Assembly (NCBI GenBank): GCA_012744375.1
Contig: JAAYCD010000038.1
Coordinates: 1-37,000, forward strand
Direction: 5' to 3'
Source of the DNA: Erysipelotrichaceae bacterium
Lineage (GTDB): Bacteria > Bacillota_I > Bacilli_A > RFN20 > CAG-826
Length of the DNA: 37,000 bases
In this document: positions 1 through 37,000 of the stretch, one piece after another
Position numbering within the stretch: the stretch's first letter is position 1
Layout of the letters: the number at the start of each line of letters is the position of its first letter
Position numbers and translations under genes: made by a program
The notes under the pieces: generated by a model
Seen by the model: the letters and a program-made list of their open reading frames with translations, nothing else
Told to the model about the DNA's origin: nothing
Database searches by the model: none

Positions 1-2
1 GC

Positions 3-78
3 AAAACTATAGTCAATCTATCTCTGATTAGTGCTTAAATCAGTGAATATTTTAAAACTTTATCTATGATATAGTTTT
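3..78. repeat. Spaced inverted repeat upstream of fmt
   Basis: A perfect 9-bp inverted repeat, AAAACTATA (3-11) and TATAGTTTT (70-78), flanks a smaller hairpin CTGATT/AATCAG (24-29 with 38-43). The right arm runs into a short T-tract. It may be the remains of a terminator for a gene left of the window, or chance in AT-rich DNA. The arms are far apart and lack GC pairs, so confidence is low. Confidence 0.2.
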
Positions 79-85
79 TTCGTCG

Positions 86-114
86 TGGACTTTAAGAAAA
101 AAATACTTGATAAT
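86..114 (+). promoter_or_regulatory. Probable fmt promoter, leaderless arrangement
   Basis: TGGACT (86-91), a 17-bp spacer, GATAAT (109-114), then exactly 7 nt to the ATG at 122. No Shine-Dalgarno fits between them. With the usual distance from -10 to the transcription start, the mRNA would begin at or next to the start codon. The match is by eye; the -35 is 4/6 and the -10 is 5/6. Confidence 0.5.
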
Positions 115-121
115 TGTAGGT

Positions 122-1060
122 ATGAAACAAAAAAGCATCAATCTTTTATTTATGGGCACCCCAGCAATGAGTGCTTATGTCTTCGAAGCCATGATATTGG
201 CTGGTTATCATTTTGTTGGTTTAATTTGTCAACCCGACCGTCCGGTTGGCCGAAAAGGTTCAATCGAAAAAGCTCCGACAAAAGTTGTGGCAGAAAAGTA
301 TAACATCCCTGTTTTTCAACCATTAAAAATTCGCGATGACTATAGCTTTATGAACGGATTAAATGTTGACTTAGTCATTACTTTTGCATATGGACAAATC
401 GTACCGCAAGGATTTTTAGATATTCCACCTTTGGGCTGTTTGAATTTACATGGTTCTTTGCTTCCAAAATATCGTGGGGCTTCACCAATACAAACTGTTT
501 TATTTAATCACGAGCAATTAACAGGCGTCACTTTGATGGAAATGGTCAAAGCGATGGATGCTGGAAAAGTGTACGGCAAAAAAGAAATTATTATCGATGA
601 AGAAGATAACACCTCGTCTTTAATGGTCAAAATGCAAGAAGCCGCCAAAGATTTGGTGCTTGAGCTTTTACCTAAATATATTGCTGGCGAATTAATTGGT
701 GTTGAACAAGACGTTAACGAGGTAACTTTTTGCACAATGATAAAACCAGAACATGAAAAAATAAATTTAGACAATTCGATCGACCAAATCTGGGGTTTGA
801 TTAGAGGTTTAAGCGATGAGCCAGGCGCTTATTTAATGCTCAATGAACAAAAAGTGAAAATTTTTAAGGCGAAAATTTTAAATAGAAGTGTGACTCACGA
901 AGTGGGAACGATTGTCCAAGCCGACAAACGCGGCTTAATTTTACAATTAAAAGATGGACAGCTTGCCGTCTTACAATTACAAAAAGAAGGCAAGAAAAAG
1001 TTGGATTATCTTTCCTTCATTAATGGCAATCCAAATTTAGTGGGTCAAAAGTTCGTATAG
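122..1060 (+). CDS. fmt: Methionyl-tRNA formyltransferase
   Basis: Transfers a formyl group from 10-formyltetrahydrofolate to Met-tRNAfMet, making the initiator tRNA of bacterial translation; cytosolic. The N-terminal formyltransferase fold opens with LLFMGTPAMS and contains NLHGSLLPKYRGASPIQ, giving the catalytic Asn108 and His110, with Asp146 in the MDAGKV segment, as in the E. coli enzyme. The C-terminal half (about 205-312) fits the Fmt tRNA-binding domain. At 312 residues it has normal length. I chose ATG 122 over the TTG at 107 in the ORF track because residue 1 there matches family starts and the TTG lies in the probable -10 box. No SD precedes it, so it may be leaderless. The stop codon directly abuts the next gene's ATG, suggesting coupled translation. 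In many Bacillota fmt follows def or priA; whatever precedes it here is outside the window. Confidence 0.95.
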   Translation: MKQKSINLLFMGTPAMSAYVFEAMILAGYHFVGLICQPDRPVGRKGSIEKAPTKVVAEKYNIPVFQPLKIRDDYSFMNGLNVDLVITFAYGQIVPQGFLDIPPLGCLNLHGSLLPKYRGASPIQTVLFNHEQLTGVTLMEMVKAMDAGKVYGKKEIIIDEEDNTSSLMVKMQEAAKDLVLELLPKYIAGELIGVEQDVNEVTFCTMIKPEHEKINLDNSIDQIWGLIRGLSDEPGAYLMLNEQKVKIFKAKILNRSVTHEVGTIVQADKRGLILQLKDGQLAVLQLQKEGKKKLDYLSFINGNPNLVGQKFV

Positions 1061-3397
1061 ATGGATAACTATTTACGCTTAAGTGTCCATCAACTAGTGG
1101 ATTTTTTGCTTAGAAGTGGCGATATTGATAATCGCGTATTTAATCGTTCTTCAATGAGTGAGGGTAGTCGTTTGCATGGTGTATATCAAGCTAAACAAGG
1201 CAGCAATTACTTATCTGAAGTATTTTTATCGACCCACATTTATATCGATGAAATGGACATCTTACTTGAAGGTAGAGCGGATGGTATTATTCATCGCGGT
1301 GGCCGAGAATATGTCATTGATGAAATTAAAACTACTGTTGAGGATTTAAAATTATTCCATTCGCAAAATCTTGAGTGGCATTTAGGCCAAGCCAAGTGTT
1401 ATGCCTATATGTTTGCTAAAGCAAATAATTTGGAATATATCGGTGTTAAACTTACATATATTCGCCAAGGAAAAGAAAAAGAGCAGTTTATCGACACGTA
1501 TACTTTCGATTTCTTATCCCTAGAACAAGACATCCACGACTTGATTAACGACTTTTTACAGTTTTATCGCATTGTCATGCGTAAAAATGAGCAAAGAAAT
1601 GAATCGATAAAAAAACTTGTTTTTCCTTTTAAGAACTATCGCGCTGGCCAAAGAGAACTTGTCAAATATGCTTATGCAATTACCAAAAAAAGAGGCAGAC
1701 TTTTTGTCGAAGCTCCGACAGGAATTGGTAAAACAATTTCTACTCTTTTCCCATTTATCAAAGCAATTAATGATGACCATGAAACAAAAATCTTCTATTT
1801 AACCGCGAAAAATAGTGGTAAAGAAGCTGCGCATCAAGCACTCAAAATTATGAAAGCGCAAGGGCTAATGCTCGGCAATATTATCATTACCGCGAAAGAT
1901 AAGATTTGCTTTTGCAAAGGTAAAGCATGTAATCCCGATGAATGTCCTTACGCTATAAAATATTACGATAAAATTCAAAACGTTTTGCGTTATGCACTAC
2001 TTAGTTTTGATGATTTTGACTTTAATACGATTACACAAATAGCTGATGATCATCAAGTTTGTCCTTTTGAATTTGAATTAGATTTATCACTTTTTATGGA
2101 TGTGATTATTTGTGATTATAATTACCTATTTGACCCTATTTCATATATGAAGCGATATTTTGACGAAAATGCTTCAATGCATTTAGCGTTGGTCGATGAA
2201 ACCCACAACCTTGTTGATCGCAGTCGCGATATGTATTCAGCTTCATTAACATATTCCTCGTTTTTACAGGCAAGAAAATCAATTCGTCATAGCAAATTGC
2301 ACAAACTCAAGTTGGCGATGAGTAAGATGCGCAAAATGTTCGATGAGTATTTAGAAACTTCAGAATTGGGCAACCATTTAATAAGTGTATTTTATCCAAA
2401 TACATATAAAACTATTTCTTCTTTTATTACGACACTACAAGATGTAAACAAAAATGAGAATAAAGAGATGACTCCTGAACTATTAGACTTTTATCTTTCT
2501 GTTAATCGCTTTGCGAAAATGCTCGAATTATTTAACGAATCCTATTTATGTTATTACGAAATCGAAAAGCAAGATGTCCGACTTAACTTAGTGTGTTTAG
2601 ATGCATCCTACTTTTTAGCAAATTCATTAAAAAAACTTAAGGCAAGTGTATTATTTTCCGCAACGCTATCCCCAATTAGCTATTTCGTTGATACATTAGG
2701 TGGTAGTCAAGAAGATGCACAGCTTTTGCTTCCTTCCCCTTTTCCGACTGACAACTTGAAAATTATCGTCGCGCCTAATGTATCAATTCGCTATAAAAAA
2801 CGCGAAGCATCTTATCAAAAAGTTGCGGATTATATCAAACATTTTGTTTCGCAAAAAATCGGTAATTACCTCGTTTTTTTGCCGAGCTATGAATACTTAA
2901 CAAATCTAATGCCGTTTGTTGATATGCCCGAATGTATTATTCATCAGCAAGCTAAAGACATGGATGATCAAAGCAAAGAAGTGTTTTTAACTAACTTCAA
3001 GCCAAATCCAACCGAAACGGTAGTGGGTTTTGTCATTGTTGGTGGAGTTTTTAGTGAAGGTATTGATTTGGTGGATGACCGGCTCATCGGTGCAGTAATT
3101 GTTGGTATTGGTATGCCTAAAATAAATTTCATCAGCGATCAGATTTCTGCATATTTTGATAAAAAAGGACAATCTGGATATGAGTATGCTTATTTAAATC
3201 CCGGGATGAACCGTATCATGCAAGCACTTGGCAGAGTAATTAGAAGCGAAACCGACAAAGGAGCAGTTTTACTTATTGATGAAAGATATTTAAATAACGA
3301 GTTTCGCGACTTGTTCAAAGTGGAGTGGCGTGACTATGAAGTAGCATTTACACCACATGAAGTAACGACTATTTTGCAAGACTTCTTTAATAAATAA
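1061..3397 (+). CDS. PD-(D/E)XK nuclease fused to XPD/DinG-like Fe-S helicase
   Basis: Probable DNA repair nuclease-helicase. Residues 1-150 show the RecB/Cas4-type nuclease series: His39, Asp74 in EGRADG, Glu88-x-Lys90 in IDEIKT, and Gln110/Tyr114 in GQAKCYAY. A superfamily 2 helicase follows: Walker A APTGIGKT (218-225), a DETH Walker B (379-382), SATLSP, and motif VI QALGRVIRSE near the C terminus. Cys283, 285, 290, 295 and 334 lie between motifs I and II, where XPD/DinG helicases bind a 4Fe-4S cluster. At 778 residues it is one complete polypeptide. It starts on the base after the fmt stop codon with no SD, so it probably depends on translational coupling. Similar fusions are known among Bacillota helicases annotated as DinG/Rad3-like; its exact substrate cannot be inferred. 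Family is secure, cellular role is not. Confidence 0.85.
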   Translation: MDNYLRLSVHQLVDFLLRSGDIDNRVFNRSSMSEGSRLHGVYQAKQGSNYLSEVFLSTHIYIDEMDILLEGRADGIIHRGGREYVIDEIKTTVEDLKLFHSQNLEWHLGQAKCYAYMFAKANNLEYIGVKLTYIRQGKEKEQFIDTYTFDFLSLEQDIHDLINDFLQFYRIVMRKNEQRNESIKKLVFPFKNYRAGQRELVKYAYAITKKRGRLFVEAPTGIGKTISTLFPFIKAINDDHETKIFYLTAKNSGKEAAHQALKIMKAQGLMLGNIIITAKDKICFCKGKACNPDECPYAIKYYDKIQNVLRYALLSFDDFDFNTITQIADDHQVCPFEFELDLSLFMDVIICDYNYLFDPISYMKRYFDENASMHLALVDETHNLVDRSRDMYSASLTYSSFLQARKSIRHSKLHKLKLAMSKMRKMFDEYLETSELGNHLISVFYPNTYKTISSFITTLQDVNKNENKEMTPELLDFYLSVNRFAKMLELFNESYLCYYEIEKQDVRLNLVCLDASYFLANSLKKLKASVLFSATLSPISYFVDTLGGSQEDAQLLLPSPFPTDNLKIIVAPNVSIRYKKREASYQKVADYIKHFVSQKIGNYLVFLPSYEYLTNLMPFVDMPECIIHQQAKDMDDQSKEVFLTNFKPNPTETVVGFVIVGGVFSEGIDLVDDRLIGAVIVGIGMPKINFISDQISAYFDKKGQSGYEYAYLNPGMNRIMQALGRVIRSETDKGAVLLIDERYLNNEFRDLFKVEWRDYEVAFTPHEVTTILQDFFNK

Positions 3398-3405
3398 GTC
3401 TTTAA

Positions 3406-3414
3406 TGTTAAAAT
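3406..3414 (+). promoter_or_regulatory. Extended -10 promoter, leaderless arrangement
   Basis: TGTTAAAAT is a TGn-extended -10 whose last base is 7 nt from the ATG at 3422, with no SD between. A weak -35 (TTTAAT, 3386-3391) sits 17 bp upstream of the -10. Transcription would be expected to start at about the A of the ATG. Confidence 0.5.
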
Positions 3415-3421
3415 ACAAAAC

Positions 3422-3958
3422 ATGAAAAAGAAACTTGATTTTCTCACAAAAGCAAAGCTTATTTATAGCGGTGAATTACTTATTTTTGCCATCGCTTTTT
3501 TAATAATTGCGATATTAGAGTTTACCCAAGTAATCAAAATCAATGAAACTCATCATACATTTTTTAACTGGCTGACACTATTTGGTGGCACATGGCTTAT
3601 CGCGGATTTCTTATGGGCACTTTTTTCTAAAAAAAGGCAAAAGAAAGTTGCCATGCTCGATAAGGTATTACATTTGCCTTTAGGTATTTACCTAGTAAGT
3701 TTCGATTTATTTTGTCTAATTACCCAACCCACCAATCAACTTATCTATCAATACGGCATTCCTATCGCAATTGGTTTTATTTCCATTTGTTATGGTTTCG
3801 AAGCCATTTATCATTTTTTCAAACCGATTCCTGTGGTTTTGGAAATGGCTGAAGAAGAAGAGAAAGAAGCGTTAAAAAAATTAGAAGAACAACAAACCGA
3901 AGAAATAATAGTTGAAGAAAAAGGAAAAGATGCTGAGCAAGATGTCAAAAACGATTAA
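3422..3958 (+). CDS. Four-helix membrane protein with acidic tail, function unknown
   Basis: I do not recognise a family. The 178-residue protein has about four hydrophobic segments (roughly residues 14-36, 46-66, 84-104 and 108-130), then a charged tail from about 140 very rich in Glu and Lys that probably forms a cytoplasmic helix. A basic loop with SKKRQKK lies between helices 2 and 3. There is no signal-peptide cleavage site, catalytic motif or transporter signature I can identify. It begins 24 nt after the helicase gene behind its own candidate extended -10 and has no SD. The next gene starts inside its 3' end, so the two membrane proteins are probably made together and could form a complex; that is inference from overlap only. 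Confidence 0.7.
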   Translation: MKKKLDFLTKAKLIYSGELLIFAIAFLIIAILEFTQVIKINETHHTFFNWLTLFGGTWLIADFLWALFSKKRQKKVAMLDKVLHLPLGIYLVSFDLFCLITQPTNQLIYQYGIPIAIGFISICYGFEAIYHFFKPIPVVLEMAEEEEKEALKKLEEQQTEEIIVEEKGKDAEQDVKND

Positions 3959-4334
3959 GTTTAATTTAGTGGTCGCATTAATATTCACAGTTACAACTTT
4001 ATTTGCTTTGTTTTTTACTATTGCCTTTATTGTCAATTCATTACTACAAATCCATATTTATGATTTAAATCAATCTACGGTAGTGTTTGATAACTTTTTA
4101 TACTATGCTTCTTTTTTAAGTTTAATCTTAACTTGTTGTTTTGCAGGGGCGATTATTCCCTTTGATATTCTTTTACTTAAAAAGCATCATATTAATACTT
4201 GGTATACGAAAACACTATTAGTGTTTGCTGGTGTGGTCATTGCGGTAACTTTATTACTTGCGTTTTCACTCCCCGCCATATATACTTTCCATCAAAATGT
4301 CGCATTTTTAATTAAATTAATAATTGTGATGTGA
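3930..4334 (+). CDS. Small multi-pass membrane protein, function unknown
   Basis: Unrecognised. About 134 residues with three clear hydrophobic segments (roughly 14-38, 56-82 and 92-115) and a probable fourth at the C-terminal end. It overlaps the previous gene by 29 nt in another frame. I chose ATG 3930 because AAGGA lies just upstream; the TTG at 3912 in the ORF track is less likely, and ATG 3942 is an alternative. It ends in TGA, one of the observations showing that TGA is a stop codon here. No soluble domain or motif is visible. Its overlap with the four-helix protein suggests a functional pair. The lepA promoter lies at its 3' end. Confidence 0.6.
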
Positions 4335-4340
4335 TATAAC
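4332..4340 (+). promoter_or_regulatory. Extended -10 upstream of lepA
   Basis: TGATATAAC is a TGn-extended -10 whose end is 10 nt from the lepA ATG. The interval TTTAATTTGT has no SD. The predicted 5' leader is only a few nucleotides, close to leaderless. A poor -35 (TTAAAT, 4312-4317) is 17 bp upstream. Confidence 0.4.
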
Positions 4341-4350
4341 TTTAATTTGT

Positions 4351-6168
4351 ATGAAAATTGCTCAAGATAAAATTAGAAACTTCTCCATCATTGCTCACAT
4401 TGACCACGGTAAAAGCACATTAGCAGATCGCATCTTAGAAACTTCTGGCGCTATTGAGATGCGTGAGATGAAAAATCAAGTGCTTGATTCGTTGGATCTC
4501 GAAAGAGAAAGAGGCATTACCATCAAGCTCAATGCCGTGACTTTTACATATAAAGCTGATGATGGGCAAAATTATTTTTTTAACCTTATCGATACTCCTG
4601 GACATGTCGACTTCACCTATGAAGTATCGCGTTCTTTGGCTGCGTGTGAGGGCGCTTTACTTGTCGTTGACGCTACGCAGGGTGTGGAAGCTCAAACTTT
4701 AGCTAATGCTTATTTAGCTGTTGATAATGATTTAGAAATTTTACCTGTTATAAACAAAGTTGATTTACCTTCCGCTAATGTTGAACTAGCCAAAGAAGAA
4801 ATCCAAAAGAAAATTGGCATTCCGTGCGATAAGGCTGTAGAGGTCAGTGCTAAAACTGGCTACCATATCCATGAATTATTAGAAGCCATTGTTCAAACCG
4901 TTCCACCGCCAAGTGGAAATTCTGATAAACCATTAAAAGCCTTGATTTTTGATAGTTTTTATGACCAATATCGCGGAGTCGTCGTCTTGGTCAGAATTAA
5001 AGAAGGTACGATTAAAGTCGGCGATAAGATTCGCTTGATGCAAGCGGGCAAAGAATATCAAGTGCTTGAACTAGGCATTAGGACTCCTAAAGAAGTTAAA
5101 GTAGATGAACTAGGTGCTGGTCAAGTCGGTTATATAGCTGCTCAAATCAAAGATATAAAAGACGTAAGACCTGGTGATACTGTCACATTATGTAATAACC
5201 CAGCCAAAGAAGCTCTTCCAGGCTATCGCATTATGAATCCAATGGTTTATTGTGGCTTATATCCAGTTGATAGCGATGATTACCTAGACTTAAAAGAAGC
5301 GTTAGAAAAATTATCCCTAAACGATTCTTCCTTACAATACATTGCAGAAACTAGCCAAGCTTTGGGCTTTGGTTTTAGATGTGGATTCTTAGGCTTATTA
5401 CATATGGATGTGGTGCAAGAGCGATTGGAAAGAGAATATAATCTTGATTTAATTCTCACCGCACCAAGTGTTATTTATCATGTTTTTCTAACTGATAAAA
5501 CTATGCTTCATTTAGATAACCCAAGTAAACTTCCAGATAGCAGTAAAATATCTTATATTGAAGAGCCATACATCAAAGCTAACATCATGACTCCAAAGGA
5601 ATATATCGGTCCTATTATGGAGTTGTGTAGAGAAAGACGTGGTGTATATGTCAGTCTTGATTACTTCGACGATACTAGAATGATTTTAACCTATGAACTA
5701 CCACTTGCTGAAATAGTTTATAACTTCTTTGATCGCTTAAAAAGTTGCACTAAAGGGTATGCATCGTTTGACTATGATTTCTCCGATTATAAGCGTGGTG
5801 ATTTAGTAAAATTAGACGTTTTACTCAATGGTCAAGTGGTTGATGCTTTGAGCAGCATTATATATCGTCCAGATGGTTATCACCGAGGTTTAAACATTAT
5901 TAGACGGATTAAAACCGTCATTCCTCGTCAGCAATTCGAGATACCAATTCAAGCGGCAATTGGTGGAAAAGTAATTGCTAGATGTGATGTAAAAGCGATG
6001 CGAAAAGACGTCCTTTCGAAGTGTTATGGTGGTGATATTTCCCGTAAAAAGAAGCTGCTAGAAAAGCAAAAAGAAGGCAAAAAACGGATGAAGAAAATCG
6101 GGTCAGTTGAAGTACCACAAGAAGCATTTATGTCAATTCTATCTATTGATGATGTTGATGACAATTAG
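4351..6168 (+). CDS. lepA: Translation GTPase EF4 (LepA)
   Basis: Ribosome-associated GTPase related to EF-G, implicated in translation elongation/back-translocation and in 30S biogenesis; cytosolic or membrane-associated. The G domain carries AHIDHGKST (P-loop), the switch region [14 protein letters not shown] and NKVD. The beta-barrel, EF-G domain III/V-like regions and the LepA-specific C-terminal domain follow, ending with the basic [15 protein letters not shown]. At 605 residues the length is typical. No SD precedes the ATG and a candidate -10 sits 10 nt upstream. In B. subtilis lepA is followed by hemW and hrcA; here two extra genes lie between lepA and hemW. Confidence 0.97.
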
Positions 6169-6251
6169 TGTATTATTAGTAGTTATTTAGAATTAATTAT
6201 TTAAATAAAAAAATATGTATTGTATGATGAAACTATAAAGAAGGTATTTTT

Positions 6252-7727
6252 ATGGCAGGCACTGATTTAGCAATGCGTTTTACTGAAGATAAATATGCCA
6301 GTAAAAACGAAGTCGCCCACGAACTAAAAATTACATCTGTCGATACATTTTGGAGCAACATTTTAGCGTATCGCTCTCATTTTTATCATTACTTGTCACT
6401 TAAGACCATTGAAAAAAACATGCTCGTTTTTTGCGGTTGCTCCGCGATAAACAATCTCGTTAATGGTGTCGAACTAAAACTCATTAAAGTTAACCGTGAT
6501 TTCGGCTTAATCAATCCTTCAAGTAAGCAATTTAAAAATATTGATTTTGCATTAAAAAAACAAATCATCAGCGCGATTAATAATCACGAAGAACTTGCAG
6601 TTGGCGAAGAATATTTAGAAAGCATTCTTAGAGGTGAAGTTATCAATTCGATTCCCACGAACATGGTACTCGTCAATTACATGAAGGCGTTAAACTACAT
6701 TAAACGTAGCTATGTCAATAAAATAGACGACAACTTCCTCGCCGAACTATACGCAAAACTATTAGGAACTGAAGAGCTCACCACTTATTACCGACTCTTT
6801 GAAGATAAAAATCCAGAAAATCGTGTTTTAATTGATCGCATTTATACTTCCGCCCCTGCTAGTCTCATTGAACCAATGATGGGCAACATGTTTAATTTTA
6901 TTGCGACGTCAACTTTATCTCCATCGCTTAAAGCCATGGTTGTTTATTTTTACATTAACTATGTTAAACCATTTGATCGTTATTCTGATGAAATTGCTGT
7001 TTTAATGGCTAAAGCGGTTTTGGCTCACGAAGCTTTTGGTGAAGTGATTGTCGATTTCCCTTTTGAGAAATTGCTGTTATTGGCAAAAGAAGAAATAGCG
7101 AGAGTTTATGTCGAAGTGCAAAAAACAACCGATGTTACCTATTTTATAGATTATATCTATAAACATTTGGTCCAACTTTGTGACGACTTATTAAATGATA
7201 TCGCCGCGAGTAAGGTCGCAGAATTAAAACAAGACTTTTATCAATTTGATGAACAACAACTAGCACCAGTTGGAGAAGCTAACAAAGTAGAATCGATTTC
7301 TTTGTTTGAAGAAGATAAGGTTGCTACTCCTACTAACGATAGTAAAACACCAATTGGTAAAACTTTAGCAGGCGACTTTGATGAAGATGAAAAACTAGAA
7401 ATTCCAAAGAAAAAGACTGTCAAAGTGCAATATGTGCAAGAAGAACTCGCTATATCTTATATCCCAGTGGCCTTAGACGAAAAGCAAGCTGTATTATTAG
7501 AACAAGACTTATTAGAAAGAGATCCACGTCTTAAAAAAGGCGAGGCCAAATTTTATGCTCGCCACTGTACAAAAAACAAAAAATATACGATTGCCCAATA
7601 TAAGAAAAGTTTGCGCTGTGCTTATGAAACAGCTCGGACCGCTATGGACCATTTAGCAGAACTTCTTTACTATCGCAAAGAAAAGATTAAAAATAAATAC
7701 GTTTACATTCCAGTAGAAAGAGATTAA
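6252..7727 (+). CDS. Fic-fold protein with degenerate active site and C-terminal winged helix
   Basis: Recognised by pattern, not by search. Residues about 120-280 resemble Fic proteins: GEEYLESILRGEV, then VNYMKALNYI, then the segment before the active-site loop, ending VYFYINYVKPFDRYSDEIAV. In active Fic AMP-transferases this loop reads HPF-x-(D/E)-GNGR. Here His is Lys239, Pro-Phe (240-241) are kept, and the GNGR anion-binding residues are replaced by RYSDE. It therefore should not transfer AMP by the standard mechanism. An acidic, low-complexity linker (about 325-400) leads to a C-terminal region (about 445-491) that looks like the winged helix found at the end of many Fic proteins. SD GAAGG is present. 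It lies between lepA and hemW, usually adjacent genes. Possible roles are DNA-binding regulation or protein binding; this is inference. The 491-residue ORF is intact, which argues against a decaying pseudogene. Confidence 0.6.
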   Translation: MAGTDLAMRFTEDKYASKNEVAHELKITSVDTFWSNILAYRSHFYHYLSLKTIEKNMLVFCGCSAINNLVNGVELKLIKVNRDFGLINPSSKQFKNIDFALKKQIISAINNHEELAVGEEYLESILRGEVINSIPTNMVLVNYMKALNYIKRSYVNKIDDNFLAELYAKLLGTEELTTYYRLFEDKNPENRVLIDRIYTSAPASLIEPMMGNMFNFIATSTLSPSLKAMVVYFYINYVKPFDRYSDEIAVLMAKAVLAHEAFGEVIVDFPFEKLLLLAKEEIARVYVEVQKTTDVTYFIDYIYKHLVQLCDDLLNDIAASKVAELKQDFYQFDEQQLAPVGEANKVESISLFEEDKVATPTNDSKTPIGKTLAGDFDEDEKLEIPKKKTVKVQYVQEELAISYIPVALDEKQAVLLEQDLLERDPRLKKGEAKFYARHCTKNKKYTIAQYKKSLRCAYETARTAMDHLAELLYYRKEKIKNKYVYIPVERD

Positions 7728-7739
7728 GGGAGAAAATAC

Positions 7740-7952
7740 ATGCCACCTATCCTAATATTAGTAGTTATCCTCGCGGTTGCCGCCATCATCGCTTTAGCCG
7801 CCTTTGTTATTTATCGCATTTTAAGACCGCGTTTAAAAGAAGAAAAACCCTCGGAAGAGCAAATCGTTCAAGAAGAGATTAATAGAGTGCTCCAAGATAT
7901 CGAAGACGAAGAAACCAAAAAAGAAATCATTAACTATAAACAAGATGACTGA
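7740..7952 (+). CDS. Single-pass membrane protein with acidic cytoplasmic tail
   Basis: Unrecognised 70-residue protein. One strongly hydrophobic helix (about residues 3-27) is followed by RPR and a Glu/Lys-rich tail likely to be helical and cytoplasmic, consistent with an N-out, C-in anchor. It has a good SD (AAGGGAG) and starts 12 nt after the Fic-like gene. It overlaps hemW by 8 nt (ATGACTGA), so it is co-translated with both neighbours. Size and topology resemble small anchors or adaptor proteins, but no function can be assigned. Confidence 0.65.
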   Translation: MPPILILVVILAVAAIIALAAFVIYRILRPRLKEEKPSEEQIVQEEINRVLQDIEDEETKKEIINYKQDD

Positions 7953-9039
7953 AAAAGTTAAAGCTTTGTACATTCATATTCCCTTTTGTGAAAAAATTTG
8001 CGATTACTGCGACTTTCCTAAGTTGCAGTATTTTCGTAATTTCGCCATTTCTTATTTAGTAGTTTTGAAAAATGAACTCGAGCAATATACTCCGCATGAC
8101 TTAGAAACTATTTATGTTGGTGGTGGAACTCCGACCGCTTTAGAAGCTGATTTATTCAAACAGTTGCTCGATATTATTAAACCCTATTCTTTAGGAATCA
8201 AAGAGTATACTTTCGAGGCAAATCCAGAGTCGTTAACTGACGACAAGATTGTTTTGTTAAGAGAATATGGTGTGAACCGTATTTCTTTAGGCGTCCAGTC
8301 AACAAATGATAATTTATTAAAAAAGATTAATCGCGCGCATAGATTTAGCGAAGTACAAAAAGTCGTAGCCAGTTTAAAAAATCATGGTTTTAATAATATC
8401 AATGTTGATTTGATTTTGGGTTTACCAAACGCCACAAAGAAACTTTTAAGTCAAGATTTAGAAAATGTATTAGCGTTAGGAATTCAACATATTTCTTGTT
8501 ATTCTTTGATGCTACACCCACACACTGTTTTATTTAATCAAGGTTTTCGCGAATTATCGCCAGACCAAAGTCGAGAATACTATGATCTCGTCGAACAAGC
8601 ACTGCTCAAACACGGTTTTATCCATTATGAAGTGTCAAACTATAGTTTGCCTGGCTTTGCAGCTAAACACAATTTTGCGTATTGGCGAAATGAACAGTAT
8701 TACGGCGTAGGTTTAGGTGCGGCTGGATATTTAGGTAATGTCCGTTACAAAAACACTCTTAACTTGGAAAAATATTTAAAAGGAATGTATATCGCTGAGA
8801 AAGAACAACTGAGTATCCATGATTGCTTTGTTTATCAAGTAATGCTTAATTTAAGAACTGTAGAAGGTTTATCTTTAAAATACATCAAACAACAATTTGC
8901 GATAGATTTATATAAGGAAAAAAAGAAGATTATTGATGAATTTATCGCTAACGGATATTTGATGTTGGTTAACGAAAATTTGATTCCAACCTATCAAGGT
9001 ATGATGATTTTGGATACGATTATTTTGCAGTTAATTTAA
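7945..9039 (+). CDS. hemW: Radical SAM heme chaperone HemW
   Basis: HemW (often mis-annotated as HemN) is a radical SAM protein that binds heme and is thought to deliver it to target proteins. The cluster motif is PFCEKICDYCDF, giving Cys15, Cys19 and Cys22 (CxxxCxxC). YVGGGTP, the SLGVQS motif and a C-terminal HemW domain with GVGLGAAGY follow. Length is 364 residues, normal for HemW. The start overlaps the upstream small membrane gene and there is no separate SD, implying coupling. It precedes hrcA as in B. subtilis. No other heme gene is in the window, so whether this organism uses heme cannot be judged. Confidence 0.93.
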   Translation: MTEKVKALYIHIPFCEKICDYCDFPKLQYFRNFAISYLVVLKNELEQYTPHDLETIYVGGGTPTALEADLFKQLLDIIKPYSLGIKEYTFEANPESLTDDKIVLLREYGVNRISLGVQSTNDNLLKKINRAHRFSEVQKVVASLKNHGFNNINVDLILGLPNATKKLLSQDLENVLALGIQHISCYSLMLHPHTVLFNQGFRELSPDQSREYYDLVEQALLKHGFIHYEVSNYSLPGFAAKHNFAYWRNEQYYGVGLGAAGYLGNVRYKNTLNLEKYLKGMYIAEKEQLSIHDCFVYQVMLNLRTVEGLSLKYIKQQFAIDLYKEKKKIIDEFIANGYLMLVNENLIPTYQGMMILDTIILQLI

Positions 9040-9098
9040 TAAAACTATCAAAATTTAGTCCACTTTATATATAACATCGAAATTTTAGCACATATTAC

Positions 9099-9126
9099 TT
9101 GACTCTGCTAATTTATTATTTACAAT
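9099..9126 (+). promoter_or_regulatory. SigA-type promoter of the heat-shock operon
   Basis: TTGACT (9099-9104), 16-bp spacer, TACAAT (9121-9126). The CIRCE operator starts 4 bp after the -10 and so covers the transcription start, the classic arrangement for HrcA repression. Confidence 0.8.
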
Positions 9127-9130
9127 GTAA

Positions 9131-9157
9131 TTAGCACTAAAACTATTGGAGTGCTAA
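9131..9157 (+). promoter_or_regulatory. CIRCE operator (HrcA binding site)
   Basis: TTAGCACTA, 9-nt spacer, GAGTGCTAA. The consensus is TTAGCACTC-N9-GAGTGCTAA, so only the last base of the left arm differs. It overlaps the predicted transcription start of hrcA, giving autoregulation of the whole chaperone operon. Confidence 0.95.
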
Positions 9158-9171
9158 AAGGAGATGTTTTC

Positions 9172-10210
9172 ATGGCTTTATCGCGTAGCAATACCATCCT
9201 AAAATACATCGTGGAATATTTCATTAAGAAAGCACAACCAGTGGGTAGTCAAACACTCATTGACGAATATAAACTTCCTTATTCTCCAGCGACCATAAGA
9301 AATGAAATGTTGGCCTTAGAAAAAAATGGCTACATTGAAAAAACGCACTCATCAAGTGGTCGAGTGCCAAGTTCCAAAGGTTATCGCTATTACTGTGAAA
9401 ACTTACGTGACGGCACAGTTAAAGAAGAACTAAAAAATAGTATTCAAACGATTCTAGATCAAAAGATTAAGTCGGTTGAAGAAGTCATCAAAGCGAGTTG
9501 TGAGATATTATCTCACATGACTAACTTAGTAACTGTCGTAATGGGTCCAGATGAACATGAGGAAAGATTGGCCTCAATTCAAATGGTGCAAATTTCGCAA
9601 AACTCGATTACCGCGGTTTTTGTCACTGATAAGGGTTATGTCGAAAACAAAACTTTCATCGTTCCAGATAACATTTCAGCGAAAGATATTATTTCTTGTG
9701 TTTCGCTACTTAACGAACGTTTAACTGGAACTCCGATTGTCGAACTAGTTGAGAAAACCGAAGCATTAAAACCAATTCTTAATGATTATATTGTCGATCA
9801 TGATTTAGTGTATCAAGCACTGCTTGAAACTTTCATGCGCTTTGCTTCTGACCGCCTAAGTTTATATGGCCGTGATGAATTATTCACCCACGAAGAATAT
9901 AAAAATGACGTAGAGAAATTAGAACAAGTGTTCAAATTACTTAATAATCAGGCGTTATTAAAAGAAGTGAAAAAAGAAATCAAAGAAGATGAAAGTGGTA
10001 AATTGATTCGAATTGGTGATATCGGTGAAAATCCCGACGTCTCAATGGTCACCGCGAAAATTAAACTCGGCGAAGACGAAGAAAGTGCTATTGCTTTGCT
10101 TGGTCCAACACGTATTGATTACGATCAAGCCTTATCTGCGCTTGATTATATCGCACAGACATTATCCGAATATTTTAACAACATCAAAAAAGGAGGAGGA
10201 GGGCAAGGAG

Positions 10211-10218
<8 letters not shown>
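9172..10218 (+). CDS. hrcA: Heat-inducible transcription repressor HrcA
   Basis: Represses the operon by binding CIRCE; its folding depends on chaperone availability, which links repression to heat stress. The N-terminal winged helix includes QPVGSQTLID and SPATIRNEM, followed by SSSGRVPSSKGYRYY, all typical of HrcA. The C-terminal half fits the HrcA dimerisation/inducer domain. I use ATG 9172, preceded by AAAAGGAG, not the GTG at 9151, which lies inside the CIRCE right arm. That gives 348 residues. The 3' end has a purine-rich GGAGGAGG stretch that also serves grpE, whose ATG overlaps the hrcA stop by 8 nt. Confidence 0.97.
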
Positions 10219-12711
<2,493 letters not shown>

Positions 12712-12738
12712 TTCATTCATTAATAAAATACTATGCAT

Positions 12739-12760
12739 TATAGGGGCAAAAGCCCCTATA
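12739..12760 (+). other. Intercistronic hairpin between dnaK and dnaJ
   Basis: TATAGGGGC-AAAA-GCCCCTATA is a perfect 9-bp stem with an AAAA loop. It is not followed by a T-run, so it is unlikely to be an efficient intrinsic terminator. It is better read as an mRNA stability or processing element, or a block to 3' exonucleases, setting DnaK above DnaJ. Confidence 0.75.
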
Positions 12761-12784
12761 TGTGTATAGAAGGAAAGGCATCAA

Positions 12785-13915
12785 ATGGCAGAAAAAAGAG
12801 ATCTTTATGAAACATTAGGCGTAGCCAAAACTGCCTCAAAAGACGAAATCAAAAGCGCTTATCGTAAACTAGCAAAAACATATCATCCAGACAATAAAAC
12901 AACTGGAAATGAAACTAAGTTTAAGGAAGTACAAGAAGCATATGATATCTTGTACGATGACCAAAAAAGAAGTGCATATGACCAATTTGGTTGGGCGGCT
13001 TTCGAGCAGGGTGGTGGCCAACCTGGAGCTAATCCATTCGAGGGTGGTTTCGGTTTTGGGTCAGGCGACGTCGATTTAGGCGATATCTTCTCGTCTTTCT
13101 TTGGTGGTGGCCGCCGTTCGGCTCGCACCAACATGGGCCCGCGTCGCGGAAATGATTCCATCGTTAGAGTGAAAGTAAACTTTATGGATACCATTTTGGG
13201 TCGCGATATCGATTTACCATTAACCGTTGATGAAACTTGTTCTCATTGTCACGGCACTGGAGCAAGAACTGCTACAGACATTCAAACATGTCCAACTTGT
13301 GCGGGTCGCGGTTACATTAAAACAACACGCCGGAGTTTATTCGGTGTGATTGAACAACAAGAAGTATGTCCACGTTGTGATGGAAGAGGCAAAATCGTCA
13401 TTAACGCTTGTCAAAAATGTAATGGACAAGGTTTCAACCGCGTCAAAAAGACGATAAAAGTCCACATTATCCCCGGCATTAATAATGGCCAACAAATTCG
13501 TGTTCAAGGCATGGGTGAAAGAGGAATTAATGGTGGTGATAACGGTGACTTATTCGTAGAAATTAATGTTAAACCACACGATTATTTCAAAAGAGAAGGC
13601 AATGATATTCATCTCGACTATCCACTAGATTTTTTCGATGCAATCCTAGGGGTGAAAGTTAATATTCCAACCGTTTATGGCGAAGTTCCATTAGATATTC
13701 CAAGCGGCACACAACCCGGCCAAGTGATGAGAATGCGTGGGCATGGCGTTAAAGATTTAAGAACTGGCCGACCGGGTGATCAATATATCCACTTAGATAT
13801 CAAACTTCCAAATAATTTAAACAAGCAACAAAAAGAATTGTTAACAAAATATCGCGATTCAGTGAAAAATGATGATACCTTTATTGCCAAATTCAATAAA
13901 GCGTTCAAAAAATAA
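12785..13915 (+). CDS. dnaJ: Chaperone DnaJ (Hsp40)
   Basis: Stimulates DnaK ATPase and presents substrates. The J domain (1-70) contains YHPDNKT with the essential HPD. A Gly/Phe-rich region (about 72-105) follows, then four CxxCxGxG zinc repeats (CSHCHGTG, CPTCAGRG, CPRCDGRG, CQKCNGQG) and the two C-terminal beta-sandwich domains. It is a full-length type I DnaJ of 376 residues. SD AAAGG lies upstream. It is the last gene of the operon and is closed by a clear terminator. Confidence 0.98.
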   Translation: MAEKRDLYETLGVAKTASKDEIKSAYRKLAKTYHPDNKTTGNETKFKEVQEAYDILYDDQKRSAYDQFGWAAFEQGGGQPGANPFEGGFGFGSGDVDLGDIFSSFFGGGRRSARTNMGPRRGNDSIVRVKVNFMDTILGRDIDLPLTVDETCSHCHGTGARTATDIQTCPTCAGRGYIKTTRRSLFGVIEQQEVCPRCDGRGKIVINACQKCNGQGFNRVKKTIKVHIIPGINNGQQIRVQGMGERGINGGDNGDLFVEINVKPHDYFKREGNDIHLDYPLDFFDAILGVKVNIPTVYGEVPLDIPSGTQPGQVMRMRGHGVKDLRTGRPGDQYIHLDIKLPNNLNKQQKELLTKYRDSVKNDDTFIAKFNKAFKK

Positions 13916-13937
13916 ACCTTCTTATGAAGGTTTTTTT
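13914..13937 (+). terminator. Intrinsic terminator after dnaJ
   Basis: AAACCTTC-TTAT-GAAGGTTT followed by a run of T. It overlaps the last base or two of the dnaJ stop codon and ends the chaperone operon. Confidence 0.9.
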
Positions 13938-13955
13938 ATTTTTTATCACTTTTCT

Positions 13956-13985
13956 TAGACAAATATATTTATTGCCCCCTATTAG
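13956..13985 (+). promoter_or_regulatory. Possible promoter of the C39 membrane gene
   Basis: TAGACA (5/6 of the -35 consensus) and TATTAG (4/6) with an 18-bp spacer, just after the dnaJ terminator and upstream of a strong SD. A promoter is expected here because of the terminator; the exact hexamers are tentative. Confidence 0.35.
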
Positions 13986-14003
13986 AATGTTAGGAGGTCA
14001 TAA

Positions 14004-15221
14004 ATGCAATATATTCCCCAAATTACAAGTGAAGGCTGTGGCTCTGCCTGCTTAAAAATGCTGCTTGCCATTGTGCAAAAGGACGAGCGTTATCTTTATT
14101 TAAATGAAGATGAAGGTCATGGTCCATATTCATACCAGGATTTACTCGACATTGCAAAAAGATACGGAGTGACTTTAATCGGTATAAAAATTGAAGATAA
14201 AGACGATCTAAGCCACTTAACGAACTTTCCGATGATTATAACCATGGTTAACGCAGATGAAACTACGCACGCTGTTTTGCTTAGTCAAAGAAAAGGCAAG
14301 CGTGTAAAAGTACATGACCCTAATAAAGGTGTAATGTGGAAGAAAATATCTGATATTACACGCTTTTGGGATGGGACCGCATTAACTATTTCCCACGTCG
14401 AACGTCAAACTTATGAACGCATCATTATCGACACTAAAGATGTAAAAGGCGAAGTAATTTCTTATTTGCTGCAAACTATGATCGCCACTTTTATCGCCTT
14501 AGGCACTTTCTTAATTAAACCTGATGGCTCGCCCCTTTGGACATTAGTGTTTATGGCTTTAAGTTTAGTAACTGAGATTGCTTTAAGAGGAGCGTTATTA
14601 AAAAGAATGCAGCGGTTTGACAAGTACATAAGGCGTTTTTATAGTTATGTACGCCCCGAGCATTACTTTGAGTTTTATCGCCGTGGCCAAGAATACAAGC
14701 GAAGTTCGCTCACAATGACATTGAACTTTATCTTCTACTTGTTGGTTGTCGTTTTGATTATGACAATTTTACTTTTCAATTCGCTATATTTTTTAATCTT
14801 GATCGCTACTTCCTTTCTTACTTCTTATCTTGGCGTTTTCTTTTTCGCCCCTTATAAAAATCAAATCGCTAAAGATTTAGAAGTAGAAGAAGAGGCATTA
14901 AGAAAGGAAATAGTGGTGGAAGGAGTGGAATTGAAGGTTAAAACAATGGAAATAAAAGCCTATCGATACGCCTATTTAGAAATTGCTAATAAGATCTTTG
15001 CTTTTGCTCTGATGATTTTGGCAAGTATATCCGTCAGCGTCATTGAAAAAGGCTTCAATCTCACCAACATTGTGTTTTACACCTGCTTAAGTATGTTGCT
15101 TTATCAGTCTTTAACGCCGCTTTTTTCTTATGATTACCGCCTAGCGGAAAATTTATTAATGAAAGCTAGGGTTAACAACCTTGTTCATCATCATGATGAA
15201 ATTAATAGTAAAAAGCGCTAA
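14004..15221 (+). CDS. C39 peptidase-membrane protein without ATPase domain
   Basis: Residues 1-135 form a C39 cysteine peptidase domain: Gln6 (oxyanion hole), Cys12 in SEGCGSACLKML, His89 in TTHAVLL and Asp105 in VHDPNKG. In bacteriocin and peptide ABC exporters this domain cuts double-glycine leaders. About six hydrophobic segments follow in three pairs (roughly 154-172/178-198, 240-258/260-283, 330-349/352-372), separated by charged stretches of 40-50 residues, which resembles an ABC-exporter membrane domain. The protein ends at 405, where the nucleotide-binding domain would begin. There is no Walker A or LSGGQ, and ybeY starts 20 nt later, so no broken ATPase remains. Complete exporters of this type are about 700 residues. 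SD TTAGGAGG is excellent. No leader peptide, partner ATPase or immunity gene is visible nearby. It could process peptides at the membrane or pair with an ATPase encoded elsewhere. Confidence 0.75.
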   Translation: MQYIPQITSEGCGSACLKMLLAIVQKDERYLYLNEDEGHGPYSYQDLLDIAKRYGVTLIGIKIEDKDDLSHLTNFPMIITMVNADETTHAVLLSQRKGKRVKVHDPNKGVMWKKISDITRFWDGTALTISHVERQTYERIIIDTKDVKGEVISYLLQTMIATFIALGTFLIKPDGSPLWTLVFMALSLVTEIALRGALLKRMQRFDKYIRRFYSYVRPEHYFEFYRRGQEYKRSSLTMTLNFIFYLLVVVLIMTILLFNSLYFLILIATSFLTSYLGVFFFAPYKNQIAKDLEVEEEALRKEIVVEGVELKVKTMEIKAYRYAYLEIANKIFAFALMILASISVSVIEKGFNLTNIVFYTCLSMLLYQSLTPLFSYDYRLAENLLMKARVNNLVHHHDEINSKKR

Positions 15222-15228
15222 AAGATAG

Positions 15229-15234
15229 TATGAT
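15229..15234 (+). promoter_or_regulatory. -10-like box 6 nt before ybeY
   Basis: TATGAT is followed by 6 nt (TTACGT) and the ybeY ATG, with no SD between. No convincing -35 is seen. It could give a leaderless mRNA; the gene might instead be read from the upstream C39 transcript. Confidence 0.3.
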
Positions 15235-15240
15235 TTACGT

Positions 15241-15696
15241 ATGGAACTTGATTTCAATTCATTCAATGAATCGTATAACCTTTATCAAGCAGAATACGAA
15301 ACACTACTAGACAAAACACTCAAGCATTTAGCCTTAAACTTTGATCCTTTTGTTAGTGTCACGCTCGTCGATAATGATTATATTCAAGCAATTAACCGTG
15401 ACTATCGTCATCTTGACCAGCCCACTGACGTTATCTCCTTTGCATTTTTGGATGATAACAAGGATAGGGATACTATTTTGCACTCTGGTTCGATGGTGAT
15501 TCTTGGTGAAATCTATATCAGTATAGATAAAGCTAAGAGTCAAGCTGAGAACTATGGTCATAGCCTTGATCGCGAGTTAAAATTCTTATTCGTCCATGGA
15601 TTGCTCCATCTTCTCGGCTATGACCATATGACTGAAGCTGAAGAAAAAATCATGTTCGCTTTGCAAGATAAAATCTTGCCAAAAGGTAACTTATGA
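15241..15696 (+). CDS. ybeY: Endoribonuclease YbeY
   Basis: Zinc-dependent single-strand RNase involved in 16S rRNA 3'-end maturation and ribosome quality control; cytosolic. The UPF0054 signature HGLLHLLGYDH supplies His119, His123 and His129 (HxxxHxxxxxH). Upstream NRDYRHLDQPTDVISF is also typical. Length is 151 residues. It opens the conserved ybeY-cdd-era-recO run; the dgkA gene that often sits between ybeY and cdd is absent. The stop overlaps the cdd start (ATGA). No SD precedes its own start. Confidence 0.95.
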   Translation: MELDFNSFNESYNLYQAEYETLLDKTLKHLALNFDPFVSVTLVDNDYIQAINRDYRHLDQPTDVISFAFLDDNKDRDTILHSGSMVILGEIYISIDKAKSQAENYGHSLDRELKFLFVHGLLHLLGYDHMTEAEEKIMFALQDKILPKGNL

Positions 15697-16094
15697 AAAC
15701 TGAAAACTTAATTGAAAAAGCAAAAGATGCACGGAAACTATCTTATAGTCCATACTCAAAATTCGCTGTCGGAGCTGCTTTACTATGTAAAGATGGGCAA
15801 GTCATTGCCGGAGCAAACATCGAAAATGCTTCTTATCCACTATGTATTTGTGCTGAACGCAATGCACTTTATAGCGCGATGTTGCGTGGCTACAAGAAGT
15901 CTGATTTCCTTGCCTTGGCCATTGTTGCTGATACCCCTGAAGCATGTGCGCCTTGTGGTGCTTGTCGTCAAGTAATTAGTGAACTTTTCCCTAAGGAAGG
16001 TGAAATTATTATGGCCAATTTAAAAGGTGCGGTTGTGAAAAGTAATATCGCCAAATTATTACCTTTTGCTTTTTCTGAAGAGGACTTGAAATAA
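15693..16094 (+). CDS. cdd: Cytidine deaminase
   Basis: Hydrolytic deamination of cytidine and deoxycytidine to uridine and deoxyuridine in pyrimidine salvage. The zinc site is complete: Cys53-Ala-Glu55 (CAERNA) and PCGACRQ with Cys88 and Cys91. The N-terminal YSPYSKFAVGAA and GANIENASYP segments form the substrate pocket. Length is 133 residues, typical of the small tetrameric enzyme. SD AAAGG is inside the end of ybeY. It overlaps ybeY by 4 nt and era by 1 nt, so it is translationally coupled on both sides. Confidence 0.96.
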   Translation: MKTENLIEKAKDARKLSYSPYSKFAVGAALLCKDGQVIAGANIENASYPLCICAERNALYSAMLRGYKKSDFLALAIVADTPEACAPCGACRQVISELFPKEGEIIMANLKGAVVKSNIAKLLPFAFSEEDLK

Positions 16095-16978
16095 TGAAAT
16101 CGGGTTTTGTCGCTATCTTAGGCCGACCAAATGTCGGAAAATCCACACTACTCAATCGTTTAATTAACCGTAATGTTTCAATTGTGACCGATAAATCGCA
16201 AACTACAAGAAACAGAATTATCGGTATTTATAATAGTGAAGAAGCACAAATTGTTTTTGTCGATACTCCCGGCATTCATAAGCCACAACAAAAATTAGGC
16301 ATCGAGATGAACAACATGGCTTATAGCACCGCGCACACAGTTGATGCCACTATGCTAGTGGTGGACACTTCTAAACCATTCGGTCCAGGTGATAAATATA
16401 TAATTGACCATCTCAGTATCCATGATCGCCCATTGATTATTGTTTTTAACAAAATTGACCTTGCTCGGCTCGATAAAGCTGAATTATTGAAAAATACATA
16501 CCGCGATTATTTCCCAGGGGCCATCTTTATTGATGTAGTAGCTAAAGAAGGATTTAACGTTGGTGAAATCATTAAAATTTTAATGAATATCTTACCTGAA
16601 GGCCCGGCTTACTACCCAAAAGAAATGGTTACCGATAAAGATGAAATTTTCCGCATTAAAGAAATTATTCGCGAAAAGGTGTTATTAATTCTCCGCCAGG
16701 AAGTGCCACATTCAATAGCCATTTATATGGAACATATTGAGTGGGAGAAAAAGCCAATCGAAATTATGGCTTCAATTATCGTTGAAAAAGAAAGTCAAAA
16801 AGGTATTGTGATTGGTGCTTCTGGAAGAAGAATAAAAGAAATCGGTTCTAAAGCTCGTTCTGATATCGAAAAGTTCTTAAAGCAACACGTTTATTTAGAA
16901 TTACAAGTCAAAGTAAATCCCGATTGGCGCGATGATGAAAAATCATTACAGCAATACGGGTATAAATACGAAAAATAA
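16094..16978 (+). CDS. era: Ribosome-assembly GTPase Era
   Basis: Binds the 3' end of 16S rRNA and assists 30S maturation. The G domain has GRPNVGKST (10-18), DTPGIHKPQ and NKID. The C-terminal KH domain contains IVIGASGRRIKEIG, which recognises the single-stranded rRNA tail near the anti-SD. It has 294 residues, standard length. It starts in a TAATG overlap with cdd and an AGAGG lies upstream. Its pairing with ybeY fits a shared role at the 16S 3' end. Confidence 0.97.
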   Translation: MKSGFVAILGRPNVGKSTLLNRLINRNVSIVTDKSQTTRNRIIGIYNSEEAQIVFVDTPGIHKPQQKLGIEMNNMAYSTAHTVDATMLVVDTSKPFGPGDKYIIDHLSIHDRPLIIVFNKIDLARLDKAELLKNTYRDYFPGAIFIDVVAKEGFNVGEIIKILMNILPEGPAYYPKEMVTDKDEIFRIKEIIREKVLLILRQEVPHSIAIYMEHIEWEKKPIEIMASIIVEKESQKGIVIGASGRRIKEIGSKARSDIEKFLKQHVYLELQVKVNPDWRDDEKSLQQYGYKYEK

Positions 16979-16981
16979 GAA

Positions 16982-17695
16982 ATGAAAGTTATCGTTTTAA
17001 CCGTCAATCAATATAAAGAAAAAGATGCCATCGTCACTGCGGTTGCTGAAAAGCAATTGATCACTTTTCTTGCGAAGGGGATTAATGATCCTAAAAGCAA
17101 AAATAGTGTCCTCAACAACCCTTTAACAATTGTTGACATCGAATTAGTCGAAGGCAACTTAAAATATCCGGTCTTAAAAAACTCAAAACAACTTTTCACG
17201 CCACTAAAAGTGGAAATGGACGCTAATTATTTAGGCGCGCTCTTATTTATTGGTGAAATGATGTTAAATTTATTTCCTGATGAAGAAAAATATAAGATGT
17301 TTGCTTGCTTAGAAGAAGGGGTAGAAGCATTAAGAAAAACTAATGATTGGCTGATGTCCTTGTTAGTATTCATGAGCCATGCGATTAGGATTGGCGGTTT
17401 TGAATTAGAAGTTAATCAATGCGTTATTTGTGGAAATAAACAAAAAATCGTCGCTTTCTCTTTTGTTGATGGCGGATTTATTTGTGAAAAATGTTATCAC
17501 GAAGGCATTTCAATAAATTTAAGCAAAGAGCAAATGCTCTTATTAAGAAAGATTTTTAACGCGCGAGATTATTTGCTTGCTGGAACCGATTACTCGCGTC
17601 AAGATGCTTTAGTTATATTTGATAGAGTGACCGAATACATCCAAGAAGTTTTCGGTTATCACTTTAAGAATCTGAAGCTTTTAACAATTAATTAA
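16982..17695 (+). CDS. recO: DNA repair protein RecO
   Basis: Loads RecA onto SSB-coated single-stranded DNA together with RecR (RecFOR pathway). The N-terminal OB-fold (about 1-75) begins MKVIVLTVNQYKEKDAIV. The C-terminal helical domain has a four-cysteine zinc site, Cys147, 150, 168 and 171. Length is 237 residues. It starts 3 nt after the era stop without an SD. Its order after era matches other Bacillota. Confidence 0.92.
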   Translation: MKVIVLTVNQYKEKDAIVTAVAEKQLITFLAKGINDPKSKNSVLNNPLTIVDIELVEGNLKYPVLKNSKQLFTPLKVEMDANYLGALLFIGEMMLNLFPDEEKYKMFACLEEGVEALRKTNDWLMSLLVFMSHAIRIGGFELEVNQCVICGNKQKIVAFSFVDGGFICEKCYHEGISINLSKEQMLLLRKIFNARDYLLAGTDYSRQDALVIFDRVTEYIQEVFGYHFKNLKLLTIN

Positions 17696-17721
17696 ATAAT
17701 AATAAAAACACTGATAATAGG

Positions 17722-17750
17722 TTGACAACAATTCACATTACTTGTAGCAT
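17722..17750 (+). promoter_or_regulatory. Promoter of glyQS
   Basis: Perfect -35 TTGACA (17722-17727), 17-bp spacer, TAGCAT (17745-17750). The leader is short and has an SD (GAGGT), with no room for a T-box. The intergenic gap after recO supports a new transcript here. Confidence 0.65.
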
Positions 17751-17778
17751 ATAGTTTGTATGCATAACGAGGTAATGT

Positions 17779-19152
17779 ATGAATAAATTTGAATTTGATA
17801 AATTGACCAACCATTTTATTGTCTCTGGCTTTTATTTCCAAGGTTCTGAAATCTATGGTGGATTAAGTAACACTTGGGATTATGGCCCATTAGGAAGCGA
17901 AATTAAGCAAAACATCCGTAGGATGTGGTGGAAGAAATTCGTCCAAGAAAGTCGTACCAATGTCGGCATTGATGCGGCAATATTGATGAACCCAAAAGTT
18001 TGGGAAGCAACAGGACATGTTTCAACTTTTAACGATCCATTAATTGACTGCAAATATTGTAAACAACGCTTCAGAGCCGATCATTTAATCGAAGGCGCCT
18101 ATCCTAATGAAGACGTTAACGCAATGAACAATGATCAAATGATGGCATTTATTCGTTCTCACGAAGTGGCTTGTCCAAACTGTAATCATCATGACTTCAC
18201 TGACATCCGTCAGTTCAATATGATGTTTAAAACGCATATTGGTGTCACGGAGGACAGTAAATCAACAGTGTATTTACGTCCAGAAACAGCTCAAGGCGTA
18301 TTCGTTAACTTCAAAAACGTCATGCGTGCCACTCGTAGAAAATTACCGATCGGTATTTGTAACGTTGGTAGAGCATTTAGAAATGAAATCACTCCTGGTC
18401 AAATGACTTTTCGAACGAGAGAATTCGACCAAATGGAAATGGAGTTTTTCTGTAAGCCAGGCGAAGATTTAAAATGGTTTGATTATTGGAAACAATATTG
18501 TTTGGACTTTGTTGACTCTTTGGGCATTAAAAAGGAAAACCTACGCTACCGCGACCATGAACCAGCGGAATTAGCGTTTTATAGCAAAGCTACCACCGAC
18601 ATTGAATACTTATTCCCATTCGGTTGGGGCGAAATTTGGGGTATTGCCGATCGTACCGATTACGACTTAAAGCGACACATTCAATTTAGTGGAGAATCTT
18701 TGGATTACTTAGATCCAGAAACTAACGAGCGTTACGTGCCTTATTGTATTGAACCATCGGTTGGATTAGATCGTTTAGTATTGATGACTTTATGTGATGC
18801 TTATGACGAACAATTGGTTAATGGCGAAGATTCTCGCATCGTTATGCATCTTCTACCTGCGCTTGCTCCATTTAAAGCAGCAGTATTGCCACTTTCTAAA
18901 AAATTAGAAGACAAAGCTCGCGAAGTTGAGGCTGAACTTTCTAAATATTTTAGTATCGTTTACGACGATACAGGTAGTATTGGCAAACGTTATCGCCGTC
19001 AAGATGCAGTTGGCACTCCATATTGCATTACCATCGACTTTGATACATTAAGTGATGGGGCGGTAACCATTCGTGACCGTGACACCATGGCACAAGTCCG
19101 TTTACCAATCGCCGATTTAAAAGCATATATCGAAGAAAAAATTTATTTCTAA
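17779..19152 (+). CDS. glyQS: Glycyl-tRNA synthetase, single-chain dimeric type
   Basis: Class II synthetase charging tRNAGly; cytosolic homodimer. This is the eukaryote/Gram-positive type (one 457-residue chain), not the alpha2beta2 type. Class II motifs include [20 protein letters not shown], then [17 protein letters not shown] (motif 2) and GVDRL-like VGLDRLVL (motif 3). An insertion with CKYCKQRF and CPNCNHH could bind zinc. A C-terminal anticodon-binding domain starts at about 360. SD GAGGT precedes the ATG. It sits between recO and dnaG, where B. subtilis has the two-gene glyQ-glyS pair. Confidence 0.96.
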
Positions 19153-19184
19153 TCAGTAAAAAATTAGTAGAAAAATAGGGAAAC

Positions 19185-19190
19185 TATAAT
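19185..19190 (+). promoter_or_regulatory. Consensus -10 for dnaG, leaderless arrangement
   Basis: Perfect TATAAT followed by 7 nt (AAATTAT) and the dnaG ATG. No SD lies in between. The -35 is poor. This is one of the clearest candidate leaderless starts in the window. Confidence 0.55.
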
Positions 19191-19197
19191 AAATTAT

Positions 19198-20979
19198 ATG
19201 GCATTTGAAGAAGGATTATACAACGAGGTACTTAAGCGCGCAGACATCGTCAAGGTGGTATCTGCTTATTTACCTGTGGTCAGAAAAGGTAAAGACTATT
19301 TGGCAAAATGTCCTTTCCACGATGACACTAACCCTTCTATGCACGTTTCTCCGCAGTTAAAAATCTTTAAGTGCTTTGTTTGTGGCACAAGTGGCAACTC
19401 AATTAGCTTCGTTAAGAAGTATGCTAAGATGTCTGCCATGGAAGCGATGAAGAAAGTTGCTGAAATCTCTGATTTCCATGACCCCCGTTTAGAAGGTATT
19501 ACTAAAGTAAAAGTCGTCGACCCTAAACGTGTGCCTTTAGTTAAGTGTTTGCACGACTTAACAGTTTATTATCAATATGCACTAAACTCTCCAGAAGGCA
19601 AAGTAGGACTAGAATATTTCACTAATCGCTATTTGGATGCGGGGATAAGAAACAAGTTCCGTTTAGGCTATGCCTATAAAGATGGTAAGGCAACTTGTGA
19701 CTTTTTACTTAGCAAAGGCCATTCATTAAAAACAATTGAAGATGTCGGTATTGCGCTTGCGATTAATAATGCCTATTATGACCGCAACCAAGGACGTGTC
19801 ATCTTTCCTATCTTTGATAACGAAGGGGAAGTCGTTGGATATTCTGCTAGACGTCTAGGTGATGGATCTGAGGCTAAATATGTTAACTCGCCCGATACTT
19901 ATTTGTTTCACAAATCCAATATTTTATATAACTATCACAATGCGAAAGAAAAAGCGCACATCGCCGGTTACGTTTATGTACTTGAAGGGTTTATGGATGT
20001 TTTTGCACTTTATCGCATTGGTATTGAAGCAGCAGTGGCCACAATGGGCACAACTTTAAGTGATGAACACATCCGTTTACTTAGAGCACTAAATGTAGAA
20101 GTAAGACTTTGTCTTGATGGTGATTTGCCTGGTCAAAAGGCTTCAATGACGATGGCGGATTTATTAATTAAAAATGGTATTAATGTTCGCATTGTTGATA
20201 ATCAAAACAATCGTAAAGACCCAGACGAAATATTGAACACCGAAGGTGATGTCGCTTTAAACGCTTATTTAAATAAGTTGATTTCTTATGTTGACTTTAC
20301 TCTTAACTTTTATCTCAACACCAACCCATTACAAACTACAGAACAAAAAACACAACTCATCCAAGAATTCGTCCCAATTTTATTGGGTATTCGTTTGCAA
20401 TTAGAACTCGATAGTTATATCGGTAAGTTATCCAAAATTACTGGCTATACTTCTGAAGCGATAAGAAATATTTTAAAGACCGCAAAAGTAAGGCCTGAAA
20501 TTAGAGATTATCGCTCGATGATTATCGATTACCATCCTGAAAGAAAAATCCTCCGCAGACTTAATCTGGCGGAGCGTGAACTTTTATACCAAATGTTACA
20601 AAACAAGCAAGCAGTGGGCTTTTACGAGGGAAATATCGATGGTTTTTATGATTCCACCTACCGTGTAATTGCCAATTTCGTTATTGAGTATGCGCGAACA
20701 CACGATAACTTCGTGCCAGTGGACATTATTTCTTCATTAGAAAATAGCGACATTGATGGCAAAGAAATGATGGTTAACCAAATTACTGAGTTATATATGG
20801 AAAGAAACCATCCAAAGTGTGACCAAAAATTGCTTGATAATTTACAACAGGTGATTAAAGAAGAAAAAGAACGGATTTTCGAAAATGATTTACTCGAACA
20901 ATCTTTACAAAACAAAAGCCAGCTCGATCAAGCGCGTATTCTCGCAGAATATAATCGTCGTAAAGTACGTAAAAAGTAA
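19198..20979 (+). CDS. dnaG: DNA primase DnaG
   Basis: Makes RNA primers for lagging-strand replication with the replicative helicase. The N-terminal zinc ribbon has Cys38, His41, Cys59 and Cys62 (CPFHDD and CFVCG). The RNA-polymerase core follows with GRVIFPIFDNEGEVVGYSAR, the TOPRIM YVLEGFMDVFAL and the metal-binding DGDLPGQKA. The C-terminal part (about 440-593) fits the helicase-interaction domain and is less conserved. Length is 593 residues. No SD precedes the ATG, while a perfect TATAAT ends 7 nt upstream. It is followed by rpoD as in the classical dnaG-rpoD arrangement. Confidence 0.97.
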   Translation: MAFEEGLYNEVLKRADIVKVVSAYLPVVRKGKDYLAKCPFHDDTNPSMHVSPQLKIFKCFVCGTSGNSISFVKKYAKMSAMEAMKKVAEISDFHDPRLEGITKVKVVDPKRVPLVKCLHDLTVYYQYALNSPEGKVGLEYFTNRYLDAGIRNKFRLGYAYKDGKATCDFLLSKGHSLKTIEDVGIALAINNAYYDRNQGRVIFPIFDNEGEVVGYSARRLGDGSEAKYVNSPDTYLFHKSNILYNYHNAKEKAHIAGYVYVLEGFMDVFALYRIGIEAAVATMGTTLSDEHIRLLRALNVEVRLCLDGDLPGQKASMTMADLLIKNGINVRIVDNQNNRKDPDEILNTEGDVALNAYLNKLISYVDFTLNFYLNTNPLQTTEQKTQLIQEFVPILLGIRLQLELDSYIGKLSKITGYTSEAIRNILKTAKVRPEIRDYRSMIIDYHPERKILRRLNLAERELLYQMLQNKQAVGFYEGNIDGFYDSTYRVIANFVIEYARTHDNFVPVDIISSLENSDIDGKEMMVNQITELYMERNHPKCDQKLLDNLQQVIKEEKERIFENDLLEQSLQNKSQLDQARILAEYNRRKVRKK

Positions 20980-21012
20980 TATAAACCAAAGCAATGAAAG
21001 GGGCATTGATTT

Positions 21013-22332
21013 ATGGGAACAAAAAAAGTTGAAACAGTAGAAACTGAAAACAAACCAAAAAAAAGAGGTAGACCAAAAGTGAGCGAAGGTGGGGTTAGCA
21101 CTCCAAAACTTTCTTTAGAAAAAGAGAAGAAAAAACCACTCAAGGCTATTTATGATGAAGACGGTGAAATTTTATCTTTAGATGAGATTAAGGCTAAATT
21201 ATTAAAAAAAGCTAAAGCAGCAGGGAGCATAGACCAAAGCGATATTTATGACACGCTTTCCCCATTCGACGTGGATGATAATACTCTCCTTGATTTAATC
21301 AACTTCTTCAAAGATAGTGGCATTGAAGTTGTCGTCGATACCGAAGAAGAAGACGAAGATTTCGAAGTAGATTTCGATGAGAACAAATTAGCGCTTGACG
21401 TCGAAGATGATGCAGCTGACTTTTTTGAAGAAGATACAGTTAAAGAAGAAGAGGAAGAAGAAATTGATGTCGATTATCTTGGCAGTGAAGTCAAAGTAAA
21501 TGACTCTGTCAAAATGTACTTAAAAGAAATCGGCAAATATAGTTTGTTAAAGGCTACTGACGAACCAATTCTCGCTAAGAAAATTTTAGAAGGCGACGAA
21601 GAGGCAAAAATGACACTTATTAACGCTAACTTACGTTTAGTCGTCAACATTGCAAAACACTATGTTGGTCGCGGTATGTTGCTACTTGACTTAATTCAAG
21701 AAGGCAACCTTGGTTTGATGAAAGCTGTTGATAAATTTGACTATACCAAAGGGTATAAGTTTTCAACTTACGCCACATGGTGGATTCGTCAAGCTATCAC
21801 TAGAGCTATTGCCGATCAAGCTAGAACGATTCGTATTCCAGTCCACATGGTGGAAACCATCAACAAGATGACGAGAATTCAAAGACAACTTATCCAAGAA
21901 TTAGGCCGTGAACCAACCGCCGAAGAAATTAGCGATGTAATGAACGGTGAACTTTCCGCCAAACGAATCCGTGAAATTCAAAGAATCGCCATGGAACCAG
22001 TTTCATTAGAAACTCCAATTGGTGAGGAAGATGATTCGCATTTAGGTGACTTTATCGAAGATAAGGAAAGCGAATCTCCAGTGGACTTTACCACCAGACA
22101 ACTTTTAAAAGAAGAATTATATGCCATTTTGAAAGATTTAAGTGATCGCGAAGAAAGAGTAATTAGACTCCGTTATGGTTTAGATGATAACCGCCCAAGA
22201 ACTTTAGAAGAAGTTGGTCGTGAATTTGGAGTTACTCGCGAAAGAATTAGACAGATTGAAGCTAAAGCCATTAAAAAGCTTAGACATCCAACCCGCTCAA
22301 AGAGACTCGGTGATTATAAGGAAAAAATATAA
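21013..22332 (+). CDS. rpoD: Primary sigma factor RpoD/SigA
   Basis: Directs RNA polymerase to housekeeping promoters. An N-terminal Lys/Pro-rich tail and an acidic region 1 (to about 170) precede region 1.2 ([11 protein letters not shown]), region 2 ([47 protein letters not shown]), region 3 and region 4 ([17 protein letters not shown]). At 439 residues it is longer than B. subtilis SigA because of the N-terminal extension. That extension includes KKRGRPK (16-22), the core of an AT-hook, unusual for a sigma factor. SD AAAGGGG is 10 nt before the ATG. It ends in a 1-nt overlap with trmK. Confidence 0.98.
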
Positions 22333-22994
22333 TGGTAAAATTATCCAAGCGTCTTAGGACCATTCATGACTTAGTCCCTAAATGCGTGCCCGCGGACATT
22401 GGAAGTGATCACGGTAAACTGATGATTGCTTTGGTGGAAAGTGGCAAGATTGAAAAAGGCTATGCCATTGAAAACAAAGAAGGTCCGTATGAAAGGCTAA
22501 AAAACAATCTCATCCAAGCAGGAGTGATTGATGTAGTCGTTCCTTTGTATAGTGATGGGCTTGAAGACTTACCAGAAATTGTTGATACTTTGATTATTGC
22601 GGGTATGGGTGGCATAAACATCATTGGCATATTAAAAAAAAATCCAAGAAAACTAGAACACATTCAAACCATCATCATAGATGCCCATAGTTCCGTGCCA
22701 ACTGTTAGAAAAGAAATTTGTCGCATGGGCTTTACCATCGCTGATGAAAAAATCATCAATGAAGGAAATATTTACTATGAAATCATTAAGTTCATTCGTG
22801 GCGAATGTGCTTTGTTAAGCGATGAGGACATTGAATATGGACCAGTTTTAAGACAAGAAAAATGCGCCATTTTCAAAGAAAAATACCAAAATCGTATTTC
22901 AGAGATAGAAAAAATCATTTCTTCTGGTTCAATTCCTGAAGATCGCTTTGATTTGCTATCCAAAGAAAAATGTCGTTTAAAGAAAAATGTATGA
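22332..22994 (+). CDS. trmK: tRNA (adenine22-N1)-methyltransferase TrmK
   Basis: SAM-dependent enzyme making m1A22 in tRNA (YqfN/TrmK of B. subtilis). The Rossmann-fold SAM site is ADIGSDHGKL (motif I) and IAGMGG lies at motif IV. The C-terminal part is charged and likely a coiled coil, as in the family. Length is 220 residues. SD AAGGA is at the end of rpoD and the ATG overlaps the rpoD stop. Order rpoD-trmK-nif3 is the Bacillota arrangement. Confidence 0.93.
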   Translation: MVKLSKRLRTIHDLVPKCVPADIGSDHGKLMIALVESGKIEKGYAIENKEGPYERLKNNLIQAGVIDVVVPLYSDGLEDLPEIVDTLIIAGMGGINIIGILKKNPRKLEHIQTIIIDAHSSVPTVRKEICRMGFTIADEKIINEGNIYYEIIKFIRGECALLSDEDIEYGPVLRQEKCAIFKEKYQNRISEIEKIISSGSIPEDRFDLLSKEKCRLKKNV

Positions 22995-23758
22995 AAACTA
23001 AACACTTGCTCGTAAAATTAGCGAAAAAATTTCCAAAACGTTATGCCACTATCTATAAAGATAGGGTTGGCTTAATGGCGGGGAAACTTCCTAAGGAAGT
23101 ACATTCAATTCTTTTATGTTTAGATTTTGATTGGCAAGTGTTTTCTTTGATAAAAAATGAGCGTCCGGATATAATTATCACTCATCATCCATTCATTTAT
23201 GGTCCTAAAAGCAAAGTGTTTAAGGACGACCCTTCTAAGGAAGCATTGTTCAAAGAAGTGGAAGCTAAGGGCTTAACCATCTATACTTTCCACACCAATT
23301 TTGATGCAGGAAGAGGCGGGATGAATGATACATTATCAGAAACCTTATCTTTAGATAATGTCTACATTCCTAAAGGTGACGCAATTATGCGTATCGGCGA
23401 ACTTAAGGAAAAGATGCCAATTAAAGAGTTTGCTAATTACGCAAAAGAAAAACTTCAAGCTGATTATGGACTATTGTTACCTTATGGAAATTTAGAAATT
23501 AAGAAAGTCGGAATCATCGCCGGAGGTGGATCGCGTTATTGGCCAATCGCTAAAGCGGAAGGGTGCGACATATATATCTCAGGTGATGCGCCTCATCACG
23601 TGAGAAGGGATATTGTAAACGCTAACTTCAATTATTTGGACTTACCGCATGAAATTGAAAACATTTTCTTAACCCAAATGCGCAAAATATTGTTGGAAAT
23701 CGATGATAAATTAGAAATTACGATTATCGACCATGAGAAAATGCCAGAACTAATTTAA
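22991..23758 (+). CDS. Nif3-like dinuclear metal hexameric protein (YqfO family)
   Basis: Member of the widespread NIF3/YqfO/YbgI family, a metal-binding protein often described as GTP cyclohydrolase I type 2-like; its true biochemical role is unsettled. Metal ligands are seen in ITHHPFIYG and FHTNFDAGRGG, with further residues in GDAPHH and the C-terminal LPHEIE. I start at ATG 22991, in the ATGA overlap with the trmK stop, because MKTKHLLVKL fits family starts; the ORF-track start at 22970 lies inside trmK. That gives 255 residues, the short version without the central PII-like insertion seen in B. subtilis YqfO. Confidence 0.88.
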   Translation: MKTKHLLVKLAKKFPKRYATIYKDRVGLMAGKLPKEVHSILLCLDFDWQVFSLIKNERPDIIITHHPFIYGPKSKVFKDDPSKEALFKEVEAKGLTIYTFHTNFDAGRGGMNDTLSETLSLDNVYIPKGDAIMRIGELKEKMPIKEFANYAKEKLQADYGLLLPYGNLEIKKVGIIAGGGSRYWPIAKAEGCDIYISGDAPHHVRRDIVNANFNYLDLPHEIENIFLTQMRKILLEIDDKLEITIIDHEKMPELI

Positions 23759-23816
23759 GTAAAATATCAGTATTAAAATAGTAGTAATATACATTTATGT
23801 ATAAGGAGAACACATT

Positions 23817-24290
23817 ATGAAAGCAATTATCGAAGTTGAAAAATTTGGAATTATCGAAATAGTCTTAGATAAAGACAGTGCTCCTGTCACGGTTGATAAT
23901 TTTGTGACGTTAGCCAATAAAGGTTTTTACAATGGCTTAACATTCCATCGCATTATCAAAGGATTCATGATTCAAGGTGGCTGTCCTAAAGGTAATGGCA
24001 CAGGTGGTCCGGGCTATACCATTAAAGGCGAATTCAAAGCTAATGGAATCAGCAATCCAATAAAACATATTAGAGGGACAATTTCAATGGCGCGCTCAAT
24101 GGATTATAACTCCGCTGGTAGTCAATTTTTTATCATGCATAATGATGCTAACTATTTAGATGGCCAATACGCTGCTTTTGGAAAAGTGGTCGAAGGCATC
24201 GAAGTAGTTGACGCCATTGCTGAAGTTAAAACTGGTTTTGATGATAAACCGTTTGAAACTGTGACTATTAAATCAATCAGGGTCGAATAA
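23817..24290 (+). CDS. Cyclophilin-type peptidyl-prolyl isomerase
   Basis: Catalyses cis-trans isomerisation of prolyl bonds; no signal peptide, so cytosolic. Cyclophilin motifs include [13 protein letters not shown] with the catalytic Arg, [16 protein letters not shown] and the FGKVVEG segment. Length is 157 residues, a single-domain PpiB-like protein. SD AAGGAG is 8 nt upstream. It starts after a 58-nt gap that may hold a promoter, but I cannot define its hexamers. nfo follows 1 nt after the stop codon, so the pair is co-transcribed. Confidence 0.95.
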
Positions 24291-24291
24291 T

Positions 24292-25176
24292 ATGGGAAAA
24301 GATTTATTGATTGGCTCACACGTAGCCATGAATGGTCCTGAATATTATTTAGGCAGCGTTAAAGAAGCCATTTCTTATCAAGCTAATGCTTTAATGTTTT
24401 ATACTGGCGCACCACAAAATTCTTTTCGCAAACCTTTAGCGGAATTACGTATTCCCGAAGGAAGAGCTTTACTTAAGGAAAGTAACATCGACGAAAATAA
24501 TATTTTCGTTCATGCACCCTATATCATTAATGCTGCAAATGCCGGTAAACCAGAATTATTGAAACTTTCGATCAATACAATTGTCGGAGAACTGCAAAGA
24601 ACGGCTGGATTTGGCGTCAAGACGCTTATTTTACATCCGGGCAACCATTTGGATGCCGAAGAAGATTTCGCCCTTCAAACACTAGCTAAATCACTCGATA
24701 CTATCTTTGAAACTGATGGTACTCAAGTAAAAATCGCCTTAGAAACAATGGCGGGCAAAGGTAGTGAAATTGGCAAGACTTTCGAAAGTATTCGCCGTAT
24801 TATTGATTTATGCAAATATCCCGAACGTTTAGGTGTTTGCTTAGACACATGCCATTTACATGATGGAGGCTATGATGTCGATAATATTGACGCTCTCCTA
24901 CAAGATTTTGATCATATCATTGGTTTAGATCGTTTGCTGGTCATTCATCTTAACGACTCAAAAAATCCTCGCGGCGCGCATAAAGACCGTCACGATAACC
25001 TCGGTTATGGTCATATCGGTTTTGCTACTCTATGTAAAATTGCCAATCATCCATTATTAAAAAAGATTCCTAAGATATTGGAAACACCTTATTTTAATGA
25101 AAAAGCCCCTTACGCGATTGAAATACAAATGCTCAGGGACGAGAAATTTATTGATGGGTGGAGAGAAAAGCTCTAA
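24292..25176 (+). CDS. nfo: Endonuclease IV (AP endonuclease)
   Basis: Cuts 5' to abasic sites in base-excision repair using three zinc ions in a TIM barrel. Family motifs: FVHAPYIIN, LILHPGNH, IALETMAGKGSE, GVCLDTCHLHDGGYD and HLNDSKNPRGAHKDRHDNLG, which between them supply the His, Asp and Glu metal ligands. Length is 294 residues. A weak AGGG lies before the ATG. The stop codon overlaps the stop of ispG on the opposite strand by 4 bp, with no terminator between the two. Confidence 0.97.
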   Translation: MGKDLLIGSHVAMNGPEYYLGSVKEAISYQANALMFYTGAPQNSFRKPLAELRIPEGRALLKESNIDENNIFVHAPYIINAANAGKPELLKLSINTIVGELQRTAGFGVKTLILHPGNHLDAEEDFALQTLAKSLDTIFETDGTQVKIALETMAGKGSEIGKTFESIRRIIDLCKYPERLGVCLDTCHLHDGGYDVDNIDALLQDFDHIIGLDRLLVIHLNDSKNPRGAHKDRHDNLGYGHIGFATLCKIANHPLLKKIPKILETPYFNEKAPYAIEIQMLRDEKFIDGWREKL

Positions 25177-26222
25177 AGCATACTCTTAATTTCATTAATC
25201 ATCGTGTCATAAGCTTCGTCTTCTGACATTTTTTTTATTAATTTACCTTTTTTAAAGATGATGTATTGCCCTTTACCGCCGGCAATACCTATGTCTGCGC
25301 TTTTAGCTTCACCTGGACCATTAACAACGCATCCCATGACCGCGACAGAAAGAGGAATACTGTTTTCTTCTAGATATGTGAAGATTTTTTCTCCTAATGG
25401 TCGGACGTCAACTTGCGTTCTACCACATGTTGGACAAGAGATTAGTGTAGGGTAATTTGCATAAAGTTCACAATCGTGCAATAAGCGTTTTGCTGCTAAT
25501 ACTTCGTCTCGCGCATCTCCGGTAATAGAGATGCGAATTGTGTCGCCAATTCCTTCTAATAATAGCGGAGATAGCCCCGCCACACTTCTTACTAAAGAAA
25601 TATCCTTTGGACCGGCTTCGGTAATACCAATATGTAATGGGTAAGGAAAAATTTCACTGGCTAAACGATAGGCGGCAATTGTTTCTTTAATATTGCTGGC
25701 CTTGATAGAAACGACGATGTCACGAAAATCATATTTTTCCAAAATATCGATTTGTTTTTTGGCTGATAAGACAAGCTTTTCAGCTAAAGAAATTGGCAAA
25801 GCGTCAACATCACTATTAAGAGAACCCGAATTCGCACCGACACGGATGACAACCCCATGTTTTTTCGCAGACAAAACAACTTCCTTAATCATGTTTTCAT
25901 CTTTGATATTGCCAGGATTTAATCTAACTTTTTGCACGCCATTTTCAATGGCGAGTAAGGCTAAACGCGCATCAAAATGAATATCCGCAACTAAAGGAAT
26001 GCTAATCTTACTAACGATAGTCTTGATAGCTAAAGCGTCTGCTTCGTCTAATACAGCCACGCGCATTAAGTCCGCACCCAACTTCGCGCATTCGTTTATT
26101 TCTTCAACCACTAAGTCGATGTCTGAAGTTTTATGTTTGCACATCGATTGGATTAATACTTTATTTTGTCCACCGATGAGTATGGTGCCAATTTTTGTTT
26201 GTCTAGTTTTTTCACGTTTCAT
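25173..26222 (-). CDS. ispG: 4-hydroxy-3-methylbut-2-enyl diphosphate synthase IspG
   Basis: Converts methylerythritol cyclodiphosphate to HMBPP, the penultimate step of the MEP isoprenoid pathway, with a 4Fe-4S cluster. Cluster ligands are in SCPTCGRTQVDV and MGCVVNGPGEA. The N-terminal TIM barrel opens with KIGTILIGGQ and VADIHFDARLAL. I chose ATG 26222 (MKREKTRQ), which aligns with the B. subtilis start; the ORF track begins at 26270, and ATG 26243/26240 are alternatives. Upstream of 26222 a TATACT box lies 6 nt before the ATG and no useful SD is seen. It is the only MEP gene in the window and is divergent from rpmG. The 349-residue length is normal. Confidence 0.94.
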   Translation of the reverse strand: MKREKTRQTKIGTILIGGQNKVLIQSMCKHKTSDIDLVVEEINECAKLGADLMRVAVLDEADALAIKTIVSKISIPLVADIHFDARLALLAIENGVQKVRLNPGNIKDENMIKEVVLSAKKHGVVIRVGANSGSLNSDVDALPISLAEKLVLSAKKQIDILEKYDFRDIVVSIKASNIKETIAAYRLASEIFPYPLHIGITEAGPKDISLVRSVAGLSPLLLEGIGDTIRISITGDARDEVLAAKRLLHDCELYANYPTLISCPTCGRTQVDVRPLGEKIFTYLEENSIPLSVAVMGCVVNGPGEAKSADIGIAGGKGQYIIFKKGKLIKKMSEDEAYDTMINEIKSML

Positions 26223-26228
26223 AGCCTT

Positions 26229-26234
26229 AGTATA
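26229..26234 (-). promoter_or_regulatory. -10-like box 6 nt before the ispG start
   Basis: On the minus strand TATACT-AAGGCT-ATG. It would give a leaderless ispG mRNA if the start is 26222. The AAGG is only 2 nt from the ATG, too close to act as an SD. The -35 is weak. Confidence 0.35.
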
Positions 26235-26264
26235 AACCATCATCGCGTGATTTAAAAAATATAT

Positions 26265-26292
26265 TTGCATTAAATTTTACCTGTGGTAAGAT
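26265..26292 (+). promoter_or_regulatory. Promoter of rpmG
   Basis: TTGCAT (26265-26270), 16-bp spacer, TAAGAT (26287-26292) preceded by TGG, giving an extended -10. It lies between divergent ispG and rpmG. Confidence 0.55.
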
Positions 26293-26323
26293 ATGAAAGC
26301 GACTTCGAAGGGAGAAAATCAAA

Positions 26324-26491
26324 ATGGCAAGCAAAGATGATAGAATCTCATTTTCACTTAAATGCACTGTATGCGGCGAAGAAAACTATCTAACTGAAAA
26401 AAATAAAAAGAAACATCCAGATCGTTTAGAGCTTAATAAATATTGTAACGTCTGTAAAAAAGTCACTCCGCATCGTGAGAAAAAGAAATAA
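26324..26491 (+). CDS. rpmG: 50S ribosomal protein L33
   Basis: Short gene missing from the ORF track. It encodes 55 residues starting [14 protein letters not shown]. Cys14-x2-Cys17 and Cys41-x2-Cys44 form a zinc ribbon, so this is the zinc-binding (C+) form of L33, a component of the large subunit near the E site. SD AAGGGAG is 10 nt before the ATG, with an upstream promoter. A terminator overlaps the stop codon. The basic HREKKK tail is typical. In genomes with two L33 copies the C+ form is often controlled by zinc; no Zur box is evident here. Confidence 0.95.
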
Positions 26492-26512
26492 TAGGCTTAG
26501 CCTATTTTTTTT
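26490..26512 (+). terminator. Intrinsic terminator after rpmG
   Basis: AATAGGC-TTA-GCCTATT followed by eight T in a row (counting the last two stem bases). It starts within the rpmG stop codon and ends 6 nt before the ATG of the next gene. Confidence 0.85.
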
Positions 26513-26518
26513 CGTAAA

Positions 26519-27151
26519 ATGATCAAAGTAGTACCTTTTATTTACGAAGACTTAGACGATTTATACGCGAATACATATGTATTAATCGATAACCAAAACA
26601 ATTGTGTGGTTGTTGATCCGGCTAAAGATTATCTCGGTCTAGTAAATTACATTGAAAAACAGCAATTAAGCCTAAAAGCTATACTTCTTACTCATGGACA
26701 TGTTGATCACATCCGTGGTGTGGATGTTTTGGTCGAACATTTCTTAGCCCCAGTGTACATCGGTTTTTTTGAAGTTGATAAATTAAGCGATCCTTACTTA
26801 AATTGTTCAGCATTACTCGCCAAACCTTTTAAATCAAAGGCAAAACCTATCACCGTCGCGGAAAATGATGTCATTTCGTTATTAAACGAACCAATTATTG
26901 TCATTGATACCCCGTATCACACATCAGGTTCGGTATGCTTTTATTTGAAAGAAAGCCAAATACTATTAACTGGTGATTTCCTATTGGAGCATACGGTAGG
27001 AAGAGCAGATTTACCGAGTGCCCAACCAAAAAAGTTAAAATCATCAATGGCCAAAATAATGGCCTTACCATCAGCTACAAGAATTTATCCAGGTCATGGA
27101 AAGAGCTCGACACTCCTAGAAGAACAGAAACTAAATCCATTTGTTAAATAA
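26519..27151 (+). CDS. MBL-fold metallo-hydrolase (glyoxalase II-like)
   Basis: Metallo-beta-lactamase fold hydrolase of the glyoxalase II/YcbL type, probably cleaving a small thioester such as an S-acyl thiol; substrate unknown. The metal site is THGHVDH (His59, His61, Asp63, His64), with TPYHTSGSV, LLTGDFLL and YPGHGKS supplying the other ligands. Length is 210 residues, a stand-alone hydrolase without the C-terminal glyoxalase II substrate domain. The ATG lies 6 nt beyond the T-run of the rpmG terminator, with no SD and no clear promoter, so expression must rely on readthrough or an unrecognised start. The efp promoter lies at its 3' end. Confidence 0.9.
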   Translation: MIKVVPFIYEDLDDLYANTYVLIDNQNNCVVVDPAKDYLGLVNYIEKQQLSLKAILLTHGHVDHIRGVDVLVEHFLAPVYIGFFEVDKLSDPYLNCSALLAKPFKSKAKPITVAENDVISLLNEPIIVIDTPYHTSGSVCFYLKESQILLTGDFLLEHTVGRADLPSAQPKKLKSSMAKIMALPSATRIYPGHGKSSTLLEEQKLNPFVK

Positions 27152-27168
27152 TGAATATTTGATATAAT
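27141..27168 (+). promoter_or_regulatory. Promoter of efp with dyad over the -10
   Basis: TTGTTA (27141-27146), 16-bp spacer, extended -10 TGATATAAT (27160-27168). The -10 is embedded in a 7-bp inverted repeat, GAATATT (27153-27159) and AATATTC (27166-27172), which could be a hairpin or an operator. Confidence 0.6.
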
Positions 27169-27202
27169 ATTCACTGGTATTATTGAAAGGAAAATTAAAA
27201 TT

Positions 27203-27760
27203 ATGGTCAATGTTACAGAATTAAGACCAGGAAACTATTTCGTTGATGAAGGCAACTTATTTCAAGTTTTAGATATTTTGCTAAATAAAACAGCAATGAG
27301 AAAAATGGTTGCAAAGGTCAAAGTCAAAAATGTGCGTACTGGCACAATTATGGAAATTTCCCGCAACTCAGGTTATATGGTCGATACCATTCGTCTTGAT
27401 AAAAGACAAATGCAATATCTTTACGATAGTGGTGATTTTTTGGTTTTCATGGATCAAGACACTTACGAGCAAATCGAAGTATCTGTTTCTCGTTTGGAAT
27501 GGGAAAAACAATTTCTAAAAGGTAATGAGATGGTGGAAATTACTTCTTATGACGGCGAAATCCTTGGCGTTAATTTACCTGCTAAAGTCGCATTAAAAAT
27601 TACTCAATGCGATCCAGGTGTTAGAGGTGATACAGTCAACAAACCAACTAAACCAGCAACTCTTGAAACTGGCTTGGTTGTTAAAGTTCCACTTTTTATT
27701 GAAGAAGGCGAAGAAGTCCTCGTTCGCACTGATACAGGCGAATATGATGGCAGAGCCTAA
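27203..27760 (+). CDS. efp: Elongation factor P, variant domain I loop
   Basis: Binds stalled ribosomes between P and E sites and rescues polyproline synthesis. All three beta domains are present: the KOW-like N domain (MVNVTELRPGNYF), the middle domain with MQYLYDSGDFLVFMD, and the C-terminal signature TKPATLETGLVVKVPLF. Length is 185 residues, normal. The domain I loop is unusual. Where B. subtilis has KPGKGAAF with the functional Lys32, this protein has NKTAMRKMV, aligning without gaps so that Met is at position 32 followed by Arg33 and Lys34. It therefore lacks the PGKG loop and the standard modifiable residue. SD GAAAGGA is upstream. No EF-P modification gene is seen in the window. Confidence 0.95.
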   Translation: MVNVTELRPGNYFVDEGNLFQVLDILLNKTAMRKMVAKVKVKNVRTGTIMEISRNSGYMVDTIRLDKRQMQYLYDSGDFLVFMDQDTYEQIEVSVSRLEWEKQFLKGNEMVEITSYDGEILGVNLPAKVALKITQCDPGVRGDTVNKPTKPATLETGLVVKVPLFIEEGEEVLVRTDTGEYDGRA

Positions 27761-27772
27761 TAGGTAGACATT

Positions 27773-27994
27773 ATGCAAATCGAAATTTGGCAATTAATAC
27801 TTTATATCGTTCTCGCCCTTATCGCAGGTGGTGCAGCAGGCTTCTTTATCACCAGATATTTATTCCAAAAACAAATTAGAGAAAACCCACCAATCAATGA
27901 AAAAATGATTCGTGCAATGTTCAAAAGCATGGGGCGTACCGCTAGCGAAAAACAAATTCGTGAAGTGATGCGTAGCATGAAAGAAAATCGCTAA
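27773..27994 (+). CDS. yneF: UPF0154 (YneF-like) membrane protein
   Basis: 73 residues: one N-terminal transmembrane helix (about 5-30) with GGAAGFFITRYL, followed by a conserved cytoplasmic tail with NPPINEKMIRAMFKSMGRTASEKQI, the hallmark (quoted here in part of its length) of the YneF/UPF0154 family of Bacillota and mollicutes. Function is unknown; it is a small conserved membrane anchor. It begins 12 nt after efp, probably in the same transcript, with a weak SD-like TAGGT. A bidirectional terminator follows. In B. subtilis yneF lies in the same general region as plsY and parEC, which agrees with the neighbours here. Confidence 0.88.
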   Translation: MQIEIWQLILYIVLALIAGGAAGFFITRYLFQKQIRENPPINEKMIRAMFKSMGRTASEKQIREVMRSMKENR

Positions 27995-28010
27995 TCATCA
28001 ACAAAAAAAT

Positions 28011-28036
28011 AAAGCGCTCTTAATTGAGCGCTTTTT
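28011..28036. terminator. Bidirectional terminator between yneF and plsY
   Basis: AAAGCGCTC-TTAATT-GAGCGCTTT plus TT on the + strand. Read on the - strand the same stem is followed by an A/T-rich tract with seven T. It serves both convergent genes. Confidence 0.88.
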
Positions 28037-28072
28037 AATTATATTTAGTCTTAATACGTAGTATTACTTTTA

Positions 28073-28855
28073 CTAATTTTCAACTTTTTCTTTACTCTTA
28101 ATCCATTTAACTTTCTTTTCGTTTCCTGCTCTTAAACGATTGATATTTTCGTGATGTCTAATTATCATGACCGTGGCTTGAATGGTGATTACAATGGCGA
28201 AAACATAGTTAAAATAAAACAGCGGACCATATTGGAAAATAACCATTAGTTCTAAAGGGATAACGTGGAAAGTAATAAGTGACGAATATACCCAAGTGCA
28301 AACAAATAGCACAATACCAGTGACAATAGAAGAAAGCGAAACGTACTTGGATTTAAAGAGTGTCCCAAAAAATGCAATCGCTCCAAAAATGGTCATAAAC
28401 CAAGTGGTGGTGAGAATCAAACCCGATAAGTTTGAGACAGCTTTTCCGCCTCTAAAACCAGTAAATAATGGGAAAATTCCACCAAGCAACGAACCAATTG
28501 GCGCTACCCAATAAATTGGCCACTGAATCAAATAATTGCCTACTTCCCCATTATACATTTGTAACGCATTTGGAAGTAATGGCATTCCGTTATTAAATGG
28601 CACAAAAGTTAGAATGGCCCAACAAATATATAACGGAGAGACAGTCTTAAATACATCGAAGAAAAAAACAATAAAGAAGTACTTTTTACCCCAGATTCGA
28701 CCGCAATTTGTGGCACCACAATTGTGTGATCCGTAGTCACGTGGATCTTGCTTGAAGATGAGCTTCCCTAATGGAATAGAGATGTTTGCGCTGCCAATAA
28801 GATAACCAAAGATTAGTGATAGTACTGCGACTAATATATTAAGTAATATATTCAT
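28073..28855 (-). CDS. plsY: Glycerol-3-phosphate acyltransferase PlsY, atypical motifs
   Basis: Integral membrane enzyme transferring an acyl group from acyl-phosphate to glycerol-3-phosphate, the first step of phospholipid synthesis. About seven hydrophobic segments are visible. Motif 1 reads DPRDYGSHNCGATNCGR (family: GSGNxGATNxxR), motif 2 LLGGIFPLFTGFRGGKAVS (family: GHxFPxFxxFKGGKGVAT) and motif 3 RHHENINRLRAGNE. Motif 1 has His44 for Gly, and motif 2 has Gly126 for the usual His. At 260 residues it is longer than typical PlsY (about 200), partly from an insertion around 85-118. SD GAGGG precedes the ATG. It is divergent from parE, as in B. subtilis. I am confident of the family, less of full activity. 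Confidence 0.9.
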   Translation of the reverse strand: MNILLNILVAVLSLIFGYLIGSANISIPLGKLIFKQDPRDYGSHNCGATNCGRIWGKKYFFIVFFFDVFKTVSPLYICWAILTFVPFNNGMPLLPNALQMYNGEVGNYLIQWPIYWVAPIGSLLGGIFPLFTGFRGGKAVSNLSGLILTTTWFMTIFGAIAFFGTLFKSKYVSLSSIVTGIVLFVCTWVYSSLITFHVIPLELMVIFQYGPLFYFNYVFAIVITIQATVMIIRHHENINRLRAGNEKKVKWIKSKEKVEN

Positions 28856-28882
28856 TTTTTAGTCCCTCAATTCGCTCTTTTT

Positions 28883-28910
28883 ATTTTACTTAAATGCTTT
28901 TTATTTGCAA
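28883..28910 (-). promoter_or_regulatory. Promoter of plsY
   Basis: On the minus strand TTGCAA (28910-28905), 16-bp spacer, TAAAAT (28888-28883). It overlaps the control region of the divergent parE gene. Confidence 0.55.
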
Positions 28911-28921
28911 CTTAATTTGTA

Positions 28922-28927
28922 TATAAT
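28922..28927 (+). promoter_or_regulatory. -10 box of parE
   Basis: TATAAT within TGTATATAATT, 14 nt before the SD GGGAGG. No good -35 is seen. The plsY -35 lies just upstream, so the two divergent promoters share the region. Confidence 0.45.
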
Positions 28928-28952
28928 TAAGTCTTGCAAAGGGAGGTATACC

Positions 28953-30896
28953 GTGTCAGATAATAGAAAACCAACATATACAGCAGATGACATTCATGTC
29001 ATGAAAGGTTTAGAGGGTGTAAGAAAAAGACCCGCCATGTACATTGGTTCCACGAATAGTCAGGGACTTCATCACTTGGTATGGGAAGTAGTTGACAATT
29101 CCGTTGATGAAGCCTTATCCGGTTATGGAAAAAAGATTGTGGTTACCATGCATAAAGATGGTTCGATTTCCGTTCTTGACGAAGGTCGTGGTATTCCAGT
29201 TGGCATCAACAAAGACACTGGTAAACCTGCTGTTGAAATTGTTTTTACCGAACTGCATTCCGGTGGTAAATTCAATAATGCAGTATATAAAAGCGCTGCT
29301 GGTTTACATGGTGTTGGCGCCTCAGTTACTAATGCATTAAGTGAATGGTTAGATATTAATGTCTACCTTGACGGAAACATCTATCACTTGCGCTTTGAAG
29401 GAGGCGGAAAGCTTGTTGTTCCGTTAGAAATTATTGGGCAAACAAAAAGACATGGTACTTTTGTAAGATTTAAACCTGACAAGAGCATTTTTACTACCGT
29501 CGAATTTAAATGGGATACTATTGCGAGCCACCTTCAAGAAAGTGCTTTCTTAATGAAGGGTGTGGAATTTGTTCTTTCTGATGAAAATACTGGCCAAAAC
29601 GTTAACTATTTATACGAAAACGGCTTGGTTGAATATATTAATAACGTCAATATCAATAAAACGCCAATGTGTGAAGTACTTGATTTTTCAGATACTGACC
29701 CCGAAACGAATATCGATATTGAAGTTGCTTTTCAATACTGCAATCAAGATTACAATGAAACCATTTATTCTTACGTAAACAACGTGAGAACAAGAGATGG
29801 CGGCACCCATGAAACCGGTTTTCGTTTGGGTATTACTAAGGCTGTTAATGACTTTGCGGAAAATTACAAACTCGGCAAAGGCAAGAAACTTGAAGGAAGC
29901 GATATTAGAGAAGGCTTAACTGCCGTAATTTCCCTAAAAATTCCTGAAAATTTCCTAGAATTTGAAGGTCAAACTAAAGGTAAACTCGGTACTCCACAAG
30001 CGACTGCGGCCGTTTCAAATTTCATTTATAATAAGTTAACTTATTATCTAACTGAAAATAAAGAATTTGCCATCACATTAATTAATAAGTGCTTTGCTTC
30101 TCAAGCCGCGCGTATTGCTGCAAGAAAAGCCAAGGAAGAAGCGCGAACAAACAAAAAAACAAAACAAAATCTCATTTTGAGCGATAAATTAACACCTGCG
30201 CAAAGTAAAGATTATAAAAGCAATGAGCTATTTATCGTTGAAGGTGATTCTGCGGGTGGTACTGCTAAAAAAGGTAGAGATCGCTTGCATCAAGCAATAT
30301 TACCACTTCGTGGTAAACCATTAAATACCGACTCGATTTCGATTGAAAAATTAGTCCATAATGAAGAAATCGCAACAATTATCAATACTATTGGTACTGG
30401 GTTTGGCCAAAGTTTTGATTTAGAAGATTTAAAATATGGAAAAATTATCATCATGACTGACGCGGATACTGATGGCGCGCACATTCAAACCTTGTTATTA
30501 ACTTTCTTTTATCACTATATGCGCCAACTAATCGTTAACGGTCATATTTATCTAGCCGTTCCACCTTTATATCGCGTATATAAAGATGACGGAAAACGTG
30601 TTGTTCATGAATATGCTTGGGACGACGAAGGTTTAGAAGCCGCCAAGAAAAAAATTGGCTCAGGCTATAAGATTAGTCGCTATAAAGGTCTCGGTGAAAT
30701 GGACGCTATCCAACTAAAGGAAACGACCATGGACCCAAAAACAAGAATGCTCATCAAAGTGGATATTGAAGATCCTTTCCTTGTGGAAAAACGCGTCAAT
30801 ATTTTAATGGGCAAAGATACTAGCGTTAGAAGAGCTTGGGTTGAAGAAAATGTTGACTTTAGCAAAATCGATACATTTATCAAGGAGGTAAAATAG
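28953..30896 (+). CDS. parE: DNA topoisomerase IV subunit B (ParE)
   Basis: ATPase subunit of the decatenating type IIA topoisomerase. The GHKL ATPase domain has VVDNSVDEALSG, DEGRGIPVG and GLHGVGASVTNALSEWL. The TOPRIM domain has VEGDSAGGTAKKGRDR and TDADTDGAH. ILPLRGKPLNTDS and the partner gene favour ParE over GyrB. I start at GTG 28953 (SDNRKPTYTADD) because GGGAGG lies 6 nt before it. The ORF-track ATG at 28905 lies in the promoter, and the residues it adds are hydrophobic and unlike ParE. Length is 647 residues. parC follows 3 nt after the stop. Confidence 0.95.
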   Translation: MSDNRKPTYTADDIHVMKGLEGVRKRPAMYIGSTNSQGLHHLVWEVVDNSVDEALSGYGKKIVVTMHKDGSISVLDEGRGIPVGINKDTGKPAVEIVFTELHSGGKFNNAVYKSAAGLHGVGASVTNALSEWLDINVYLDGNIYHLRFEGGGKLVVPLEIIGQTKRHGTFVRFKPDKSIFTTVEFKWDTIASHLQESAFLMKGVEFVLSDENTGQNVNYLYENGLVEYINNVNINKTPMCEVLDFSDTDPETNIDIEVAFQYCNQDYNETIYSYVNNVRTRDGGTHETGFRLGITKAVNDFAENYKLGKGKKLEGSDIREGLTAVISLKIPENFLEFEGQTKGKLGTPQATAAVSNFIYNKLTYYLTENKEFAITLINKCFASQAARIAARKAKEEARTNKKTKQNLILSDKLTPAQSKDYKSNELFIVEGDSAGGTAKKGRDRLHQAILPLRGKPLNTDSISIEKLVHNEEIATIINTIGTGFGQSFDLEDLKYGKIIIMTDADTDGAHIQTLLLTFFYHYMRQLIVNGHIYLAVPPLYRVYKDDGKRVVHEYAWDDEGLEAAKKKIGSGYKISRYKGLGEMDAIQLKETTMDPKTRMLIKVDIEDPFLVEKRVNILMGKDTSVRRAWVEENVDFSKIDTFIKEVK

Positions 30897-30899
30897 TAT

Positions 30900-33539
30900 A
30901 TGGCTAATAAGAAAAAACCAGAAATAGTCGAAGAAAATTTTACCGAAAACATCGTCGTACAGCCAATGGAAGATGTCATGGGTGATCGTTATGCCACCTA
31001 TGCTAAATACGTTATTCAAGACAGAGCAATTCCTGATGTTAGGGATGGTTTAAAACCCGTTCAAAGAAGAATTATTTTTACGATGTATCGTAATAATAAC
31101 GTATTTAAAAAACCAACAAGAAAATGTGCTCATACTGTCGGAGCTGTGATGGGTACTTTCCACCCACATGGCGATAGTTCTATTTATGAAGCATTAGCGA
31201 GAATGAGCCAGGATTGGAAGGTGCGTTATCCATTAATCGATTTCCAAGGGAATAACGGTAGTATTGATGGCGATGCTCCTGCAGCATATCGTTATACTGA
31301 ATCACGCTTAAGCGAATTATCTAATGAACTTGTTAGCGATATCGATAAGCAAACCGTTGATATGCAACTCAACTTTGATGATACAGAATTTGAGCCAACA
31401 GTTTTGCCGGCTCGTTTCCCAAATTTACTCGCTAATGGTACTGAAGGTATCGCGGTGGCGATGGCGACTGAAATTCCTCCGCATAATCTCAAAGAGATTA
31501 TTAATGCGATAGTTTATCGAATTGGCCACAAAACTGCAACCATAGAAGATTTGATGCAATTCGTCTTGGGTCCTGATTTTCCTGGTGGTGGCATCGTTTA
31601 TCAAAGTGAAGGATTAAAAAATATTTATCGTTCTGGCCGTGGCCGAATTGAGATTGCTAGTCGTACCGCCATTGTTGAAAATGATGATTTACAGCAAATC
31701 ATCATTACAGAAATTCCTTATAAAACACAAAAAATCCAATTGGTTTTTGAAATTGATAAAATTATTCATGCTAAGGTGGTTGATGGTTTATTGGAAGTAA
31801 GAGACGAGTCTGACTGGAAAGGCATTCGGATTGTTATTGATTGTAAAAAAGACGCTGATTGTGAACTTTTACTTAGATATTTAAAAAACAAAACCGCTTT
31901 AGTAACCTCTTATAGCGCAAATATGGTGGCAATTGTTAATGGTCGCCCAAAAACTTTAAACTTACTTTCATATATTGATGCATACATTGCTCATCAAGTA
32001 GAAGTCATTACAAGGAAAAGCAGATTTGATCTAGATAAATATAAAGCTAGATTGCACATTGTTGAAGGTTTAATTCAAGCTTCTTTGAACATTAAAGAAG
32101 TCGTGGAAATCATTAGAAAGAGCAAAGATAAAGCTGATAGTAAAGTCAATTTGATGAATTTTTATGGTTTTTCTAATGAACAGGCCGAAGCTATTGTTAC
32201 CATGCCTTTATATAAATTAAGTCATACTGACGAAGTAACTTTGGAAAAAGAAAAAGGCCAATTAATTAAAGACATCGCCACATTAGAAGGTATTTTGAGT
32301 GATGAAAACAAATTAAACCGCGTCATCATCAGAGATTTAAAGGCAATTGCTGATAAATATGGTGATGATCGCCGTACCTCGATTGAAGAAAAAGAAAAAA
32401 TTGTTCCAATAGATAAACGTAAGCTAATTGCTAAAACTGATGTCATGGTCGCCTTAACTAGAGACGGTTATGTAAAACGTTCTACTGTTAAATCTTTCCG
32501 TAGTAGTGGCGATAACGTTTTACCAGGTTTAAAGGTGGGCGACGTTTTGGTTGCCGCTGGATTAGTGTGTACAACCGACTATTTGATTTGTTTTACAAAT
32601 CAGGGAAACTATATTTGTATTCCGGTCCATAAAATTACGGAAAATAAATGGAAAGATGAAGGTGTCCATTTAAACGCTTTCTCAACCCTTTCACCAGGCG
32701 AAAAAGTCATTAAAGGTTTAGCAATTACTGACTTTAGAAACGATATATACTTAGGTGTATTAACTAAGAAAGGTCAAATTAAACGTATGCCATTAGATGG
32801 CATTGAAACAAGTAAACGTTCACGTCCAATTCGCAATATGCGTTTAAACGAAGACGATGAAGTTGTTAGTGTGCAAGTGCTTTCTGGTAATAGCAATATA
32901 CTTGTATTAACGAGTAATGGTATGGCTAGCTTGTTTAATGAGAATGATTTAAATATCGTCACCAGCAAAGCTGGTGGTGTGAAATCAATTTTCGGTTTAG
33001 GCGATAATGATACAGTGGCATTTTTATCGTATGAGCCTAACGAAAAAGGCAAATTCATTATGTTTACAAACAAAGGACATTACCGCCTTGTTGATAGTAA
33101 CAAGCTTAATCTCAACAATCGTTTGGGTAAACCTCAAGTTTTAATGCCATGCTTTAAGAGCGATGTTCATAAAGTAATTTGCGCATTTAAGATCGATACC
33201 AAAGCTGATGTATTAAAGACCAATCTCTTCCTGGATAATAATGAGTATTTCGCTTTTGATTTAACCGATTTCAGTGCAACTGATTTAGGTAAGTATGCCA
33301 AGAAAAATATTTCAATTCCTGCCAAGACTTTGGTTAGTGATGTCTTTGATATCAATATTGAAGTAGTGAATGATAAGACGATTTCACACCCAACCAAAAC
33401 ATCTCGTCCAGTTTCTCAAGCCCGTGATGACGATGATGACAAAGATGCGCATGCTTCTGTAACCTCTAATAATGAAGAAGGCAAAAACGAAGATAATGAT
33501 GGCTTTGTTCAAATCTCAATTTTCGATGATTTGGATTAA
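30900..33539 (+). CDS. parC: DNA topoisomerase IV subunit A (ParC)
   Basis: Cleavage and religation subunit that pairs with ParE to unlink daughter chromosomes. The breakage-reunion domain has FHPHGDSSIYEALARM, with Ser93 at the quinolone-resistance position in its sensitive-type form, and AAYRYTESRLS with the catalytic Tyr132. The C-terminal half carries beta-pinwheel repeats. At 879 residues it is longer than B. subtilis ParC (about 806). The extra length includes a low-complexity acidic tail of about 40 residues (RDDDDDKDAHASV and further Asp/Glu/Asn) ending VQISIFDDLD. SD AAGGAGG is upstream and spacing to parE is 3 nt. Confidence 0.94.
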   Translation: MANKKKPEIVEENFTENIVVQPMEDVMGDRYATYAKYVIQDRAIPDVRDGLKPVQRRIIFTMYRNNNVFKKPTRKCAHTVGAVMGTFHPHGDSSIYEALARMSQDWKVRYPLIDFQGNNGSIDGDAPAAYRYTESRLSELSNELVSDIDKQTVDMQLNFDDTEFEPTVLPARFPNLLANGTEGIAVAMATEIPPHNLKEIINAIVYRIGHKTATIEDLMQFVLGPDFPGGGIVYQSEGLKNIYRSGRGRIEIASRTAIVENDDLQQIIITEIPYKTQKIQLVFEIDKIIHAKVVDGLLEVRDESDWKGIRIVIDCKKDADCELLLRYLKNKTALVTSYSANMVAIVNGRPKTLNLLSYIDAYIAHQVEVITRKSRFDLDKYKARLHIVEGLIQASLNIKEVVEIIRKSKDKADSKVNLMNFYGFSNEQAEAIVTMPLYKLSHTDEVTLEKEKGQLIKDIATLEGILSDENKLNRVIIRDLKAIADKYGDDRRTSIEEKEKIVPIDKRKLIAKTDVMVALTRDGYVKRSTVKSFRSSGDNVLPGLKVGDVLVAAGLVCTTDYLICFTNQGNYICIPVHKITENKWKDEGVHLNAFSTLSPGEKVIKGLAITDFRNDIYLGVLTKKGQIKRMPLDGIETSKRSRPIRNMRLNEDDEVVSVQVLSGNSNILVLTSNGMASLFNENDLNIVTSKAGGVKSIFGLGDNDTVAFLSYEPNEKGKFIMFTNKGHYRLVDSNKLNLNNRLGKPQVLMPCFKSDVHKVICAFKIDTKADVLKTNLFLDNNEYFAFDLTDFSATDLGKYAKKNISIPAKTLVSDVFDINIEVVNDKTISHPTKTSRPVSQARDDDDDKDAHASVTSNNEEGKNEDNDGFVQISIFDDLD

Positions 33540-33753
33540 GATATTTAACCAGATAGATAAGTAATAAATTAGTAATAAATTAGTATTACATAAAACTTAG
33601 TTTTATAATAACGGCTATTTTTATTGCATTTATATTAACTTATTTCGGCTCATTCAAAAGCAAGTAAAGACTTTTGTTTATAACAATAGTTAAAATTATA
33701 AAATATTACTCACATTTGTTATCATCAATCGGTTATTATTTATATAGATAAAT
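33540..33753. other. AT-rich intergenic region with 11-bp tandem repeat
   Basis: 214 bases without a gene. It contains AGTAATAAATT twice in tandem (33560-33570 and 33571-33581), then a partial third copy (AGTA). A weak stem ATAAAAC-TTA-GTTTTAT (33590-33606) has too little GC to be a convincing terminator for parC. The yqeG control region is at the right end. I see no small ORF with an SD. Confidence 0.6.
33716..33746 (+). promoter_or_regulatory. Possible yqeG promoter, leaderless arrangement
   Basis: TTGTTA (33716-33721), 19-bp spacer, TATATA (33741-33746), then 7 nt to the yqeG ATG, with no SD. The spacer is long and the -10 only 4/6, so this is tentative. Confidence 0.3.
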
Positions 33754-34287
33754 ATGTTCAAAAAATTCATTCCTTATGCACATGCATCATCAATCTACGA
33801 GATACCAGTGGATTTCTATCATCAAAATAATGTACGTTTCTTGTTGATTGACTTGGATAATACTTTGGACAGCTATCGTTTACAAGTGCCGACCGAACGT
33901 GTTCAACAACTTATTTTGGATTTGAAAAAAAACAACATTGAGCCAGTTGTCATTTCCAACAATCGTTGTAAGCGAGTGTCAAAATACGCCGAATTTCTAA
34001 AAGTAGAGTGTTTGTATTCTGCTAGAAAACCTTGTTCGTATAAAATAAAAAGGTACTTAAAGAAAAGAGGAATTGAAAATTCTGAGACGATGCTAGTTGG
34101 CGACCAACTAATTACCGATGTTTTAGCTGGTAGAGGCGCACACATTCGTGTCATCCTAACAGAAAAAATTGTTAAGGAAGACCAATGGACAACTCGCTTT
34201 AATCGCTTATTAGATTACCCCATCCGTCGTTACTTAAGTAAAAAAGGTTTATTACCAGACTGGAGGAACAAATATGGGCAGAAGTAA
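33754..34287 (+). CDS. yqeG: YqeG family HAD phosphatase
   Basis: HAD-superfamily phosphatase (IIIA type). The nucleophile loop is LLIDLDNTLDS (DxDxT), followed by VISNN, KPCSYKI with the conserved Lys, and MLVGDQLITDVLAG. Length is 177 residues. It is a constant neighbour of yqeH in Bacillota, but its substrate is not settled; bacterial relatives of yeast Gep4 suggest phosphatidylglycerophosphate phosphatase activity as one possibility. No SD is seen before the ATG. It overlaps yqeH by 14 nt, so the two are coupled. Confidence 0.9.
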   Translation: MFKKFIPYAHASSIYEIPVDFYHQNNVRFLLIDLDNTLDSYRLQVPTERVQQLILDLKKNNIEPVVISNNRCKRVSKYAEFLKVECLYSARKPCSYKIKRYLKKRGIENSETMLVGDQLITDVLAGRGAHIRVILTEKIVKEDQWTTRFNRLLDYPIRRYLSKKGLLPDWRNKYGQK

Positions 34288-35413
34288 AAGAGTATTGCGT
34301 TGTTTCCACTGCGGCGCGATTTTGCAATGCGAAAAAACTGAAGAAAAAGGCTATATTTTTCCAGAAACATTCCATCACGCAACACCAATTCAAATTATTT
34401 ATTGCGATCGTTGTTTTCAAACAATGAAAGCATTTAACTTCAGTGAACTAGAACAAAGAATCGATGATGATATTTTACAAATCTTAGATGATGCCTGCGC
34501 AACAGATGCATATATTATTTGGGTTGTTGATTTATTTTCGTTTAATGGAACATTGAATAAAAAAATTGCTGAAAAAGTAAAAAAACTTAATGTTTCCGTT
34601 ATTGGTACTAAAAAAGACTTATTACCTCCAGAAGCAAAGGAAGAAAATCTCATAAACTATTTAAGGGAGCGTTTTTCCGAATACGGTATTGAGCCTACTT
34701 CCATTAGAGTTTATAGCAACACAGATAAAATCGATCCAAAAGAACTCATTGAAGACATGAATGCTGCTCGTAAAGCACATGATGTTTACATGATTGGTAA
34801 CAATTCTTCTGGCAAAACATCATTAATTAATCGTTTCTTAAAAGGTTATGAAAATAAAACTAACCGCCAGATCAAAACAATTAATTATCCTGAAACCCAT
34901 GTCAATGTCCTTGAGATTCCGTTATCTTTATCTTCTTTCCTATATGAACTACCAGGTATTTCTCAAAGCACCTCGGTCGTTGGCAAATTAGAAAAAGAAG
35001 TTGCTAAAATCATCGTGCCGAAGAAAACAATCAAAGTCACGCCACGCATCATGGGTGCAGGCGATGCTATGATGGTTGGTTCATTAGCTGCTTATGAGAT
35101 ACTCAAAGGCAAACCAACGACTTATCGTTTCTATGCCGCTGAAAAAGTTGAAACTAAAAAAGTTTCTTTAAAGAAACTAGATGATGCTATAGCTGAAAAT
35201 AATATGCGCCGTAACGTCCGTCCAGTTTCTGACATCTTAGTCAGTTTCTTAGATTACGATATGTTTGAATATACAATGGAAAGCGATAATCAATGGCACG
35301 ACATTGCCATTGAAGGCTTAGGTTGGCTATCATTCAAAGCGCAAGGCCAAGTCATCCGTGTCCGTTTACCAAAAGGAGTCGCTTTGAAAGAGAGCTTAGC
35401 GAAAATTAAATAA
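34274..35413 (+). CDS. yqeH: Circularly permuted ribosome-assembly GTPase YqeH
   Basis: GTPase needed for 30S subunit assembly. An N-terminal zinc finger has Cys10-x2-Cys13 and Cys44-x2-Cys47. The permuted G domain runs G4 (TKKD, 112-115), then G1 (GNNSSGKT, 175-182), then G3 (225-228), followed by a C-terminal RNA-binding region. G3 reads ELPG, whereas B. subtilis YqeH has DTPG, so the Asp that contacts the Mg-water is Glu here. WVVDLFSFNGT is a family signature. Length is 379 residues. SD GGAGG is 7 nt before the ATG. aroE, which often follows yqeH, is absent. Confidence 0.93.
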   Translation: MGRSKRVLRCFHCGAILQCEKTEEKGYIFPETFHHATPIQIIYCDRCFQTMKAFNFSELEQRIDDDILQILDDACATDAYIIWVVDLFSFNGTLNKKIAEKVKKLNVSVIGTKKDLLPPEAKEENLINYLRERFSEYGIEPTSIRVYSNTDKIDPKELIEDMNAARKAHDVYMIGNNSSGKTSLINRFLKGYENKTNRQIKTINYPETHVNVLEIPLSLSSFLYELPGISQSTSVVGKLEKEVAKIIVPKKTIKVTPRIMGAGDAMMVGSLAAYEILKGKPTTYRFYAAEKVETKKVSLKKLDDAIAENNMRRNVRPVSDILVSFLDYDMFEYTMESDNQWHDIAIEGLGWLSFKAQGQVIRVRLPKGVALKESLAKIK

Positions 35414-35414
35414 C

Positions 35415-35702
35415 ATGTTAACACCAAATCAAAAACGCACGCTAAAATCATTAGCGTCAACATTAAAAATTAGATACCAAATTGGCAAAAATGAAATATC
35501 GGAATCGTTGATTACGATGTTAGACAAAGCCTTAACAGCCCACGAACTTATCAAGGTCGATGTGATGAAAGGTTGCACCTTACCAATTATGGAGGTGGCG
35601 ATCGATATCGCAAATAGTCTTAATGCTGAATTAGTACAAGTGATGGGAAGAGTGATTATCTTGTATCGCAAAAGCAAAGATAATCCGAAGATTAAAATCT
35701 GA
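35415..35702 (+). CDS. yhbY: CRM-domain RNA-binding protein YhbY
   Basis: Small ribosome-associated protein of the CRS1-YhbY (CRM) domain family, linked to 50S assembly. It begins MLTPNQKRTLKSLA, with IRYQIGKNEIS and HELIKVDVMKG, and ends in GRVIILYRKSKDNPKI, matching the family along its whole 95 residues. It starts 1 nt after the yqeH stop codon with no SD, and its TGA overlaps the nadD start. Together with yqeH and the missing aroE it keeps the Bacillota order. Confidence 0.93.
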   Translation: MLTPNQKRTLKSLASTLKIRYQIGKNEISESLITMLDKALTAHELIKVDVMKGCTLPIMEVAIDIANSLNAELVQVMGRVIILYRKSKDNPKIKI

Positions 35703-36778
35703 TGAACCGCATTATCTTTTGTGGTGGCTTTGATCCAATTCATATTGGCCATCTCAACATGGCAGTTCAAGCGCGTTTTGCCTTACAAGGTGAAGTCATT
35801 TTTGTGCCTGCGAAAATCGCTGTTTGGAAAGCAAACTCTGTTTCAGCAGAGCATAAACTAGCGATGATTAAACTCGCTATTAGGGGGCAAAAAGATTTTG
35901 CTATTGATACTTATGAGATTGATCAAGAATTTCAACCTAGATCATTTCAAACAGTTGCTTACTTAAAAAATAAATACCCAAACGATAAATTATATTTTTT
36001 AATCGGCCAAGATCAGGCGAACTCATTTCACCTTTGGGCAAAACCAGAATTAATTGCTAAAGATACGCAAATTGTTTATTACAAGAGGCCGAAATTTATT
36101 CTCAACAAAGATAATGTTGAACGTTTTAATATGATTGCGCTTGAAGGTCCAGTGGTGGACGCATCTTCTTCAGAAGTTAGAGAACTGCATTCCGTTTGTG
36201 TAAAAGAAGAGGTGTTACGATATATCGAAGACAACAATCTTTACTTCATTGAGAAAATTAAAGGCTATATTAAAGCGAGCAGATATCGTCATTCTTTGTC
36301 TGTAGCGCGTCATGCTTATCATTTAGCTAAACTTCATAATCTCGATGTTCAGAAGGCTTATATTGCCGCAATTCTTCACGACATAGGAAAAGGAATTAAC
36401 GCTGAAGATAGCCTTGTTTTAATGAAGCAGTTCTATCCACAATATTTAGGAATCGGTTCTTACTCATACCATCAGTTCTTAGGCGAACTAATTGTTAAAA
36501 GAGACTTCTTAATATTAGATGAAGAAATACTAAACGCAATTAAATATCATACGACAGGTAAACCAAAAATGAATTGGTTAGAAAAGCTAGTCTATGTTGC
36601 TGACAAGATTGATCCGTCCCGTGGTTATGATTCTTCAGAACTTATCAAAGCGGTGGAGGAAGATCTTGATAAGGGCTTCGTCAAAGTCCTAAAAGCTAAC
36701 CAAGAATATCTCAATAAAAAGAGCGAGAAAGTTGATAATCCACTCACTGAAGAATGCTTCAAATATTACCTAAAATAA
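35702..36778 (+). CDS. nadD: Fused nicotinate-nucleotide adenylyltransferase / YqeK HD phosphohydrolase
   Basis: Two enzymes in one 358-residue chain. Residues 1-185 are NadD, which joins nicotinate mononucleotide and ATP to deamido-NAD: GGFDPIHIGH (nucleotidyltransferase motif with His14 and His17) and ASSSEVR (the ISSTxxR equivalent). Residues 186-358 are a YqeK-type HD domain: RHSLSVARHAYHLA, ILHDIGKG (His226-Asp227), KYHTTG and YVADKIDPSRGYD. YqeK proteins hydrolyse Ap4A symmetrically. In B. subtilis nadD and yqeK are separate adjacent genes; the fusion is as I recall seen in mollicutes such as Mycoplasma. It starts in a 1-nt overlap with yhbY and ends at a terminator. The rsfS gene expected next is not in view. 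Confidence 0.94.
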   Translation: MNRIIFCGGFDPIHIGHLNMAVQARFALQGEVIFVPAKIAVWKANSVSAEHKLAMIKLAIRGQKDFAIDTYEIDQEFQPRSFQTVAYLKNKYPNDKLYFLIGQDQANSFHLWAKPELIAKDTQIVYYKRPKFILNKDNVERFNMIALEGPVVDASSSEVRELHSVCVKEEVLRYIEDNNLYFIEKIKGYIKASRYRHSLSVARHAYHLAKLHNLDVQKAYIAAILHDIGKGINAEDSLVLMKQFYPQYLGIGSYSYHQFLGELIVKRDFLILDEEILNAIKYHTTGKPKMNWLEKLVYVADKIDPSRGYDSSELIKAVEEDLDKGFVKVLKANQEYLNKKSEKVDNPLTEECFKYYLK

Positions 36779-36801
36779 GGTGCAAATTGCACCTTCTTTT
36801 T
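36777..36801 (+). terminator. Intrinsic terminator after nadD-yqeK
   Basis: AAGGTGCAA-A-TTGCACCTT perfect inverted repeat followed by CTTTTT. The outermost stem bases overlap the stop codon. The real loop would be 3-5 nt. Confidence 0.85.
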
Positions 36802-36809
36802 GTTATAAT
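36801..36809 (+). promoter_or_regulatory. Extended -10 promoter overlapping the terminator end
   Basis: TGTTATAAT is a perfect TGn-extended consensus -10. The -35 position (about TGCAAA) is poor because it lies inside the terminator stem. Expected start is about 36816. Confidence 0.6.
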
Positions 36810-36838
36810 AAAAGAGTCTCATTAACAATATATATATC

Positions 36839-36888
36839 CAAGGGATGTATTATTGATTGACCCCTAGGGGTCACTTTTTCTTCCTTGG
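36839..36888 (+). other. Nested hairpin, possible attenuator
   Basis: An outer stem CCAAGG (36839-36844) with CCTTGG (36883-36888) encloses a 16-nt perfect palindrome, TGACCC-CTAG-GGGTCA (36858-36873). The palindrome is followed by C and five T, so it could terminate a short transcript starting at about 36816. As DNA it could also be a dyad operator. Confidence 0.5.
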
Positions 36889-36894
36889 TAAAAT
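36886..36894 (+). promoter_or_regulatory. Second extended -10 element
   Basis: TGGTAAAAT is a TGn-extended -10 with no recognisable -35. The predicted start is about GGATAG at 36901, immediately before a structured segment. Confidence 0.35.
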
Positions 36895-36900
36895 ATATAA

Positions 36901-37000
36901 GGATAGTCGCGGGACCTCTATAATAAAAATACTGCTAGACAGTCTGATTTCCATACTGAGGACGCGGCTTCCCTATTAAACGTTGTTTGTAGGATGAGGC
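36901..37000 (+). ncRNA. Structured untranslated segment, unidentified, runs off the window
   Basis: No ORF is present. The segment can fold into a long imperfect hairpin: AGTCGCG pairs with CGCGGCT (one G-U), and CCTC pairs with GAGG, enclosing ACTG-CTAGA-CAGT. A second hairpin follows, CCTATTAAAC-GTT-GTTTGTAGG (36972-36993, one bulge). Together with the upstream extended -10 this suggests an RNA gene or a long 5' leader. I compared it by eye with T-box, RNase P, tmRNA, SRP RNA and common riboswitch cores and recognised none. The 3' part is outside the window. Confidence 0.3.

Follow-up and report, generated by a model that had tools for sequence, protein, structure and literature searches.

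A ybeY-linked C39 peptidase without an ATPase, derived from peptidase-containing ABC exporters and probably acting as a membrane-anchored protease

The usual view of peptidase-containing ABC exporters (PCATs) is that they release bacteriocins or pheromones and that their cutting step serves ATP-driven transport. Their C39 domains cleave the leader behind a pair of small residues and have a hydrophobic groove that binds a short helix of the leader (PMC6363468). In the C39-like domains (CLDs) of HlyB-type exporters the catalytic Cys has been lost and the ATPase is retained (PMC6363468), and the isolated C39 domain LahT150 works without a transporter in vitro (PMC6363468). In Mollicutes, a family of C39-ABC proteins (NCBIfam NF045998, the Mbov_0121 family) probably includes JCVI-syn3A gene 0401, which has been described as a C39 transporter without a GG precursor and for which a lipoyl-transfer role was proposed, only to balance the metabolic model (PMC6609329). 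In the literature we found no description of an ATPase-free, ybeY-linked C39 family.

The window, by which we mean the whole 37,000-nt stretch of Erysipelotrichaceae DNA that was analysed, contains a gene whose product is a C39 peptidase derived from PCAT exporters (Table 1). Like PCAT1, ComA and LahT (AMS/PCAT), the protein carries the C39 catalytic tetrad followed by a six-helix exporter membrane domain. It differs from them in lacking the ATPase, in the shortening of both intracellular coupling loops and of extracellular loop 1, in having no precursor or accessory gene beside it, and in its fixed place in a ybeY operon, not in a locus for a bacteriocin or pheromone. With the Mollicute C39-ABC proteins it shares the slot before ybeY; a single ybeY-linked clade is not rejected, and one Mollicute branch has also lost its Walker motifs. 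The Mollicute proteins nonetheless keep the ATPase domain, working or decayed, and the window protein scores only 27.6 bits against NF045998 (cut-off 500). The window protein and the HlyB-type CLDs are both cases of a PCAT-type exporter with one usual part degenerated, with opposite losses: here the peptidase is kept and the ATPase is gone.

Table 1. Coordinates of the C39 gene, its parts and its neighbours in the window
Feature	Position	Strand	Basis or remark
Terminator-like hairpin closing the hrcA-grpE-dnaK-dnaJ operon	13914-13933	+	consensus match only
Shine-Dalgarno AGGAGG of the C39 gene	13992-13997	+	sequence
ATPase-free C39 membrane peptidase gene	14004-15221	+	405 aa/codons, ATG start; ORF, Pfam, AlphaFold2, Foldseek
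C39 peptidase domain, residues 2-130	14007-14393	+	Pfam Peptidase_C39
Gln6 codon (oxyanion-hole residue of C39 enzymes)	14019-14021	+	invariant
Cys12 codon (nucleophile)	14037-14039	+	invariant
His89 codon	14268-14270	+	invariant
Asp105 codon	14316-14318	+	invariant
Six-helix exporter-type membrane domain, residues 147-394	14442-15185	+	AlphaFold2, Foldseek, family profile
Shortened intracellular loop 1 region, residues 200-236	14601-14711	+	12 residues under ATPase-bearing relatives
Shortened intracellular loop 2 region, residues 282-325	14847-14978	+	12 residues under ATPase-bearing relatives
ybeY (rRNA maturation endoribonuclease), fixed downstream neighbour	15241-15696	+	
Remainder of conserved cluster, cdd through dnaG	15693-20979	+	
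cdd, conserved ybeY cluster	15693-16094	+	same order in relatives
era, conserved ybeY cluster	16094-16978	+	same order in relatives
recO, conserved ybeY cluster	16982-17695	+	same order in relatives
glyS, conserved ybeY cluster	17779-19152	+	same order in relatives
dnaG, conserved ybeY cluster	19198-20979	+	same order in relatives

A first-pass annotation of this DNA had placed the gene between the chaperone operon and ybeY, behind a strong Shine-Dalgarno sequence, and had noted that the chain stops at residue 405 with no ATPase debris before ybeY. An AGGAGG motif is indeed present, and the 19 nt between the stop codon and ybeY contain no ATPase remnant. The position likewise stands, but the link to the chaperone genes appears incidental: the terminator-like hairpin parts dnaJ from the C39 gene, making the latter the likely first gene of the ybeY operon, outside the chaperone operon, and ybeY is the constant neighbour. 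No Rfam match was returned across 12500-21500.

The window protein matches Peptidase_C39 (PF03412) over residues 2-130 with 55.2 bits (cut-off 22). The full catalytic set proposed in the first pass, Gln6, Cys12, His89 and Asp105, is present, and in an alignment of 47 diverse homologues these four are the sole invariant columns, a pattern far beyond chance. Replacement of the catalytic Cys, the hallmark of HlyB-type CLDs, is absent, Cys12 being invariant. Among the proteins of the tree set described below, the tetrad is complete in 32 of 32 ATPase-free rows and in 7 of 7 rows with a decayed ATPase.

An AlphaFold2 model built on 47 aligned homologues (mean pLDDT 91.2, pTM 0.83) consists of the C39 domain and six long helices (residues 147-169, 177-215, 218-259, 261-301, 305-347 and 353-374), paired as in an exporter half, just as the six hydrophobic segments had been read from the sequence. 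The top PDB matches in Foldseek are all PCAT1, the best fold match, and extend over the whole chain (E 2.9e-15), so the predicted fold is PCAT1-like rather than that of a non-ABC protein. The superposition gives a TM-score of 0.59 by query length and an rmsd of 7.5; the relative placement of the parts therefore differs. Alignments of the family profile likewise reach into the membrane domains of PCAT1 (16-348) and ComA (7-370). Pfam returned no ABC_tran or ABC_membrane match in the window protein, and the membrane domain, invisible to Pfam, was recognised solely by structure and family-profile comparison. A role in competence or type II secretion, raised by a weak T2SSF Pfam match (E 0.17), was dropped, there being no comG-type neighbours.

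The intracellular loop regions measure 37 (34-40) and 44 (37-47) residues in the ATPase-free clade, against medians of 48-49 and 56 in the ATPase-bearing groups and 41 and 48 in the branch with a decayed ATPase. Extracellular loop 1 is shortened too (18 vs 28-29). In the alignment to PCAT1, the stretch absent from the window family is LPMNFFNSRKVG, which we take to be where coupling helix 1 sits in such exporters. Membership of the PCAT exporters is not claimed for the window protein, because two of their defining features were looked for and not found: a C-terminal ATPase with Walker A and B, lacking here and in all ATPase-free orthologues, and coupling helices in the intracellular loops (37/44 vs 49/56 residues, with the gap at LPMNFFNSRKVG).

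Of 15 other genomes of the genus, 13 carry an ATPase-free homologue of ~380-425 aa (in one case cut to a fragment by the end of the contig); most of the home family and two more families of the order (f3 and f5) have such homologues as well. Recent truncation, which would have left ATPases in the orthologues of close relatives, is rejected, as those orthologues all lack one. In the first locus set, the gene lies directly upstream of ybeY at 44 of 51 informative loci (median gap ~32 nt); three have an intervening gene and four lie elsewhere, while four further loci end at a contig edge and stand outside the 51. The gene upstream varies (dnaJ, rpsU/deoC or yqfC-yqfD), and ybeY is therefore the fixed partner, followed in relatives by cdd-era-recO-glyS-dnaG. 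The conserved chromosomal role anticipated in the first pass is thus supported by orthologues across the order in the same slot. A scan of named genomes returned a single relative, an Erysipelotrichia MAG, and a phylum-wide search again gave matches from the same class. Mean pairwise identity reaches 0.32 for the C39 domain against 0.19 for the membrane domain. Comparisons within the genus give a dN/dS of ~0.02-0.13 for the whole protein, with low values in each domain, and the membrane part is therefore under selection there too. Some genomes of f1 (genera g5 and g23; loci L109, L110, L173 and L174) encode a second, ATPase-bearing C39 exporter (~722 aa) in addition to the ATPase-free ybeY-linked protein, and at six other loci (L189, L195, L196, L197, L203 and L204; f5, g52) ybeY and cdd appear fused in one frame of ~286-296 aa.

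In an effort to follow the ybeY slot more widely, we combined a class-wide profile search with the neighbourhoods of its matches. In f11, f22 and f20 the slot is occupied by full-length C39-ABC proteins of ~600-690 aa, encoded immediately before ybeY-(cdd)-era-(recO-glyS-dnaG) or separated from it by one small gene. The first two of these families read TGA as tryptophan and were classed as Mollicutes by that trait. Proteins of f20, f22 and part of f11 have both Walker motifs, A and B, together with a modified signature; the remaining f11 proteins (L116, L117, L118, L125, L126 and L161-L163) showed no Walker A, and Walker B is absent from all those checked. Two of the Walker-less proteins were run against Pfam, which found C39 and no ABC domain in either. 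The model of one such protein matches the whole of PCAT1 (pLDDT 80, E 2.1e-20), suggesting that this branch keeps a folded, motif-less ATPase domain. The intact Walker motifs of f20 suggest that export may be the job there. At one f20 locus (L139, 3151-5185) the C39-ABC protein is encoded in two overlapping frames, of 186 and 493 aa, through a frameshift that is either real or an assembly error.

Elsewhere the slot holds less. In f2 and f4, both of the home order, and in two genomes of f25, its only occupant is a C39 domain of 116-171 aa that lacks any membrane part; one f2 case (L179) was assigned by eye. Such forms would have to act without a transporter as LahT150 does, which is an artificial construct of a full exporter, whereas these are natural. 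The f25 proteins begin at the catalytic Cys itself and have no Gln, and at least one f4 protein, that of L185, is a weak match (17 bits, under the Pfam cut-off); peptidase activity may thus not be retained in every lineage. At one f25 locus (L168, 4735-7432) the standalone gene lies between a run reading as rplU-prp-rpmA-obg and ybeY. This places a gene for another small cysteine protease, the L27-trimming Prp, only a few genes away. Another standalone C39-like ORF in f4 (L108, 3720-4103, minus strand; 127 aa, no Gln before the Cys) adjoins a DNA polymerase IV-type gene away from ybeY. f8 and a few individual genomes have no C39 gene before ybeY, and in one Mollicute (G222; L160, 4415-6847) the C39 gene between a DJ-1-type gene and ybeY is broken into short frames. 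Absence and breakage of this kind indicate that the gene is not essential for all lineages.

Quick trees were computed for 91 proteins over the C39 and membrane domains; their branches are long. The ATPase-free rows form one clade (SH-aLRT 99). A tree with all 66 ybeY-linked proteins as one clade lies 23 log units above the free quick tree (p-AU 0.859), so that one origin of the ybeY-linked gene is supported and, given the long branches, not proven. Uniting the intact and decayed f11 proteins is likewise not rejected and has a higher likelihood (p-AU 0.866), and we set aside a clade of decayed-ATPase and ATPase-free proteins, which has a support of only 52 and a lower likelihood than the f11 clade. 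Most likely, the ATPase was lost independently at least two times in the ybeY slot while the peptidase site was kept, as argued by the tree, by the fact that the two groups belong to separate families, and by the way in which each lost its ATPase (deletion versus decay in place). An ancestral link to the full-length C39-ABC exporters of f17 was considered and dropped: several have their own GG peptides, they group with non-ybeY exporters in the tree, and they were treated as separate. These f17 genes (L095, L099, L100 and L101) lie beside rpsU-yqeY-(yqfC-yqfD) with a single-helix accessory gene, and short ORFs with a typical GG leader were seen at L095 (5908-6078, MSKKMKRLNKNELMQINGGA) and L099 (6534-6716, LSSQELVQMEGGS).

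Because the ATPase has been lost at least twice with the active site intact, cutting rather than export looks like the conserved job. We propose, with a probability of roughly 0.6, that the product of the window gene is a C39 cysteine protease anchored in the membrane, and that its ancestor was a PCAT that lost the ATPase and had its coupling loops shortened. The C39 domain would cut its substrate at the cytoplasmic side of the membrane, without ATP-driven export and probably behind two small residues like other C39 enzymes, and the six-helix domain would serve as an anchor, a dimer scaffold or a passive conduit. The membrane-bound maturation protease suggested by the first-pass annotation is thus the best reading; the exporter scaffold and an apparently intact peptidase are borne out, whereas proteolysis itself is something we infer.

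The home genome contains no other C39 protein. Scanned with a strict GG-leader DNA motif, it yielded 4 matches, none of them plausible, where the reversed control yielded 9; TIGR01847, a model of bacteriocin leaders, found nothing. The search for small ORFs with GG leaders that the first-pass annotation had suggested therefore came back empty, for one motif and one model that non-canonical precursors could escape. A bacteriocin locus was rejected here as it had been in the first pass: no precursor lies near the C39 gene and none was recognised genome-wide by the motif or TIGR01847. This agrees with the published remark on gene 0401 (PMC6609329). The substrate is probably a protein or peptide of the cell rather than a bacteriocin, and may differ among lineages.

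Gene 0401 itself probably belongs to the Mollicute branch with the decayed ATPase, judging by gene order: a gene of DJ-1/PfpI type (recognised by eye) immediately precedes C39 in the decayed f11 loci, and JCVISYN3A_0400 is a DJ-1 homologue (PMC9426524). A bolder extension of the protease reading, which we consider less likely than not, is a housekeeping enzyme of the ybeY operon that would process an intracellular protein tied to the YbeY/Era ribosome-maturation genes, with first ATP use and then the membrane domain becoming optional, and that would be kept in reduced Mollicutes, probably including gene 0401. The linkage to ybeY could reflect function, through the rRNA maturation genes, or merely a stable chromosomal position.

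Papain-like enzymes can catalyse transfer reactions, and the C39 domain could instead bind leader-like helices or be a transferase or regulator, its tetrad serving other chemistry. The failure to find a GG precursor, in the home genome as in JCVI-syn3A (PMC6609329), would fit such a role. We nevertheless regard it as rather unlikely: the four invariant residues are the classic proteolytic set, and the lipoyl proposal was made for the sake of model balance.

The first-pass annotation had also considered half of a split exporter, with the ATPase supplied by another gene and the cleaved peptide still exported. The membrane domain does keep an exporter fold under purifying selection, and among the 41 ABC_tran matches of the home genome are ABC ATPases without a membrane domain, in frames of 238-348 aa. 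Against this, each intracellular loop is about 12 residues short where the coupling helices would be, the C39 gene has no recurrent ATPase gene as a neighbour, all eight recognised ABC_membrane half-exporters of the home genome carry their own in-frame ATPase (8/8), and some lineages have dropped the membrane domain as well. A single-helix accessory gene that overlaps the end of the C39-ABC gene in 4 of 4 intact f11 loci and most f22 loci is absent from the decayed, ATPase-free and f20 loci; together with the loop shortening, this argues against an ATPase acting in trans. We consider the split arrangement improbable.

Equally without ATP, the C39 domain might cut a precursor whose product leaves down its gradient through the six helices. 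The exporter fold, purifying selection on the membrane domain and the C39 domain at its usual end of the protein speak for such a passive channel, yet no precursor was recognised, extracellular loop 1 is shortened, and lineages with C39 alone could not operate in this way, so that we think it very unlikely. That the gene is a functionless, slowly decaying relic is scarcely credible: stepwise loss of the ATPase, the accessory gene and locally the membrane domain, and the fragments in L160, are outweighed by a dN/dS far under 1, a tetrad invariant across a deeply diverged clade, frames open almost everywhere and a clear Shine-Dalgarno sequence.

For a membrane-anchored protease of this kind, the ybeY locus would be a place where cutting and ATP-driven transport come apart in nature. 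These analyses suggest that automatic “bacteriocin/lantibiotic exporter” labels given to genes of the ybeY operon are probably mistaken in those branches whose ATPase is gone or decayed. They would unite in one family a so far uncharacterised protein that is spread through an order, a Mollicute family that has been a puzzle and probably the minimal-cell gene JCVI-syn3A 0401, and the question of what the ybeY-linked C39 peptidase cuts becomes testable in tractable hosts.
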